Below, one piece after another: positions 1 to 64,000 of a stretch of 64,000 nt of DNA (the stretch's first letter is position 1; each line of letters starts with the position of its first letter). The notes under the pieces were generated by a model. It ran no database searches. It was given only the letters and a program-made list of their open reading frames with translations, and was not told the origin of the DNA. The stretch is from Variovorax paradoxus. GTDB taxonomy: Bacteria > Pseudomonadota > Gammaproteobacteria > Burkholderiales > Burkholderiaceae_C. The translations under genes and the position numbers were made by a program. The stretch spans positions 4,464,001 through 4,528,000 of the forward strand of contig CP063166.1 in the NCBI GenBank assembly GCA_016806145.1, written 5' to 3'.

Positions 1-92
1 AGCCGGCGCGCTTCGTGCAGCGCATCGCGGCGGTCCGGGCGCCCGCCGCCGCGGAGGAGCCGCCGGCGCGCCATCCGCTGAAGGCCGCCTGA
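1..92 (+). CDS. C-terminal fragment of an unidentified protein
   Basis: An open frame with no start in the window runs to a TGA at 90-92 and gives about 29 residues ending in HPLKAA. The composition is Ala/Pro/Arg rich, like a flexible tail, and codon use matches the neighbouring genes. It reads in the same direction as dapA and ends 91 bp before it. Nothing in the fragment identifies a family, so no function is proposed. It could also be a chance open frame in GC-rich DNA. Confidence 0.4.
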   Translation, partial: PARFVQRIAAVRAPAAAEEPPARHPLKAA

Positions 93-144
93 CCACCCCC
101 TCGGGACCCGGGGCCGCCCGGGTGGCGGGCGGGGGGTGCGCTAT

Positions 145-150
145 TAGAAT
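145..150 (+). promoter_or_regulatory. possible -10 element of the dapA promoter
   Basis: TAGAAT lies in a short AT-rich patch inside very GC-rich DNA, 33 bp before the dapA start. No convincing -35 hexamer is seen 16-18 bp upstream, so this is only a candidate. Confidence 0.3.
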
Positions 151-183
151 GCGTGCTTTCGTCCACGACAAAGAGATTCCCCC

Positions 184-1074
184 TTGGAGCAACTCACAGG
201 CAGCATCGTCGCGCTGGCCACGCCGATGCACGACGACGGCAGCGTTGACTATCCCGCGCTGCGCCGGCTGATCGACTGGCACATCGACGAAGGCACCGAC
301 TGCCTCGGCGTCGTCGGCACCACCGGCGAATCGCCCACGGTCGACGTGGAAGAACACTGCGAAATCATCCGCGTGTCGGTCGAGCAGGCCCGGGGCCGCG
401 TGCCCGTCATGGCCGGCTGCGGCGCCAACTCGACCAAGGAAGCGATCGAGCTCGCCAAGTTCGCCAAGGGCGTGGGTGCCAATTCCCAGCTCCAGGTCGT
501 CCCCTACTACAACAAGCCCACGCAAGAGGGCCAGTACCAGCACTTCAAGGCCATCGCCGAAGCCGTGGGCGACCTGCCCACCGTGCTGTACAACGTGCCC
601 GGCCGCACGGTCGCCGATATGGCGCACGACACCGTGCTGCGCCTGGCCCAGGTGCCCGGCATCATCGGCATCAAGGAAGCCACCGGCAACATCGAGCGCG
701 CGCAGTGGCTGATCCGCGACCTGCCCGAGCGCTTCGCCGTCTACTCGGGCGACGACCCGACCGCCGTGGCGCTCATGCTGTGCGGCGGCAAGGGCAACAT
801 CAGCGTCACGGCCAACGTGGCGCCGCGCAAGATGCACGAGCTGTGCGTGGCCGCGCTCGCGGGCGACGTGAAGCGCGCGATGCAGATCCAGTTCGAGCTG
901 ATGCCGCTGCACCGCAACCTCTTCGTCGAACCCAATCCGATTCCGCTCAAGTGGGCCATGTCCCGCCTCGGCCTCTGCGGCGGTGCGCTGCGGCTGCCGC
1001 TGACCGAGCTCTCCGAGGCCAGCCGTCCGGCGGTCGAGGCCGCGCTACGCGCGACCGGGCTGCTCAAGGACTGA
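184..1074 (+). CDS. dapA: 4-hydroxy-tetrahydrodipicolinate synthase
   Basis: DapA condenses pyruvate with aspartate semialdehyde in the cytosol, the first committed step to diaminopimelate and lysine. The 296-residue product has the usual family length. Visible landmarks are the GTTGES loop at 45-50 (Thr46/Thr47), Tyr136 in VLYNVPGRT, and the Schiff-base lysine Lys164 in [11 protein letters not shown]. The start is TTG, preceded by an AAAGAG ribosome-binding site. The segment [15 protein letters not shown] is a mildly unusual form of the loop that normally reads GADAVL.VTPYYNKP. A 157-bp gap separates it from bamC, the classical dapA-bamC arrangement of proteobacteria. Confidence 0.96.
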
Positions 1075-1231
1075 TGCGCGCCGACGCGCCCTCCCCCTCC
1101 ACAATCCCTCCACGATCTTCTTTTACCCTGCCGCGTCCGAGGTTAAGCAACCTTTTGCCTGAACCGAGCTCAGAACGGGCGGGCACAGCGGCCCATCGAT
1201 TGACCGAACCATTCCAACAAGGAAGACGACG

Positions 1232-2314
1232 TTGAAGTACCTCTCGCGATTCGCACTCCTGGCCCTCGTCGCCAGCCTCGCCGCCTGCTCCGTTCTCGAG
1301 AGCGACAAGATCGACTACAAGAGCGCCGGCAAGGCCCCGACGCTCGAAGTGCCGCCCGACCTGTCCCAGCTCGCGCGTGACAACCGCTACGCCATCCCCG
1401 GCGGTGCCGTCACCGCCAACTCCTACCAGACCGGCGTCGCCAACGCGCCGGGCGTGCCCACCGCCGTCTCCAACCTCGGCGACGTGCGCATGGAGCGCAC
1501 CGGCTCGCAGCGCTGGCTGGTCGTCAACCGCTCGCCCGACCAGCTCTGGGATCCGGTCAAGGACTTCTGGCAGGAAAGCGGCTTCCTGCTGACCACCGAG
1601 CAGCGCAACCTCGGCATCATGGAAACCGACTGGGCCGAGAACCGCGCCAAGCTGCCGCAGGACATCATCCGCGGCACGCTGGGCAAGCTGGTCGACTCGG
1701 TCTACTCCACCGGCGAACTCGACCGCTTCCGCACCCGCATGGAACGCACGCCGACCGGCACCGAGATCTACATCAGCCACCGTGGCATGCAGGAGGTCTA
1801 CACGACCACGCGCCAGGACCAGACCGTCTGGCAGCCGCGTCCGTCCGACCCCGAACTCGAAGCCGAATTCCTGCGCCGCCTGATGGTCAAGCTCGGCGTC
1901 TCGCAGGAGCAGGCCAAGCAGGTCGCGGCCACCGCCGCCGCGGCACCGGTGCAGACCGCCCGCGTGTCCAACGTCGGCGGCCAGCCGATCGTGCAGCTCA
2001 ACGACGGCTTCGACCGCGCATGGCGCCGCGTCGGCCTCGCGCTCGACCGCACCGGCTTCACGGTGGAAGACCGCGACCGCAGCGCCGGCGTCTACTTCGT
2101 GCGCTACGTGCCGCCGAACCCCGACAAGAAGGAGCCCGGCTTCTTCGGCAAGCTGTTCAGCTCGAGCAAGACCGAGTCGCCGCTCAAGTTCCGCATCCTG
2201 ATCAAGAGCCAGGGCGAGAGCAGCACGGTGTCGGTGCAGAACGAAGCCGGCGCGCCCGAGACCTCGGTCAACGCCGAGCGCATCGTCAAGGTCATCGCCG
2301 ACGACCTGAGGTAA
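1232..2314 (+). CDS. bamC: outer-membrane assembly lipoprotein BamC
   Basis: BamC (NlpB) is a lipoprotein of the BAM complex, which folds beta-barrel proteins into the outer membrane. The 360-residue product starts at TTG with an AAGGAAGA ribosome-binding site 6 bp upstream. A short signal peptide ends in the lipobox LAAC with Cys19 as the lipidation site. The early conserved segment around APTLEVPPDLSQL matches the unstructured BamC N-terminus that contacts BamD, and two helix-grip-like domains follow. It lies just downstream of dapA, as in many proteobacteria, and 5 bp before the next gene, which suggests one transcript. Confidence 0.93.
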   Translation: MKYLSRFALLALVASLAACSVLESDKIDYKSAGKAPTLEVPPDLSQLARDNRYAIPGGAVTANSYQTGVANAPGVPTAVSNLGDVRMERTGSQRWLVVNRSPDQLWDPVKDFWQESGFLLTTEQRNLGIMETDWAENRAKLPQDIIRGTLGKLVDSVYSTGELDRFRTRMERTPTGTEIYISHRGMQEVYTTTRQDQTVWQPRPSDPELEAEFLRRLMVKLGVSQEQAKQVAATAAAAPVQTARVSNVGGQPIVQLNDGFDRAWRRVGLALDRTGFTVEDRDRSAGVYFVRYVPPNPDKKEPGFFGKLFSSSKTESPLKFRILIKSQGESSTVSVQNEAGAPETSVNAERIVKVIADDLR

Positions 2315-2319
2315 GTCCC

Positions 2320-3096
2320 ATGCTCCGCTTCCGAAGCCTCGGCAGCGGCAGCACGGGCAATGCCGCGCTGGTCGAGGCGACCAGCGGCGGCCGCACTTCC
2401 CGGCTCCTGATCGACTGCGGCTTCGGCATCCGCCAGCTCGATCAGCGGCTGGCCCGCGCCGGGCTCGCCGCGAGCGACATCGATGCCATCTTCGTCACGC
2501 ACGAACACGGCGATCACATCGGCTGCGCCCACACCCTCTCGCGGCGCAACCGCATTCCCGTCTGGATGAGCGAAGGCACCTGGCTCGCCACGGGCGGGCG
2601 CGACTTCGAAGGGCAGCTGCGCCTCGCGCGCGACGACGAGGACTTCGCGGTCGGCGATCTCTCGGTGCATCCCTTCACCGTGCCGCACGATGCGCGCGAG
2701 CCGCTGCAGCTGCGCTGCACCGACGGCAATCGCACGCTCGGCGTGCTGACCGACCTCGGCCATGCCACCACCCACGTGCTTGCGCGATTGGGCGGCGCGC
2801 ATTCGCTGCTGCTGGAGTTCAACCACGACAGCGAGCTGCTGGCCAACTCGGCCTATCCGCCGTTCCTGAAGATGCGCGTGGGCGGCAACTACGGCCACCT
2901 CTCGAACCAGGCCGCCGCGGACATCGCGCGCGCGCTGCTGCACGACGGGCTGCGCCACGTGGTCGCGGCGCACCTGAGCGAACAGAACAACCGGCCCGAG
3001 ATCGTGCGTCAGCTGATGGCACAGGCACTCGGCGGCGACGAGGCCGAGATGCTCACCGCGAGCGCGGCCGAAGGCTCGCCCTGGCTCGACGTGTGA
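2320..3096 (+). CDS. metallo-beta-lactamase-fold hydrolase (YycJ/WalJ-like)
   Basis: A 258-residue cytosolic protein with the metallo-beta-lactamase metal site HEHGDH at 61-66 and the N-terminal strand signature SLGSGSTGN typical of the YycJ/WalJ/VicX group. More conserved metal-ligand regions follow (VLTDLGH; LLLEFNHD; AAHLSEQNN). Related proteins are thought to be nucleases or DNA-processing enzymes, but the substrate here is unknown. The gene begins 5 bp after the bamC stop and probably ends the dapA-bamC transcript at the hairpin at 3150-3172. The family is clear, the exact reaction is not. Confidence 0.85.
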   Translation: MLRFRSLGSGSTGNAALVEATSGGRTSRLLIDCGFGIRQLDQRLARAGLAASDIDAIFVTHEHGDHIGCAHTLSRRNRIPVWMSEGTWLATGGRDFEGQLRLARDDEDFAVGDLSVHPFTVPHDAREPLQLRCTDGNRTLGVLTDLGHATTHVLARLGGAHSLLLEFNHDSELLANSAYPPFLKMRVGGNYGHLSNQAAADIARALLHDGLRHVVAAHLSEQNNRPEIVRQLMAQALGGDEAEMLTASAAEGSPWLDV

Positions 3097-3149
3097 ACAC
3101 ACGCGTTCGATCGGTAGCCGATCGAAAGGCGATTGAAAGCCCCATGAAG

Positions 3150-3172
3150 AAAGCCGCCCTGGAGGCGGCTTT
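3150..3172. terminator. bidirectional hairpin terminator
   Basis: A perfect 9-bp stem AAAGCCGCC (3150-3158) / GGCGGCTTT (3164-3172) with a 5-nt loop sits between two convergent genes. Short T-rich tails follow on both strands. Confidence 0.75.
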
Positions 3173-3192
3173 GCTTCGTGTGCGGCGACGGC

Positions 3193-3483
3193 TTACTTGC
3201 TCGGCGCTTCGCCCTTCTTCGCGGCTTCGGTCGCGGCATTGGCCGCATCGAGTGCCGACGACGCGGCCGCCGAGGGTGCCGATGCGCCCGCCGACGGAGC
3301 CGATGCGGCAGGTGCGGGTGCGGGTGCGGGTGCGGGTGCGGGTGCGGGGGCCGGCGCGGGCTCGGTCACGGGCGCGGGCGGCGGCGTGGTCACGGCGGGC
3401 GCCGCATCCTCCTTCTTGCCGCAAGCCACCAGGGCGGAAGCGGCGAGCAGCGAGGCGAGCAGGACGGACGTTGTCTTCTTCAT
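3193..3483 (-). CDS. small Ala/Pro-rich lipoprotein
   Basis: A 96-residue predicted lipoprotein. The signal peptide MKKTTSVLLASLLAASALVAC has a LVAC lipobox with Cys21, followed by a charged GKKEDA linker, an alternating Ala-Pro run at about residues 42-60, and an Ala/Ser-rich C-terminus ending in AAKKGEAPSK. The Ala-Pro run is encoded by six perfect tandem hexamers. The layout suggests a short extended or wall-spanning periplasmic tether, which is inference. A -10-like TAGAAT lies at 3532-3527 on this strand, about 45 bp upstream of the start. Such proteins are usually annotated only as hypothetical. The reading frame and signal peptide are convincing. Confidence 0.8.
   Translation of the reverse strand: MKKTTSVLLASLLAASALVACGKKEDAAPAVTTPPPAPVTEPAPAPAPAPAPAPAPAPAASAPSAGASAPSAAASSALDAANAATEAAKKGEAPSK
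3311..3346. repeat. six tandem GGTGCG hexamers
   Basis: Six perfect consecutive copies of GGTGCG encode Ala-Pro dipeptides on the minus strand within the lipoprotein gene. The array is in frame, so slippage would change the rod length in steps of two residues without a frameshift. Confidence 0.9.
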
Positions 3484-3583
3484 GAAAAGGCTCCTTTGGC
3501 AATGAAGGTCTTGAGGGACGAAAAAAATTCTAGACCCGCATGCCGTCGCTCTTATGTCTGGCCGCGGGATTCGCGGCATTGGC

Positions 3584-4099
3584 TTACAAGCCCAGCGTGC
3601 TCGCGGGAAAGGCGGGCCGGGCCTGGCGCCAGCATTCCTCGATCGACTCGCGCAGTGCGCTGCGCGCGCGTGCATCGGCGCTGCTGAGACCGCGGCCATG
3701 CTCGACGTCGATGCGATGAATGAACCACGAGGGCGTCCACCACGCGCTCGGCACGCCGCTGCCGGCCTGCGCATGCGGCACGCGCAGCGCGCGGCACTCG
3801 ACGATGTGGTCCCAGGTGCGGCGCCAGCCGACGAAGCGCGCATGCCGGCGCTCCATGCCGTCGAAGCGCTCGGCCAGCAGCACCAGCCTGCGGCCGCTGG
3901 CCGACCAGGCCTGCAGCGCCTCGATGCTCGCGCGCTCGCCCAGCGGCCAGTCGGCGAAGTCGGGGTCGCTGAAGATCAGTTCCTTCCAGCCCTGCCGCGC
4001 GGCCGACGCGAGCGCGGTGCGCAGCAGTTGGTCGAATGCCTCGCGGCCATCGAAGCGGCCCTCGGGCAGCGGCGACGGCAACGCGGTGTCACTCGGCAT
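3584..4099 (-). CDS. conserved hypothetical protein coupled to the RoxA-like gene
   Basis: A 171-residue soluble protein starting MPSDTALPSPLPEG. It has no signal peptide and no membrane segment. Its recognisable core (ELIFSDPDFADWPLGE, then LVLLAERFDGMERRHARF and TWDHIVECRAL) looks like a small Rossmann-type or PLD-like fold that I cannot name. The start overlaps the end of the upstream RoxA-like gene by 11 bp, which implies translational coupling. A longer reading from 4144 is possible, but the added residues look non-coding. Function unknown. Confidence 0.7.
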   Translation of the reverse strand: MPSDTALPSPLPEGRFDGREAFDQLLRTALASAARQGWKELIFSDPDFADWPLGERASIEALQAWSASGRRLVLLAERFDGMERRHARFVGWRRTWDHIVECRALRVPHAQAGSGVPSAWWTPSWFIHRIDVEHGRGLSSADARARSALRESIEECWRQARPAFPASTLGL

Positions 4100-5231
4100 G
4101 CAGCCAGCCCGCCTCGCACCATTCGGCCAGCAGCGACAGTGCATCGTCGCTGGCCTTCGCGAGTTCGCGCGGCCCGAGCGCGCGCCGGTCGGCGAGGCGC
4201 CGCATCAGCGTGGCATCGGCACCGCCCGCGCGAAAGCTCTCGCCGTTGATGTAGAGATGGCGCGCGTCGTAGAGCATGCGCGTGCGACGGTCCAGCCGCA
4301 CCGCATGCAGCTCGTCGGGCGCCTCGCCGCCATCGTCGAACCAGGTGCTGGCCTTGGGCTCGGTCAGCGACTCGCCGAGCGCGCGGTCGATCGCATCGGG
4401 ATCGCGCAAGGCCATCTCGACGGCCTTGCGCGCGAAGGCCTGCAGCGCGGCGGGCATGGCGCCGGGCGCCTCGACCGCGGGCTGCGCGGGATCGCGATAG
4501 CGCACGGCGGCCGACGGGCCCGCGTCCTCGAGTTCGTCGGCATGGGCCTGCGCGATGCGCGCGAGCAGATCGGCGCCGAGCTCGCCCGCGGACGGCGAAC
4601 GCAGCCCGATCGAGAAGGTCATGCAGTCGCCGCCGACCGCCACGCCATCGTGCGCATAGCGCGGCGGCAGGTAGAGCATGTCGCCGGGCTCGAGCACGAA
4701 GCTCTGCTCGGGCTCGAAGCGCTCGAGGATCTTGAGCGGAACGTCGGGCTGCAGCCGCAGGTCGCCCTGCTTGCCGATGGACCAGCGGCGCCGGCCCTGC
4801 GCCTGCAGCAGGAACACGTCGTAGCTGTCGAAATGCGCGCCCACGCCGCCGCCGTCGCTCGCGTAGCTGATCATCAGGTCGTCGAGCCGCGCGTCGGGCA
4901 GGAAGCTGAACTGCCGCAACAGCGCATGGATGCCCTCGTGGTGCAGGTCCACGCCCTGCACCAGCAGGGTCCAGGCGGCCTGCTTCAGCGAGGGCAGCGA
5001 GCGGCGCGGCAGCGGGCCGTGCTTTAGGCTCCAGCCGGCCTTGCCGTGGCGGATCAGCCGGGATTCGACCTCCTCGCGTTCGGCCAGCGCGAACAGCGCG
5101 GAACGGTCGATGGGTGGCACCATGTCGGGCACCGCCTGTCGCACCAGCAGCGGTTTCTTCTGCCAGTGCCGCCGCATGAACTGCGCGGCGCTCAGGCCGC
5201 CCAGCAGGGGCAGCGGTGTTGTGATCTCCAT
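4089..5231 (-). CDS. roxA: RoxA/YcfD-type JmjC ribosomal protein L16 arginine hydroxylase
   Basis: A 380-residue cupin/JmjC Fe(II)/2-oxoglutarate oxygenase. The metal triad is visible as His133-x-Asp135 in GAHFDSYDVF and His194 in YLPPRYAHDG, with GDMLYLPP typical of the YcfD/RoxA group. The E. coli homologue hydroxylates an arginine of ribosomal protein L16. A C-terminal winged-helix-like region follows. I chose the ATG at 5231. A TTG at 5246 would add five residues and share a base with the divergent slyD-like start. Only 14 bp separate the two genes, so at least one promoter must lie inside the other gene's coding sequence. Confidence 0.85.
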   Translation of the reverse strand: MEITTPLPLLGGLSAAQFMRRHWQKKPLLVRQAVPDMVPPIDRSALFALAEREEVESRLIRHGKAGWSLKHGPLPRRSLPSLKQAAWTLLVQGVDLHHEGIHALLRQFSFLPDARLDDLMISYASDGGGVGAHFDSYDVFLLQAQGRRRWSIGKQGDLRLQPDVPLKILERFEPEQSFVLEPGDMLYLPPRYAHDGVAVGGDCMTFSIGLRSPSAGELGADLLARIAQAHADELEDAGPSAAVRYRDPAQPAVEAPGAMPAALQAFARKAVEMALRDPDAIDRALGESLTEPKASTWFDDGGEAPDELHAVRLDRRTRMLYDARHLYINGESFRAGGADATLMRRLADRRALGPRELAKASDDALSLLAEWCEAGWLHAE

Positions 5232-5245
5232 GGGAGAATTCTGCA

Positions 5246-5770
5246 ATGGAAATCTCTGAACAATGCGTGGTCGGCCTGACCTGGACCCTGAAAGACACGC
5301 TCGGCGATGTGCTGGACGTGCTCGACGAACCGGTCGAATTCCTGATCGGCGGCGACGATCTGTTCGACGTGATCGAGGCGGCCCTGCAGGGCCATGAGCC
5401 CGGCGACCGCGTCCAGCTGCAGGTCGAGCCCGAACAAGGCTTCGGCGACTTCAACGACCAGCTGCTCTTCCTCGAGCCGCGCGCCCTCTTCCCCGAAGGC
5501 ACCGAGGAAGGCATGAGCTTCGAGGGCAGCGCGCTGCCCGCGGGCGTGAGCGAGAACATCCCGAAGGATGCGATGTACACGGTGTCCGAGATCTACCCCG
5601 AGCACCTCGTGCTCGACGGCAACCATCCGCTGGCGGGCATCGCGATCCGGCTCGACATCCTCGTGCGTTCGGTGCGCGAAGCCACCGAGGAAGAGATCGG
5701 CCGCGGCACCGCGGGCACGGCCTTCTTCAAGGTGCAGCCGGTCTCGCCGGGCAACGGCACGCTGCACTGA
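5246..5770 (+). CDS. SlyD-like FKBP-type peptidyl-prolyl isomerase
   Basis: A 174-residue cytosolic FKBP-type isomerase of the SlyD group. It shows an acidic FKBP N-terminus, the segment EFLIGGDDLFDVIEAALQGHEPGDRV that precedes the inserted-flap chaperone domain, and VDGNHPLAG-like LVLDGNHPLAGI at about 126-137. It lacks the long His-rich metal-binding tail of E. coli SlyD. GGGAG at 5232-5236 serves as ribosome-binding site within the 14-bp divergent gap. A strong intrinsic terminator follows at 5792-5818. Family confidence is high. The precise name (slyD versus fkpB) is open. Confidence 0.9.
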   Translation: MEISEQCVVGLTWTLKDTLGDVLDVLDEPVEFLIGGDDLFDVIEAALQGHEPGDRVQLQVEPEQGFGDFNDQLLFLEPRALFPEGTEEGMSFEGSALPAGVSENIPKDAMYTVSEIYPEHLVLDGNHPLAGIAIRLDILVRSVREATEEEIGRGTAGTAFFKVQPVSPGNGTLH

Positions 5771-5791
5771 TCCCTCGACCGCATCAACGAC

Positions 5792-5818
5792 AAAGCCGGG
5801 CAGAGCCCGGCTTTTTTT
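5792..5818 (+). terminator. intrinsic terminator after the SlyD-like gene
   Basis: A perfect 9-bp stem AAAGCCGGG (5792-5800) / CCCGGCTTT (5806-5814), a 5-nt loop and a run of seven T (5812-5818). Confidence 0.92.
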
Positions 5819-5846
5819 CGACCGATGCGATCCGGCGATCGCAGGA

Positions 5847-6347
5847 CTACATGCGCGAGAGCTGGCCGTTGTCGATGCGCACGCGGTCGCCGATGCGCAG
5901 GTCGCCCGGGTGCTGCACGTCGAAGGCACGGTAGCCGCCGCGGTCGGTCTGCACCGAGATGCGATAGCTCTCGTAGGCGCGCGGACCGTTCTGCTGCGCC
6001 TCGATGGTGTTGCCCAGCAGCGCACCGCCGATCACGCCGAGCGCGGTGGCCGCCGCGCGGCCGTTGCCACGGCCGAACTGGTTGCCCACCACGCCGCCGA
6101 TGACGCCGCCGGCCACGGCACCGCCACCGGTGGTGCCAGTGCCGGCGGTCTCGCTGCGCAGCACCTCGATGTTCGCCACGTGGCCGTACTCGACGTAGGC
6201 GGCCTCGCGGTAGGGCACGGCCTGCGGCGGCGGCTGGTAGGGATAGCGGGAGGTCTGGTAGACCGGTGCGGGTGCCACGCAGGCGGTGAGCGTGGCCAGG
6301 GCCAGCACGGATGCGGTGACGGAAACGAAGCGCATTGAGATCTTCAT
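5847..6347 (-). CDS. glycine-zipper 2TM-domain lipoprotein (SlyB/17-kDa antigen type)
   Basis: A 166-residue predicted outer-membrane lipoprotein. The signal peptide ends in LTAC with Cys23, followed by a Tyr/Pro-rich linker. A glycine-zipper hairpin (GGGAVAGGVIGGVVGNQFG, then ALGVIGGALLGN) lies at about 85-125, and a C-terminal domain ends GDRVRIDNGQLSRM. Such proteins (SlyB, Rickettsia 17-kDa family) help outer-membrane integrity. The start at 6347 is fixed by GGAG 9 bp upstream; a longer frame to 6398 has no such signal. The flanking 204-bp gap to dut holds nothing recognisable. Confidence 0.85.
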   Translation of the reverse strand: MKISMRFVSVTASVLALATLTACVAPAPVYQTSRYPYQPPPQAVPYREAAYVEYGHVANIEVLRSETAGTGTTGGGAVAGGVIGGVVGNQFGRGNGRAAATALGVIGGALLGNTIEAQQNGPRAYESYRISVQTDRGGYRAFDVQHPGDLRIGDRVRIDNGQLSRM

Positions 6348-6551
6348 GTTGAAAGGCTCCTCGGAAAGAACGGTGCGCCATGCGATGGAGCGGCGCACCC
6401 GCCTGTGTGTTCAACGCCGCAGTGGCCACGGCGATGACGCAAGGACACAAGCTGAAACCTGTGAGCCCCGCCCCGCTTCCGAGGTTCCTTTCTTTACCGC
6501 CGCGATACGCGCCGTTGCGCGCGGTTGCGCATCGCTGCAGTCAGCTGCCGG

Positions 6552-6998
6552 TCAGTGCTTGCCGGTGGAACCGTAGCCGCCCTCGCCGCGCTGCGTGGGC
6601 GCGAACTCGGTGACGACATGGAACTTCGCCTGCACCACCGGCACGATGACCAGCTGCGCGAGCCGCTCCATCGGCTGCAGCACGAAGGGCGTGTCGCTGC
6701 GGTTCCAGGCGCTGATCTTGAGCTCGCCCTGGTAATCGCTGTCGATCAGACCGACCAGGTTGCCCAGCACGATGCCGTGCTTGTGGCCCAGGCCCGAGCG
6801 CGGCAGGATCATCGCCGCATAGGCCGGGTCGCCGAGGTGGATCGCGATGCCGGTGCCCACCAGCTGCCAGGCATTGGGCTCCAGCGTGACGGGCGCATCG
6901 ATGCAGGCCCTGAGATCGAGCCCCGCGCTGCCGGGCGTGGCATAGGTGGGCAACTGTTCCACCATGCGGGGATCGAGGATGCGGACGTCGACTTTCAC
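6552..6998 (-). CDS. dut: dUTP diphosphatase
   Basis: Dut hydrolyses dUTP to dUMP and pyrophosphate, keeping uracil out of DNA and supplying thymidylate synthesis. The product is 148 residues, the normal trimeric length, and all motifs are present: GSAGLDLRA at 23-31, PRSGL at 66-70, [11 protein letters not shown] at 83-93 and the glycine-rich [10 protein letters not shown] at 137-146. The start is GTG, with AAGGAAAA upstream. It overlaps the previous gene's stop as GTGA, so translation is probably coupled to the membrane-protein gene, which in turn overlaps coaBC. The coaBC-dut pairing is classical. Confidence 0.96.
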
Positions 6999-7459
6999 TT
7001 GCTTGCTTTTCCTTGTTGAGATTCGGTCCCGCGGCGGTTCGCCTCCTCGAGCACCTGCTGCCACTTGGCCGCGCCCGGGAAGGCCAGCGTCTTGAGCTTG
7101 CCGGCGAACCAGAACGCCAGGCCGGCCAGCACCACCAGCACGTAGATCGGCACGCCGATCGACCACAGGATCACGAAGGCCACGCCGGCCACGCCGAGGA
7201 TGGGTTTGGTGAGCGCACCGAAGGGCCCGCCCTGCGCGGACTCGGACCTGGCGGCCTTCGTGGCCGCGGCACGCGCGCGGGCCTGCGCCGGCGGCACCAC
7301 CGCGCCCGGTCCCGCGGTCTGCGTCATGCCGACGTCGAGGCCGTGTTCGCCGGTCACGTCCGCCTGGCCACGCCCGAGGTTGCGCGCGGCCTGGGCCGTC
7401 AGCCCCTCGACATAGCGCACGAAGTCGCCATTGGGCGGGGTGTTCCATTCAGCCTTCAT
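6995..7459 (-). CDS. membrane protein between coaBC and dut, unknown function
   Basis: A 154-residue protein with an Ala/Arg-rich N-terminal half and a hydrophobic hairpin at about 88-122 (two membrane segments around [15 protein letters not shown]). A short basic tail ends [11 protein letters not shown]. It overlaps coaBC by one base (TGATG) and dut by four (GTGA), so the three genes form one tightly coupled unit. It resembles no enzyme I know. An early segment, [14 protein letters not shown], is amphipathic. The overlaps make it a real gene; its job is unknown. Confidence 0.75.
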
Positions 7460-8682
7460 CAGACCCTCCAGTCGGGCAGCCGCGCCGCGATCTCCGTCAT
7501 GAGCTCGCGCGCCAGCGTGAGCTTGGGCGCGCGAGGCAGTTCGCGCACGCCATCGGCGTCCACGAGCAGCAGCGCATTGTCGTCCTGGCCGAAGGTCAGC
7601 GGGCCGATATTGCCCACCAGCAGAGGGATGCCCTTGCGCTCACGCTTGGCCTTGGCATGCGCGACGAGGTTCTCGCTCTCGGCCGCGAAGCCCACGCAGA
7701 ACAGCTTCTTCGCCTGCGCGCGCTCGCCGCGCGCCACGGTCAGCAGGATGTCGGGGTTCTCGACGAACTCGAGCACCGGCGTCTTGCCGCTGCCGTCCTT
7801 CTTGATCTTCTGGTCGCTCTGGGTCGCGGGGCGCCAGTCGGCGACCGCCGCCGTTGCTACGAAAACGCTAGCACGCGAGGATGCGCCGACGGTTGCCGCG
7901 AGCATCTCCTGCGCCGAGCGCACGTCGATGCGGGTGACGCCGCGCGGCGTCGGCAGGTGCACCGGCCCGGCCACCAGCGTGACCTCGGCGCCGGCTTCAC
8001 GCGCGGCGCGGGCGATGGCGAAACCCATCTTGCCCGACGAGTGGTTGGTGATGCCGCGGATCGGATCGAGCGCCTCGAAGGTCGGCCCGGCCGTCACCAG
8101 CAGGTGCTGGCCCGCGAGCAGCTTGGGATGGAAGAAGGCGGTGATGTCTTCCAGCAACTGGGCCGGCTCGAGCATGCGACCGTCGCCGGTCTCGCCGCAG
8201 GCCTGCCAGCCGTTGCCCACGCCGAGCACGGTGGCGCCGTCGGCCGCCACCTGCGCCAGGTTGCGCTGGGTCGCGGGATGCATCCACATCTCGCGGTTCA
8301 TGGCGGGCGCCAGAAGCAGCGGCACGCGGTCGCGCGGGCGCGCCAGGCACAGCAGGCTCAGCAGCTCGTCGGAGCGGCCCTGCACCAGGCGCGCGATGAA
8401 GTCGGCACTGCAGGGCGCGAGCACGATCGCGTCGGCCTCGCGGCTCAGGTTGATGTGCGGCATGTTGTTGGGCTCGCGCGCATCCCACTGCGAGGTGTAG
8501 ACGGGGCGGCCCGACAGCGCCTGCATCGTGACCGGCGTCATGAACTGCTCGGCCGATTCGGTCATGACGACCTGGACCGTGGCCCCCGCCTTCACGAACA
8601 GCCGGCACAGCTCGGCCGATTTGTAGCAGGCGATGCCGCCCGTGAGTCCCAGAACGATGTGTTTGCCGGCGAGGTCTTGCAT
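7459..8682 (-). CDS. coaBC: bifunctional phosphopantothenoylcysteine decarboxylase / phosphopantothenate-cysteine ligase
   Basis: CoaBC carries out two consecutive steps of coenzyme A synthesis: CTP-dependent joining of cysteine to phosphopantothenate, then decarboxylation. The 407-residue protein has the flavoprotein CoaC domain first (GLTGGIACYKS at 12-22, catalytic His76 in NNMPHINL, substrate clamp APAMNREMW at 125-133). The CoaB ligase domain follows from about 190 (AGPTFEALDPIRGITNHSSGKMG). The start at 8682 fits the family N-terminus; upstream in-frame sequence is non-coding in character. A degenerate 17-bp GCTA-N9-TAGC element (7856-7872) sits in the ligase half and encodes an atypical SSRASVFVATA segment. 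Confidence 0.96.
   Translation of the reverse strand: MQDLAGKHIVLGLTGGIACYKSAELCRLFVKAGATVQVVMTESAEQFMTPVTMQALSGRPVYTSQWDAREPNNMPHINLSREADAIVLAPCSADFIARLVQGRSDELLSLLCLARPRDRVPLLLAPAMNREMWMHPATQRNLAQVAADGATVLGVGNGWQACGETGDGRMLEPAQLLEDITAFFHPKLLAGQHLLVTAGPTFEALDPIRGITNHSSGKMGFAIARAAREAGAEVTLVAGPVHLPTPRGVTRIDVRSAQEMLAATVGASSRASVFVATAAVADWRPATQSDQKIKKDGSGKTPVLEFVENPDILLTVARGERAQAKKLFCVGFAAESENLVAHAKAKRERKGIPLLVGNIGPLTFGQDDNALLLVDADGVRELPRAPKLTLARELMTEIAARLPDWRV
7856..7872. repeat. GCTA-N9-TAGC element inside coaBC
   Basis: The 17-bp sequence GCTACGAAAACGCTAGC has complementary 4-bp ends and a 9-bp spacer in a locally AT-rich patch. It matches in shape the elements at 19321-19337 and 36787-36803. 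Confidence 0.55.
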
Positions 8683-8777
8683 GGTGGGGCGGAGTGTAAT
8701 GACCCGCGCATCCCCGCCGCGCCCTGGGGCGAACGGTCGTTCGCGGCGGCCCCGATGTCCCGCGCCGGGCGAGGTAA

Positions 8778-12143
<3,366 letters not shown>

Positions 12144-12259
12144 TGCCCCCTCCCCGGCCCGACGAGCCGCGCGCATTGCCGCTTTGTTCGCATTTCGCGG
12201 ACCGGCGCTGCGCCGCCCTTGGCGGGCCGTGCGGGGAGCGCGGGTAAAGTCCGCGGACC

Positions 12260-12538
12260 ATGCGCGCGCGCTTCATTCCCCCCATCGTTCTGCTCGTGCT
12301 GCTGGCCATCCTCCAGTGGCAGCTGTGGAACGGGCGCGGCAGCGTGCGCGACGTGGCGCAGCTGCAGGCCAAGCTGGCCTCGCAGAAGGATTCGAACGCC
12401 AAGGCCACCATCACCAACGAACGGCTGGCCTCCGAGGTCAACGACCTCAAGGACGGCCTCGAGATGGTCGAGGAACGTGCCCGCCAGGAACTCGGCATGG
12501 TCAAGCCCAACGAGGTCTTCGTCCAGATCGCCCACTGA
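12260..12538 (+). CDS. ftsB: cell division protein FtsB
   Basis: FtsB is a bitopic divisome protein that forms the FtsQ-FtsB-FtsL complex. The 92-residue product has a single N-terminal membrane helix (about residues 4-22), then a coiled-coil heptad region (DVAQLQAKLASQ, NERLASEVNDLKDGLEMVEE). The conserved end, ARQELGMVKPNEVFVQI, is diagnostic. It lies 116 bp after eno, its usual neighbour. A -10-like TAAAGT ends 9 bp before the ATG, which hints at a very short leader. Confidence 0.93.
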   Translation: MRARFIPPIVLLVLLAILQWQLWNGRGSVRDVAQLQAKLASQKDSNAKATITNERLASEVNDLKDGLEMVEERARQELGMVKPNEVFVQIAH

Positions 12539-12593
12539 TCCAGGCGGGCCGCTCTCGCCGAGCCCTCGGCGCGCCGTGCACGCCGCCCAGCCG

Positions 12594-13214
12594 ATGCCCG
12601 AAATCCTCTCCGCCCCCGCCTTCGCGCTCTGGGGCTCCCCCGTCACCTGGCTCGAATGCGTGGCCGCCGTGCTGGCACTGGCCATGGTCGGCTGCAACAT
12701 GCGCGAGATCCACTGGGGCTGGCCGCTGGCGATCGTCAGCTCGCTGCTCTACGTGGGCGTGTTCGCGCAGGCGAAGATCTATGGCGACGCCTCGCTGCAG
12801 GTCTTCTTCGCCGTCGTCGCCTTCTGGGGCTGGCTGCAATGGCTGCGCGGCCACCGGGCCGACGGCTCCGTGCTGCGCGTGAGCCGTCTCTCGCGCCGCG
12901 GCCTCGCGCTCGCGCTGCTGGCCTGCGCGCTGGCCTGGCCCGCGGTCGCCCTCTTCCTGCGCCGCTTCACCGACACCGACGTGCCCTGGTGGGACGGCTT
13001 CGCCACCGGCCTGAGCCTGGTCGGCCAGTTCCTGCTCGGGCGCAAGTTCATCGAGAACTGGGTCGTGTGGCTGGCCGTCAACCTGGTCAGCATCGGCCTG
13101 TTCGTGCACAAGGGCCTGTGGCTCACGGTCGGCCTGTACGCCGTGTTCGCGGCGCTCAGCGTGGCCGGCTACCTGGCCTGGCGCCAGCGGCTGCCGAGGG
13201 CGGCCTCCGCATGA
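12594..13214 (+). CDS. pnuC: nicotinamide riboside transporter PnuC
   Basis: PnuC imports nicotinamide riboside by facilitated diffusion, trapped by phosphorylation inside. The 206-residue protein has about seven hydrophobic segments and the family signatures WLECVAAVLALAMVGCNMREI and FLLGRKFIENWVVWLAVNLVS. The ATG at 12594 suits the family length; the frame is open further upstream through ftsB only by chance. Its stop overlaps the start of the NadR-type kinase as ATGA, matching the functional link: import followed by phosphorylation. Confidence 0.9.
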   Translation: MPEILSAPAFALWGSPVTWLECVAAVLALAMVGCNMREIHWGWPLAIVSSLLYVGVFAQAKIYGDASLQVFFAVVAFWGWLQWLRGHRADGSVLRVSRLSRRGLALALLACALAWPAVALFLRRFTDTDVPWWDGFATGLSLVGQFLLGRKFIENWVVWLAVNLVSIGLFVHKGLWLTVGLYAVFAALSVAGYLAWRQRLPRAASA

Positions 13215-13906
13215 CGCCCGTGCTGCCCACCGGCTGCATCGTGGCGCTGCTCGGCGCCGAGAGCACCGGCAAGACCGAGCTCGCGCGCGCGCTCGTGCAG
13301 CGCATGAACGAGCGCGGCATCCACGCCACCTTCGTCGGCGAGTACCTGCGCGAATGGTGCGAGCGCGAGGGCCGCACGCCGCGCGCCGACGAGCAGCAGG
13401 CCATCGCCGAGGAGCAGACCCGCCGCATCGATGCCGCGGCCGCGCTCGGCGTGGCGGTGGCCGACACCACGGCCGTCATGACCGCCGTCTACAGCGAGCT
13501 GCTGTTCGCCGATACCACGCTCTACCCCGATGCGCTCGCGGCTCAGCAGCGCTGCGCGATCACCCTGCTGACCGCGCTCGACCTGCCCTGGGTGGCCGAC
13601 GAGATGCGCGACGGCCCGCACGTGCGCGAGCCGGTCGACGCGATGGTGCGCCGCGCGCTCGCCAGCGCGGGCGTGGCCTACACCGTGGTGCATGGCAATG
13701 GCAGCGAGCGGCTGGCCAGCGCCTGGCGCGCGATCCAGAGCGTGGCCGACCGCGGCGGCCTGGCGCGCGACGGCGGACGCGATGCCGCGCTGCCCGATCG
13801 CGACGCGGCCACGGCGGGCGAAGGCTGGACCTGGTCCTGCGACAAGTGCTCCGATCCCGAGTGCGAGCACCGCCTGTTCACCGACCTGCTCGCGCGCCGC
13901 GAGTGA
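13211..13906 (+). CDS. NadR-type ribosylnicotinamide kinase (AAA P-loop protein)
   Basis: A 231-residue P-loop kinase resembling the C-terminal kinase domain of NadR, with GAESTGKT at 15-22, then VGEYLREWCEREGRTPRADE and VADTTAVMTAVYSELLF, which fit nucleoside binding. It would phosphorylate nicotinamide riboside to NMN. The NadR DNA-binding and adenylyltransferase domains are missing. The C-terminal tail carries C-x2-C-x4-C-x-H (Cys210, Cys213, Cys218, His220), a likely small metal site not needed for kinase activity. It is translationally coupled to pnuC. Confidence 0.85.
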   Translation: MTPVLPTGCIVALLGAESTGKTELARALVQRMNERGIHATFVGEYLREWCEREGRTPRADEQQAIAEEQTRRIDAAAALGVAVADTTAVMTAVYSELLFADTTLYPDALAAQQRCAITLLTALDLPWVADEMRDGPHVREPVDAMVRRALASAGVAYTVVHGNGSERLASAWRAIQSVADRGGLARDGGRDAALPDRDAATAGEGWTWSCDKCSDPECEHRLFTDLLARRE

Positions 13907-14020
13907 GGCCGCCGCGCCCGCGCGGTGCCCTCCGACATGGTGCCGGCCGGCGCTGCGCCATCCTCTAAGCTTCGGCGTTCGTTGCCGTTGTTTCCCCTCT
14001 TCCTCTCGCCTGGAGAACCG

Positions 14021-15016
14021 ATGCCCCCTCGCCGCCGCTTCCGCACCGCCGCCCTCCTCGCCGCCGCTCTCGCGGCCTCGGTGCTGGTCGGCGCCACCGC
14101 CAGCGCGACCCCGTTGCGCGCCACGGTCGAGAACGGCACCACGCCCACCGCCTGCGCCGAGGAGGACAACGTCTCGCTCGTGCTGCGCGGCGAAGGCATC
14201 CGGCGACTGCGCATCGAGGCGCTGCAGCCCTCCTACCTCGACAGCATCGGCAACGACGTCACCGCGCCCGACTTCTCGGGCTGCAACTTCGACGGCGGCG
14301 AGCATCCCACCGACCCCGCGCACCGCTTCGAGCCGCGCACCGTGGTGCTGCTCGACAACGCGCAGTGGCGCATCGTCGGCATGACGCTCGCGAGCTTCTG
14401 GCGGCCGCAGCGCGTGCCGGTGCGCGTGGGCACCGTCAGCGACCGCGGCTTCCATCTGCTGCAGGTGTTCCGCAAGGAAAACGGCAAGGCGCTCGAGGCG
14501 CTTGTGCTCTATCCCTCCGACGGCTACTGGCGCATCAAGCCCCTGCCCGAGGCGCGCTTCGGCGACGGCGTCTACGGCTCCTCGTTCCTGCTCGGCCCGG
14601 TCGAGCAGGTCGGCCGGCCGGTGGTCGACATCGCCTCGATCCGCATCGTGCCCAAGCCGCTGTCGATCCACCTGCGCTTCACACGCGGCGGCAGCGCCGT
14701 CGCCAACGTCGAGGAGATCAGCCGCGAACGCACCGCGCTCGACGTGCGCTTCTCGGCCCCCACGCGCGAGACACGGCCCTTCGCGGTGCTGCGCTCGATG
14801 TACGTGACGCCCGACAACGCCGACGTCAGCGAAGTGCGCTGGCAGGCCGCGCCCGACGCGCCGCCGGTCGCGACGCCGCTGCCCGAGGTGAAGACGCTCG
14901 AGGGCACGCAGTTCCGCTTCGGTCGCAGCGTGCCGTCGAAGCACAACACGAGCGCGCCCGATATCTTCTTCGGGGGGTTCGACAGCGCGAACCCGCGCGA
15001 AGCCAAGGCGCGCTGA
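14021..15016 (+). CDS. secreted protein of unknown function
   Basis: A 331-residue protein with a clear Sec signal peptide (about 1-29, cleavage near ATASA-TPL) and a mature region rich in beta-strand-like segments. Two cysteines lie early (ENGTTPTACAEEDN; APDFSGCNFDGGE) and could pair in the periplasm. Repeated phrases such as VRVGTVSDRGFHLLQVFRKEN and IHLRFTRGGSAVANVEE suggest a beta-sandwich. GGAGA lies 5 bp before the ATG. I do not recognise the family. Both neighbours are convergent or unrelated, so context gives no clue. Confidence 0.75.
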   Translation: MPPRRRFRTAALLAAALAASVLVGATASATPLRATVENGTTPTACAEEDNVSLVLRGEGIRRLRIEALQPSYLDSIGNDVTAPDFSGCNFDGGEHPTDPAHRFEPRTVVLLDNAQWRIVGMTLASFWRPQRVPVRVGTVSDRGFHLLQVFRKENGKALEALVLYPSDGYWRIKPLPEARFGDGVYGSSFLLGPVEQVGRPVVDIASIRIVPKPLSIHLRFTRGGSAVANVEEISRERTALDVRFSAPTRETRPFAVLRSMYVTPDNADVSEVRWQAAPDAPPVATPLPEVKTLEGTQFRFGRSVPSKHNTSAPDIFFGGFDSANPREAKAR

Positions 15017-15025
15017 GCGCCTCGT

Positions 15026-15811
15026 TCAACCCGCGCGCCGCACCTCGCCCGGCGTCACGCCGAGCACGCGCCGCATGCAGCGCGCCATGTGGCTCTGGTG
15101 CGAGAAGCCGCTCTCCAGCGCCACCTGGCTCGCGGACAGGTCGCTGCGCAGCAGCAGGCCGCGCGCGCGGTCGACGCGGCGGTGCACCACGTACGCGTGC
15201 ACCGGCAGGCCGGTCGAGCGCTTGAACAGAGTCTTGAGGTGCGAGGCGCTGAGGCCCGCCACATCGGCCAATGAGGACAGCGAAAGATCGCCGTCGAGGT
15301 GGGCCTCGATGTGCTCGGTCACGCGGCGCAGCTGCGGCCGCGTGAGGCCGCGCGCGGGCACGGGCTCGGGGCGGCGCTGGCCGCTCAGCAGGTGCACGGC
15401 GAGCGCGGTGCCGAGGCTGTCGGCATACAGGGTGCCGTTGGGAAAGCCCGCGCGGCGTTCGGCGTCGAGGGCCCAGGCGATGTGTTCGATGTGGGCATCG
15501 CGGAACTGGTGGCGCTGCGCGAGTGTGGCGCACTCGGCAGGCAATCCCATCTCGTCGGCGGTGCGGCGCAGCAGCGCGGTCGACACGCGCAGCATCAGCG
15601 AGGTGCTCGCGGCCTCCTCGTGCCACACGTCGCTCACGCCCGCGGGCACGATGTCGAGGTCGCCGCGCGTGTAGAGGAAGCGGTGGAACTGGCAGGCACC
15701 GGCCACCGGTGCGCCCGTGTGGAGCTTGATGCGGTGCTCGGGCAGCGGCTCGTAGCCGACGATGCCGGCAGGCGTCTGCCGCAGTTCGATGCGCAGGTCG
15801 GTGTCGCTCAT
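15026..15811 (-). CDS. AraC-family transcriptional regulator
   Basis: A 261-residue regulator with an N-terminal ligand-sensing region (residues about 1-150) and a C-terminal double helix-turn-helix ([43 protein letters not shown]). The ATG at 15811 gives the natural N-terminus [10 protein letters not shown]; the frame continues upstream by chance. It diverges from the SDR/imine-reductase-like pair across 94 bp that contain two direct copies of CGWTCGTGCGCG spaced 20 bp apart, a good candidate for its own operator. Confidence 0.88.
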
Positions 15812-15840
15812 CGGGCCATTATCGGCCGCGCGCCGTCGTC

Positions 15841-15872
15841 CGTTCGTGCGCGGGCCCATCCGATCGTGCGCG
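15841..15872. promoter_or_regulatory. direct repeats, probable AraC-type operator
   Basis: CGTTCGTGCGCG at 15841-15852 and CGATCGTGCGCG at 15861-15872 differ at one base and start exactly 20 bp apart, about two helical turns. They lie in the divergent region between the AraC gene and the SDR gene. Confidence 0.6.
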
Positions 15873-15905
15873 ACCGCCCTCGGCATGCGCGGAATCATCG
15901 CGGCC

Positions 15906-16703
<798 letters not shown>

Positions 16704-16734
16704 ACCGCATGCCCGATCCATGCAGGAAGCAACC

Positions 16735-17604
16735 ATGACCCCCACCGACGTCTCCCTCATCGGCCTCGGCCCGATGGGCATCGCGCTCGCGCGCGCCCTG
16801 CAGCGTGGCCACACGCTCACGCTGTGGAACCGCACGCCGAGCCGCGCCGAAGCGCTGCTCGGCCAGGGCACCGTGCTCGCCGCCGATGCACGCGCGGCCG
16901 TCGCCGCCAGCCCCATCGTGCTGGTCTGCGTGGCCGACTACGCGGCCTGGCGCGCGATCCTCGCGCAGCCGGGCGTGGCCGAGGCGCTGCGCGGCAAGGT
17001 GCTGGTGCAGCTGAGCACCGGCACGCCGCAGGATGCGCGCGACGACTGGGCCCGCCTCGACGGCGTCGCGTACCTCGACGGCGCGCTGCTCGCCACGCCC
17101 TCGCAGATCGGCCGGCCCGACACGCCGCTGTTCATCTCCGGCGAGGCGCGCGCGCTCGCGGCCTGCCGGCCGGTGCTCGAGGCCATCGCGGGCCACATCA
17201 CCTACCTGGGCGAGCCAATCGGCAATGCCGCCGCCTGGGACCTGGCCACGCTCTCGTGCATGTTCGGCGCGATGGCCGGCTTCTTCCACGGCGTGCGCAT
17301 CTTCGAATCGGAGCGGCTGCCGGTGCGGGACTTCGCACACATGATCGGCACCATCTCGCCGGTGATCGGCGAGATGATCCGCGCCGAGGGCGAGGACATC
17401 CATGCCGAGCGCTACGGCGAACCCGAGAGCTCGATGGCGACCTGCGCGGGCTCGGGCCGGCTGTTCGTGCGGCAGGCGCGCGAGGCGAAGCTCGACGCGG
17501 GCTTTCCCGATTTCCTGATGGGCTGGTTCGAGCGCGCGCTCGCGGCCGGCTATGCGAACGAGCGGCTCGCGGCGATGGTCAAGGTGCTGCGCCAGCCGGG
17601 CTGA
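16735..17604 (+). CDS. NAD(P)-dependent oxidoreductase, imine reductase / beta-hydroxyacid dehydrogenase-like
   Basis: A 289-residue protein with an N-terminal Rossmann motif (GLGPMGIALARALQRGH), the NADP-preferring LWNRTPSRAE, and an all-alpha C-terminal dimerisation domain. The order LVQLSTGTPQDARD, YLDGALLATPSQIGRPDTPLFISG and the later AERYGEPESS region fit imine reductases better than 3-hydroxyisobutyrate dehydrogenase, which keeps a catalytic Lys. AGGAAG precedes the ATG at 16735; an earlier in-frame ATG at 16720 has a weaker context. It is probably co-transcribed with the SDR. Confidence 0.85.
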   Translation: MTPTDVSLIGLGPMGIALARALQRGHTLTLWNRTPSRAEALLGQGTVLAADARAAVAASPIVLVCVADYAAWRAILAQPGVAEALRGKVLVQLSTGTPQDARDDWARLDGVAYLDGALLATPSQIGRPDTPLFISGEARALAACRPVLEAIAGHITYLGEPIGNAAAWDLATLSCMFGAMAGFFHGVRIFESERLPVRDFAHMIGTISPVIGEMIRAEGEDIHAERYGEPESSMATCAGSGRLFVRQAREAKLDAGFPDFLMGWFERALAAGYANERLAAMVKVLRQPG

Positions 17605-17619
17605 GCGCCCGGCACCGGC

Positions 17620-18618
17620 CTACTGCACCACCGGCGTGCCGGGGATCTGGTCGCCCGGCGGGCGGAAGATCTGCGCCGCATCGACCGCGTCGAAGCGGTA
17701 CTGCTTGCCGCAGAAGTCGCAGCCCACCTCGATGTCGCCGCGCTCGGCGAGGATGCTCTCGGCTTCCTCGGCGCCGAGGCCGCGGATCATCTGCGCCACG
17801 CGCTCGCGGCCGCAGGTGCAGGCGAAGTGCGGGCCCAGCATGCCGCGCTGCGGCTCGAAGCGCAGCAGCTTCTCTTCCCAGAACAGGCGCCGCAGGATGG
17901 TCTCGACGTCGAGCGTGAGCAGCTCCTCGCGCGTGAGCGTCGAGGCCAGGATCGAGATCCGGTTGTAGTCCTCGTTGCGGCCGATCTGGTCCTCGTTGGC
18001 CTGGTCGCGATCGGCCGGCGAGGTGCCTTCGAGGTTGCCCTCGCCCTTGACCGGCAGGCGCTGGATCAGCAGGCCCGCGGCCACCTTGTCGTCGGCCGCC
18101 AGCACCAGCGTGGTGTCGAGCTGCTCGCTCTGCAGCATGTAGTGCTGCAGCACCTCGCTGAGCTTGCCGAGCTTCTCGCCCTCGTCGCCGAACAGCGGCA
18201 CCACGCCCTGGTAGGGCTGCTGGCCCGGCAGCTTGTCCTTGGGGTCGAGCGTGATCGCGCAGCGGCCCTTGTTGTTCACGTTGACCATGTCGGGCAGCCG
18301 CGCATCGGCCGGCAGCTCCCCGATGGTCTTGGCGGTGGCGCGCAGGCTCAGGTCGGGCTTGACCTCGGCCACGGCCACCTTCACCGGGCCGTCGCCGAAG
18401 ATCTGCAGGATCAGCGCGCCGTTGAACTTGATGTTAGCCTGCATCAGCGTGGCCGCGGCCGTCATCTCGCCGAGCAGCTCGACCACCGGCGGCGGGTAGG
18501 CGCCGGTGGCGGTGTTGGAGGCGCGCCGCGCGAGGATCTCCTGCCAGGCGTCCGTCAGGCGCACGATCATGCCGCGCACCGGCAGGCCATCGAACAGGAA
18601 TTTATGCAGCTCGCTCAC
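17620..18618 (-). CDS. hslO: redox-regulated chaperone Hsp33
   Basis: Hsp33 is a cytosolic holdase activated when oxidation releases zinc. The 332-residue protein has the N-terminal substrate domain and the C-terminal zinc switch with Cys267, Cys269, Cys300 and Cys303 (CTC and CDFC). The 30-residue spacing is typical. The C-terminus is slightly longer than in E. coli, ending in a Pro-rich tail. It starts 37 bp after the gamma-carbonic anhydrase gene in the same direction, so the two may share a transcript. Confidence 0.95.
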   Translation of the reverse strand: MSELHKFLFDGLPVRGMIVRLTDAWQEILARRASNTATGAYPPPVVELLGEMTAAATLMQANIKFNGALILQIFGDGPVKVAVAEVKPDLSLRATAKTIGELPADARLPDMVNVNNKGRCAITLDPKDKLPGQQPYQGVVPLFGDEGEKLGKLSEVLQHYMLQSEQLDTTLVLAADDKVAAGLLIQRLPVKGEGNLEGTSPADRDQANEDQIGRNEDYNRISILASTLTREELLTLDVETILRRLFWEEKLLRFEPQRGMLGPHFACTCGRERVAQMIRGLGAEEAESILAERGDIEVGCDFCGKQYRFDAVDAAQIFRPPGDQIPGTPVVQ

Positions 18619-18655
18619 AACGGGGTTCTTTCTTCGGGTGCCTTCGCGCGCAGGC

Positions 18656-19180
18656 TCAGGCGATCTTCTTCAGGCCGGCCGCAAAGCGGCGGGCGTTCTT
18701 GACGTAGTGCTCCGCGCCCTGGCGCAGCTTGGCGGCGGCCGCTTCGTCGAGCGTGCGCACCACCTTCGCGGGCGATCCCAGGATCATCGAGTTGTCGGGG
18801 AATTCCGAGCCCTCGGTCACGAGCGCACCGGCGCCGACGATCGAGTTGCGGCCGATCTTGGCGTTATTCAAGACCACCGCCTGCATGCCGATCAGCGTGT
18901 TGTCGCCGATGGTGCAGCCGTGCAGCATGACCTGGTGGCCCACCGTGACGTTCTCGCCCACGGTCAGCGGGCAGCCGATGTCGCAATGGAGCACCGACAG
19001 GTCCTGGATGTTGCTGTTGCGCCCGATGGTCATGGCCTCGGTGTCGCCGCGCAGCACGGCGCCGAACCAGACGTTCGCGTTCTCGGCCAGCGTCACGCGC
19101 CCCATCACCTCGGCGCTGTCGGCGACCCAGGCGCCGTCGCCGAGTTGCGGCGCCACGCCGTCGAGTTCATAGAGGGCCAT
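18656..19180 (-). CDS. gamma-class carbonic anhydrase family protein
   Basis: A 174-residue left-handed beta-helix protein of hexapeptide repeats. The metal ligands are present: His65 (VLHCD), His82 and His87 (GHQVMLHGC). Arg44 and Asp61 fit the gamma-carbonic anhydrase site. YrdA/CaiE-like relatives are often annotated this way although activity is not always shown. A GGAG ribosome-binding site precedes the ATG. It is divergent from the DUF455 gene across 50 bp and probably co-transcribed with hslO. Confidence 0.9.
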   Translation of the reverse strand: MALYELDGVAPQLGDGAWVADSAEVMGRVTLAENANVWFGAVLRGDTEAMTIGRNSNIQDLSVLHCDIGCPLTVGENVTVGHQVMLHGCTIGDNTLIGMQAVVLNNAKIGRNSIVGAGALVTEGSEFPDNSMILGSPAKVVRTLDEAAAAKLRQGAEHYVKNARRFAAGLKKIA

Positions 19181-19217
19181 CGTGGGAGTCTCCGGAAAGG
19201 GAAAGAGGGGTGAAACC

Positions 19218-19223
19218 TAGAAT
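19218..19223 (+). promoter_or_regulatory. -10 element immediately before the DUF455 start
   Basis: CTAGAAT ends 7 bp before the ATG at 19231, so transcription would begin at or next to the start codon (leaderless mRNA). No good -35 is visible. The same arrangement occurs before mutL. Confidence 0.4.
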
Positions 19224-19230
19224 TGTAGGG

Positions 19231-20043
19231 ATGCACCCCCGATTGAGCGCCCTGGCCGCGTTGCGCCTCACCGACCCCGACGAGAAAGTGGCGGCAACCC
19301 GCGCGCTGGCAGCGCATATCGCTAGCGAAACCATAGCAGACGAACCCGTGCGCGTGCCCGGCGACGAGCTCGGCGTGCCGGGCCGTCCCGAGCGCCCGCT
19401 GCGCGTGTCGGCCATGGCGGTGGGCAAGCGCTCGCCGTTCAACACCGAGGGCCGCGCGGCGCTGGTCCATTCGATCTGCCACATCGAGTTCAACGCCATC
19501 AACCTCGCGCTCGACGCCGCCTGGCGCTACGACGGCCTGCCCGCGCGCTACTACCAGGACTGGCTGCGCGTGGCCGACGAGGAGGCGCAGCACTTCACGC
19601 TGCTGCATGCGCACCTGCAGACCATGGGCTGGCGCTACGGCGACTTCACCGGCCACGACGGCCTGTGGAGCATGTGCGAGAAGACGCGCGACGACGTGCT
19701 CGCGCGCATGGCGCTGGTGCCGCGCACGCTCGAGGCGCGCGGGCTCGACGCCACGCCGCTGATCCAGGCCAAGCTCAAGCGCGTGAACACGCCCGATGCG
19801 CTGCGCGCGGTCGAGATCCTCGACATCATCCTGCGCGACGAGGTGGGCCACGTGGCGATCGGCAACCACTGGTACCGCTGGCTCTGCGAGCGCGCGGGGA
19901 TCGATGCGGAAAGTGCCTATCCGGCGCTCGTGGCGCGCTACGAGGCGCCGCGGCTCAAGCCGCCGTTCAACCTCGAGGCGCGCACGCGCGCGGGCTTCAG
20001 CGACGAGGAGCTGAAGGCCCTGGGCGGCGGCGGCGCCGCCTGA
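19231..20043 (+). CDS. DUF455 ferritin-like protein
   Basis: A 270-residue all-helical protein of the ferritin-like DUF455 family. Likely di-iron ligands are in HSICHIEFNAINLALDAAW, VADEEAQHFTLLHAHL and LRDEVGHVAIGNHWY. Relatives include MiaE-like tRNA hydroxylases in structure, but the substrate here is unknown. I chose the ATG at 19231 over GTG at 19210 because the -10-like TAGAAT lies between them. A 17-bp GCTA-N9-TAGC element at 19321-19337 interrupts the early coding region and encodes an IASETIA stretch. Confidence 0.82.
   Translation: MHPRLSALAALRLTDPDEKVAATRALAAHIASETIADEPVRVPGDELGVPGRPERPLRVSAMAVGKRSPFNTEGRAALVHSICHIEFNAINLALDAAWRYDGLPARYYQDWLRVADEEAQHFTLLHAHLQTMGWRYGDFTGHDGLWSMCEKTRDDVLARMALVPRTLEARGLDATPLIQAKLKRVNTPDALRAVEILDIILRDEVGHVAIGNHWYRWLCERAGIDAESAYPALVARYEAPRLKPPFNLEARTRAGFSDEELKALGGGGAA
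19321..19337. repeat. GCTA-N9-TAGC element inside the DUF455 gene
   Basis: The 17-bp GCTAGCGAAACCATAGC has complementary 4-bp ends and a 9-bp AT-richer spacer, in frame within a coding region. It is one of three such sites in the window. Confidence 0.55.
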
Positions 20044-20052
20044 CGCCCGAAG

Positions 20053-20520
20053 TCAATCCGGCTTCTTCATCACCACCAGCTTGGGCGAGAAGTGCTGCAG
20101 CACCTCGCCGCGCTGGTTGCGCGTCTCGCAGCGCACGCGGACCATCGCGCGGCCCGGCTTGGAACGCGAGGGCACGATCTCGACGATCTCGCTGACCACG
20201 TGCAGCACGTCGCCGGGGCGCGTGGGCTGCGGCCAGCGGATCTCGTCGCCGCCCGAACCGATGATGCCGTCGGCCAGCGGGATGCCGCTGTCGACCAGGA
20301 GGCGCATGGTGACGGCCGCCGTGTGCCAGCCGCTCGCGGCCAGGCCGCCGAAGAAGGTGCGCTTGGCGGCCTCCTCGTCGGTGTGGAAGGGCTGCGGGTC
20401 GAACTGCAGCGCGAAGGCCTTGATCTTCTCGGCGTCGAGCGCGTATTCGCCGCTGGTGAAGCGGTCGCCCACGGCGAGGTCGTCGAGGTACAGCTTCGCG
20501 CGGGTGGTGGTGTCGTTCAT
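20053..20520 (-). CDS. MaoC-family hot-dog dehydratase
   Basis: A 155-residue single hot-dog protein with the (R)-specific enoyl-CoA hydratase-like site: Asp41 and His46 in QFDPQPFHTDEEAAKRTFFGGLAASG. The substrate is probably an enoyl-CoA. It starts 71 bp after the thiolase stop in the same direction, with a strong GGAGGA ribosome-binding site. This suggests a fatty-acyl or branched-chain CoA pathway under the adjacent TetR regulator. Its end is convergent with the DUF455 gene. Confidence 0.88.
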   Translation of the reverse strand: MNDTTTRAKLYLDDLAVGDRFTSGEYALDAEKIKAFALQFDPQPFHTDEEAAKRTFFGGLAASGWHTAAVTMRLLVDSGIPLADGIIGSGGDEIRWPQPTRPGDVLHVVSEIVEIVPSRSKPGRAMVRVRCETRNQRGEVLQHFSPKLVVMKKPD

Positions 20521-20591
20521 GGTGCGTTCCTCCTTCGCAAGATGGCACGGCGGCATTGTCGCCACCGTGCCGCGTCGTGTCGCGTGGACGC

Positions 20592-21725
20592 TCAGACGCG
20601 CTCGAGGATGGTCGCGATGCCCTGCCCGCCGCCGATGCACTGCGTGGCCAGCGCATAGCGGCCGTTCTCGCGCGCCAGCAGCGAAGCCGCCTTGCCCGTG
20701 ATGCGCGCGCCGGTCGCGCCCAGCGGATGGCCGATCGACAGGCCGCCACCGTCGAGATTGACCGCGGCCGGATCGAGCCCGAGGTCGCGGATGCAGGCCA
20801 GCGCCTGCGAGGAGAAGGCCTCGTTGATCTCGACCACGTCGAGGTCGGCCACGCTCAGGCCCGCGCGTGCCAGCGCCTTGCGCGTGGCGGGAATCGGGCC
20901 GATGCCCATGATGGCCGGGTCGACGCCCACGGTGGCGAAGGACCTGATGCGCGCCAGCGCCTTCAGGCCATGGCGCGCGGCGAAGGCATCGCTGGTCACC
21001 AGCACCGCGGCCGCGCCGTCGGTCAGCGGCGACGAGGTGCCGGCCGTCACCACGCCGTCGGGACGGAAGGCGGGCTTGAGGTTGGCCAGCGCCTCGGCCG
21101 AGGTGGTGGGACGGATGCAGCCGTCGGCCTCGACCAGGTCGCCCGAGGCCAGGCGCACCGGCACGATCTCGCCGGCCAGGCGGCCCTGCTCGCGCGCGGC
21201 GGCGGCCTTGCGGTGCGACTCCACCGCCAGCGCCTCCTGGTCGGCGCGGCTCACGTTCCAGCGCTGCGCCACGTTCTCGGCGGTCTCGCCCATCGAGATG
21301 TAGGCGGCGGTGTTCGCCAGCAGCTCCGGGCTCGGCGAGAAGTTGAAGCCGCCCTGCGGCACCATGCTCATCGACTCCACGCCCACGCAGAGGAAGGCCT
21401 CGCCCATGCCGGCCTCGATCTGCGCGGCGGCAATGTGCACCGCCTGCATCGACGAGCCGCAGAAGCGGTTGACGGTCATGCCGCCCACCTCGTGCGGCAG
21501 GCCGGCCAGCAGGCCGACGATGCGCGCGAGGTTGTTGCCCTGTGAGGCCTCGGGGTAGGCGCAGCCCAGGACGATGTCCTCGAGCAGCGCGGGATCGAGG
21601 TCGGTGCGCTGCAGCAGGCCCTGGACCACGCCGGCGGCCAGCGTGTCGGGACGCACCCCGGCCAGCGCGCCCTTCTTCGCGAAATGGAACGGCGAACGGG
21701 CATAGGCGGAAATGACGGCTTTCAT
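20592..21725 (-). CDS. acetyl-CoA C-acyltransferase (thiolase)
   Basis: A 377-residue thiolase. The acyl-accepting Cys89 is in NRFCGSSMQAVH, the His of GHPLGATGAR follows, and the last catalytic Cys sits in QCIGGGQG. It could cleave 3-ketoacyl-CoA or form acetoacetyl-CoA; the sequence alone does not decide. AAGGAG lies 6 bp before the ATG. The promoter holds a TTGACC -35 (21772-21767) and an 18-bp CTACC-N8-GGTAG dyad, shared with the TetR gene. Unusually short for FadA, but normal for PcaF/PhaA-type enzymes. Confidence 0.92.
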   Translation of the reverse strand: MKAVISAYARSPFHFAKKGALAGVRPDTLAAGVVQGLLQRTDLDPALLEDIVLGCAYPEASQGNNLARIVGLLAGLPHEVGGMTVNRFCGSSMQAVHIAAAQIEAGMGEAFLCVGVESMSMVPQGGFNFSPSPELLANTAAYISMGETAENVAQRWNVSRADQEALAVESHRKAAAAREQGRLAGEIVPVRLASGDLVEADGCIRPTTSAEALANLKPAFRPDGVVTAGTSSPLTDGAAAVLVTSDAFAARHGLKALARIRSFATVGVDPAIMGIGPIPATRKALARAGLSVADLDVVEINEAFSSQALACIRDLGLDPAAVNLDGGGLSIGHPLGATGARITGKAASLLARENGRYALATQCIGGGQGIATILERV

Positions 21726-21741
21726 GGTGTGCTCCTTAAAA

Positions 21742-21759
21742 CTACCATCCAATCGGTAG
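21742..21759. promoter_or_regulatory. TetR operator at the thiolase promoter
   Basis: CTACC-N8-GGTAG dyad (CTACCATCCAATCGGTAG), located between a TTGACC -35-like hexamer and the AAGGAG ribosome-binding site of the thiolase gene. The same arms and spacing occur at 22420-22437 in front of the TetR gene. Confidence 0.8.
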
Positions 21760-21815
21760 GCTGACAGGTCAAAAAAGAGGCACGCGGGGCGTGCCTGTGG
21801 GTGAATGCAGGTGTG

Positions 21816-22415
21816 TCAGACGGGCAGCGAGCTCCTCAGCTGCGCGATCGCCTCGTCGAAATCCTCCACGCGGCCGGTCATGCGCGACGCGAGCAGCGCG
21901 CCCTGGCAGACCGCGAACACATAGGCCCCGAGCGCCGCGGCATCGGGGCCGCCGCCTTCCGCGGGGCGCGCGGGCAGCAGCGCACCGAACACGCCCGCGA
22001 GCCACCGCACCTGCAGCTCGCGCAACTCCTGCACCGTGCGGCGCAGCTCGTCGTGGATGCAGTCCCAGCCCGGCGTCAGCGCGCCCGCGGGACAGACGGC
22101 CGAGCCGGCGCGCAGGCCGTTGCGGCACATGCGGAAATAGGCGTCGAGCGCCTCGCGCGGCGCGCGGGCCTTGGCCTCGTCCCAGCGCCGGAAGCCCTGG
22201 ATCGCCTCGCGCAGCACGGCCACGCCCAGCGCCTCCTTCGACGGGAAGTGGTGGTACAGGCTGGCCTTGCGCACGCCGACCGCGTCGGCCACGTCCTGGA
22301 AGCTGAAACCCAGGTACGAGCGCGTGGTGATGAGCTCGCGCGCCGCGCCCAGGATCTGGTCGCGCGTGCTGCCGGTGGCGAGTGCCGCTGAGGCCGCTGA
22401 GGAAACGCTGCTCAT
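21816..22415 (-). CDS. TetR-family transcriptional repressor
   Basis: A 199-residue regulator with an N-terminal helix-turn-helix (about 17-62: RDQILGAARELI, then FSFQDVADAVGVRKASLYHHFPSKE). The ligand domain contains two cysteines around AVCPAGALTPGWDC. It lies directly upstream of, and in the same orientation as, the thiolase/MaoC operon. Identical CTACC-N8-GGTAG dyads occur at its own start and at the thiolase promoter, so it very likely represses both. The inducer may be an acyl-CoA or a reactive electrophile; that is inference. Confidence 0.9.
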   Translation of the reverse strand: MSSVSSAASAALATGSTRDQILGAARELITTRSYLGFSFQDVADAVGVRKASLYHHFPSKEALGVAVLREAIQGFRRWDEAKARAPREALDAYFRMCRNGLRAGSAVCPAGALTPGWDCIHDELRRTVQELRELQVRWLAGVFGALLPARPAEGGGPDAAALGAYVFAVCQGALLASRMTGRVEDFDEAIAQLRSSLPV

Positions 22416-22419
22416 GATG

Positions 22420-22437
22420 CTACCTACTATAAGGTAG
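22420..22437. promoter_or_regulatory. TetR operator at its own promoter
   Basis: CTACC-N8-GGTAG dyad (CTACCTACTATAAGGTAG). It encloses a TATAGT -10 element on the minus strand (22431-22426) and ends 5 bp from the TetR start codon, ideal for autorepression. The mRNA leader would be only a few nucleotides. Confidence 0.8.
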
Positions 22438-22502
22438 GGAAAAAAGAAGGCCTATCGCACCGGCGACATGCCCGCGTCGGCGCCGGGGTCCGCAGCGCGT
22501 TC

Positions 22503-23510
22503 TCAGTCCGCCTTGATCCCGGCCGCCTTCACGATCCTGCCATTGCTCTCGAACTCGCTGGCGATCTCCTTGGCGAAGTCGGCCGCGGGCCCGCCCGTGG
22601 GCACGTTGTCGGTGGCCGTGAGCTTGGCGCGCAGCTCGGGGCTGGCCAGCGCCTTGTTGATCTCGGCGTTGTAGCGCGAGAGCAGCGCGGGCGGCGTGGC
22701 GGCCGGCGCGAACACGCCGAACAGCGAGTTGATGTTGGCGGCCTTGTAGCCCAGCTCGCCCAGCGTGGGCACCTGCGGCAGGCTCTCGAGCCGCGCCGGC
22801 GCGCCCACCGCGAGCGGCCGCAGCTTGCCCGACTGGATGTGCGCGCCCAGCGTCGGGCTGGCGTTGGTCGAGAGGATCTCGAACTGCCCGCCCAGCGCAT
22901 CGTTGAGCTGCTGGCCGCCGCCCTTGTAGGGCACGTGCGTGATGTCGACGTTGGCGGCCGAGCGCAGCTGCTCGAGCACGATGTGGCCGAGCGAGGCCGG
23001 CCCCGAGGTGGCCCAGCGCACCGCGCCCGGATGGGCCCTGGCGTCGTCGAGCAGCGCGCGGAAGTCCTTCGCCTTGCTCGCGGGCGTGGCGATCAGCAGC
23101 ACCGGCGAATACATCACGCTGGCCACCGGCGCCACGTCCTTCAGCGGATCGAAGGGCAGCTTGCCCAGGTGCGGGCTCAGCACCAACGGGCTGATGGCCG
23201 AGAAGCCCAGGGTCGCGCCGTCGGGCGCGGCCTTGGCCACCGCGTCCATGCCGATCGCGCCGCTGGCGCCCGCGCGGTTCTCGACCACCACCGTGGTGCC
23301 GAGCTGCGCCGCGAGCCGGTCGCCGAGCGCGCGCGCGACCACGTCGCTGACGCCGCCGGCCGGGTAGGCCACGATCAGCCGCAGGGTCTTGGGCACGGCG
23401 GGCGTTTGGGCCGCCGCGGTGCCGCAGAGGAAGGCGCTGGCCGCGGCCAGCGAGGCGAGCACCGCGGTGCGGCGCGTCGACGGGAAGAAGGAATGCATCG
23501 GATTCGTCAT
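22503..23510 (-). CDS. Bug-type (TctC) periplasmic receptor 1
   Basis: A 335-residue tripartite-tricarboxylate-transporter receptor. It has a signal peptide (about 1-35, ending TAAAQTPA), then LRLIVAYPAGGVSDVVAR, NRAGASGAIGMDAVAKAAPDG, THVPYKGGGQQLND and the closing LGY.. region typical of Bug proteins. They bind carboxylates or other small organics in the periplasm. GAGGG lies 6 bp before the ATG at 23510. No TctA/TctB membrane subunit is nearby. It is the last gene of a run after phnDCE. Confidence 0.9.
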   Translation of the reverse strand: MTNPMHSFFPSTRRTAVLASLAAASAFLCGTAAAQTPAVPKTLRLIVAYPAGGVSDVVARALGDRLAAQLGTTVVVENRAGASGAIGMDAVAKAAPDGATLGFSAISPLVLSPHLGKLPFDPLKDVAPVASVMYSPVLLIATPASKAKDFRALLDDARAHPGAVRWATSGPASLGHIVLEQLRSAANVDITHVPYKGGGQQLNDALGGQFEILSTNASPTLGAHIQSGKLRPLAVGAPARLESLPQVPTLGELGYKAANINSLFGVFAPAATPPALLSRYNAEINKALASPELRAKLTATDNVPTGGPAADFAKEIASEFESNGRIVKAAGIKAD

Positions 23511-23530
23511 GGCCCTCGAGTCTGCCTCCA

Positions 23531-24514
23531 TCAGTCGAGCTGCAGCTTGCGCTCGCGGATCAGCTTCGACCATTTCTCGTTGTCGGCCTTCACGAAGGCC
23601 GCGAACTCCACCGGGCCCAGCGAATGGACCTCGGCGCCCGCGGCGGCGAACTTGGCGCGGATCGCCGGCTGCGCGAGCGCCCTGGCAAGTTCGCCCGACA
23701 GGCGGTCGACCACCTCCTTGGGCATGCCCGCCGGTCCCACCAGGCCCTGGAAGCCCACCGACTCCATGCCCGCGAGGCCCAGCTCCTTCACGGTCGGCAC
23801 GTCGGGCAGTTGCGGATCGCGCTGCGGCCCGGTCACGGCCAGCGCCTTGAGCTTGCCGCCCTTCACCTGCGGCAGCAGCACGCTGCCCGCGTCGATCAGG
23901 ATCTGCGTCTGCCCGCCGATCAGGTCCTGCACCGCGGGCGCGCTGCCCTTGTAGGGCACGTGCGTCATGTCCAGGCCGGTGACCTGGTTCATCAGCTCGC
24001 CGTTGAGGTGCGTCGAGGTGCCGTTGCCGCCCGAGGCGAAGTTGACCTTGCCGGGCTGGCCCTTGGCCCAGGCCACGAACTCCTTGAGGTCCCGGGCCGG
24101 ATGGTCGGGCCGCGTCACCGCGATGTAGCTGCCCTGGCTGATCTGGCCGATGTAGGTGAACTGCTTGATCGGGTCGTACGGCGGCTTGCTCTGCAGGTAC
24201 GGCGCGATCGCGAACGGCCCGGTGTTGGCCAGCAGCAGCGTGTAGCCGTCGGCCGGCTGGCGCGTGAGCTCGGTGGCGGCGATCATGCCGCTGGCGCCGG
24301 GCTTGTAGTCGACCACCAGCTGCTGCTTGAGCGCCTCCTGCAGCGGCACCTGCACCGTGCGCGCCGCGAAGTCGATGCCGCCGCCGGGCGGATAGCCCAC
24401 GATCAGGCGGATCGGCTTGGCCGACGGATAGCCCTGGGCCAGGGCGGGGCCGGTGGTGGCGGCGGCGGTTGCGGCGAGCGCCAGGCCGGCCAGGAAGACG
24501 CGGTGGATCCTCAT
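23531..24514 (-). CDS. Bug-type (TctC) periplasmic receptor 2
   Basis: A 327-residue receptor of the same family, with its own signal peptide (cleavage near PALAQ-GYP), the loop GYPPGGGIDFAARTVQ, KPGASGMIAATELTRQPADG and THVPYKGSAPAVQDLIGGQ. It lies 20 bp upstream of receptor 1 and 95 bp after phnE. Its sequence is clearly different from receptor 1, so this is not a recent duplication. The ligand is unknown. Sharing a transcript with a phosphonate-type ABC importer is unusual. Confidence 0.9.
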   Translation of the reverse strand: MRIHRVFLAGLALAATAAATTGPALAQGYPSAKPIRLIVGYPPGGGIDFAARTVQVPLQEALKQQLVVDYKPGASGMIAATELTRQPADGYTLLLANTGPFAIAPYLQSKPPYDPIKQFTYIGQISQGSYIAVTRPDHPARDLKEFVAWAKGQPGKVNFASGGNGTSTHLNGELMNQVTGLDMTHVPYKGSAPAVQDLIGGQTQILIDAGSVLLPQVKGGKLKALAVTGPQRDPQLPDVPTVKELGLAGMESVGFQGLVGPAGMPKEVVDRLSGELARALAQPAIRAKFAAAGAEVHSLGPVEFAAFVKADNEKWSKLIRERKLQLD

Positions 24515-24609
24515 GTCGATGTCTCTCGTGTTCGAAAGCCGCCGATTCTGCGGCAAGCCGCGGCACGGCCTCGAAGCACGGGAGGCGGGGAGCGCGAACC
24601 GCCGCCGCT

Positions 24610-25431
24610 TCAGGAACGCGCGCCCTGCTGGATCCAGGCGCGCAGCCGGGTCGAGAGGTAGTCGGCGGTCATCACCATGACCACGATGACCAGGATGCAG
24701 GTCGCCGTGTCCTGGTACTGGAACAGCTTCATGCTGCCCACCAGCTCGAAGCCGATGCCGCCCGCGCCCACCATGCCCAGCACGGTGGCCTGGCGCAGGT
24801 TGGTCTCGAAGCGGTAGACGATGACGCCGATCCATGCCGTCACGACCTGCGGGATCACGCCGAAGACGATGGTCTGGATCGGGCCCGCGCCGGTGGAGCG
24901 CAGCGCCTCGATCGGCCCCTGGTCGATCTCCTCGATCGACTCGGCGAAGAACTTGCCGAGCATGCCCGCGCCATGCAGCGCCAGCGCCAGCACGCCGGGA
25001 AAGGGGCCGAGCCCGACGGCCGCCACGAAGATCAGCGCGAGGATGATCTCGTTGATGCCGCGCGTGATGTTGAGCACCTGCCGCATCGCATGGAACACCG
25101 CCGCGTTCGGCGAGATGTTGCGCGCCGCGAAGAAGCACAGCGGCACCGCGAGCACCACCGCCAGCAGCGTGCCCCAGAGCGCGATCTGCACCGTCTCGAT
25201 GGCGGGCTTCACCAGCTTGCCCATGAACTCCCAGTTGGGCGGCAGCATGCGGCCGAGGAAGTCGGCGATCCAGGGCATGCCCTTGGCGAGTTCGCCGAAG
25301 CTCACCTGGGCGCCGATCGCGGCCCACCAGAGCACGCCGAGCCCGGCCGCCGCGGCGACCAGGTATTTCCACCAGCCGGGGTTGCCGCCGCTGCGGGCGA
25401 TCAACAGGTTGTAGCGTCCGATCGCGATCAT
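24610..25431 (-). CDS. phnE: phosphonate-type ABC transporter permease
   Basis: A 273-residue inner-membrane permease with about six hydrophobic segments and the PhnE/EAA-like loop around FFAESIEEIDQGPIEALRSTGAGPIQTI. It would form the translocation channel with PhnC and PhnD. A long N-terminal cytoplasmic stretch precedes the first strong segments. Its start overlaps the phnC stop (ATGA), the normal coupling in phn operons. Confidence 0.9.
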   Translation of the reverse strand: MIAIGRYNLLIARSGGNPGWWKYLVAAAAGLGVLWWAAIGAQVSFGELAKGMPWIADFLGRMLPPNWEFMGKLVKPAIETVQIALWGTLLAVVLAVPLCFFAARNISPNAAVFHAMRQVLNITRGINEIILALIFVAAVGLGPFPGVLALALHGAGMLGKFFAESIEEIDQGPIEALRSTGAGPIQTIVFGVIPQVVTAWIGVIVYRFETNLRQATVLGMVGAGGIGFELVGSMKLFQYQDTATCILVIVVMVMTADYLSTRLRAWIQQGARS

Positions 25432-26258
25432 GGCTGCTCCAGGGCGAGTTGCTGGACCGGCGGCAGCGCCGGCGCGTGCGCCGCGGCCACGGCCGCGTCT
25501 TCCTTCGGTTCCCCGGGGTCGGGCTCGAGGCCGCCCGGATAGATGCGCTGCAGCACCTCGTCGGTGAGCTCATCGGGCCGGCCCTCGAACACCACGCGAC
25601 CGCCCGCCACGCCGATCACGCGCTGCGCGAACTCGCGCGCGTAGTCGACCTGGTGCAGGTTGCAGATCACGGTGATGCCGTCCTCGCGGCTGGCCTGCCG
25701 CAGGTAGTTCAGCACCTTGCGCGAGGTCTTCGGATCGAGGCTGGCCACGGGCTCATCGGCCAGGATCACCTTGGGCCGTTGCGCCAGCGCCCGCGCGATG
25801 CCTACGCGCTGCTTCTGGCCGCCCGAGAGCGTGTCGGTGCGCAGGTCGGCCTTGTGGTCGAGCTCGACGCGGCGCAGGCATTCGCGCGCGATCGCGATGT
25901 CGCGCGCCGGAAAGACCTGGAACCACGAGGCCAGCGCCGGCATCGAGCCCAGGCGCCCGGTCAGCACGTTCTTCAGCACCGACAGGCGCGGCACCACGTT
26001 GTAGTGCTGGAAGATCATCGCCACGTCGCGGCGCACGCGGCGCAGCCCCGCGCGATCGCGCCGCACCGGCGCGCCGTCCACCCGCACCTCGCCCTGCGTG
26101 GGCTCGGCGAGCTGGTTGATGCAGCGAAGCAGGGTGGACTTGCCGGCGCCCGAAGCACCGAGGATGACGACGAACTCGCCCTTGCCGACCGCGAGGTCGA
26201 CCTGGTGGAGCGCGGTGAAGTCGCCGTAGCGCTTGCCAAGGCCGCGGATCTCGATCAT
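25428..26258 (-). CDS. phnC: phosphonate-type ABC transporter ATP-binding protein
   Basis: A 276-residue ATPase with Walker [10 protein letters not shown] at 34-42, the signature [15 protein letters not shown], Walker [14 protein letters not shown] and the switch His in [13 protein letters not shown]. The last ~35 residues are Pro/Ala-rich. It overlaps phnD upstream and phnE downstream by four bases each. The family is specific for phosphonate, phosphite or related anions, but paralogues import other compounds. Confidence 0.93.
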
Positions 26259-27121
26259 TTCATCTTCCCCAGGTCGAGCTTCAGGATCCTGGCCGTGTCG
26301 CGGATCACGTTGTAGGCCGCGTCGTTGGTGGGGTGGAAGCCGTTGAGCAGGCCCTGGTCGGACCAGGGGATGTCCTTCACCTGCAGGAAGGCCGCCTGCA
26401 CGCGCTGCTTGAGATCGGCGCCGAGATCCTTGCGCCAGACCGTGGGCGACTCGGGGATCGGATCCGAGCGCCAGACCTCGACCAGGTCCTCGCGCTTGAC
26501 CAGCCCCTTCGCCACCGCGGCGTCGAGGATGCGGTCGGCGATGGCGGCCGCGTCGACCTTGCGGTTCTGCACCGCGATCGCGCTCGAATCGTGCGAGCCC
26601 GAGAAGATCACGCGGCCGAAGTCCTTGTCGGGATCGAAGCCGGCCTTCATCAGCCCCGCCTTGGGGAACAGGTGGCCCGAGGTGGAGCTGGGGTCGACGA
26701 AGGCGAAGGTGCGGCCCTTCAGGTCCTTCACGCTCTTGATGCCGCTGTCCTTGTGGGCCACCACCTGGCTGTAATAGAAGGTGCGGCCGGCCTTCTTGGT
26801 CTCGGCGACCGCGAAGGCCTCGATGTCGGCCACCGTGGTGCCCAGCACGTACGAGAACGGGCCGAGGTAGGCCACGTCGAGCCGCTTCGAGCGCAGCGCC
26901 TCGATCACGCCGTTGTAGTCGGCCGCCACGAAGGGCTTGACCGGCATGCCGAGGCCTTGGGCCAGCATGTCCATCATGCGCTGGCTGTTGGCGATCATCG
27001 CGCGCGAGTCCTCGGAAGGAATCAGCCCGACCGTGAGCGCCTGCTGCGCCCTCGCCGGTGGAAGGAAGGCCGCGCCCACGGCAGCGGCCGAGCCGAACAG
27101 CAAGCTTCTGCGTTTCATCAT
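26255..27121 (-). CDS. phnD: phosphonate-type ABC transporter substrate-binding protein
   Basis: A 288-residue periplasmic binding protein. It has an RR-containing signal peptide (MMKRRSLLFGSAAAVG, cleavage after PARAQ), then LTVGLIPSEDSRAMI, VAYLGPFSYVLG, DPSSTSGHLFPKAGL and GSHDSSAIAVQNRKVDAAAI, all PhnD hallmarks. The serine/threonine-rich loop would bind the oxyanion. GGAGAC lies before the first of two adjacent ATGs at 27121. It heads the phnDCE-Bug-Bug run and diverges from a LysR gene across 221 bp. Confidence 0.93.
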   Translation of the reverse strand: MMKRRSLLFGSAAAVGAAFLPPARAQQALTVGLIPSEDSRAMIANSQRMMDMLAQGLGMPVKPFVAADYNGVIEALRSKRLDVAYLGPFSYVLGTTVADIEAFAVAETKKAGRTFYYSQVVAHKDSGIKSVKDLKGRTFAFVDPSSTSGHLFPKAGLMKAGFDPDKDFGRVIFSGSHDSSAIAVQNRKVDAAAIADRILDAAVAKGLVKREDLVEVWRSDPIPESPTVWRKDLGADLKQRVQAAFLQVKDIPWSDQGLLNGFHPTNDAAYNVIRDTARILKLDLGKMK

Positions 27122-27250
27122 CTGTGTCTCCAGTCTTGTGCGGTTCCGGTCCCTCGCGCCGCCGTCGTGGCGGCCCGAGGATTCGTGGCGCTCCGGTCGT
27201 CTTTTTTCGTGCCGACCTGGAGCACCTGCGGCGAGTACATCACCGGCCCA

Positions 27251-27314
27251 TTCATCGATCCAATTCAAATTTTTTCGTCGATGTATTCAATGAACCTATA
27301 GTCGGTTTCATCGA
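27251..27314. promoter_or_regulatory. AT-rich divergent control region between phnD and LysR
   Basis: A conspicuous AT-rich island holds TTCATCGA at 27251-27258 and again at 27307-27314. CATCGA (27253-27258) pairs as a dyad with TCGATG (27278-27283). TATAGT at 27297-27302 is a plausible -10 for the LysR gene. The exact operator cannot be fixed by eye. Confidence 0.45.
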
Positions 27315-27342
27315 GAATTCCCGCTTTTTCCGGAGCCACCGC

Positions 27343-28242
27343 ATGCGCCTGACACAGCTTCGTTCCTTCTTCGCGGTGGCCCGCGAAGGCAGCTTCACGC
27401 GCGCCGCCGAGAGCCTGCACGTGAGCCAGCCCACCATCACGACGCAGGTGCGCTTTCTCGAGGAGGCCTACAAGGTCGAGCTGTTCCATCGCCGCGGCCG
27501 GCGCGTGCAGCTCACGGTGATGGGCGAGCAGTTGATGCAGCTCGCGCAGCAGATCTTCAGCCTCGAGGCCGACGCCGTGAACCTGCTGGGCGACGCGGGC
27601 GAGCTGCGCACCGGCCACCTGCGCGTGGCGGCCGTGGGGCCCTACCACGTGACGAAGATGCTGGTCGACTTCAACCAGCGCTATCCCGGCATCAAGGTGA
27701 CGGTGAGCACCGGCAACTCGCAGGACGTGCTGAACCAGCTGCTCGACTACAGCGCCGACGTCGGCGTGCTCGCGCAGATGGTGCGCGACGAGCGCTTCCT
27801 CGCGGTGCCCTTCATGAAGCAGCCGGTGGTGATCTTCGTGCCCTCCTCGCACCGCTTCGCGCGCCGCCGCGCGATCCGGCTGGCCGAGCTCGAGGGCGAG
27901 CGGCTGATCATGCGCGAGCAGGGCTCGACCACGCGCAAGGCGCTCGAGCTCGCGCTCGACAAGGCGCGCATCCGCACCGACGTGGTGATGGAGATCGGCA
28001 GCCGCGAGGTGATCCGCGAAGCCGTGCTGCAGGGCCTGGGCATCGCCGCGGTGTCGGAGGTCGAGTACGTGCCCGCGCCCGACCTGCATCGCGTGGCGAT
28101 CAGCGACACCGAGATCTTCACCTCGGCCCATGCGCTGTGCCTGGCCGAGCGGCGCGACATGCGCATGGTCAGCGCCTTCTTCGACACGCTCTCGCCCGCG
28201 CTCTCCGCCGCGCCAGAGGGCCGGCGCCGCAGGAGCCACTGA
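27343..28242 (+). CDS. LysR-family regulator of the phnDCE cluster
   Basis: A 299-residue regulator with an N-terminal winged helix (LRSFFAVAREGSFTRAAESLHVSQPTI) and a periplasmic-binding-like effector domain (HLRVAAVGPYHVTKMLVDF onward). It fits the aminoethylphosphonate-associated LysR group by its position opposite phnD and by its core. CGGAG lies 8 bp before the ATG. It probably controls the divergent importer across the AT-rich region at 27251-27314. It is tail-to-tail with xerD, 9 bp apart. Confidence 0.88.
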   Translation: MRLTQLRSFFAVAREGSFTRAAESLHVSQPTITTQVRFLEEAYKVELFHRRGRRVQLTVMGEQLMQLAQQIFSLEADAVNLLGDAGELRTGHLRVAAVGPYHVTKMLVDFNQRYPGIKVTVSTGNSQDVLNQLLDYSADVGVLAQMVRDERFLAVPFMKQPVVIFVPSSHRFARRRAIRLAELEGERLIMREQGSTTRKALELALDKARIRTDVVMEIGSREVIREAVLQGLGIAAVSEVEYVPAPDLHRVAISDTEIFTSAHALCLAERRDMRMVSAFFDTLSPALSAAPEGRRRRSH

Positions 28243-28251
28243 GCGGCGGAC

Positions 28252-29163
28252 TCAGCCGCGCGGATGGTGCTGCGCGTGCAGCTGCTTGAGCCGCTCGCGC
28301 GCCACGTGGGTGTAGATGGTGGTGGTCGAGATGTCGGCGTGGCCCAGCAGCATCTGCACCGCGCGCAGATCGGCGCCGTGGTTCAGCAGATGGGTCGCGA
28401 AGGCGTGGCGCAGCGTGTGCGGCGACAGCGGCACGTGGATGCCGGCCGCGGCCGCCTGCTTCTTCACGATGACCCAGAACATCACGCGCGTCATGCCCGC
28501 GCCGCGCGCGGTCACGAACAGGTCGGGCGTCTGCTGGCCGTCGAGGATCACGGGGCGCGATTCCTCGATGTAGCGCTCGATCCAGCGCCGCGCCTCGCCA
28601 CCGAAGGGCACGAGGCGCTCCTTGCTGCCCTTGCCGAGCACGCGCAGCACGCCGTCGTTGAGGCTGATGTCGATCACCTTGAGCGACACCAGCTCGCTCA
28701 CGCGCAGCCCGCTCGCATACATCAGCTCGAGCATCGCGCGGTCGCGCAGGCCCAGCGGCGTGTCGACGTCGGGCGCGCCGAGCAGGTCGTCGACCTGCTT
28801 CTCCGACAGCAGCTTGATCGCGCGCGGCATCTGGCGCGCGGGCATCAGCCGCAGGCTCGGGTCGGCCACGATGCGGCGCTCGCGCAGCGCCCAGCGGTAG
28901 TAGCGCTTGAACACCGTGAGCCGCCGGTTGGCCGAGGTGGCCTTGCCCTTGGCCGACAGCCGCACGCCCATGTAGGCCTGCAGGTCCGACTCCTGCGCGG
29001 CGCCGAGCGTCATGCCGCCGCGCTGCTGGTCGAGCCAGTGCGCGAACAGCGCGAGGTCGCGCCGGTAGGCGGCGAGCGTGTTCTTCGACAGGCCGTCCTC
29101 GAGCCAGAGGGCGTCGATGAACTCGTCGATGTCGGGGGTGGGTGCGGCGGCGGCCTCGGTCAT
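28252..29163 (-). CDS. xerD: site-specific tyrosine recombinase XerD
   Basis: XerD with XerC resolves chromosome dimers at dif under FtsK control. The 303-residue protein has the SAM-like N-terminal DNA-binding domain and the catalytic domain. The catalytic arginine is in ASGLRVSELVSL, then HTLRHAFATHLLNHGADLRAVQMLLGHADISTTTIYTH supplies His, Arg, His and the nucleophilic Tyr. The start at 29163 gives MTEAAAAPTPDID. A terminator of the upstream Bug gene overlaps its promoter region. It is a housekeeping recombinase, not a mobile-element integrase. Confidence 0.94.
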   Translation of the reverse strand: MTEAAAAPTPDIDEFIDALWLEDGLSKNTLAAYRRDLALFAHWLDQQRGGMTLGAAQESDLQAYMGVRLSAKGKATSANRRLTVFKRYYRWALRERRIVADPSLRLMPARQMPRAIKLLSEKQVDDLLGAPDVDTPLGLRDRAMLELMYASGLRVSELVSLKVIDISLNDGVLRVLGKGSKERLVPFGGEARRWIERYIEESRPVILDGQQTPDLFVTARGAGMTRVMFWVIVKKQAAAAGIHVPLSPHTLRHAFATHLLNHGADLRAVQMLLGHADISTTTIYTHVARERLKQLHAQHHPRG

Positions 29164-29179
29164 GGATGGGCAAGATAGC

Positions 29180-29215
29180 AAAAAAAAGGCCGCTCCCCCG
29201 CGACGGGGAACGGCC
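29180..29215 (-). terminator. intrinsic terminator after Bug receptor 3
   Basis: A GC-rich 11-bp stem (29188-29198 with 29205-29215, allowing G-U pairs) is followed on the minus strand by eight T (29187-29180). Confidence 0.85.
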
Positions 29216-29236
29216 CTTCCTGCGGATGGCGCGGAA

Positions 29237-30211
29237 TCAGTCGAGCTTGAGCTTCTGCTTGGCCACGACTTCCTTGTAGACCTCGTACTCGGCCTTGATC
29301 TGGGCCGAGAACTGCTCGGGCGTGTTGGCCACGATCAGCGAGCCGGTGTCCTCGATGCGCTTCTTCACCGCCGGGTCTTCCACCGCCTTCTTCACGCCGG
29401 CGCTGATCTTGTCGACCACTTCCTTCGGCAGGCCCTTCGGGCCGAGGATGCCGTAGTAGGCCATGCGGTTCACCTGCTCGAGGCCGACTTCCTTGAAGGT
29501 CGGCACGTTCGGCAGCGCGGCCAGGCGCTGCGGCGCCGACACCACGATCGGGATCAGGCGGCCGCTCTGGATGAAGGGCATGGCCGAGGGGATGTTGTCG
29601 AACATGATCGGCACCTGGCCGGCCACCACGTCGTTGAGCGCAGGGCCCGCGCCGCGGTAGGGGATGTGCGTGACGAAGGTGTTGGTGAGGCTCTTGTAGA
29701 GCTCCATCAGCAGGTGGCCGATGCCGCCCGTGCCCGACGAGGCGTACGAGTACTTGCCGGGGTTCTTCTTCAGCTCGGCCACGAACTCGGCGTAGTTCTT
29801 CGCCGGGAAGCTCGGGTTGACCGCGATGATGTTCGGCGTGGCCGCGATGTTGATGATCGGCGTGAAGTCGTTGATCGGGTCGTACGGCGTCTTCGGGTTG
29901 ATGGCCGGGTTGGCCGCGGTGCTCGACACCGTGGCCACGCCGAGCTTGTAGCCGTCGGGCGCCGAGCGCGCCGTCTCGGCCGCGCCCACGATGCCGCCGC
30001 CGCCGGCGCGGTTGATCACCACCACCGGCTGGCCCAGCACCTTGCCCAGCGGATCGGCCACCACGCGCGCCACGATGTCCGTCGTGCCACCCGGGGCAAA
30101 GGGAACGCTCAGTTCGACCGGCTTGTTGGGATAGCCCTGGGCGAAGGCCGGGCCCGCGACCGCGACCAGCGCGGCGGCACCGACGAAGGCACTCCATTGA
30201 CGACGTTGCAT
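29237..30211 (-). CDS. Bug-type (TctC) periplasmic receptor 3
   Basis: A 324-residue Bug receptor with a signal peptide cleaved near PAFAQ-GYP. It continues with [42 protein letters not shown] and [19 protein letters not shown], the last two being the ligand-carboxylate and amide-binding loops. It stands alone with its own strong terminator, unlike receptors 1 and 2. Its lysine-rich C-terminus (VAKQKLKLD) is usual. The ligand is unknown, and no TctAB pair is in the window. Confidence 0.92.
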
Positions 30212-30313
30212 CGATTACTCCTTGAACGATGGGGACGAAAATTGCGAAAGCAGCGATGCTAGCGGCTCGTCGCTGCGACCCGGGCTGTGGAATACCCATG
30301 GTTTGGGCGGTTT

Positions 30314-31231
30314 ATGCTCGGCGCGGTGAACTACGCGCAGCTGCTTTTCCCCGACTTCTCCCTGATCGCCATCGGCTGGCTCCTGTGCCGCTACACCGCG
30401 CTGGACCGCAAGGTCTGGGACCAGGTCGAGAGCCTCGTCTACTACTTTCTTTTTCCCACGCTGCTGTTCCATTCGATCGTGCGCAGCCCGCTCGATTTTG
30501 GTGCGACCTCGAGCCTGCTGATGGCGGGCGTGGGCGTGAGCCTGTGCGGCGTGGCGCTGGCCTATGCGCTGCCCTGGGTGCCCGGCATCGGCTCGCACCT
30601 CGATCGGCGCGACCATGCGGCGAGCGTGCAGGTCGCGTTCCGCTTCAACTCCTTCATCTGCCTCGCGATGGCCGAGCGGCTCGCGGGACCCGAAGGCCTG
30701 CTGCTGATCGCGGTGCTGATCGGGGTGTGCGTGCCGATGATGAACATCGCGGCGGTGTGGCCGATGACGCGGCATGCGCAGACGGGGTTCGCGCGGCAGC
30801 TGGTGCGCAATCCGCTGATCGTGGCGACGGTGGCGGGCTTGCTGGCGAACGTGCTGGGGTTCACGGTGCCTGGCTGGCTCACGCCGACCCTGTCGCGGAT
30901 CGGGGCGGCTTCGTTGGCGCTCGGGCTGCTGGCGGCGGGGGCGGGGATGCAGTTCGCCACGTTGGGGCGGGGGAAGGTGCTGGCGGCTTCGGTGCTGTCG
31001 ATTCGGCACTTCGTGTTGCCGCTGGTGGCCTGGGGGCTGGCGCGGTGGTTGCGGCTGGATGCGGCGCAGGCTTCGGTGTTGATGGCTTTTTCTGCGGTTC
31101 CTACTGCTTCTAGTGCTTACGTGTTGGCGCAGAGGATGGGGTACAACGGGGCGTTTGTGGCGGGGTTGGTGACCATGTCTACGGTGTTGGGGGTGGTTAG
31201 TTTGCCGTTTGCCTTGGCTTTGCCTCGTTGA
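30314..31231 (+). CDS. AEC-family (auxin efflux carrier type) permease
   Basis: A 305-residue membrane protein with about ten hydrophobic segments and the AEC features LLFPDFSLIAIGWLLCRYTALD near the start, VAFRFNSFICLAMAE in the middle and a second repeat ending STVLGVVSLPFALALPR. Bacterial members export or import malate, malonate or similar acids. A GTG at 30287 would add nine residues. The last third shifts from C-ending to G/T-ending codons (for example GTT, GCT, TCT near 31080-31230), unlike the surrounding genes. Confidence 0.88.
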   Translation: MLGAVNYAQLLFPDFSLIAIGWLLCRYTALDRKVWDQVESLVYYFLFPTLLFHSIVRSPLDFGATSSLLMAGVGVSLCGVALAYALPWVPGIGSHLDRRDHAASVQVAFRFNSFICLAMAERLAGPEGLLLIAVLIGVCVPMMNIAAVWPMTRHAQTGFARQLVRNPLIVATVAGLLANVLGFTVPGWLTPTLSRIGAASLALGLLAAGAGMQFATLGRGKVLAASVLSIRHFVLPLVAWGLARWLRLDAAQASVLMAFSAVPTASSAYVLAQRMGYNGAFVAGLVTMSTVLGVVSLPFALALPR

Positions 31232-31564
31232 ATCCTTCGACCGCTGTTTTTCTTGATTTTTGTGGGTCCTGCGGAGGCTGTTGGCCGGGTCTCGCCCCGG
31301 CGGGCGAGTCACTTTCTCTTGTCTCGCCAAGAGAAAGTAACCAAAGAGAAGGCGACCCCACTGTCTGTGTCCCTCCGCTTCGCTACGGGCAACCTGCGGT
31401 GCTCGGAGAAAGCGGGGGTCCGCAGAACTCGCTCCACTTCGTTGCGCTCAGACAGCTGCGGCCCTGATCCCGCTTTCTCCTGCGCTCCTCGGCACAGCCA
31501 GAGGGGATCAGGGTCAACGCGCCGTGGCGCGTCCTTGTGTGGGCGGGTGTCCTTCTGTTAGGTA
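31232..31564. repeat. hairpin-rich non-coding block
   Basis: About 330 bp without a credible gene. It holds three inverted repeats: ACTTTCTCTTG / CAAGAGAAAGT (31311-31321 with 31328-31338), GGAGAAAGCGGG / CCCGCTTTCTCC (31405-31416 with 31469-31480), and ACGCGCC / GGCGCGT (31517-31523 with 31526-31532). Base composition is less GC-biased than the genes. It lies between the convergent AEC and mesD genes. Comparable blocks are dispersed in GC-rich proteobacteria from memory, and are often annotated as spurious small proteins. Confidence 0.65.
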
Positions 31565-32590
31565 TCACACCGTGGCTAGCCGCTCCTTTGCCAGCTTGGT
31601 GCCCTCTGCAAGGGCTTTCAGCTTGCGCCATGCCACGTCCCTGCTCATGGGGGCTAGGCCGCAGTTCGTGCACGGGAACAGGCGCTCCTTCGGGACGAAC
31701 TGCAGGGCGCGGCCGATGGTGTCGGCCACTTCTTCGGGAGTCTCGATCGCTTCGCTGGCCACATCGATCACGCCGACCATCACGTCCTTGCCGGCCAACA
31801 GGCTCATCAGGTCGGGCGGCACGTGGGAGTGGATGCACTCCAGGCTCACCTGGTCGATCCGGCTCTTGGCGAGCGCGGGGAACACCAGCTCGTACTGGCG
31901 CCATTCCTCGCCGAGGGTGCTCTTCCAGTCCGTGTTGGCCTTGATGCCATAGCCGTAGCAGATGTGCACGGCGGTCGTGCAGGTCAGGCCCTGCGCCGCG
32001 CGCTCGAGCGCCTGCACGCCCCAGTCGGCGGCATCCTTCATGTAGACATTGAAGGCGGGCTCGTCGAACTGGATGATGTCCACACCATCGGCCTGCAGCG
32101 CCAGGGCTTCCTGGTTGAGCAACTCGGCGAAAGCGAAGGCCATCTTGACCTTGTCGCCGTAGAAGCGGTCGGCCACGGTGTCGACGATGGTCATCGGGCC
32201 CGGCAGGGTGAACTTGAGCTTCTTCTTCGTGTGCGCACGCGCCAACTGCGCTTCGAAGGCATGCACGCGGTCCTTCAGGCGCAGGGCCGAGACCACCTGC
32301 GGCACCATCGCGTCGTAGCGGTTGTCGCGGATGCCCATCTTCACCTTGTGCTCGAAGTCGATGCCCTCGACCTGCTCGAGGAAACCGTGCACGAAGTGCT
32401 GGCGCGACTGCTCGCCGTCGCACACGATGTCCAGGCCCGCGTCCTCCTGGGCCTTGATCCACAGCAGCGTCGCGTCGGCCTTGGCCTGGCGCAGCGCATC
32501 GCCCTCGGCCGCCCATTGAGGCCACAGCTTGTTGGTTTCGGCCAGCCAGGCTGGCTTCGGCAGGCTGCCGGCGATGGAGGTTTCGAACAT
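31565..32590 (-). CDS. mesD: MesD-type folate-independent methionine synthase (core MetE)
   Basis: A 341-residue protein that corresponds only to the C-terminal catalytic half of MetE. The zinc ligands are His209 and Cys211 (VHICYG), Glu251 (SLECIHSH) and Cys310 (CTNCGL). The folate-binding N-terminal half of MetE is missing. Among short core-MetE families, the adjacent DUF1852 gene marks it as MesD, which is known to need MesX and oxygen to make methionine; its methyl donor is not folate. AAGGA lies 7 bp before the ATG. The operon continues from mesX upstream (90 bp gap) and ends at the hairpin block. Confidence 0.88.
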   Translation of the reverse strand: MFETSIAGSLPKPAWLAETNKLWPQWAAEGDALRQAKADATLLWIKAQEDAGLDIVCDGEQSRQHFVHGFLEQVEGIDFEHKVKMGIRDNRYDAMVPQVVSALRLKDRVHAFEAQLARAHTKKKLKFTLPGPMTIVDTVADRFYGDKVKMAFAFAELLNQEALALQADGVDIIQFDEPAFNVYMKDAADWGVQALERAAQGLTCTTAVHICYGYGIKANTDWKSTLGEEWRQYELVFPALAKSRIDQVSLECIHSHVPPDLMSLLAGKDVMVGVIDVASEAIETPEEVADTIGRALQFVPKERLFPCTNCGLAPMSRDVAWRKLKALAEGTKLAKERLATV

Positions 32591-32680
32591 CTGGATTTTC
32601 CTTTTCAAGCGAAGACGGGATGGCGAGCGTACTGCGGGGCCTGTCAGGCCGCGCAGCTGTTTGATGGCGTGGGGATGGGG

Positions 32681-33664
32681 TCAGGCAACGCAGTCGGCAA
32701 CCCACTGCGCGAGCACGTTCCCGTAGGGCTTGATGAAGTGCTCCTCCGCGAACTTCCCCTGCCTGACCGCCAGCTGGCTGCGTTCCTCCCGGTCGTAGAC
32801 GATCTGCGTCAACGAGTAGTCCTGGTTCTTCAGGCTCGGGCTGTAGATCTTTCCGGCCGAGGAATTGGCGTTGTAGATCTCGGGGCGATAGATCTTCTGG
32901 AAGCTTTCCATCGTGCTGATGGTGCCGATCAGCTCGAGGCTCGTGTAGTCGCCAAGCAGGTCGCCATGGAAATAGAAGGCCAGGGGCGCAACGCCATTGG
33001 GCGGCATGAAGAAACGAACCTGCATCCCCATCTTGGCGAAGTACCGATCGGTCGAGGACAGCTCGTTCTGCCGGTACTCGGCGCCCAGCACCGGGTGCTG
33101 GTTTCCGGTCCGTTGATAGGTCTTGCTGGTCGAGGCGCTGATGCAGATGACGGGCGGCTTGCCGAAACGCTCCTTGTAGATGCGAGAGTTGGCGAACTGC
33201 TGGAACAGCTTTCCGTGCAGATCGCCGAAATCCTCGGGCGTGCCGAATTCCGCCCGGTCGGCGTTGTATGCGGGAAGCAGCACGCTGAAGTCGTAGTCGC
33301 GCACGTAGGAAGAGAAGTTGTTCCCCGCGATGCCGTCGATGCGCTGGTCCGTCGTCCTGTCGAGGATGCAGGTCTTCAGTATCTCGATCAGCGGGAATAC
33401 GGCGTTGCCGCTCTCGGCATCCAGGCTCATCTCCACCGAGATGATCTCGAGCTCGACGGCGTAGCGATCGCCCGTCGGGTTGTCCCAGTGCGCGAGGTCG
33501 TTGAAGCGGTTGTCGATCATCCTCAAGGTGTTGCGCAAGTTCTGCTGCCGGCTCGCTCCGCGCGCCAGGTTGGCGAAGTTGGTGGTGATGCGCGTGCTGT
33601 CCGATGGCTGGTAGTTCTCATCGAAACGGATGCTCTTGAGGGTGAAGGTGGGTTCTTTGTTCAT
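32681..33664 (-). CDS. mesX: MesX, DUF1852 putative oxygenase partner of MesD
   Basis: A 327-residue cytosolic protein of the DUF1852 family, recognised by its N-terminus TLKSIRFDENYQPSDSTRITTNFANLARG and by NVLAQWVADCVA at the end. Family knowledge places it as the obligatory partner of MesD in oxygen-dependent methionine synthesis. Its chemistry is not worked out. Notable conserved-looking charged segments include RQNELSSTDRYFAKMG and FYFHGDLLGDYTSLELIG. It lies between the FMN reductase and mesD in the same direction, all behind one promoter region. Confidence 0.87.
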   Translation of the reverse strand: MNKEPTFTLKSIRFDENYQPSDSTRITTNFANLARGASRQQNLRNTLRMIDNRFNDLAHWDNPTGDRYAVELEIISVEMSLDAESGNAVFPLIEILKTCILDRTTDQRIDGIAGNNFSSYVRDYDFSVLLPAYNADRAEFGTPEDFGDLHGKLFQQFANSRIYKERFGKPPVICISASTSKTYQRTGNQHPVLGAEYRQNELSSTDRYFAKMGMQVRFFMPPNGVAPLAFYFHGDLLGDYTSLELIGTISTMESFQKIYRPEIYNANSSAGKIYSPSLKNQDYSLTQIVYDREERSQLAVRQGKFAEEHFIKPYGNVLAQWVADCVA

Positions 33665-33712
33665 TGGAATCCGGCGATCAGATTTTTTCGAGAGAGAAGA
33701 CGAATTCCTGTG

Positions 33713-34294
33713 TCAGGCCAGCGCCGCTTCCTCGGCCGCGGAGGGCGAGGCGTGGCGCAGCCATTCGATCAATGGCAATGCCCGCTGGACCGCCAGCCTC
33801 GACCGCTCGATGAGGGCCTGGTTCCGCAGGCGGTGGTCGACGAAATCGCTGTCGGTCGCGTAGACACCCAGCGGCAGGGTGCGCGCCTGGAAGAAGCTGA
33901 ACAGCGGTCGCAGCTGGTGGTCGATCACCAGCGCATGGCGCTCGCTGCCGCCGGTGGCGGCCAACAGCACGGGCTTGTCGATCAGGGCGTCCTGGTCGAT
34001 GAAGTCGAAGAAGTGCTTGAACAGTCCCGTGTATGCGCCGCGATAGACCGGCGTTGCGACGACCAGCACGTCGGCTCGTTCGATCGCCGCCAGTTCCCGC
34101 TCCACCGTGTCGGGCAGTTGGGAGCGCCGGAGCGCACCGCCGAACAGCGGTGCGAGGGGACCGAGTTCGATCAGGCGCTGTTCGCAAGGGACCGCGTCGG
34201 CGATCAGGTCGAGCAGGTGTTCCGCCAGCGCGGCGGACTTCGATGGGCGTTGCAGCCCGCCGGAAACAGCGACGAGACGGAGTGGACGTGTCAT
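33713..34294 (-). CDS. NAD(P)H-dependent FMN reductase of the MesX/MesD operon
   Basis: A 193-residue flavodoxin-fold reductase: VAVSGGLQRPSKSAALAEHLL binds FMN phosphate, VVATPVYRGAYTGLFKHFFDFID and LLAATGGSERHALVIDHQLRPLFSFF are MsuE/SsuE-type signatures. It would supply reduced flavin, fitting the oxygen dependence of MesX. I chose the ATG at 34294 (MTRPLRL). The alternative 34306 lies inside a TTCAT-CTGG-ATGAA dyad that looks regulatory. It is the first gene of the operon and ends 48 bp before mesX. Confidence 0.87.
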   Translation of the reverse strand: MTRPLRLVAVSGGLQRPSKSAALAEHLLDLIADAVPCEQRLIELGPLAPLFGGALRRSQLPDTVERELAAIERADVLVVATPVYRGAYTGLFKHFFDFIDQDALIDKPVLLAATGGSERHALVIDHQLRPLFSFFQARTLPLGVYATDSDFVDHRLRNQALIERSRLAVQRALPLIEWLRHASPSAAEEAALA

Positions 34295-34301
34295 TTCTTC
34301 T

Positions 34302-34315
34302 TTCATCTGGATGAA
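34302..34315. promoter_or_regulatory. TTCAT-N4-ATGAA dyad, candidate MetR-like operator
   Basis: A perfect 5-bp inverted repeat TTCAT-CTGG-ATGAA lies between the FMN reductase start and the divergent LysR gene, in an AT-rich 89-bp gap. E. coli MetR binds TGAA-N5-TTCA, so orientation and spacing differ. Confidence 0.45.
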
Positions 34316-34383
34316 TGCTAGCCAGGGGAATCGATGACGTAAAATGTTTTTATTTCAACAATCCATGAGCGGGAGTCATGTGA

Positions 34384-35292
34384 ATGCTTGAACGCCTCCA
34401 CCTCAGCATCGTCCGGCAGGTCGAACAGCAAGGCTCGCTGACGGCCGCCGCGGGCGTGCTGAACCTGACCCAGTCGGCGCTGAGCCACAGCATGAAGAAG
34501 CTGGAGCATCAGCTGGGCACCGACATCTGGCTGCGCGAAGGCCGAAGCCTGCGCCTGACGCAGGCCGGCCAGTACCTGCTGGCGGTGGCGAACCGCGTGC
34601 TGCCGCAGCTCGACCTGGCCGAGGAGCGCCTGGGCCAGTTCGCGCAGGGCGAGCGCGGCGCGCTGCGCATCGGCATGGAATGCCACCCTTGCTACCAGTG
34701 GCTGCTCAAGGTGGTGTCACCCTACCTGGCCGCATGGCCCGACGTGGACGTGGACGTGAAGCAGAAATTCCAGTTCGGCGGGATCGGCGCGCTGTTCGGC
34801 TACGAGATCGACCTGCTGGTCACGCCCGACCCGCTCCATAAGCCGGGCCTGAAGTTCGAGCCCGTGTTCGACTACGAGCAGGTGCTGGTCGTGGCCAAGG
34901 GTCATGCGCTGGCTTCGGCGCCCTACGTGAAGCCGCGGCAGCTGACCGGGGAGGTGCTCATCAGCTATCCCGTGGATGTCGAGCGCCTGGACATCTACAA
35001 CCATTTCCTGTTGCCGGCCGGCGTCACGCCCAAGCGCCACAAGGCGATCGAAACCACCGACATCATGTTGCAGATGGTGGCCAGCGGCCGCGGCGTGGCC
35101 GCGCTGCCGCGCTGGCTGGTCGAGGAGTACGCGCAGAAGATGGACGTGGTGCCGGTGCGGCTCGGCCCGCGCGGCATCGCCAAGCAGATCTTCCTGGGGG
35201 CGCGCGAGGCGGACACCGCCATCGATTACGTGCGGGCCTTCATCGAACTGGCCCGACAGCCTGCCATCGCCGTTGCGCTAGAAGCCGGCTGA
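34384..35292 (+). CDS. MetR-like LysR activator divergent from the methionine operon
   Basis: A 302-residue regulator. It has the winged helix (LSIVRQVEQQGSLTAAAGVLNLTQSALSHSMKKLE) and the effector-domain opening ALRIGMECHPCYQWLLKVVSPY, which closely matches MetR, the homocysteine-responsive activator of met genes. The 93-bp gap to the FMN reductase contains an AT-rich TAAAATGTTTTTATTTCAAC stretch and a TTCAT/ATGAA dyad. This strongly suggests control of the mes operon in response to homocysteine. That control is inference. Confidence 0.88.
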   Translation: MLERLHLSIVRQVEQQGSLTAAAGVLNLTQSALSHSMKKLEHQLGTDIWLREGRSLRLTQAGQYLLAVANRVLPQLDLAEERLGQFAQGERGALRIGMECHPCYQWLLKVVSPYLAAWPDVDVDVKQKFQFGGIGALFGYEIDLLVTPDPLHKPGLKFEPVFDYEQVLVVAKGHALASAPYVKPRQLTGEVLISYPVDVERLDIYNHFLLPAGVTPKRHKAIETTDIMLQMVASGRGVAALPRWLVEEYAQKMDVVPVRLGPRGIAKQIFLGAREADTAIDYVRAFIELARQPAIAVALEAG

Positions 35293-35336
35293 GGAACATC
35301 AAGGCCGAGCGCAGCCGGCCACTCCAAAGAAAGAAC

Positions 35337-36413
35337 CTACTCGGGAGCAACGGCCCCCAAGGCCCACTCCACGTGCTCCCGAACCAAGGCACTGGCGCCG
35401 TCCTTGCGGGACACCAGGGCCTCGCGAGCCCCCTCCTCGCCAGCCCTCAGCGCATTCCCCAGGGCCACCGCGATGTTCCGCAGCCACCGCTCATGGCCGA
35501 TCCGCCGAATCGGACTCCCCTCGGTCCTGCGCAGGAACTCTTCCTCGGTCCACGCAAACAACTCGGCCAAAGTACGCCCCGTCAACCCGTCCCTCGCATC
35601 GAAGTCCGCCAGCGAACTCTTCTTGGCGAACTTGTTCCACGGACAGATCAACTGGCAGTCATCGCAGCCATAGATCCGGTTGCCCATCGACGTGCGCAGC
35701 TCGACCGGGATCGCCCCGCCATGCTCGATCGTGAGGTAGGAGATGCACCGCCGCGCATCGAGCCGCCGCGGCGCCACGATCGCCTGCGTCGGGCACACGT
35801 CGATGCAGGCGCTGCAGCTGCCGCAGTGCGAGCTCACCGGCTCGCTCTCGGGCAGCACCATGTCGACGTAGATCTCGCCGAGAAAGAACATCGAGCCCGC
35901 GTTCCGATCGAGCACCAGCGTGTGCTTGCCGCGCCAGCCCTGCCCGCTGCGCGAGGCCAGCTCGGCCTCGAGCACCGGCGCCGAATCGGTGAAGGCGCGA
36001 TGCCCGAAAGGCCCGACTTCCAGCGCGATGCGCTCGGCCAGTTTCGCGAGCCGGTTGCGCAGCACCTTGTGGTAGTCGCGGCCGCGCGCATAGACCGAGA
36101 CGATGGCCTCGCCGGGTCGGCGCAGGCGTTCGAACTCGATCGCCTGCCAGTCGGGATCGGTGTCGCGCGGCAGGTAGTCCATGCGCGCGGTGATCACGCT
36201 CACGGTGCCGGGCACCAGCTCGGCGGGCCGCGCGCGCCGCGTGCCATGCGCCGCCATGTAATCCATCTCGCCATGGAACCCATGGGCCAGCCATTGCATC
36301 AGACCGTCCTCGGCGCTCGACAGATCGACGCCCGCGATTCCGATTTGGGAGAATCCGAGTTCCCGGGCCAAGGCCTGAATACGCACAACGAGTGGATGGC
36401 TGCTGACGATCAC
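35337..36413 (-). CDS. queG: epoxyqueuosine reductase QueG
   Basis: QueG reduces epoxyqueuosine to queuosine in tRNA, using cobalamin and two 4Fe-4S clusters. The 358-residue protein carries both clusters: Cys197, Cys200, Cys203, Cys207 (HCGSCSACIDVCP) and Cys250, Cys253, Cys257 (GCDDCQLICPW). The catalytic Asp143 is in FTDSAPVLEAE. The only reasonable start for the family N-terminus is a GTG at 36413, which overlaps the divergent tsaE start region. A C-terminal HEAT-like extension follows. Confidence 0.93.
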   Translation of the reverse strand: MIVSSHPLVVRIQALARELGFSQIGIAGVDLSSAEDGLMQWLAHGFHGEMDYMAAHGTRRARPAELVPGTVSVITARMDYLPRDTDPDWQAIEFERLRRPGEAIVSVYARGRDYHKVLRNRLAKLAERIALEVGPFGHRAFTDSAPVLEAELASRSGQGWRGKHTLVLDRNAGSMFFLGEIYVDMVLPESEPVSSHCGSCSACIDVCPTQAIVAPRRLDARRCISYLTIEHGGAIPVELRTSMGNRIYGCDDCQLICPWNKFAKKSSLADFDARDGLTGRTLAELFAWTEEEFLRRTEGSPIRRIGHERWLRNIAVALGNALRAGEEGAREALVSRKDGASALVREHVEWALGAVAPE

Positions 36414-36884
36414 TTGCCGATTGTAGAAATGCGCTGGCGCGACGAGGCCGACACCGAGGCCTTCGCTCGCTCGCTCGCGGCCTCTCCCGCCCTGCGCGAT
36501 GCCTTCGTCGAACTGCACGGCGACCTCGGGGCCGGCAAGACCACTTTCGTGCGGCACCTGCTGCGCGCGCTCGGGATCACGGGGCGCATCAAGAGCCCGA
36601 CCTATGCGGTGGTCGAGCCGCACGAGGCGCCCGACGGCCTCGCGATCTTCCACTTCGACTTCTACCGCTTCAGCGATCCGCGCGAATGGGAGGACGCGGG
36701 CTTCCGCGACATCTTCGCGGGCCCGGGCCTCAAGCTGGCGGAATGGCCCGAAAACGCGGCGGGGCGCACTCCAATTGCGGACCTAGCTATTAAAATCGAA
36801 GCAATGACCGACGACACACGCAGCGTGAAACTCCTGGCGAACACACCTCGCGGCGGCGACCTGCTGTCCCACGCCGCCGCATGA
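36396..36884 (+). CDS. tsaE: tRNA threonylcarbamoyladenosine biosynthesis ATPase TsaE
   Basis: TsaE powers the TsaBDE complex that makes t6A37 in tRNA. The 162-residue protein has Walker A GDLGAGKTT at 42-50, then SPTYAVVEPHE and FHFDFYRFSDPREWEDAG, typical of TsaE. The ATG at 36396 overlaps the queG GTG by 18 bp; an ATG at 36429 would remove 11 residues and the overlap. A degenerate 17-bp GCTA element (36787-36803) lengthens the C-terminus. Its stop overlaps the amiC start (ATGA), a classical tsaE-amidase pair. Confidence 0.93.
   Translation: MAADDHLPIVEMRWRDEADTEAFARSLAASPALRDAFVELHGDLGAGKTTFVRHLLRALGITGRIKSPTYAVVEPHEAPDGLAIFHFDFYRFSDPREWEDAGFRDIFAGPGLKLAEWPENAAGRTPIADLAIKIEAMTDDTRSVKLLANTPRGGDLLSHAAA
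36787..36803. repeat. GCTA-N9-AAGC element inside tsaE
   Basis: The 17-bp GCTATTAAAATCGAAGC has the same arm/spacer layout as the elements at 7856 and 19321, with one mismatched base in the right arm. It is strikingly AT-rich for this gene and encodes part of a Lys/Ile-containing tail. Confidence 0.5.
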
Positions 36885-38479
36885 AGGCGGGCGGCCTCAA
36901 GCGGCGCGTGCTGCTGCAGGGCGGCAGCCTCGCGCTGGTGCTCGGCGTCCATCAGATCGCGCGCGGCGCCAGCATCCTCGCGGTGCGCGTCTGGCCCGCG
37001 GCCGACTACACGCGCGTGACCATCGAGTCCGACGTGCGCCTGCATTCGCAACAGCTCGTGGTCGGCAACCCGCCGCGGCTCGCGGTCGACATCGAGGGCA
37101 TCGACCTCAGCAGCGAACTGCGCGAGCTGGTCGGCAAGATCAAGCCCGGCGATCCCTACATCAACGGCCTGCGCGTGGGACAGAACGCACCGAAGGTGGT
37201 GCGCATCGTGTTCGACCTCAAGCAGACCGTGGCGCCGCAGGTGTTCTCGCTGGCGCCCATCGCCGCCTACAAGCACCGGCTGGTGCTCGACCTCTATCCC
37301 GAGAAGGCCATCGACCCGATGGAGGCGCTGATCACCGAGCGCCTGCGCGACGCCCCGCGCACCAGCGGCAGCAACGACACCTCGGTGGCCAGCGCCCCCG
37401 CGGTGCCGCCGCCCGCGACGCCGCCCTCGGGCCTGGCACCCGACGGCGGGCCGCCGATCCTCGTGCGGCCATCGCCCAACGTGCCCGCCCCGCGCCCAGC
37501 GCCCACGCCGGTCGCTCCGCCCGTGCGCCCACCCGTCGTCGCAACCGCGCCGCCTCCCGTACAGGATCCGCTGGGCGATCTCATGGCGCAGCAGTCGATG
37601 CGGCCCGGTCCCGCGACGCCGCCGCCGGTGGTCGCGGAGAACCGCCCGCTGCCGATGCCGCCGAGCCCGCCCGCGGCCGCGCCTCGTCCCGTGGCTCCGC
37701 CGCCGCCGCCGCCGGTGGCGGTCGCGCGCGGCGGTGCCACCACCAGCCGCACCGACCGCATCATCATCGTCGCGCTCGATCCCGGCCATGGCGGCGAGGA
37801 CCCCGGCGCCATCGGCCCGGCCGGCACGCGCGAAAAGGACATCGTGTTGCAGGTCGCGTTCCGCCTGCGCGACCGCATCAACGCCAGCAGCATCAACGGC
37901 AACCCGATGCGCGCCTTCCTCACGCGCGATGCCGACTTCTTCGTGCCGCTGGGCGTGCGCGTGCAGAAGGCGCGACGCGTGCAGGCCGACCTGTTCGTGA
38001 GCATCCACGCCGACGCCTTCACCACGCCGGCCGCGCGCGGCGCCAGCGTGTTCGCGCTGAGCCAGAGCGGCGCCTCGAGCAGCGCCGCGCGCTGGCTCGC
38101 CAACAAGGAGAACGACGCCGACAAGGTCGGCGGCGTGAACGTCGGCAACCACGAGGCGCAGGTGCAGCGCGCGCTGCTCGACATGAGCACCACCGCGCAG
38201 ATCAACGACAGCCTCAAGCTCGGCGGCGCGATGCTCGGCGAGATCAAGGGTATCGGCGCGCGACTGCACAAGGGTCAGGTCGAACAGGCCGGCTTCGCGG
38301 TGCTCAAGGCGCCCGACATCCCGAGCGTGCTGGTCGAGACGGCCTTCATCAGCAACCCCGAGGAAGAAGCCAACCTGCGCCGCGTGCAGTACCAGGAAGA
38401 CCTGGCCGACGCGCTGATGCGCGGCATCCAGCGCTATTTCGCGCAGAACCCGCCGCTGGCGCGCAGCCGGCAGCTCTGA
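36881..38479 (+). CDS. amiC: N-acetylmuramoyl-L-alanine amidase, AmiC type
   Basis: A 532-residue periplasmic cell-wall amidase for daughter-cell separation. The Tat-like signal (LKRRVLLQGGSLALVLG) is followed by a beta-sandwich AMIN domain (about 33-135), a long Pro-rich linker (about 160-280), then the zinc amidase domain. Zinc ligands are His303 in DPGHGGEDPG, the Glu of REKDIVLQ and the His of SIHADAF; the catalytic Glu is in LVETAFISNPEEE. It is coupled to tsaE by ATGA and ends at a perfect hairpin terminator. Confidence 0.94.
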   Translation: MKAGGLKRRVLLQGGSLALVLGVHQIARGASILAVRVWPAADYTRVTIESDVRLHSQQLVVGNPPRLAVDIEGIDLSSELRELVGKIKPGDPYINGLRVGQNAPKVVRIVFDLKQTVAPQVFSLAPIAAYKHRLVLDLYPEKAIDPMEALITERLRDAPRTSGSNDTSVASAPAVPPPATPPSGLAPDGGPPILVRPSPNVPAPRPAPTPVAPPVRPPVVATAPPPVQDPLGDLMAQQSMRPGPATPPPVVAENRPLPMPPSPPAAAPRPVAPPPPPPVAVARGGATTSRTDRIIIVALDPGHGGEDPGAIGPAGTREKDIVLQVAFRLRDRINASSINGNPMRAFLTRDADFFVPLGVRVQKARRVQADLFVSIHADAFTTPAARGASVFALSQSGASSSAARWLANKENDADKVGGVNVGNHEAQVQRALLDMSTTAQINDSLKLGGAMLGEIKGIGARLHKGQVEQAGFAVLKAPDIPSVLVETAFISNPEEEANLRRVQYQEDLADALMRGIQRYFAQNPPLARSRQL

Positions 38480-38480
38480 G

Positions 38481-38500
38481 CCGGCCCGCGGGCCGGTTTT
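38481..38500 (+). terminator. terminator after amiC
   Basis: A CCGGCCC-GC-GGGCCGG stem (38481-38496) immediately after the amiC stop is followed by TTTT. The T-run is short. Confidence 0.75.
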
Positions 38501-38659
38501 CAGAGGGCGGCGTGGGCAGCGCCGACCCCGCGCAGGCTCCCCTTCCCACGCCGCGGCCCGGCGCCCCGCACAGGCAGGCGCGGCGGGCTCCTACATGGGG
38601 TGGAACACCGTTCTGCAGAAGATCACTCCATCGATTTTTTAAACAGAAAGGTGGACATC

Positions 38660-38944
38660 ATGAAAGCACGCATCTGGATTGCCGCTGCGGCGGCCACCTC
38701 GGTGATGGCACTGGCGGGCTGCGCGTCGGGCCCGAACCAGAACCTGGGCACGGGTGTCGGCGCGGTCGGCGGCGCGCTAGTCGGCAATGCGATCGGCGGC
38801 AACACCGCCAGCACCGTGGGTGGTGCCGCCATCGGCGGCATCATCGGCAACCAGGTCGGCCGCAATGCCGACGAACGCAACTACTACAACCAGCAGCGTT
38901 ATCCGCAGGGCAACTACTACCCGCGCAACGGCCCGACCTACTGA
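38660..38944 (+). CDS. small glycine-zipper lipoprotein
   Basis: A 94-residue lipoprotein. The signal peptide ends in ALAGC with the lipidated Cys at 21, then a Gly-rich zipper (GVGAVGGALVGNAIGG and VGGAAIGGIIGNQVG) spans about 32-68, and a Tyr/Asn/Arg-rich tail ends RNGPTY. It is a second, shorter relative of the product encoded at 5847-6347. AAAGGTGG lies before the ATG. A longer frame from GTG 38600 is not supported. It has its own strong terminator and is monocistronic. Confidence 0.85.
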   Translation: MKARIWIAAAAATSVMALAGCASGPNQNLGTGVGAVGGALVGNAIGGNTASTVGGAAIGGIIGNQVGRNADERNYYNQQRYPQGNYYPRNGPTY

Positions 38945-38980
38945 CCGTCCGGGTGCCTGGCACCCGTGCTGCACCAAAGA

Positions 38981-39010
38981 AAAGAGCGCCCCGCGGGGCG
39001 CTCTTTTTTT
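38981..39010. terminator. strong bidirectional terminator
   Basis: A perfect 12-bp stem AAAGAGCGCCCC / GGGGCGCTCTTT (38981-38992 with 38995-39006) is followed by a run of seven T to 39010, between two convergent genes. Confidence 0.95.
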
Positions 39011-39027
39011 CGTGGGCGGGCGCGGCC

Positions 39028-39690
39028 TCAGGCGCCCTGTTGCGCACGCGCCTTCTCGGCCCGCGCCGCGCGCCAGGCGCCGAAGATCGCGAGCAGGCCC
39101 GGCACGAAGATCAGCGCCCAGATGATCTTGTCCAGATGCTGGCGCACCAGCGGCAGGTTGCCGAAGAAGTAGCCCGCGGTCGCGATGCCGAGCACCCACA
39201 GCAGCGCGCCGCCGACGTTGAACATGCTGAACTTGGCGCGGCTCATCTCGGCCACGCCGGCCACGAAGGGCGCGAAGGTGCGGATGAAGGGCATGAAGCG
39301 CGCGAGCACGATGGTGATGCCGCCGTAGCGTTCGTAGAAGGCATGGGCCTGGTCGAAGGCCTTGCGGTTGAAGAAGCGCGAACTCTCCCACTGGAACACC
39401 TTGGGCCCGAAGTAGCGGCCGATGCTGTAGTTGCACTGGTCGCCGAGGATCGCCGCGATCACCAGCAAGGTGCAGGCGATCGGAAAGCTCATCAGCCCCA
39501 CGCCGCACAGCGCGCCCACGATGAACAGCAGCGAATCGCCAGGCAGGAAGGGCATCACCACCACCCCGGTCTCGACGAACACGATCAGGAACAGGAGCGC
39601 GTAGACCCAGGGACCGTAGGCGATGACGAAGGCCTCGAGGTGCTTGTCGACATGCAGGATGAAGTCGACGAGAAAGCTGATGATTTCCAT
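39028..39690 (-). CDS. DedA-family membrane protein
   Basis: A 220-residue inner-membrane protein of the DedA/SNARE-associated family, with about four to five hydrophobic segments. The signatures FVETGVVVMPFLPGDSLLF and RFMPFIRTFAPFVAGVAEM are diagnostic. DedA proteins act as lipid (undecaprenyl-phosphate or phospholipid) flippases and support membrane homeostasis and drug tolerance. It is monocistronic, divergent from the dienelactone hydrolase gene across about 95 bp. Confidence 0.93.
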   Translation of the reverse strand: MEIISFLVDFILHVDKHLEAFVIAYGPWVYALLFLIVFVETGVVVMPFLPGDSLLFIVGALCGVGLMSFPIACTLLVIAAILGDQCNYSIGRYFGPKVFQWESSRFFNRKAFDQAHAFYERYGGITIVLARFMPFIRTFAPFVAGVAEMSRAKFSMFNVGGALLWVLGIATAGYFFGNLPLVRQHLDKIIWALIFVPGLLAIFGAWRAARAEKARAQQGA

Positions 39691-39785
39691 GGGGGCGGAT
39701 TATCCTTGCAGCGTCCGCCCCTCGATCGAAGACCCCAGGCCGCGAACGCGCCTGCAGAACACCCATCCCCACCTTGGAGACACCC

Positions 39786-41000
39786 ATGACAGGTCAATAC
39801 ATCCAGCTCGCCGCCAAAGACGGCAGCGGCAGCTTCCGCGGCTACCTCGCCGTGCCGGCCTCGGGCCACGGGCCCGGCCTGGTGATCGCGCAGGAGATCT
39901 TCGGCGTGAACAAGACCATGCGCGACGTGGCCGACTACTACGCGGAAGAAGGCTACGTGGCGCTGGTGCCCGACCTGTTCTGGCGCCAGCAGCCCGACGT
40001 GGAACTGGGCTACAGCGAGGCCGACTGGCAGCAGGCCTTCAAGTTCTACGGCGGCTTCGACGAGGCCAAGGGCATGGAGGACATCCAGGCCGCGCTCGAC
40101 GTGCTGCGCGACCGGCCCGAGGTGGTCGAGCGCCGGGCCGGCGTGCTGGGCTTCTGCCTCGGCGGCAAGCTGGCCTACCTCGCGGCCTGCCGCACCGATG
40201 CCGACGTGTCGGTGGGCTACTACGGCGTGGGCATCGACGCGGCGCTCGAGGAAGCGAAGAACATCAAGAAACCGCTGCTGCTGCACGTGGCCGAGCTTGA
40301 CAAGTTCTGCCCGCCCGAGGCGCGCGAGCGCATCGTGCAGACGCTCCAGGGCCATCCCAAGGTTTCGCTGCACGTCTATCCGGGCGTCGACCACGCCTTC
40401 GCGCGCGCGGGCGGCGACCACTTCCACAAGCCCTCGGCGCTGATGGCGCACGAGCGCAGCATCGCCGCGCTCAAGTCTGCGATCGGCCCGCACTACGACC
40501 TCTCGGCGCTGTGGGACAAGCACTGCGAGTACGAGTTCGGCACGCGCAACGTCGACGACACCATGTCGACCATGGTGGCCGAGCCCTACGTCAACCACAT
40601 CCCGACCATGACCGGCGGCGTGGGCTACAAGAACCTGCATGCCTTCTATACCCACCACTTCGTCAACAGCAATCCGCCCGACACCGCGCTGACCTCGATC
40701 TCGCGCACGGTCGGCGCGACGCAGGTGGTCGACGAGCTGCTGTTCACCTTCACCCACACCACCGAGATCCCGTGGATGCTGCCGGGCGTGGCGCCCACGG
40801 GCCGGCGCGTCGAGGTGCCGCTGCTCGCGGTCATCAAGTTCCGCGGCGACAAGCTCTACCACGAGCACATCTACTGGGACCAGGCCAGCGTGCTGGTGCA
40901 GGTGGGCCTGCTCGATCCGAAGCTGCTGCCGGTGGCCGGCATCGAGACGGCACGCAAGCTGCTCGACGAGACCCTGCCGTCGAACACGCTGATGCCCTGA
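39786..41000 (+). CDS. dienelactone hydrolase fused to a C-terminal NTF2-like domain
   Basis: A 404-residue protein, much longer than normal dienelactone hydrolases (about 230-250). The first half has Glu37 in IAQEIFG, nucleophile Cys124 in GFCLGGK, Asp172 and His203 in YPGVDHAFAR, the complete Cys-Asp-His triad. The second half (about 235-404) has a SnoaL/NTF2-like pattern: YEFGTRNVDDTMSTMVAEP, NLHAFYTHHFV, and DKLYHEHIYWDQASVLVQVGLLD. The pair may open a lactone and further transform it. GGAGA precedes the ATG at 39786. A LysR gene follows after 13 bp. Confidence 0.88.
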   Translation: MTGQYIQLAAKDGSGSFRGYLAVPASGHGPGLVIAQEIFGVNKTMRDVADYYAEEGYVALVPDLFWRQQPDVELGYSEADWQQAFKFYGGFDEAKGMEDIQAALDVLRDRPEVVERRAGVLGFCLGGKLAYLAACRTDADVSVGYYGVGIDAALEEAKNIKKPLLLHVAELDKFCPPEARERIVQTLQGHPKVSLHVYPGVDHAFARAGGDHFHKPSALMAHERSIAALKSAIGPHYDLSALWDKHCEYEFGTRNVDDTMSTMVAEPYVNHIPTMTGGVGYKNLHAFYTHHFVNSNPPDTALTSISRTVGATQVVDELLFTFTHTTEIPWMLPGVAPTGRRVEVPLLAVIKFRGDKLYHEHIYWDQASVLVQVGLLDPKLLPVAGIETARKLLDETLPSNTLMP

Positions 41001-41013
41001 ACACGCGCGCCGC

Positions 41014-41952
41014 ATGAAGAAGATCGACCCGCGGCTGCTGCAGGCCTTCGTGGCCGTCGCGCGCGAGGGATCGGTGTCCAGGGGCGCGCAGCGCCTCTTC
41101 CTCACGCAGCCGGCGGTCAGCCTGCAGCTCAAGGAGCTCGGCGCGCTGGTCGAGCTCGAGCTGTTCCAGCGCACGCCCACCGGCCTGCTGCTGACGCGCG
41201 ACGGCGCGGCGCTGCTGAACCACGCGGAACACGCGCTCGAGGGGCTCAACGATTTCGCGATCGCCGCCGAGCGCATGAAGGGCGGCGTGCGCGGCGCGCT
41301 GCGCATCGGCACCATCCTCGACCCCGAGTTCACGCGCCTGAGCGGCCTGCTCAGGGAGCTGGTGACGCTGGCGCCCGAGCTCGAGACCGAGCTGCACCAC
41401 GGCACCAGCGGCGAGGTGCTCGCGAAGCTGCTGAACAAGGAGGTCGACGTCGGCTTCTACCTCGGCGATCCCGACGCGAGCGACCTGCCGCAGGCCAGCT
41501 CGGCCTCGCGCCGCAGCGAGGGCAAGGCCTTCCATTCGAGCGTGCTCACGCGCTTCAGCTACCAGGTGATCGGCCCGCCGGGCTGGGGGCCGCAGGTGAT
41601 GGGGCGCGACTGGCCCGACCTGAGCTGCCTGCCCTGGGTGCTGGCGCCGGCGACCTCCTCGCACTCGCGGCTGCTGGCGCCGATGCTGCAGGCGCGCGGG
41701 CTGGTGCTGAAGAAGGCGGCGCAGGCCGACCAGGAGTCGTCGATGCTCGCGCTGGTGCGCGCGGGCGTGGGCATCTCGCTGGCGCGCGACGCGGTGGCGC
41801 TGCGCGCCAGCCAGCGCGAGGGGCTGGTGATCGCCGACCAGGTCGGCATCGAGAGCGACCTGCGCTTCGTCTGCCTCGCGGGCGCGCTGCGGCGCCCCGA
41901 GGTCGACTGTGCGATGCAGGCGCTCGCGCGCGCCTGGCGGCTCACGCTCTGA
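41014..41952 (+). CDS. LysR-family transcriptional regulator
   Basis: A 312-residue regulator with the winged helix LLQAFVAVAREGSVSRGAQRLFLTQPAVSLQLKELG and an effector domain starting GALRIGTILDPEF. It lies 13 bp after the dienelactone hydrolase in the same direction, and convergent with the MFS gene (7 bp apart). This suggests control of the whole lactone/sugar-acid neighbourhood. A TGTAT-N11-ATACA dyad at 45228-45248, upstream of the dehydratase, is a possible target. Cluster membership is inference. Confidence 0.87.
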   Translation: MKKIDPRLLQAFVAVAREGSVSRGAQRLFLTQPAVSLQLKELGALVELELFQRTPTGLLLTRDGAALLNHAEHALEGLNDFAIAAERMKGGVRGALRIGTILDPEFTRLSGLLRELVTLAPELETELHHGTSGEVLAKLLNKEVDVGFYLGDPDASDLPQASSASRRSEGKAFHSSVLTRFSYQVIGPPGWGPQVMGRDWPDLSCLPWVLAPATSSHSRLLAPMLQARGLVLKKAAQADQESSMLALVRAGVGISLARDAVALRASQREGLVIADQVGIESDLRFVCLAGALRRPEVDCAMQALARAWRLTL

Positions 41953-41959
41953 CCCGGCC

Positions 41960-43312
41960 TCAGGCGCGCGGCAGCGCCGAGCCTTCGAGCGCCGCGCCGG
42001 ACCGCGCGGCCTCGCGCGGCGCGGCGGCCACCGTGCGCCAGCCTCTGGGCATCAGCGCCAGCATCAGGGCCGCGAGCAGCGCCGCGCCGCCCAGCGTGTA
42101 GAGGCCGGCGGCCGAGCCGCCATGGTTCTGTTCGACATAGGTGCGCAGGCTCGGCGCCACGAAGCCGCCGAGGTTGCCGATGGAGTTCACCAACGCGATG
42201 CCGGCGGCGATGCCCAGGCCCGACAGGCGCTCCGACAGGAAGGCGAAGAAGATCGGCGTGCCCGACAGCCAGGTCGAGGCGCCGATCGACAGCGCGGCGA
42301 TCGCGAAGATCGGCGAACCGTGCGCCGACAGGCAGACGCACACGCCGAACACCGTGTAGAGCGAGGCCACCGTGAGGCGTCGCCGCTCGTGGTGCCGGTC
42401 CGACCAGCGCGTGACGAAGAAGACGACGAACAGCGCCAGCAGCCACGGGATGCTGGTGACGAAACCCACCATCAGCCCGATCTTCTGGCCGAGGATCTGC
42501 GACACCTGGCTCGGCAGGTAGAAGATCAGGCCATAGGCCGCGATCTGCACGATGAAGAAGTTCAGCGCGAAGAACATCACCTTCGGGTTGCGCAAGGTCT
42601 GCATCACGGTCTGCGGGCTGCCGGCCGCCTTCTGCGCCGCCTCCTGGTCGAGCACGGCCTGCAGCGCGTCCTGCTCCGCGGGCGCGAGCCACTTCGCGGC
42701 ATGCGGCCGGTCGACGATCACGAAGAAGGCCCAGATGCCGACCACCACCGCCATCGCGCCCTCGATCAGGAACATCCACTCCCAGCCCTTGAGCCCGCCG
42801 ATGCCGTGCATCTCGAGCAGCGCGCCCGACACCGGCCCGCCGATGACCAGCGCGCCCGCGAAGCCGAACAGCAGGATGCCGTTGGCCTGCGCCCGCACCC
42901 TGGCCGGGAACCAGTAGGTCAGCGTGAGCAGCACGCCCGGATAGAAGCCGGCCTCGGCGATGCCGAGCAAAAAGCGCAGCAGGTAGAACGAGGTCTCGGT
43001 GGTCGCGAACATCATGGCCGAGGCCACCAGGCCCCAGCTCACCATGATCCGGCTGAGCCAGATGCGCGGGCCGACGCGCGTCATGATCACGTTGCTCGGC
43101 ACCTCGAAGATGGCATAGCTCACGAAGAAGATGCCGGCGCCGAGCGCGAAGGCGGCGTCGCTGAGGCCGGTGTCGATCTGCAGCGCGTGCTTCGCGAAGC
43201 CGACGTTGACGCGGTCGAGGATCGACATGATGTACATGAGGACCAGCATCGGCAGCAGGCGCCAGCGCGCCTTGTGGACGGCGGCGCCGACCAGGGGGCT
43301 GTAGGGATTCAT
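41960..43312 (-). CDS. MFS anion:cation symporter, sugar-acid type
   Basis: A 450-residue transporter with twelve predicted membrane helices. The N-terminal RWRLLPMLVLMYIMSILDRVNVGFAK and the RAQANGILLFGFAGALVIGGP region are typical of the anion:cation symporter family (tartrate, galactonate and glucarate importers). It starts 40 bp after the sugar-acid dehydratase gene, so they form an operon that would take up a sugar acid or lactone product and dehydrate it. Confidence 0.9.
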   Translation of the reverse strand: MNPYSPLVGAAVHKARWRLLPMLVLMYIMSILDRVNVGFAKHALQIDTGLSDAAFALGAGIFFVSYAIFEVPSNVIMTRVGPRIWLSRIMVSWGLVASAMMFATTETSFYLLRFLLGIAEAGFYPGVLLTLTYWFPARVRAQANGILLFGFAGALVIGGPVSGALLEMHGIGGLKGWEWMFLIEGAMAVVVGIWAFFVIVDRPHAAKWLAPAEQDALQAVLDQEAAQKAAGSPQTVMQTLRNPKVMFFALNFFIVQIAAYGLIFYLPSQVSQILGQKIGLMVGFVTSIPWLLALFVVFFVTRWSDRHHERRRLTVASLYTVFGVCVCLSAHGSPIFAIAALSIGASTWLSGTPIFFAFLSERLSGLGIAAGIALVNSIGNLGGFVAPSLRTYVEQNHGGSAAGLYTLGGAALLAALMLALMPRGWRTVAAAPREAARSGAALEGSALPRA

Positions 43313-43352
43313 CGTCGTTGTCTCCTTGTGTTCTTGGTGGGGTTCTCTGGCG

Positions 43353-45140
43353 CTAGTGGTTGCGCCGCGGAATCCCCGCGGTCTGCGCCACGCGCTGGTA
43401 CTTGACGGCCGGCTTGAGCACCATGCCCTCGGACAGCGTGTCGACCATCGCGCGCTGGATCTCCTGCCACGGCGTCTGGCTCGCGGGGATCGGATAGCCG
43501 CCCGCGGCCTCGAGCTGGCGCGCGCGGGAGCGCAGTTCCTCGTCGTCCACGAGCATGTCGACGCGACGCGCCTCGAGGTCCACGCGCACGCGGTCGCCGG
43601 TGCGCAGCAGCGCCAGGCCCGCGCCCGCCGCGGCCTCGGGCGAGGCATTGAGGATCGAGGGCGAGCCCGAGGTGCCCGACTGCCGGCCGTCGCCGATGCA
43701 GGGCAGCGCCGAGACGCCGCTCTTGAGCAGGTGCGCGGGCGCGCGCATGTTCACCACCTCCGACGAGCCCGGGTGCCCGATCGGCCCCACGCCGCGCATG
43801 AACAGGATGCAGGAGGCGTCGATGTCGAGCGCCGGGTCCTCGATGCGGCGCTCGTAGTCCTCGGGGCCGTCGAACACGATCGCGCGGCCGACGAAGGCAT
43901 CGGGGTCGCCGGGCGCGCTCAGGTAGCGCGCCCTGAACTCGTCCGAGATCACGCTGGTCTTCATGATCGCGCTGTCGAACAGGTTGCCCGACATCACGAG
44001 GAAGCCGGCGTTCTGTCGCAGCGGCGCCTCGAAGGGGCGGATCACGTCGGCGTCCTTCACCGGCGCCTGCGCGCAGTTCTGCGCCAGCGTGCGGCCCGTG
44101 ACCGTGAGCGCGCCCTCGCGGATCAGGCCGTGGCGATGCAGCTCGGCCACCACGGCCGGCACGCCGCCGGCGCGGTAGAACTCCTCGCCCAGGTACTTGC
44201 CGGCCGGCTGCATGTCGAGCAGCAGCGGCACGTCGAGCCCCACGCTCTCCCAATCCTGTATGACCAGGTCCACGCCCGCGTGCTTGGCGATCGCGATCAG
44301 GTGGATCGGCGCGTTGGTCGAGCCGCCGATCGCCGAGTTGACGACGATCGCGTTCTCGAAGGCCGCGCGCGTGAGGATGTCCGAGGGCTTGAGGTCCTCG
44401 CGCACCATCTGCACGATGCGCCGCCCGGTCTCGTAGGCCATCTGCCCGCGCTCGCGGTACGGCGCCGGAATGGCGGCGCAGCCCGGCAGGCTCATGCCCA
44501 GCGCCTCGGCCAGCGCGTTCATGGTCGAGGCCGTGCCCATCACGTTGCAGTGGCCGATCGAGGGCACGGTGGAGCCCACCAGGTCGATGTAGCCCGGAAA
44601 GTCGATGCTGCCCTTGGCGAACAGCTCGCGCGCCTTGAACAGCGTGGTGCCGGTGCCGGTGCGCTGCCCGTCGTGCCAGCCGTTGAGCATCGGCCCGCCC
44701 GACAGCACGATGGCCGGGATGTTCGCAGTGGCCGCGGCCATCAGCGCGGCCGGGGTGGTCTTGTCGCAGCCGGTGGTCAGCACCACGCCGTCGATCGGGT
44801 AGCCGGTCAGCGTCTCGACCAGGCCCAGGTAGGCCAGGTTGCGGTCGAGCGCGGCCGTGGGCCGGCGGCCGTTCTCCTGGATCGGGTGCATCGGGAATTC
44901 CATCGCGATGCCGCCCATCTCGCGGATGCCGTCGCGCACGCGCTGCGCGAGCTCGCGGTGGTGCCGGTTGCACGGCGTCAGGTCGGAGCCGCTCTGCGCG
45001 ATCGCGATGATGGGCCGGCCGGACTGCAGCTCCTCGCGCGTCAGCCCGTAGTTGAGGTACCAGGCCAGGTGGAGCACCGAGAGTTCGCTGTGCTCGGGGT
45101 TGTCGAACCAGGCGGCGGAACGGAGGGGGCGGGGGGTCAT
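43353..45140 (-). CDS. IlvD/Edd-family dehydratase, arabinonate/xylonate dehydratase type
   Basis: A 595-residue Fe-S dehydratase. The three cluster cysteines appear in [17 protein letters not shown] and [13 protein letters not shown], the pattern of 2Fe-2S L-arabinonate/D-xylonate dehydratases rather than IlvD itself. Also visible are [24 protein letters not shown] and the C-terminal [16 protein letters not shown]. It would convert an aldonate to its 2-keto-3-deoxy acid. The neighbouring MFS gene and LysR regulator fit a small sugar-acid catabolic unit. No aldolase is nearby. Confidence 0.87.
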
Positions 45141-45227
45141 GGGAGGTCTTTCTCGAAGGGCGTTCTCGTGGTGCGGCGGAGCTTAGGGAGCGCGCCGCGC
45201 GAGCGCCAATGAGATCGGTTGCGAGGC

Positions 45228-45248
45228 TGTATAAGCGCTCCAAATACA
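45228..45248. promoter_or_regulatory. TGTAT-N11-ATACA dyad, LysR-type site
   Basis: A perfect 5-bp inverted repeat TGTAT / ATACA with an 11-bp spacer, the T-N11-A form typical of LysR regulators. It lies in the 159-bp gap between the dehydratase and mutL. Confidence 0.55.
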
Positions 45249-45287
45249 CCCATGCCCCGCCTGTCGGCCCGGCGCCGACGCGGCTTC

Positions 45288-45293
45288 TAGAAT
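45288..45293 (+). promoter_or_regulatory. -10 element immediately before mutL
   Basis: CTAGAAT ends 6 bp before the GTG start, so the mRNA would start at or very near the start codon. No clear Shine-Dalgarno or -35 is present. Confidence 0.45.
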
Positions 45294-45299
45294 GGCCCG

Positions 45300-47228
45300 G
45301 TGAGCGCCCTTCCCACCTCCTCCCTCCCCCCCGCCGAACGCCGCCCGATCCGCGAACTCCCCGATGAGCTGATCAGCCAGATCGCCGCGGGCGAGGTGGT
45401 CGAGCGCCCGGCCTCGGTGGTGCGCGAGCTGCTCGACAACGCGCTCGACGCGGGCGCGACGCAGGTCACGGTGCGGCTGGCGTCCGGGGGCGTGCGGCTG
45501 ATCTCGATCGAGGACGACGGCCTGGGCATTCCGCGCGAGGAACTCGTGGTGGCGCTGCGGCGCCATGCCACCAGCAAGATCGCGAGCCTCAATGACCTCG
45601 AGACGGTCGGCACCATGGGCTTTCGCGGCGAGGCGCTGGCCGCCATCAACGCGATCGCCGAGCTGAGCCTGCAGTCGCGCGCGGTGGGTGCCGACGGCGC
45701 CTGGTCGCTCGACGGCCGCACCGGCGAGCTGCGCCCGGTGGCGCGTTCGCGCGGCACCACGGTCGAGGTGCGCGAGCTGTTCTTCGCGACCCCGGCGCGG
45801 CGCAAGTTCCTCAAGACCGATGCCACCGAGCTCGCCCACTGCATCGAGGCGGTGCGCCGCCATGCGCTGGCGCGGCCCGATGTGGGTTTCTCGGTCTGGC
45901 ACGACGGCAAGCTGGTCGAGCAGTGGCGCGCCAGCGAGCAGCGCGAACAGCGCCTGGGCGATGCGCTCAGCGAGGATTTCGTGGCGCAGAGCGTCGTCGT
46001 CGAGCACGTCGGCGGACCGGTGCGCGTGGCCGGCCGCGCCGGCATTCCCGATGCCGCGCGCTCGCGCGCCGACCACCAGTTCTTCTACGTCAACGGCCGC
46101 TTCGTGCGCGACAAGGTGCTGTCGCACGCGGTGCGCAGCGCCTACGAGGACGTGCTGCATGGCCAGCGCCAGCCGGTCTACGTGCTCTACCTCGAGATCG
46201 ACCCCGCGCGCGTCGACGTGAACGTGCACCCGACCAAGATCGAGGTGCGCTTCCGCGACGGCCGCGAGGTGCACCAGGCGGTGCGCCATGCGGTCGAGAA
46301 CGCGCTGGCCGCGCCGCGCGCCGGCGACGCCGCGCAGGCGGCCCAGGCGCAGCAGCCCTTCTTCAAGCCGGTGTCGCCGGTCACGACCGGCTCGTGGTCG
46401 CAGCCCGCCATCAATTTCAGGGCCGCCGAGCGCGGCGCCGGCGATTTCGAGGCCATGTGGCCGCGGCGTGCCAGCGAAACCCTGCTGGCGCCCGAACCCT
46501 CCGCGGCCCACTGGCCCGTGCTGTCCGATTCCGGCGTCGGCGCGGCGCCGGCCGCCGACTTCGGCACCCAGGCCCCGGCCGCGCCGTTCCAGGCTCCCGC
46601 GGGCCTCGCGGCCGAGCCCCAGGCGCTGGCCCACAACGACGAAGCCTGGCCGCTGGGCCGCGCGCTGGCCCAGCTGCAGGGCATCTACATCCTGGCCGAG
46701 AACAGCCAGGGCCTGATCGTGGTCGACATGCACGCGGCCCACGAGCGCATCGTCTACGAGCGCCTGAAGACCCAGCTCGACGGCGCCGCCATCTCGAGCC
46801 AGCCGCTGCTGATCCCCGCCACCTTCGCCGCCACGCCGCAGGAAGTGGCCACGGCCGAGGCCTGCACCGCCGTGCTCGCGACGCTGGGCCTGGAGATCAC
46901 GCCCTTCTCGCCGCGCACCCTGGCGGTGCGCGCGGTGCCCGGCACCCTGGCCGACGGCGATCCGGTCGAGCTCGCGCGCAGCGTGCTGGCCGAGCTGTCG
47001 CAGCACGACGCGAGCACCGTGGTGCAGCGGGCCCAGAACGAGCTGCTGTCGACCATGGCATGCCACGGCGCGGTGCGCGCCAACCGCAAGCTCACGCTCG
47101 ACGAGATGAACGCCTTGTTACGCCAGATGGAGGCAACCGAGCGTTCGGACCAGTGCAACCACGGCCGTCCGACCTGGCGCCAGCTGTCGATCCGGGAGCT
47201 CGACGCCCTGTTCATGCGCGGCCGCTGA
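45300..47228 (+). CDS. mutL: DNA mismatch repair protein MutL
   Basis: MutL couples MutS mismatch recognition to strand incision. The 642-residue protein begins at GTG. The GHKL ATPase has Glu44 and Asn47 in ELLDNALDAGA, DDGLGIP and GFRGEALAAI. A Pro/Ala-rich linker follows, then the C-terminal dimerisation domain with the endonuclease motif DMHAAHERIVYE starting at Asp476, so strand nicking is expected. The ending DQCNHGRPTWRQLS is conserved. It probably has a leaderless transcript and is followed by a hairpin terminator. Confidence 0.96.
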   Translation: MSALPTSSLPPAERRPIRELPDELISQIAAGEVVERPASVVRELLDNALDAGATQVTVRLASGGVRLISIEDDGLGIPREELVVALRRHATSKIASLNDLETVGTMGFRGEALAAINAIAELSLQSRAVGADGAWSLDGRTGELRPVARSRGTTVEVRELFFATPARRKFLKTDATELAHCIEAVRRHALARPDVGFSVWHDGKLVEQWRASEQREQRLGDALSEDFVAQSVVVEHVGGPVRVAGRAGIPDAARSRADHQFFYVNGRFVRDKVLSHAVRSAYEDVLHGQRQPVYVLYLEIDPARVDVNVHPTKIEVRFRDGREVHQAVRHAVENALAAPRAGDAAQAAQAQQPFFKPVSPVTTGSWSQPAINFRAAERGAGDFEAMWPRRASETLLAPEPSAAHWPVLSDSGVGAAPAADFGTQAPAAPFQAPAGLAAEPQALAHNDEAWPLGRALAQLQGIYILAENSQGLIVVDMHAAHERIVYERLKTQLDGAAISSQPLLIPATFAATPQEVATAEACTAVLATLGLEITPFSPRTLAVRAVPGTLADGDPVELARSVLAELSQHDASTVVQRAQNELLSTMACHGAVRANRKLTLDEMNALLRQMEATERSDQCNHGRPTWRQLSIRELDALFMRGR

Positions 47229-47254
47229 GCCGAATCCGCGCGAAAAGCCGTCCC

Positions 47255-47279
47255 AAAAGCCGTCAATTGGCGGCTTTTT
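47255..47279 (+). terminator. terminator after mutL
   Basis: AAAAGCCG (47255-47262) / CGGCTTTT (47271-47278) with an 8-nt loop and five T. A second copy of the left arm lies at 47243-47250. Confidence 0.8.
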
Positions 47280-47451
47280 GAGGGTTTTTCCGGGTTTGGA
47301 GCCGTCATCCGCATGGCGGGCACGCACGTTGCATGGTGAGTTCGCCAAGACGCCGCAAAGGCGCTGGTCAGGGAGGTGTCGAAATGCACGTCGGCGTGTT
47401 TCGGCAGCAGGCAGATGAACTTTTTCGCCGGCATCGCTGTCCCTCATTCCC

Positions 47452-48423
47452 ATGATGAAACGCTGGACCCTCCTCGCGTCAGTCCTATCGCTTTGCGCCA
47501 TTCTTGCCGCCGGCTGCTCGACCTTCGACGAGCAGCAGCGTGAATGGATCTTCCAGCCCAGCGACCGCAGCTGGGGCAACACCGCCACCATGGCCCAGGG
47601 CATGCAGGACGTGTGGATCGACTTCCAGTCGTCCATCACGGGCGAACCCGCGCGCCTGCACGGCCTGTGGCTCGGCGGCGAGCCCGAGACCACCGAAACG
47701 CCGGTGCTGCTGTACCTGCACGGCGCGCGCTACAACGTGGCGGGCTCGGCCCCGCGCATCCAGCGCATGCACGAGCTCGGCTTCTCGGTGCTGGCCATCG
47801 ACTACCGCGGCTTCGGCAAGAGCTCCAAGGGCCTGCCCTCGGAAGAGTCGGCGCGCGAGGATGCCCGCGCCGCCTGGACCTGGCTGGCCGCGCGCCATCC
47901 GCGCCAGCACCGCTACATCTTCGGCCACTCGCTGGGCGGCGCCATCGGCATCGATCTGGCCGCGCGCGTGAACGACGAGAGCGGCACCATCGTCGAGAGC
48001 ACCTTCACCTCGATCGCCGACGTGGTCGGCAGCTTCAAGTGGGGCTGGCTGCCCTTCCGTCCCTTCATCACCCAGCGCTTCGAGGCGATCGACAAGGTCA
48101 AGGACATCGGCGCGCCGCTGCTGGTGGTGCACGGCACCGCCGACAGCCTGATCAACCCGACGCTGGGCCGCAAGCTCTACGACGCGGCCACCGTGCCCAA
48201 GCTCTTCGTGCTGGTGGAAGGCGGCTCGCACCACAACACCAACTCGGTCGGCGAAGCCCAGTACCGCGCGGCACTCACGCAGCTGTTCCGCATGAAGCCC
48301 GACAACATGGTGGCGCGCAACCAGCCCAAGCTGTCGCCGCCCTCGCCGGCGCTGCCGCCCGCGGTGTCGCAGCAGGACGTGCGCGGACAGGCGCCCGCGA
48401 GCGCCGCGCCTGCGGCAATCTGA
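47452..48423 (+). CDS. alpha/beta hydrolase lipoprotein
   Basis: A 323-residue lipid-anchored serine hydrolase. The signal peptide ends in ILAAGC (Cys22). The nucleophile elbow GHSLGG lies about residue 160, and the acid and His are plausible in VVHGTADSLINPTLG and GGSHHNTNSVGE. The C-terminal 40 residues are Pro/Ala-rich and probably unstructured. It resembles BEM46/YfhR-type hydrolases, substrate unknown. A dyad-symmetric element follows at 48437-48520. Confidence 0.87.
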   Translation: MMKRWTLLASVLSLCAILAAGCSTFDEQQREWIFQPSDRSWGNTATMAQGMQDVWIDFQSSITGEPARLHGLWLGGEPETTETPVLLYLHGARYNVAGSAPRIQRMHELGFSVLAIDYRGFGKSSKGLPSEESAREDARAAWTWLAARHPRQHRYIFGHSLGGAIGIDLAARVNDESGTIVESTFTSIADVVGSFKWGWLPFRPFITQRFEAIDKVKDIGAPLLVVHGTADSLINPTLGRKLYDAATVPKLFVLVEGGSHHNTNSVGEAQYRAALTQLFRMKPDNMVARNQPKLSPPSPALPPAVSQQDVRGQAPASAAPAAI

Positions 48424-48436
48424 CACCCACCCATCC

Positions 48437-48520
48437 CCGTTCACGCCGAGCCTGGCCTGTCGCGAGCCCCGCCGAACGGCGAAGCGCTGCGCGAGGCTTC
48501 GACAGGCTCGGCCAGAACGG
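48437..48520. repeat. imperfect inverted repeat, dispersed-repeat type
   Basis: 18-bp arms (48437-48454 with 48503-48520) match at 16 of 18 positions around a further GC-rich dyad. The arm core CCGTTC..GCCGAGCCTG resembles a widespread extragenic repeat in Burkholderiales, from memory. It probably acts as a bidirectional terminator between convergent genes. Confidence 0.65.
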
Positions 48521-48545
48521 TTCCGGCTGATCGACCGCCAGCCCC

Positions 48546-50792
48546 TCAGGCCAGGTCGAACGGCAGCCGCCGCAGCGGCTTGCCCGTCAACTGCGCCACG
48601 GCATTGGCGAACGCGGGTGCCAGCGGCGGCAGGCCCGGCTCCCCCATTCCCTTGGGCGCATCGGCGCTCGGCACGATGTGGATGTCGAACTCCGGCACCT
48701 GCGTGATGCGCGCCACCGTGAAGTCGCCGAAGTTGCCCTGCTGCACCACGCCGTCCTTCAGGGTGATCGCGCTGCCCGGCAGGCAGGTCGACAGCCCCAT
48801 CACGGCCGCGCCCTGCACCTGCGCTTCCACGCTGCGCGGATTCACGGCCAGGTTGCAGTGCACGCCGCTGGTCGCGCGGTGCAGCACCGGCTGGCCGTCC
48901 TTGACCGAGGCTTCCACCACATAGGCGACCACCGATTCGAAGGACTCGTGCACCGCCACGCCCCAGGCGCGGCCGTCCGCGAGCTTCTTCTTGCCGTAAC
49001 CGCTCTTGTCGACCGCCAGCTGCAGCGCGGCGCGATGGCGCGGATGCTTGTCGCCGAACAGCTGCATGCGGTAGGCCACCGGGTCCTGCTTCGTGCTGCG
49101 CGCGATCTCGTCGATCAGCGTCTCCATCACGAAGGCGGTGTGGGTCGAGCCCACGCTGCGCCACCACAGCACCGGCACGTTGAGCTGCGGATGGTGCACC
49201 GTCAGGCGCATCGGCAGCGGATAGGGATCGCGCATGCCCTCGACCGCCGTGGCGTCGATACCGTCCTTCACCATGGCGCCGGCGAACACCGTGCCCGCGG
49301 TGATGGACTGGCCCACGATGACGTGGTCCCAGGCGAGGATCGTGCCGCGCTCGTCGAAGCCGATGCGCGCGCGATGCAGGTGCATGGGCCGGTAGTAGCC
49401 GCCCTTGATGTCGTCCTCGCGGCTCCACAGCAGCCGCACCGGCACGTCGAGGCCGGCGGCGCGCGTGGCCTTGGCGATCTCGCAGGCCTCGACCACGAAG
49501 TCGCTGGTGCTCACGAAGCGCCGGCCGAAGCCGCCGCCCGCCATCTGCACGTTGACCTTCACCTGCGCGGGCTCGAGCTTCAGCGCGCGCGCCGCGGCGA
49601 AGCCGTCGAGGTCGGCGGACTGGGTGCCGACCCACAGCTCGGCGCGCCCGTCCGACAGCTTCACGGTGCAGTTCAGCGGCTCCATCGGCGCGTGCGCCAG
49701 GTAGGGAAACACGAACTCGGCCTCGAGCTTGCGCGGCGCGCTGGCCAGCGGCGCCATGTCGGCGTCGAACTTGCGGTTGCCGGGGCGGTCGGCCAGTTCG
49801 CGGTACTGGGCCAGTTGCTTGTCGGAGTCGACCTTCTCGACCGCCGCCGTGTCCCATTGCAGCTTGAGCGCGTCGCGACCCAGCTTGGCGGGCCAGTAGC
49901 CGTCGGCCACCACGGCCACGCCCTCGGCGCCGCGGTCGAGCGGAATGCGCACGACGGCCTTCACGCCCTTGACGGCGCGCGCGGCGCTGTCGTCGACCGA
50001 CGCCAGGCGGGCACCGAACACCGGCGGATGGGCCACCACCGCCGTGAGCTGGCCCGGGTGTTTCACGTCGATGCCGAAGTCCTGCCGGCCGCTGCTCTTG
50101 GCGGCCGCATCCAGGCGCTGGGTCGGGCGGCCGATGATGCGGAAGTCCTTCGGGTCCTTGAGCACCACCTTCTCGGGCACCGGCAGCGCCATCGCCGCCT
50201 CGGCCAGTTCGCCATAGCTCGCCTTGCGCCCGCCCGGGCCGAGCACCGTGCCGGCCTGCGTGCGCAGGGTGGAGGCATCGACCTTCCAGCGCGCCGCCGC
50301 GGCCGACAGCAGCATGGCGCGGGCGCGCGCGCCGAGCTCGCGGTACTGCACGAAGCTGTTCTTGATGGTGTTCGAGCCGCCGGTCAGGTGCATGCCGAAG
50401 AAGGGGTCGGCATAGGCGGCGTCGTTGGTGCCGCTGCGGCTGCGCACCAGCGCCCAGTCGGCGTCGAGCTCCTCGGCCAGGATCATCGGCAGGCCGGTCT
50501 GCACGCCCTGGCCGAACTCGAGCCGGTTGATGGTCACCATGACCTCGCCGTTGGGCGCGATCTGCACGAAGGCCAGCGGCTGCTGGGTCGGTTTGAGGCC
50601 GCCAGCGGCGGGAGCCGCGGCGCCGGCCTGCGCCAGGGCCAGGTGCGGGAAGGTGCCGAGCGCGAAACCGCTCGCGCCGACGATCTTGAGGAAGCTGCGC
50701 CGCGGCAGCGCGGCGGGCTCGTCGGCCGCGGGGCGGGCCATCAGGCGTTGCAGCGAACGCGGCAGGTCGTGGTAGTCGATGTGGGGCAGCAT
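48546..50792 (-). CDS. molybdopterin-binding large subunit, isoquinoline 1-oxidoreductase beta type
   Basis: A 748-residue xanthine-dehydrogenase-family subunit. A Tat-like RR motif (Arg31-Arg32 in PRRSFLKIVGASGFALG) lies after 30 residues, so periplasmic export is likely. Molybdopterin-contact signatures include LEFGQGVQTGLPMILAEEL, QMAGGGFGRRF, and WWRSVGSTHTAFVMET. The tail ends GEPGLPPLAPAFANAVAQLTG with the catalytic Glu. It forms a membrane-side oxidase with the 2Fe-2S subunit and the cytochrome c encoded just upstream. The substrate may be an aldehyde or N-heterocycle. Confidence 0.9.
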   Translation of the reverse strand: MLPHIDYHDLPRSLQRLMARPAADEPAALPRRSFLKIVGASGFALGTFPHLALAQAGAAAPAAGGLKPTQQPLAFVQIAPNGEVMVTINRLEFGQGVQTGLPMILAEELDADWALVRSRSGTNDAAYADPFFGMHLTGGSNTIKNSFVQYRELGARARAMLLSAAAARWKVDASTLRTQAGTVLGPGGRKASYGELAEAAMALPVPEKVVLKDPKDFRIIGRPTQRLDAAAKSSGRQDFGIDVKHPGQLTAVVAHPPVFGARLASVDDSAARAVKGVKAVVRIPLDRGAEGVAVVADGYWPAKLGRDALKLQWDTAAVEKVDSDKQLAQYRELADRPGNRKFDADMAPLASAPRKLEAEFVFPYLAHAPMEPLNCTVKLSDGRAELWVGTQSADLDGFAAARALKLEPAQVKVNVQMAGGGFGRRFVSTSDFVVEACEIAKATRAAGLDVPVRLLWSREDDIKGGYYRPMHLHRARIGFDERGTILAWDHVIVGQSITAGTVFAGAMVKDGIDATAVEGMRDPYPLPMRLTVHHPQLNVPVLWWRSVGSTHTAFVMETLIDEIARSTKQDPVAYRMQLFGDKHPRHRAALQLAVDKSGYGKKKLADGRAWGVAVHESFESVVAYVVEASVKDGQPVLHRATSGVHCNLAVNPRSVEAQVQGAAVMGLSTCLPGSAITLKDGVVQQGNFGDFTVARITQVPEFDIHIVPSADAPKGMGEPGLPPLAPAFANAVAQLTGKPLRRLPFDLA

Positions 50793-50802
50793 GGCTTTTC
50801 CT

Positions 50803-51276
50803 TCAGGCGAGGTTGCGGGCTGCATCGGCCACGGCCGCGCGGATGCGCGCATAGGTGCCGCATCGACAGATGTTGCCGGCCATGGCCGAGTCGATCTCGT
50901 CGGCGCTGGGCTGCTTGCCCGCGGGCAGCGACTGCAGGAAGGCGGTCGCGCTCATGATCTGGCCGCTCTGGCAGTAACCGCACTGCGCGACGTCGTGCCG
51001 CACCCAGGCGGCGTGCACGGCGGCGCCGACGCGGTCGCTGCCGTCGGTCATGCGTTCGATGGTGGTGATCTTCTTGCCGTCGGCGGCGGCGATCGGCGTG
51101 ATGCACGAGCGGATCGCCTGGCCGTCGAGGTGCACGGTGCAGGCGCCGCACAGCGCGGCGCCGCAGCCGAACTTGGTGCCGGTCATGCCCAGCGTGTCGC
51201 GCAGGGCCCAGAGGATGGGCGTGCCGGGGTCGGCATCGACCGTGTGGTCACGGCCATTGACGTGGAGCGCAGTCAT
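50803..51276 (-). CDS. 2Fe-2S subunit, isoquinoline 1-oxidoreductase alpha type
   Basis: A 157-residue subunit with two 2Fe-2S clusters: a ferredoxin-type set at Cys38, Cys43, Cys46, Cys58 (GCGAALCGAC) and a helical-domain set at Cys99, Cys102, Cys137, Cys139 (CGYC, CRCG). It transfers electrons from the molybdenum site towards the cytochrome. It begins 36 bp after the cytochrome c gene and ends 10 bp before the large subunit. It has no signal peptide, so it is probably co-exported with the Tat-signal partner. Confidence 0.93.
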   Translation of the reverse strand: MTALHVNGRDHTVDADPGTPILWALRDTLGMTGTKFGCGAALCGACTVHLDGQAIRSCITPIAAADGKKITTIERMTDGSDRVGAAVHAAWVRHDVAQCGYCQSGQIMSATAFLQSLPAGKQPSADEIDSAMAGNICRCGTYARIRAAVADAARNLA

Positions 51277-51312
51277 TGCTTGTTTTCTCCGTGGGTGGGT
51301 GGGGGACGGGAT

Positions 51313-51654
51313 TCACTTGGCGCCGTCGAGCAGCCATTGCGCGAGCGCCTGCAGGTCGGCGTCGGGCACCTGGGCCTGCGGCGGCATCGGCATCGGGCCC
51401 CATTTGCCCGAGCTGCCGGCCTTGATGCTGGCCGCGAGCTGCGCGGCCGTGCCCTTGCCGTCGCCGTACTTCGCGCCAATGTCCTTCCAGGACGGGCCCA
51501 CCACCTTGGTGGCGGGTTGATGGCAGGCGACGCAGGCGTACTTCTGGGCCAGCGCGAGGCTGGCATCGGCCTGCAGCGGCCACAGCGCGCCGGCGCCGAC
51601 GGCCAGGGCCAGCACGAGCGGTGCTGCGATGGAGGTGATCTTTTCTGTGTTCAT
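51313..51654 (-). CDS. c-type cytochrome of the molybdenum oxidoreductase operon
   Basis: A 113-residue class-I cytochrome c with a signal peptide (about 1-32) and a heme site Cys41-x2-Cys44-His45 (CVACH). The axial Met is in the GPMPMPP loop. Conserved GPSWKDI and ALAQWLLDG segments match monoheme c551/c552-like proteins. It would accept electrons from the hydroxylase in the periplasm. It is the first gene of the operon and faces an AraC gene across 217 bp with three TTGCCTGA boxes. Confidence 0.93.
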   Translation of the reverse strand: MNTEKITSIAAPLVLALAVGAGALWPLQADASLALAQKYACVACHQPATKVVGPSWKDIGAKYGDGKGTAAQLAASIKAGSSGKWGPMPMPPQAQVPDADLQALAQWLLDGAK

Positions 51655-51668
51655 CGTGGAAAGGAGGG

Positions 51669-51788
51669 TTGCCTGATTCGACGGCGGGCCCGTGGCGCGC
51701 GACGCCGCAGCGCCGCTGGCCCACCGCCGGCGAGTGTGGGGCGTAGACCGGCCGCGCGTTTGCCTGATTCGCTCGCGTTCTTGCCTGA
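51669..51788. promoter_or_regulatory. three TTGCCTGA boxes, probable AraC operator
   Basis: TTGCCTGATTCG occurs at 51669-51680 and 51760-51771, and TTGCCTGA again at 51781-51788. The last two start 21 bp apart, two helical turns, as in AraC-type direct repeats. The distal copy lies near the cytochrome c start and could allow looping. Confidence 0.65.
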
Positions 51789-51871
51789 AACACCGAGACT
51801 GCGACGGAAATGCGCGCCGCGCGAAAGCGGCGGGCTAGACTTTTCGCGACCTGTACTTCGAAAGGATCCAG

Positions 51872-52789
51872 ATGGACCTCGCCGAGCCCGCGCGGCTGGA
51901 TTCCCCGGCCGTGCTCGACGACCTGCAACGCGCCGTGGCGCGCACCGCGCATGCCGACGGCGACTACCTCACGGCCATTCCTGCGCTCTCGCTGCACCGC
52001 CGCAGCGCCGCGACCGCGCCGCTGCACTGCCTCTACGGCTTCGGCCTGGGCATCACGGTCAGCGGGCAGAAGCGGGTGGCGCTCGGCGGCGAGGTGTTCG
52101 ACTACGCGGCGGGCCAGTCGCTGCTGACCACGGCCGACCTGCCCGTGGTCTCGCACATCACCCGCGCCAGCGCGGCGCAACCCTTCGTCGGTCTGGCGCT
52201 GCAGCTCGATCCGCGCGCGGTCGTGCAACTGGCCGCCGAGATGGCGCTGCCCGCGCCGCCCCGCGACGGCAACCAGCGCGCCATGTCGCTCGGCGACCTC
52301 GACCCCACGCTGCTCGGCGCGGTGACGCGGCTGGTCGACCTGCTCGCCGAGCCGCGGCTGATCCCGCAGCTCGCACCGCTGCTGCAGCGCGAGATCATGG
52401 TGCGGCTGCTCGCGGGCCGCCACGGCCCGCAGCTGCAGCGCCTGGTGGCGATCGGCTCGCCAAGCCAGCAGGTGGCGCAGAGCATGGCCTGGCTCAAGCT
52501 CAACTTCACGCGCAACGTGCTGGCCGACGAACTGGCGGCCTCCGCGAACATGAGCCCCTCGACCTTCCGCCAGCACTTCCGCGCCGTGGCGGGCATGAGC
52601 CCGATGCAGTACCTCAAGCAGCTGCGGCTGCAGGAGGCGCGGCAGCTGATGCTGAACCAGGGCATCGACGCCGGCACCGCGGGCGTGCGCGTGGGCTACG
52701 AGAGCGCCTCGCAGTTCAGCCGCGAATATGCGCGGCTGTTCGGGGCACCGCCGCTGCGCGACATACGGCGCATGCGCGAGACGAGTTGA
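51872..52789 (+). CDS. AraC-family regulator of the molybdenum oxidoreductase operon
   Basis: A 305-residue regulator with an AraC_N-type ligand domain (about 30-180: [39 protein letters not shown]) and the C-terminal double helix-turn-helix ([43 protein letters not shown]). AAAGGA lies before the ATG, and TAGACT at 51836-51841 is a plausible -10. It diverges from the oxidoreductase operon, and the box repeats in the gap probably bind it. Confidence 0.9.
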
Positions 52790-52805
52790 TATAGAAACAC
52801 AACAG

Positions 52806-52916
52806 CCGGACGCAGAGGACGCGAAGGTTTCGCGAAGAGCGCGAAAGAGAAATTCGAAAAATCTCCTTGCATTCCTTTTGCGTCCTTCGCGAGACCTTCG
52901 CGTCCTCTGCGTCCGG
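52806..52916. repeat. 32-bp inverted repeat between the AraC gene and miaA
   Basis: Two 32-bp arms (52806-52837 and 52885-52916) are complementary at 31 of 32 positions, around a 47-bp AT-richer loop. The arms contain the GGACGCAGAGGACGCG-type core seen in dispersed proteobacterial repeats (from memory). The transcript would form a very stable hairpin. Confidence 0.85.
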
Positions 52917-52967
52917 AAGTCCGCTCCCCGTCTTCGTCCCCCTCTATTTGCTACGCTCGACCCCTTC

Positions 52968-53938
52968 ATGGGTCCCTTTTCCTCTCTCCCCGATCCACCG
53001 CGCTTCATCGCCCTCGCCGGCCCCACCGCCTCGGGCAAGACCGCCGTCGCGCTGGCAATCGCGCGCGAACACCCGGTGGAGATCGTCAGCGTCGACTCGG
53101 CGCTGGTCTACCGCGGCATGGACATCGGCACCGCCAAGCCGAGCGCCGACGAGCTGCGCGCGGCGCCGCACCACCTGATCGACATCCTCGACGCGCGCGA
53201 GAGCTACAGCGCCGCGGCCTTCGTGGCCGATGCGGCGCGGCTGATCGACGAGATCCGCGCGCGCGGCGCGATGCCGCTGCTGGTCGGCGGCACGATGCTG
53301 TACTTCAAGGCGCTGTTCGACGGCATCGACGCGATGCCCGCGGCCGATGCCGCGGTGCGCGCGCGCATCGATGCCGAGGCCGCCGAACGCGGCTGGCCCG
53401 CGATGCATGCGCGGCTCGCGCAGGTCGATCCGGTCACGGCCGCGCGGCTCGCGCCGCAGGACAGCCAGCGCATCCAGCGCGCGCTCGAGGTCTACGAGAG
53501 CAGCGGCCAGCCGCTGTCGCACTTCCATGGCAGCGACAGCAAGTCCACGCGCGGCGTCGAAGGCGGCCGACTGTTCTCGCTCGAGCCCGCCGACCGCGCC
53601 TGGCTGCATGCGCGCATCGCGCAGCGCTTCGACGCCATGCTGGCCGCGGGCTTCCTCGACGAGGTGCGTGCGCTGCGCGCGCGCGGCGACCTCTCGCCCG
53701 AGCTGCCCTCGATGCGCTGCGTGGGCTACCGGCAGGCCTGGGAGACCCTCGACGTCGCCGACCCGCCCGCTGCCGCCGCCCTGCAGGACCTGCGCGAACG
53801 CGGCATCGCCGCCACGCGCCAGCTCGCCAAGCGCCAGGTCACCTGGCTGCGCGGCATGCCCCACCGCACCGTGATCGCCTGCGACGCGCCCGACGCGCTG
53901 CCGTCGGCGGTGCACCTCATCGCGCCCACGCTTATCCC

Positions 53939-53942
<4 letters not shown>
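52968..53942 (+). CDS. miaA: tRNA dimethylallyltransferase
   Basis: MiaA adds a dimethylallyl group to A37 of tRNAs reading UNN codons. The 324-residue protein has P-loop GPTASGKT at 18-25, [18 protein letters not shown] (catalytic Asp/Ser area), [31 protein letters not shown] and the late [13 protein letters not shown] signature. The start at 52968 fits the family. It overlaps the ABC ATPase by ATGA. The transcript must pass the large hairpin at 52806-52916 unless it starts after it. Confidence 0.95.
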
Positions 53943-54591
<649 letters not shown>

Positions 54592-54592
<1 letters not shown>

Positions 54593-55314
54593 TGGCGCGC
54601 GCGCCCTGGCCGCTGGCCGCGATCGCGGCGATCTATGTCGCCACCGAGCTGTGGCAGGTGGCCGCGCGGCCCAGTTCGATGATCGGCATCCGGCTGGCCG
54701 TGTATGCGCTCGTATTCCTGGCCGCGCTGCGCGGCAGCCGCGCGGCGGCCTGGCTCTGGGGCGCGATCAGCGCAGTCGCGGCCGTCGCCAGCGCCTTCGC
54801 GCTCTGGACCTTGGTTTCCACACGCAACGCCAACGGCGTGGGCCCGGCGACGATCGCCTTCATCGGCTTCCAGGCCGTCTTCTATGCGGTGGGCACGGCC
54901 TACATCTTCGGCAGCCGCTCGCTGCGCGCCTTCCAGCAGTCGCGCGGCGCGTTGCGCGGCAAGGGGTCGGCGGCCCCGTCGCAATCGCCCTACGACGGCG
55001 CGCGCATCGCGCTCGGCAGCGACGCGCTGATGCTGGTGCGCCAGGGCAGCGTGCAGACCCGTGTCGAGCTCGCGGCCATCGATGCGATCGCGGTGCGCTC
55101 GCAGACCCTGGCCGAGGGCCTGCCGCGCGTGTGGATCGAGCCCTGCGCGCAGCGCGACGGAACGCAGCCGCTGATGGCGGTCACCACGCTGGCCGGCGGC
55201 TTCGCGCGCTTCGAGGCCTGGCTGTTCGAGCTGCCGGGCTTCGATGCGCCGGCCTACCGGCAGTTGCTCGAGTGCGGCGAGAACGCGAGCCGCATCGTCT
55301 GGCGCCGACCCTAG
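54592..55314 (+). CDS. membrane protein of unknown function coupled to the orphan ATPase
   Basis: A 240-residue protein. The N-terminal half (about 5-110) has four hydrophobic helices (around IAAIYVATELW; LAVYALVFLAAL; ISAVAAVASAFALWTLV; FIGFQAVFYAVGTAY). The rest, about residues 115-240, is a soluble domain with a DALMLVRQGSVQTRVELAAIDAIAVRS segment that looks like a PH-like or small beta domain. It starts inside the ATPase stop (TGATG). It is not an FtsX permease. Function unknown; the coupling suggests that it works with the ATPase. Confidence 0.75.
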
Positions 55315-56276
55315 GCGGTGCCGCCGAGCAGCGCCGCGTAACGCCCCAGGTCCACGTTGCCGCCGCTGATCAGCACGCCCACGCGCTGGCCCGCGATCAG
55401 CGGGCCCGCCGCGCAAGCGGCCGCGAACGCGAGGCAGCCCGTGGGCTCGACCACCATCTTCATGCGCTCGGCGAAGAAGCGCATCGCCTCCACCAGCTGC
55501 GCATCGCTCACGGTGAAGATGTCGTCGACGTCGCGCCGGATGATGCCGAAGGTGTACTCGCCCAGGTGCTGCGTCTGCGCGCCGTCGGCGATGGTCTTGG
55601 GCGTGTCGATGTGCACGATGCGGCCCGCGCGGAACGACTGCTGGCCGTCGTTGCCGGCCTCTGGCTCGACGCCGTAGACCTTGCAGCCGGGCGCGAGCGC
55701 GCGCGCCGACAGGGCCGAGCCCGACAGCAGCCCGCCGCCGCCGAGGCAGACGAACAGGTGGTCGAGCGGGCCCGTTTCCTCGATCAATTCCTTCACGGCC
55801 GTGCCCTGGCCGCTGAGCACGTCGGGATGGTCGTAGGGCGGGATCAGCGTCATGCCGCGCTCGGTGGCGAGCCGGCGCGTCAGCGCCTCGCGGTCCTCGG
55901 TGAAGCGGTCGTACTGCACCACCTCGGCACCGTAGCCGCGCGTGGCCGCGAGCTTGGCGGCCGGCGCGTCCTTGGGCATCACGATCACCGCGGGCATCGA
56001 CAACAGGCGCGCGGCCAGCGCGATCGCCTGCGCATGGTTGCCCGACGAGAAGGCGATCACGCCGCCCTTGCGCTGCTCGGCGTCGAACTTCGACAAGGCA
56101 TTGAACGCGCCGCGGAACTTGAACGCGCCCATGCGCTGGAAGTTCTCGCACTTGAAGAAGAACTGGGCGCCCCAGCGGGCATCGGCGGTGCTGGATCGCA
56201 GCACCGGCGTGCGGTGGGCATGGCCTTCGAGCCGCGCGGCCGCGGCGGTGACGTCGTCGTAGGTGGGGAGTTGCAT
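55311..56276 (-). CDS. PLP-dependent threonine/serine dehydratase-like lyase
   Basis: A 321-residue fold-type II PLP enzyme. The Schiff-base Lys53 is in GAFKFRGAFNAL, the substrate loop is SSGNHAQAIALAA, and the phosphate-binding glycine loop is GGGGLLSG. The lack of an ACT regulatory domain fits catabolic threonine dehydratase, serine racemase or threo-3-hydroxyaspartate ammonia-lyase. The reaction cannot be fixed by sequence. It overlaps the end of the previous membrane-protein gene by 4 bp, tail to tail. Confidence 0.9.
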   Translation of the reverse strand: MQLPTYDDVTAAAARLEGHAHRTPVLRSSTADARWGAQFFFKCENFQRMGAFKFRGAFNALSKFDAEQRKGGVIAFSSGNHAQAIALAARLLSMPAVIVMPKDAPAAKLAATRGYGAEVVQYDRFTEDREALTRRLATERGMTLIPPYDHPDVLSGQGTAVKELIEETGPLDHLFVCLGGGGLLSGSALSARALAPGCKVYGVEPEAGNDGQQSFRAGRIVHIDTPKTIADGAQTQHLGEYTFGIIRRDVDDIFTVSDAQLVEAMRFFAERMKMVVEPTGCLAFAAACAAGPLIAGQRVGVLISGGNVDLGRYAALLGGTA

Positions 56277-56339
56277 GGGCCTAAGTGTCGCGCAGTTGAA
56301 AGCGCGCGGGCAAGGCCGCGGGCACGAGAAGGCCGCCCC

Positions 56340-56374
56340 AAAAAAGAAGCCCGCGGTCTTCTCGACCGCGGGCT
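56340..56374 (-). terminator. intrinsic terminator of the RND operon
   Basis: A perfect 10-bp stem AGCCCGCGGT / ACCGCGGGCT (56348-56357 with 56365-56374) is followed on the minus strand by TTCTTTTTT. Confidence 0.93.
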
Positions 56375-56399
56375 CTGCATCTGTTGCACGGGCGCCGGC

Positions 56400-59300
56400 T
56401 CAGGCCTCGGGCGCCACCTGCCCCGGCGACGCAACCGCGTCGGCCTGGCCGGTTTCTTCCTTCTGGTGCCGCGCCGCGATGAACAGGTACATCGCCGGCA
56501 CCACGAACAGCGTGAACAGCGTGCCGATCGACAGCCCGCTGAAGATCACGATGCCCATCGCCTTGCGGCCCGCCGCGCCCGCGCCCGAGGCGATCACCAG
56601 CGGCAGCACGCCGAACACCATGGCGGCCGTCGTCATCAGGATCGGGCGCAGCCGCGTGCCCGAGGCCTCGACGATGGCGTCGAGCTTGCTCAGGCCCTGC
56701 TTCTGCAGCCGGTTCGCCACCTCCACGATCAGGATGCCGTGCTTGCTGATGAGGCCCATCAGCGTGACCAGCCCGACCTGCGTGTAGATGTTCATCGAGG
56801 CGAAGCCCCAGAAGATGAAGATCATGGCGCCGAACAGCGCCAGCGGCACCGACACTAGGATCACGATCGGATCGCGGAAGCTCTCGAACTGCGCCGCCAG
56901 CGCGAGGAACACGATGATCAGCGCGAACACGAAGGTGATGGCGAAGTTGCCCGACTCCTGCACGAACTGGCGCGACTGGCCCGCGTAGTCGACCGTGTAG
57001 CCGCTGGGCGCGAGCTGCTGCACCACGCCGCGCAGGTACTCGAGCGTCTCGCCCTGCGTGCCGCTGGGCACGCCCTGGATGGTCACGGAGTTGAGCTGCT
57101 GGAAGTGGTTCACCGTCTGCGGCTGCACGCTGTACTTCAGGCTCGCGACCGTGCTGGCCGGCACCACGCCGTTGGGCGTCTTGATGTAGAAGTTCAGCAC
57201 GTCCGAGGGGTTGAGCCGGTCCACCTGCTGCACCTGCGGGATCACCTTGTAGGAGCGGCCCGAGATCGAGAAGTAGTTGACGTAGCCGCCGCCGAGCGCG
57301 GCGCCCAGCGCGTTGCCCACGTCCTGCTGCGTGATGCCGAGCGAGGCGATCTTGTCGCGGTCGACCACCACGGTGGCCTGCGGCAGGTCGATCTTCAGGT
57401 CGGCGTCGATGTAGTAGAACTTTCCTTCGGCGCGCGCCTTGTCCATGATCTGCTGCGCGAGCGTGTTGAGGTTCTCGAACGGCTCGGTGGTCTTGATCAC
57501 GAACTGCACCGGCAGCCCCGAGGCGCCCGGCAGCGCCGGGAACTGGAAGGCCACCACCTTGGCACCGGCGATGCCGTTCCAGCGCTGCTGCAGGTCGGCC
57601 TGGATCTCGTGCGCGCTGCGCGTGCGCTGGTCCCAGGGCTTGAGCAGCACGCCGGCGATGCCGGCATTGGTGCTCGGCACGCCGGTCAGCTGGAACAGCT
57701 GCGCGTACTCGGGCGTGTCGTGCGCGACCTTGAAGATCTGGTCGGCATAGGTCTGCATCTGCGTGATGGTGGCCGTGGGCGCGCCCACCACCTGCGACAG
57801 CACGATGCCCTGGTCCTCCTCGGGCGCCAGCTCGGACTTCGACATCTTGAACATCACGAACAAGAGGCCGATGAGGATCACCCCCATCACGATCATCACC
57901 GGCCAGGTGCGCAGCACGCCGCGCAGGATCAGCTCGTAGCGGTGGTGCACGCGCTCGAAGACGTGCTCGATCTTCGACGCGAACTTGCCGCTGTCCTGCT
58001 CGGGCTTGAAGATGCGCGAGCACATCATCGGCGACAGCGTCAGCGCGACCACGCCCGACACCACCACGGCGCCCGCGAGCGTGAACGCGAACTCGGTGAA
58101 CAGCGAGCCGGTCAGCCCGCCCTGGAAGCCGATGGGCACGTACACCGCCACCAGCACCACGGTCATCGCGAGGATGGGCCCGCCGAGCTCGCGCGCCGCG
58201 AGCAGGGCCGCCTGCATCGGCGTCTTGCCCTCGCGCATGTGGCGGTCGACGTTTTCCACTACGATGATGGCGTCGTCCACCACCAGCCCGATCGCCAGCA
58301 CCAACGCCAGCAAGGTGAGCAGGTTGATCGAGTAGCCCAGCGCCAGCATCACGAAGAAGGTGCCGATCAGCGACAGCGGCATCGCGATCACCGGCACCAG
58401 CACCGCGCGCAGGCTGCCCAGGAACAGATAGATCACCACCGTCACGATCAGCAGCGCCTCGACCAGCGTCTTGATCACCTCGCTGATCGAGGTGTTGATG
58501 AAGTCGGTGGAGTCGTAGACGATCTTGCCGGTCAGCCCGCTGGGCAGCTGGGCCTGCAGCTCGGGAAAGGTGGTGCGCACCTGCTTGGCCACGTCGAGGA
58601 TGTTGGCCTCGGGCGCGACCTTGATGCCGATGAACACCGAGCGCACGCCGTTGAAGGCGACGTTGAAGTCGTAGTTCTCGGAACCCAGCGTCACGTTGGC
58701 CACGTCCTGCAGCCGCACGATGGCGCCGTTGCTGCTCTTGATGGACAGCTGCTTGAACTCGTCCACGCTGTGCAGCGAGGTGCCCGCGGTGAGCGGCACG
58801 CTCACCATCTGGCCCTTGCTCTGGCCGACGGCGGCGAGGTAGTTGTTGGCGGCCAGCGCGGCGCTCACGTCGGTCGCCGTCACGCCGTAGGCGGCCATCT
58901 TCTGCGCGTCGAGCCAGGCGCGCAGCGCGAAGGTGCGCGCGCCCAGGATCTCGGCGGTCTGCACGCCGGGAATGGCATTGAGCTTGGGCTGCACCACGCG
59001 CACCAGGAAGTCGGTGACGTTGTTGTTGGGCAGCGTGTCGCTGTAGAAGCCGATGTACATGGCATCGGTGGTCTGGCCGGTGGCCACCGTCAGCACCGGC
59101 TGCTGCGCCTGCGGCGGCAGCTGGTTGCGCACCGAGTTGACCTGGGTGTTGATCTCGGTCAGCGCGCGGTTCGAGTCGTAGTTCAGCCGCAGGGTGGCGG
59201 TGATGGTCGACACGCCCAGGCTGCTCGAGGACGACAGGTAGTCGATGCCCTGGGCCTGCGACACGGCGGCCTCGAGCGGCTGCGTGATGAAGCCCGCGAC

Positions 59301-59474
59301 CGTGGCGGCGTCGGCACCGTAGTAGGCGGTGCTGATGGTGACCACACCGTTCTCGGTCTTCGGGTACTGGTTGACCGGCAGGCCGGCCAGCGCGCGCAGC
59401 CCCAGCACCACGATCAGCAGGCTCACCACCATCGCCAGCACGGGCCGGCGGATGAAGATGTCGGTGAAGTTCAT
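56400..59474 (-). CDS. RND-type multidrug efflux pump (HAE1 family)
   Basis: A 1024-residue inner-membrane proton-driven exporter. It starts MNFTDIFIRRPVLAMVVSLLIVVLGLRAL, a typical HAE1 N-terminus, and the membrane core contains the charge relay DDAIIVVENVDRHM region in helix 4. GLVVDDAIIVVE and the late SGTRLRPILMTTAAMVFGVLPL are conserved. It belongs nearer to MexF/MdtB-type pumps by its KFNAIPGVQ-like loops. It follows the adaptor gene by 10 bp and ends at a strong terminator, completing the operon. Confidence 0.94.
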   Translation of the reverse strand: MNFTDIFIRRPVLAMVVSLLIVVLGLRALAGLPVNQYPKTENGVVTISTAYYGADAATVAGFITQPLEAAVSQAQGIDYLSSSSSLGVSTITATLRLNYDSNRALTEINTQVNSVRNQLPPQAQQPVLTVATGQTTDAMYIGFYSDTLPNNNVTDFLVRVVQPKLNAIPGVQTAEILGARTFALRAWLDAQKMAAYGVTATDVSAALAANNYLAAVGQSKGQMVSVPLTAGTSLHSVDEFKQLSIKSSNGAIVRLQDVANVTLGSENYDFNVAFNGVRSVFIGIKVAPEANILDVAKQVRTTFPELQAQLPSGLTGKIVYDSTDFINTSISEVIKTLVEALLIVTVVIYLFLGSLRAVLVPVIAMPLSLIGTFFVMLALGYSINLLTLLALVLAIGLVVDDAIIVVENVDRHMREGKTPMQAALLAARELGGPILAMTVVLVAVYVPIGFQGGLTGSLFTEFAFTLAGAVVVSGVVALTLSPMMCSRIFKPEQDSGKFASKIEHVFERVHHRYELILRGVLRTWPVMIVMGVILIGLLFVMFKMSKSELAPEEDQGIVLSQVVGAPTATITQMQTYADQIFKVAHDTPEYAQLFQLTGVPSTNAGIAGVLLKPWDQRTRSAHEIQADLQQRWNGIAGAKVVAFQFPALPGASGLPVQFVIKTTEPFENLNTLAQQIMDKARAEGKFYYIDADLKIDLPQATVVVDRDKIASLGITQQDVGNALGAALGGGYVNYFSISGRSYKVIPQVQQVDRLNPSDVLNFYIKTPNGVVPASTVASLKYSVQPQTVNHFQQLNSVTIQGVPSGTQGETLEYLRGVVQQLAPSGYTVDYAGQSRQFVQESGNFAITFVFALIIVFLALAAQFESFRDPIVILVSVPLALFGAMIFIFWGFASMNIYTQVGLVTLMGLISKHGILIVEVANRLQKQGLSKLDAIVEASGTRLRPILMTTAAMVFGVLPLVIASGAGAAGRKAMGIVIFSGLSIGTLFTLFVVPAMYLFIAARHQKEETGQADAVASPGQVAPEA

Positions 59475-59484
59475 GCGAGCGGCC

Positions 59485-60669
59485 TCACTTTTCCTGCGGC
59501 GTCGGGTTCGGGTTGTTGGTCGGCTGGACGCTGTTGTCGACCTTCACCGGCGTGCCGTTCTTCAGCTTGTTCTGCCCGCTGCTCACCACCACCTGGCCGG
59601 CCTCCAGGCCCTTGACGATGGCGATCTGGTCGCCGCGCGTCGGACCGGTCTCGACGAAGACCTGCTGCGCGACCAGCTGCTGTCCGCTCGGCGCATTGGC
59701 GTTGGCCGCCGGCGCGGCGCCCGATGCGCCAGCGGCGGGCGCGGTCGCGGCCTTGAAGGCATCGGCCGTCTTCACCACGAACACCGTCGAGCCGTAGGGG
59801 TTGTAGGTGACGGCGGTGGACGGCAGCGTGAGCTGTTCGCGCGCACCGCCGATGTCGATCTTCACGGTGGCGAACATGCCCGGCAGCAGTTGCTGCTTCG
59901 GGTTCGAGACGGTCGCCTGCACCTGCACGTTGCGCGTGGCGGCATCCACCTTGGGGCTGATCGCATTGATCCTGCCGCTGAAGGCCTGGCCGGCGAAGGC
60001 ATCGACCGCGAGGTTCACCACCTGGCCGACCGCGAGGCCGGCGAGCTGCTGCTGCGGCAGCGTGAAGTCGACGTAGATCGGGTCCAACGTCTGCAGGGTG
60101 ACCAGCTTATCGCCCGCGTTCACGTACTGGCCCGGGTTCAGCGTGGTGATGCCCAGGCGGCCCGCGAACGGCGCGCGGATCGACTTCTTCGCCACCACGG
60201 CGGCCTGCTGCTCGACCTGCGCGCGCTTGGCCTTGAGGTCGTTGGTGTCGGCATCGATCTGCGCCTGGCTCACGGCCTGCACCGCGAGCTGCGCCTGGTC
60301 GCGCTTGAGCACGGTGGCGGCCTGCGCGGCGGCGGCCTCGGCCGCATGCAGCTGGGCGATGTCGGAGTCGGCGTTGAGTTCGACCAGCAGCGCGCCGGCC
60401 TTCACGTCCTGTCCGGACTTGAAATGCACCTGGCGCACCAGGCCGGCCACCTCGGTGCCGAGGTCTGCGCCGCGCACCGGGTTCAGCGTGCCGACCGCGG
60501 AGAACTGCGACTGCCACTGCAGCTTCTGCACCTCGACCGTCGACACGGTCTGCGGGCCCGGCTTGGGCACGGCGGCAATCAACGCGCGGATCTGCAGGAA
60601 CTTGCCGAGCGCCAGCGCGGCAACGACCAGCAGCACGCAGCCGATCATGATGATCATTCTCCGGGTCAT
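59485..60669 (-). CDS. RND efflux periplasmic adaptor (membrane fusion protein)
   Basis: A 394-residue membrane-fusion protein. One N-terminal membrane helix (about 5-23), then barrel-sandwich halves (TEVAGLVRQVHFKSGQDVKAG and APFAGRLGITTLNPGQYVNAGDKL) separated by a coiled-coil hairpin (about 105-165), and a beta-barrel region with VDFTLPQQQLAGL. Its insertion of a ~30-residue Ala/Gly-rich segment near 310-345 is unusual. The order outer-membrane factor, adaptor, pump on one strand implies co-transcription. Confidence 0.93.
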   Translation of the reverse strand: MTRRMIIMIGCVLLVVAALALGKFLQIRALIAAVPKPGPQTVSTVEVQKLQWQSQFSAVGTLNPVRGADLGTEVAGLVRQVHFKSGQDVKAGALLVELNADSDIAQLHAAEAAAAQAATVLKRDQAQLAVQAVSQAQIDADTNDLKAKRAQVEQQAAVVAKKSIRAPFAGRLGITTLNPGQYVNAGDKLVTLQTLDPIYVDFTLPQQQLAGLAVGQVVNLAVDAFAGQAFSGRINAISPKVDAATRNVQVQATVSNPKQQLLPGMFATVKIDIGGAREQLTLPSTAVTYNPYGSTVFVVKTADAFKAATAPAAGASGAAPAANANAPSGQQLVAQQVFVETGPTRGDQIAIVKGLEAGQVVVSSGQNKLKNGTPVKVDNSVQPTNNPNPTPQEK

Positions 60670-60710
60670 GGGTAGGCTTCTCTTCGAGTCAAGGATGAGG
60701 GGGTGAGCTG

Positions 60711-60737
60711 CCGCGGCATGAGGTTGTCATGCCGCGG
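60711..60737. other. intra-operon hairpin between the outer-membrane factor and adaptor genes
   Basis: A perfect 11-bp inverted repeat CCGCGGCATGA / TCATGCCGCGG (60711-60721 with 60727-60737, loop GGTTG). It has no T-run on either strand, so it is more likely an mRNA stability or processing signal than a terminator. Confidence 0.75.
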
Positions 60738-60743
60738 CGGGGT

Positions 60744-62345
60744 TCAGTTGCGCGCCGGGGCGGAAGTGGCATCGGCGGCATCGGCGGCCGGGGCGATGGT
60801 CGCGTCGGCGAGTTCGCCGCGGTTCCACCAGCCGCCGCCCAGCGCCTGGAACAGCGCGGCCGTGTCGGCATGGCGCGCGGCCTGGGCCTGCACCAGCGCG
60901 GTGTGCGTCTGCAGCCAGGCCTGCTGCGCGGTCAGCAGCTGCACGTAGCTGACGGCGCCGGCGCGGAACTGCGCCGTCGCCAGGTCGAGCGACTGCCTGG
61001 CGAGCGACTCGGCCGTGGCCTGGGTCTGCAGCGCGGTGGCGTCGATCTCGAGCGCGCGCAGCGCATCGGCCACGTTCTGGAAGGCACCGAGCACGGTGTC
61101 GCGGTACTGCGCCGCGGCCGCGTCGTAGGCCGCGACCGCCGCGCGCTTCTGCGCGCGCAGCGTGCCGCCGTCGAAGATCGGCTGCGTGAGCGCGGCGCCC
61201 ACGCTCCAGAAGTCGGTGGCCGAGCGGAACAGCTCGCGCGAGCGCGTGGCGCTGCTGCCGTAGCTGCCGGTGAGGTTGAACTTGGGATAGAGGTTGGCGG
61301 TGGCCACGCCGATCTGCGCGCTGGCCGCGTGCAGCCGGGCCTCGCTGGCGCGCACGTCGGGCCGCTGGCGCGCGAGCTCGGAGGGCAGCGACAGGGGCAG
61401 CTCGGCCGGCAGGCTCAGGCTCGCGAGATCGAATTCGGGCAGGCCGGCCTCGCTCGGCAGGCGGCCCGCGTAGACGGCGAGCTGGTGGCGCGTCTGCGCG
61501 AGCGACTTCTCGATCGCGGGGATCGTGGCCAGGGTCTGCGCGAGCTGGGTGCGCTGCTGCAGCACGATCGATTTGGCGATCGCGCCGGTGTCGAACTGCT
61601 TTTCGATCACGTCGAGCTGCTGCTGCTGCGCCTGCAGCACCTCGCGCGTGGCCTGCAGCTGCGCGCGCAGCGCGGCTTCGCGGATCGCGGTGGTCACGAG
61701 GTTGCCGGTGAGGGTCAGGTAGACCGCCTCGACCTGGTAGCGCTGCGCCTCGAGCGTGGCCTGCGCGCCCTCGAGCGCGCGGCGGTTGCCGCCGAAGACG
61801 TCGAGCGCATAGCTGACGTTGACCTGGGCGTTGTAGAGCGTGAGCAGCTGGCCGCCCGGCACCTGCGTCGTCACCTGCGAGGCGCGCTCGCGGGTGCCGC
61901 CCAGCGAACCGTTGACCTGGGGCCACAGCAGGCTGCCCGACTGCGCCTCGTAGTTGGCCTGGGCCTCGCGCAAGGTGGCCTGGGCCGAGGCCAGCGTGGG
62001 GCTCTGCGCGAGCGCGTCGCGGATCAGGCGGTCGAGCGGTTCGGAACGGAACACGGCCCACCACTGCGCGGGAATGTCGCGGCCCGGCAGCAGCAGCTGC
62101 GACTGGCCGCCCGGCACCGGCGCCTGCGCGGTGCGCTCGGGCACCGGCGAGGGCGTGTAGTCGGCGCCCTGCGCGGCGGGCGGCAGGCCCGGGGTCTTGA
62201 AGTCGGGGCCGAGCGTGCAGGCGCTCAGCAGCAGGGCCGCTCCCAGGACGACGCCCTGGCGGGGCCAGCCCGCGCGCCCGAGCGCGGGGCCGGCCGGCGA
62301 GGCGTGGCGAGGGTCCTGCGCTGCTTTGTTGTCTTGGTTTTGCAT
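60744..62345 (-). CDS. NodT-family outer-membrane efflux lipoprotein
   Basis: A 533-residue TolC-type outer-membrane factor. The signal peptide ends in LLLSAC with lipidated Cys43 after a 30-residue pre-region, then TLGPDFKTP. Duplicated outer-membrane efflux repeats follow (LAQSPTLASAQATLREAQANYEAQ; ELARQRPDVRASEARLHAASAQIGVATANLYP). The start at MQNQDN (62345) is safer than 62375. It heads the operon with the adaptor and pump encoded downstream. The C-terminus after about 510 is Ala-rich and probably disordered. Confidence 0.93.
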   Translation of the reverse strand: MQNQDNKAAQDPRHASPAGPALGRAGWPRQGVVLGAALLLSACTLGPDFKTPGLPPAAQGADYTPSPVPERTAQAPVPGGQSQLLLPGRDIPAQWWAVFRSEPLDRLIRDALAQSPTLASAQATLREAQANYEAQSGSLLWPQVNGSLGGTRERASQVTTQVPGGQLLTLYNAQVNVSYALDVFGGNRRALEGAQATLEAQRYQVEAVYLTLTGNLVTTAIREAALRAQLQATREVLQAQQQQLDVIEKQFDTGAIAKSIVLQQRTQLAQTLATIPAIEKSLAQTRHQLAVYAGRLPSEAGLPEFDLASLSLPAELPLSLPSELARQRPDVRASEARLHAASAQIGVATANLYPKFNLTGSYGSSATRSRELFRSATDFWSVGAALTQPIFDGGTLRAQKRAAVAAYDAAAAQYRDTVLGAFQNVADALRALEIDATALQTQATAESLARQSLDLATAQFRAGAVSYVQLLTAQQAWLQTHTALVQAQAARHADTAALFQALGGGWWNRGELADATIAPAADAADATSAPARN

Positions 62346-62521
62346 TGGGCGAGGGTTGTACACCCGGAAGGTCACGAAAAGCTGACCTGAAAAGAAAGAA
62401 AGGCCGGCGGAAATCGGGGCCGGGCCGGGCCGGATTGTCTGGCCGCGCGTTACGCGAGCATTGCGCGCGCCGCCGGCCGTTCCGGTGAAAACCCTAGCTG
62501 CGCCGCCGCTCCGAATTTCGT

Positions 62522-62537
62522 ACTCTGTATACAGAGT
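62522..62537. promoter_or_regulatory. perfect 16-bp palindrome, GntR (FCD) operator
   Basis: ACTCTGTATACAGAGT is fully self-complementary, centred on GTATAC, the core preferred by many FadR/FCD-type GntR regulators. It ends 19 bp before the GntR start codon, so it probably mediates autoregulation of the GntR-PhyH operon. Confidence 0.8.
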
Positions 62538-62556
62538 TCAGAAACGGAGTCCCGCC

Positions 62557-63288
62557 ATGCCCGCCCAGCTCGTCAGCATCGAGGTCGCGCCCGACCTCGT
62601 CGACCAGGTGTACCGCGCCCTGCTCGGCGCGATCAGCAGCGGCGAGCTCGCGCCCGGCGAGCGGCTCACGCAGGAGGACATCGCGCAGCGGCTTTCGGTG
62701 TCGCGCCAGCCGGTGCTGCAGGCGCTGCGGCTGCTCAAGAAGGACGGCTTCGTGCACGACGCGCCGGGCCGCGGCGTGCTGGTGGCGCCGCTCGATCCCG
62801 ACTGGATGCGCAAGGTCTACCAGGTGCGCGGCGCGCTCGACGTGCTGGCCGCGCGGCTCGCGGCCGCCGAGCGCTTTCGCATCGACCCCAAGCTGATGGA
62901 ACGCGGACGCCGCGCCGCGCGCGGGCGCAACGTCGAAGCCATGATCGATGCCGACATGGCCTTCCACCAGGCCATCTACGCGGCCTCGGGCAATCCGCTG
63001 ATCGCGCAGAGCGCCGACCAGCACTGGCGCCACCTGCGCCGCGCGATGGGCGCGGTGCTGCAGGCCGAGCCGCAGCGCGAGTCGCTGTGGGACGAACACG
63101 AGGCCATCGCGGCCGCCATCGCCGCGGGCGACGCCGGCGAGGCCGCGCGCCTGAGCGAGGAGCACGTGGCGCGGGCCAGCGAGGCGCTGGGCCGGCGGCT
63201 GGCCGAGCAGCTCGCGCGCGCAGCCTCACCCGCATCGGCCCCCTCTTCCCTTTCCCACCCCCGCACGACCCAAGGAGACACCGCATGA
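62557..63288 (+). CDS. GntR-family regulator with FCD effector domain
   Basis: A 243-residue regulator. Winged helix at about 10-75 (LVDQVYRALLGAISSGELAPGERLTQEDIAQRLSVSRQPVLQALRLLKKDGF) and an all-helical FCD domain with metal/ligand residues in DADMAFHQAIYAASGN and EHEAIAAAIAAGD. The ATG at 62557 follows GGAG. It lies just behind a perfect palindrome and its stop overlaps the PhyH-like start as ATGA, so the two are regulated together. The frame extends upstream to 62461 without support. Confidence 0.92.
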   Translation: MPAQLVSIEVAPDLVDQVYRALLGAISSGELAPGERLTQEDIAQRLSVSRQPVLQALRLLKKDGFVHDAPGRGVLVAPLDPDWMRKVYQVRGALDVLAARLAAAERFRIDPKLMERGRRAARGRNVEAMIDADMAFHQAIYAASGNPLIAQSADQHWRHLRRAMGAVLQAEPQRESLWDEHEAIAAAIAAGDAGEAARLSEEHVARASEALGRRLAEQLARAASPASAPSSLSHPRTTQGDTA

Positions 63289-64000
63289 AGCTGACCCCCG
63301 AGCAACGCGCGCAGTTCGAGCGCGACGGCTACCTGTTCTTTCCCGGCCATTTCTCCCCCGAGGAGACCCGCGTGCTGACCGACGCGGTGCCCGAACTCTA
63401 CGGCCGCCGCGAGGCCTTCAACGTGCGCGAGAAGGGATCGGATGCGGTGCGCACGAACTTCGCGGCCCACCTCTACAGCGAACCCTTCGCGAAGCTCGCG
63501 CGCCATCCGCGCATGGTGGGCCCGGTGCGCGACCTCTTCGAGGAGGAGGTCTACATGCACCAGTTCAAGATCAACGGCAAGATGGCCTTCGAGGGCGACG
63601 TCTGGCAATGGCACCAGGACTACGGCACCTGGCTCAACGACGACCTGATGCCGACCGAGCGCGCGATGAACGTCGCGATCTTTCTCGACGACGTGAACGA
63701 GCACAACGGCCCGCTGATGTTCATCCCGGGCAGCCACCGCAAGGGCGTGGTCGACGCGAAGCACGACCTCACGACCACCAGCTACCCGCTGTGGACGGTC
63801 GACAACGCGCTGATCCGCCAGCTGGTGGATCGCGCCGGCGGCAAGGACGGCGGCATCGTCTCGCCCAAGGGCCCGGCCGGCTCGATGATCCTGTTCCACA
63901 GCTGCCTGGTGCATGCCTCGGGCAGCAACCTGTCGCCGTTCAACCGCGTGGCGGTGTATCTGAGCCTGTGCGCGGTCAGCAACCACATCCGCCGCCACAA
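63285..64000 (+). CDS. phytanoyl-CoA dioxygenase-family oxygenase, truncated by the window edge
   Basis: An open frame from ATG 63285 continues past the end (238 complete residues seen, no stop). It starts MKLTPEQRAQFERDGYLFF, the classical PhyH/EctD opening. The Fe(II) ligands are His110-x-Asp112 (WQWHQDYGTW) and His210 (CLVHASGSN), and Arg221 is a candidate 2-oxoglutarate ligand. IFLDDVNEHNGPLMFIPGSH is highly typical. It is coupled to the GntR gene (ATGA). The substrate is unknown; the family includes ectoine hydroxylases and many uncharacterised members. Confidence 0.92.
   Translation, partial: MKLTPEQRAQFERDGYLFFPGHFSPEETRVLTDAVPELYGRREAFNVREKGSDAVRTNFAAHLYSEPFAKLARHPRMVGPVRDLFEEEVYMHQFKINGKMAFEGDVWQWHQDYGTWLNDDLMPTERAMNVAIFLDDVNEHNGPLMFIPGSHRKGVVDAKHDLTTTSYPLWTVDNALIRQLVDRAGGKDGGIVSPKGPAGSMILFHSCLVHASGSNLSPFNRVAVYLSLCAVSNHIRRH

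Follow-up and report, generated by a model that had tools for sequence, protein, structure and literature searches.

A MesD/MesX-type methionine synthesis locus of Variovorax paradoxus and the flavin reductases found beside mesX

The window, that is, the whole stretch of 64,000 nucleotides of Variovorax paradoxus DNA that was analysed, carries a locus that looks like a member of the already described MesD/MesX kind, which makes methionine without folate or B12 and with oxygen. We give about an even chance (0.5) to the reading that it is such a module in which MesX is fed with reduced flavin by a replaceable reductase. The MesD/MesX system, its link to MetR and the prediction of flavin use were already known (Price et al. 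2021; Leyn et al. 2014, as far as the available text of both papers goes); the linkage counts, the alternating reductase families, the two MesD subfamilies, the MesX model and its invariant residues are new here. The features of the locus are as follows.

31565..32590, minus strand: mesD, core methionine synthase without folate domain, 341 aa, subfamily D1
32681..33664, minus strand: mesX, PF08908 (formerly DUF1852), 327 aa, the MesD partner, obligate in published tests
33713..34306, minus strand: MsuE-type FMN reductase, 197 aa, mesX-linked subclade, TIGR03566 over cut-off
34339..34378, minus strand: conserved footprint, the box plus TGAAATAA...CATTTTAC
34365..34379, no strand assigned: MetR-like box ATGAGCGGGAGTCAT, candidate site between the two transcription units
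34384..35292, plus strand: MetR-like LysR-type regulator, 302 aa, divergent from mesD-mesX-reductase, top NCBIfam model MetR NF011950

All four genes named in an earlier note on this DNA (MesD, MesX, FMN reductase and a MetR-like LysR protein) were found where it had placed them, and the LysR gene faces the other three divergently, on the plus versus the minus strand, as it had said. The gaps between the minus-strand genes are only 48 and 90 bases, which makes a single operon plausible. The nearest relatives of the locus were in Acidovorax and Variovorax. The oxygen-dependent, folate-independent link to methionine that the note had drawn agrees with the gene identities and the zinc ligands, but had already been published (PMC7857596, PMC4239095, in the parts available).

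The start of MesD was taken as the first ATG, at 32590, while the list of open reading frames opens at an upstream TTG (32608). The protein scored 587 bits against NF006589, "methionine synthase" (cut-off 392), and matched the core synthase 3RPD with an E-value of 8e-123. PF01717 spans residues 4-330 of 342 and TIGR01371 aligned at model positions 427-753 of 754 only, confirming that the N-terminal (folate) half of MetE is missing. The zinc ligands His209, Cys211, Glu251 and Cys310 had been assigned correctly (ATG numbering), and they are invariant in 135 aligned MesD sequences, namely that of the window and those of all but one of the 135 loci, the exception having been dropped for length. 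The homocysteine-site residues S9, E60 and D176, mapped by hand through the 3RPD match, are invariant in the same 135 sequences (54 D1 and 81 D2). 3RPD is a solved MesD-type methionine synthase of the same family over its full length, with identical zinc ligands, although it is a distinct protein.

Two discrete MesD subfamilies, D1 and D2, were distinguished, with 52-60% identity between them, and they have been swapped beside MesX at least twice. The window shares with the systems of Acinetobacter baylyi (ACIAD3523/3524) and Sphingomonas koreensis the zinc and homocysteine residues, an adjoining PF08908 MesX and a frequent nearby flavin reductase. In contrast to the system of Price et al., the window MesD belongs to a second subfamily. 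It is 57% identical to the MesD of A. lwoffii and scores 400 bits against it, which is below the UniProt limit of Price et al. (560) and just above their MicrobesOnline limit (390), both of which refer to the A. baylyi MesD; the reductase of the A. lwoffii locus is RutF/HpaC-like, whereas that of the window is MsuE-type. In the available text of PMC7857596 we found no D1 member tested for making methionine independently of MetF and B12 but with oxygen and MesX, as was shown there for other members. No MetE scored above cut-off in this genome, and a split MetH and cobQ are present, which rules out MesD as its sole methionine synthase.

The reductase scored 250.6 bits against the MsuE equivalog TIGR03566 (cut-off 212.5), like the MsuE of sulfonate two-component monooxygenases. 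It differs from the latter in being linked to mesX and in belonging to its own clade: the mesX-linked reductases group together in a single clade (SH-aLRT 96) that excludes the genome's second MsuE, to which the window protein is 61% identical. Locus L185 is among those in which the reductase lies beside mesX. By eye, that second MsuE sits among ORFs resembling flavin monooxygenases.

Linkage was counted in 135 loci with 127 distinct MesX proteins, namely 80 from close relatives, a set of 12 and 43 from a phylum sample. The earlier note had called the FMN reductase conserved, and had proposed surveying its co-occurrence with DUF1852 and mesD. mesD adjoins mesX everywhere (80/80, 12/12 and 43/43), while an MsuE-type reductase lies near mesX in 57 of the 80 close relatives and a RutF/HpaC-like one in 12. 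Across the phylum sample an adjoining reductase was found in 6 of 43 loci (4 MsuE-type and 2 of the unrelated RutF/HpaC-like family), and the other 37, checked by HMM, had neither family nearby. Conservation thus holds within one operon type and fails across the phylum sample, and a reductase common to all mesDX loci has to be rejected; absence from most mesDX loci is the outcome that the note itself had named as refuting, and it applies here to gene linkage. Among the 80 relatives, 10 of their 50 D1 loci also lack the reductase, and L047 has just a truncated remnant of it. The MsuE-type gene was seen in three placements: upstream of mesX, between mesX and mesD (L129), and unlinked (G196), in the last case with the conserved footprint about 130 bases ahead of it. 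PF03358 proteins occur somewhere in all 43 phylum-sample genomes and PF01613 proteins in 41. MsuE (PF03358) and RutF/HpaC-like (PF01613) proteins are both families of reductase partners for two-component monooxygenases. The two were never together at one mesX locus (0/80, 0/12 and 0/43). That the reductase beside mesX is either of the MsuE subclade or RutF/HpaC-like, never both, supports a supply of reduced flavin, and the alternation of two unrelated families lends indirect support, at the level of gene neighbourhoods, to a possible use of flavin by MesX.

An ordinary sulfur-assimilation MsuE, brought into the operon by chance in one lineage and unrelated to MesX, would account for its absence from most phylum-sample mesDX loci, and MsuE is reported to serve many monooxygenases (PMC13352529, available part). 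We nevertheless consider this unlikely, because a separate MsuE exists in the genome, the mesX-linked reductases make a clade of their own, and elsewhere an unrelated reductase family fills the same neighbourhood. The reductase and mesX also respond jointly to B12 in A. baumannii, where the DUF1852 gene fell by 8.3 log2 units and a flavin reductase gene, at a distance of two locus numbers, by 2.5 (PMC12892962, available part).

According to the available text of Price et al. 2021 (PMC7857596), MesD requires MesX and oxygen, flavin reductases were noted nearby and the use of flavin was predicted. In the same work mesD plus mesX sufficed in E. coli, so that the reductase is dispensable in cis.

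MesX matched PF08908 with 602 bits (E 2.7e-181), a family that Pfam already labels "Putative oxygenase MesX". Among 136 sequences, all sharing a pairwise identity of at least 54%, H150, H190 and C174 are the sole invariant His and Cys residues, and E196 is invariant too. These residues could fit a metal-dependent oxygenase, for example of the 2-His-1-carboxylate type, in which an acidic residue such as E196 would join H150 and H190; the predicted strand with E196 (194-199) directly follows the one with H190 (183-190). The reductase would then only reduce or reactivate the metal, or serve other oxygenases. We hold this to be possible but doubtful, given that many other acidic residues of MesX are just as invariant and that flavin reductases recur beside the mesDX genes.

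The predicted MesX model (pLDDT 86) gave no confident match to any solved structure, and Foldseek against the PDB and viral models returned nothing at E <= 0.001. The MesX sequence matched no PDB sequence at E <= 1; the lone match of its profile (E 0.18) was judged to be chance, and MHC class I entries in the fold lists were discounted, in our judgement, as reflecting a widespread sheet layout. Sequence and model comparisons brought out neither a motif nor a fold for flavin binding. The available parts of PMC12366255 and PMC11003636 contained nothing on MesX chemistry.

Weak structural alignments of the model point to GNAT acetyltransferases. In GNAT proteins a CoA pyrophosphate loop, Q/R-x-x-G-x-G/A, lies between strand 4 and helix 3; by eye the window MesX shows no such motif, its strand 4/helix 3 junction being GNNFSSYVRDYDF. 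That MesX is a GNAT-like scaffold which, with reduced flavin and oxygen, cuts a methyl group from a central metabolite, with the dedicated MsuE-type and RutF/HpaC-like reductases as interchangeable electron donors and the two MesD subfamilies as interchangeable acceptors, seems to us highly improbable; if true, it would be a de novo source of methyl groups for methionine without folate or cobalamin.

A chemistry of MesX on a sulfur oxyanion or organosulfur compound, with an anion exporter clearing a product, is suggested by a TauE/SafE-family gene that lies no more than about 4 kb away at 10 of the 43 phylum-sample loci (expected 0.41), across four families and in several orientations, and sulfonate metabolism is the home of MsuE-type reductases. 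However, five of these ten loci come from one genus and three from one family, tblastn against the 80 close relatives found no TauE/SafE gene near mesX, and we reason that E. coli growing on glucose cannot draw its net methyl from a methionine-derived organosulfur methyl, which leaves this reading very unlikely.

The LysR protein had MetR NF011950 as the best of its 53 NCBIfam matches, with 223.6 bits, below the cut-off of 382. According to the available part of Leyn et al. 2014 (PMC4239095), the MetR consensus is ATGAA-N5-TTCAT, PF08908-metE2 is under MetR, and over half of the Comamonadaceae genomes are without MetR regulation. The window shares with their MetR-metE divergon and PF08908-metE2 regulons the divergent LysR gene and an ATGAA-N5-TTCAT-like box, but its regulator is under the MetR equivalog cut-off and its box is degenerate. 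The core TGAA-N5-TTCA was found with at most one mismatch at the box position in 60 of 70 homologous intergenic regions; the window box, with two mismatches in the 8-base core, is among the ten that fail. CATTTTAC is present in 66 of the 70, and the footprint, allowing up to 3 mismatches, occurs once in 9.44 Mb (reversed control, 0). A one-pattern search found no wider LysR regulon in this genome. Rfam had no match within 31000-36000, and hence no riboswitch there; ten homologous loci gave only tRNA and ALIL pseudoknot matches and no riboswitch, and a promoter and terminator scan gave nothing scoring above shuffled sequence.

In the module with flavin-fed MesX, the MetR-like protein would sense homocysteine and turn on the divergent operon, and the MsuE-type reductase, by its family function, would release diffusible reduced FMN. 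With it and oxygen, MesX might derive a methyl donor from a central metabolite, or take up the methyl on one of its own side chains; other members were shown to depend on MesX and on aerobic growth (Price et al., available part), and we infer the use of flavin. MesD would move the methyl onto the zinc-bound homocysteine thiolate, an activity shown elsewhere whose residues are conserved here. In most lineages an unrelated or general cellular reductase could take the place of the dedicated one.

The tests are now narrowed to two unrelated reductase types as candidate partners of MesX and to a short list of invariant MesX residues (H150, C174, H190, E196 and the 111-127 stretch), and the second MesD subfamily is useful for mapping the mutual recognition of MesX and MesD. 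A supply of methyl groups by MesX from central metabolism and oxygen would be a route beside folate and corrinoids, a question posed at least since the 2021 paper.

The four genes which the earlier note had read from the sequence were all confirmed, with the following positions and model scores.

33713 to 34306, minus strand: FMN reductase, first in transcription order; MsuE model, 250.6 bits against a cut-off of 212.5
32681 to 33664, minus strand: mesX, second in transcription order; PF08908, 602 bits
31565 to 32590 (from the first ATG), minus strand: mesD, third in transcription order; NF006589, 587 bits against a cut-off of 392
34384 to 35292, opposite strand to the operon: LysR-type gene; best model MetR, 223.6 bits against a cut-off of 382

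The same-strand gaps in the reductase-mesX-mesD run were 48 and 90 bases. Although MetR was the best model for the LysR protein, the score was below the cut-off of that model. MesD also matched the solved core synthase 3RPD. The zinc ligands proposed earlier (His209, Cys211, Glu251 and Cys310) were correct, and hand mapping on the 3RPD alignment placed the three homocysteine-binding positions of Price et al. at S9, E60 and D176; all seven positions were invariant in 135 MesD sequences, including that of the window. An inverted repeat, CTTTCTCTT...AAGAGAAAG, was seen downstream of mesD (31312-31337) and may be a dispersed repeat.

This gene reading is correct, but the system to which the locus belongs has been described before. 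MesD and MesX were named by Price et al. (2021, PMC7857596), and the Pfam name of PF08908 is already 'Putative oxygenase MesX'. According to Price et al. (PMC7857596), mesD, mesX and aerobic growth are all required and MetF is dispensable; in E. coli, mesD plus mesX suffice without an added reductase; a putative flavin reductase is often near, and a flavin cofactor is predicted for MesX, whose substrate is given as unknown. B12 supplied to A. baumannii lowered the DUF1852 gene (8.3 log2 units down) and also a flavin reductase two locus numbers from it (2.5 down; 2026, PMC12892962); another 2026 study tied N2O tolerance to MesD (PMC13059711). In the partial literature collection searched, no title or abstract later than Price et al. 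was found to settle the chemistry of MesX.

A model search of the V. paradoxus genome found no MetE over the cut-off, its MetH was split over two ORFs with an opposite-strand LysR-type ORF between them (L189, C1:212500-220000), and cobQ was found; the genome thus probably has two methionine synthases, of which MesD is one. A distant MetE-like protein (L190, C1:2360000-2363500; 30 bits to the MetE model) adjoins an ORF resembling a Rieske oxygenase by eye, and the two are possibly a demethylation pair.

MesX was sporadic, being found in 44/398 genomes of the phylum sample and 5/150 of the family sample (this genome counted in both), in 209 plasmid records and in none of 14 control genomes. One genome (G082, C1:2175963-2176446) carried mesX-matching fragments, one with a stop codon, and a full-length mesX elsewhere. 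A record titled Bacillus subtilis (L055) contained mesDX with a MesX 75% identical to that of the window, possibly by contamination or mislabelling. Upstream of mesDX on a plasmid of Acinetobacter lwoffii (L119) there was a gene at 2041-3432 resembling methylenetetrahydrofolate reductase (PF02219 with DUF5981).

The MesD sequences fell into two subfamilies with a clear gap between them: D1, the window type (54 sequences, 84-100% identity within), and D2, including Acinetobacter (81 sequences, 74-100%), with 52-60% identity between the two. MesX did not divide along these lines. On a quick tree of MesX from 110 of the 135 loci and the window, at least two changes of MesD type were found, both forced by well-supported branches: Stenotrophomonas D2 within a D1 group, and L129, a D1 locus on a long branch, at a distant place. 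The Xanthomonas and Achromobacter loci had LysR proteins 88-92% and reductases 76-80% identical to those of the window together with a D2 MesD (55-58%). D1 was present in 50/80 relatives, 0/12 plasmid loci and 3/43 phylum loci. D1 MesD scored 400 bits against the D2 MesD of A. lwoffii; since the UniProt survey of Price et al. (PMC7857596) had a limit of 560 bits against A. baylyi MesD, D1 was probably outside that count, and may have passed the 390-bit limit that they used for MicrobesOnline.

Leyn et al. (2014, PMC4239095) list PF08908-metE2 among the well-conserved MetR targets, with the consensus ATGAA-N5-TTCAT, and report that more than half of the genomes of Comamonadaceae, the group nearest to this locus, are without MetR regulation. 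We compared 70 divergent intergenic regions (window included), which are mutually related and not independent events. TGAA-N5-TTCA was exact in 13 and present with at most one mismatch, at the same place beside the LysR gene, in 60; CATTTTAC was present in 66. The box of the window, ATGAGCGGGAGTCAT (34365-34379), has two mismatches and belongs to the 10 regions lacking a close match. With up to three mismatches allowed, a search of the whole genome (9.44 Mb) gave a single copy of the extended footprint (box plus conserved flanking sequence, 34339-34378, minus strand). The window was among the sequences from which the pattern was made, so this result is informative only in showing no second site.

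Reductases of two families, MsuE-type/PF03358 and PF01613, were surveyed from 4 kb before to 5 kb after mesX in three sets: the 80 loci nearest to the MesX of the window (best 80 of 562; 75 distinct proteins, biased to relatives), 12 plasmid loci picked for diversity among 60 listed of the 209 records, and all 43 other MesX-bearing genomes of the phylum sample, where some loci end at contig ends. Three loci were shared between two of the sets.

Genes near mesX (relatives; plasmid loci; phylum loci)
mesD adjoining mesX: 80/80; 12/12; 43/43
MsuE-type reductase: 57/80; 0/12; 4/43
PF01613 reductase: 12/80; 2/12; 2/43
both reductases: none in 80, 12 or 43
neither reductase: 11/80; 10/12; 37/43

When the whole of each of the 43 genomes was searched with HMMs, the matches listed again had MsuE-type/PF03358 adjoining mesX in 4 loci and PF01613 in 2; PF03358 matches about 3 kb from mesX in two genomes (G375 and G279) were left out of the count. 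The earlier note had argued from a conserved FMN reductase to reduced flavin for MesX. By its own refutation test that conservation fails at the phylum level, with 37 of 43 loci having neither family, and the claim is too wide. Ten of the 50 D1 loci among the relatives also had no reductase near, one of them (L047) retaining a remnant of about 23 residues. Loss of the reductase near mesX is frequent, which counts against the putative flavin use, as does the sufficiency of mesD plus mesX in E. coli.

MsuE/PF03358 and PF01613 proteins are known partners of two-component monooxygenases. The two families are unrelated, the latter being RutF-/HpaC-like with scores near mesX below the RutF and HpaC cut-offs, and their alternation near mesX is hard to explain otherwise, so that MesX is favoured as a predicted user of reduced flavin. 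The MsuE-type gene was found upstream of mesX, between mesX and mesD (L129) and, in G196, on a separate contig, where the footprint lies about 130 bases before it. This split operon has the mesX-type reductase, preceded by the footprint, at L184 (7693-8376), and mesX-mesD, lacking it, on another contig (L130). In a quick tree with some long branches, the mesX-linked reductases and the unlinked one of G196 formed a single clade (SH-aLRT 96), which excluded four others and the second MsuE of the V. paradoxus genome (61% identical), the latter sitting among ORFs that resemble sulfur-scavenging flavin monooxygenases by eye.

A TauE/SafE-family gene, in several orientations, lay within about 4 kb of mesX in 10/43 phylum loci (L133, L136, L137, L139, L144, L149, L157, L159, L160 and L165), against 0.41 expected from per-genome counts, and a second listing of these genes gave the same ten loci among the matches listed. 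Since five belong to one genus and three to one family, the ten represent no more than four lineages when counted by family; for four or more, the same rough model gives a probability of about 7e-4. Plasmid loci L119, L121 and L124 also had the gene, L121 and L136 being the same plasmid. The words TauE and SafE are absent from the main text of both main papers (PMC7857596 and PMC4239095).

The question of what MesX does is genuine, and this locus is well suited to tests of it, though not the only one that would be.
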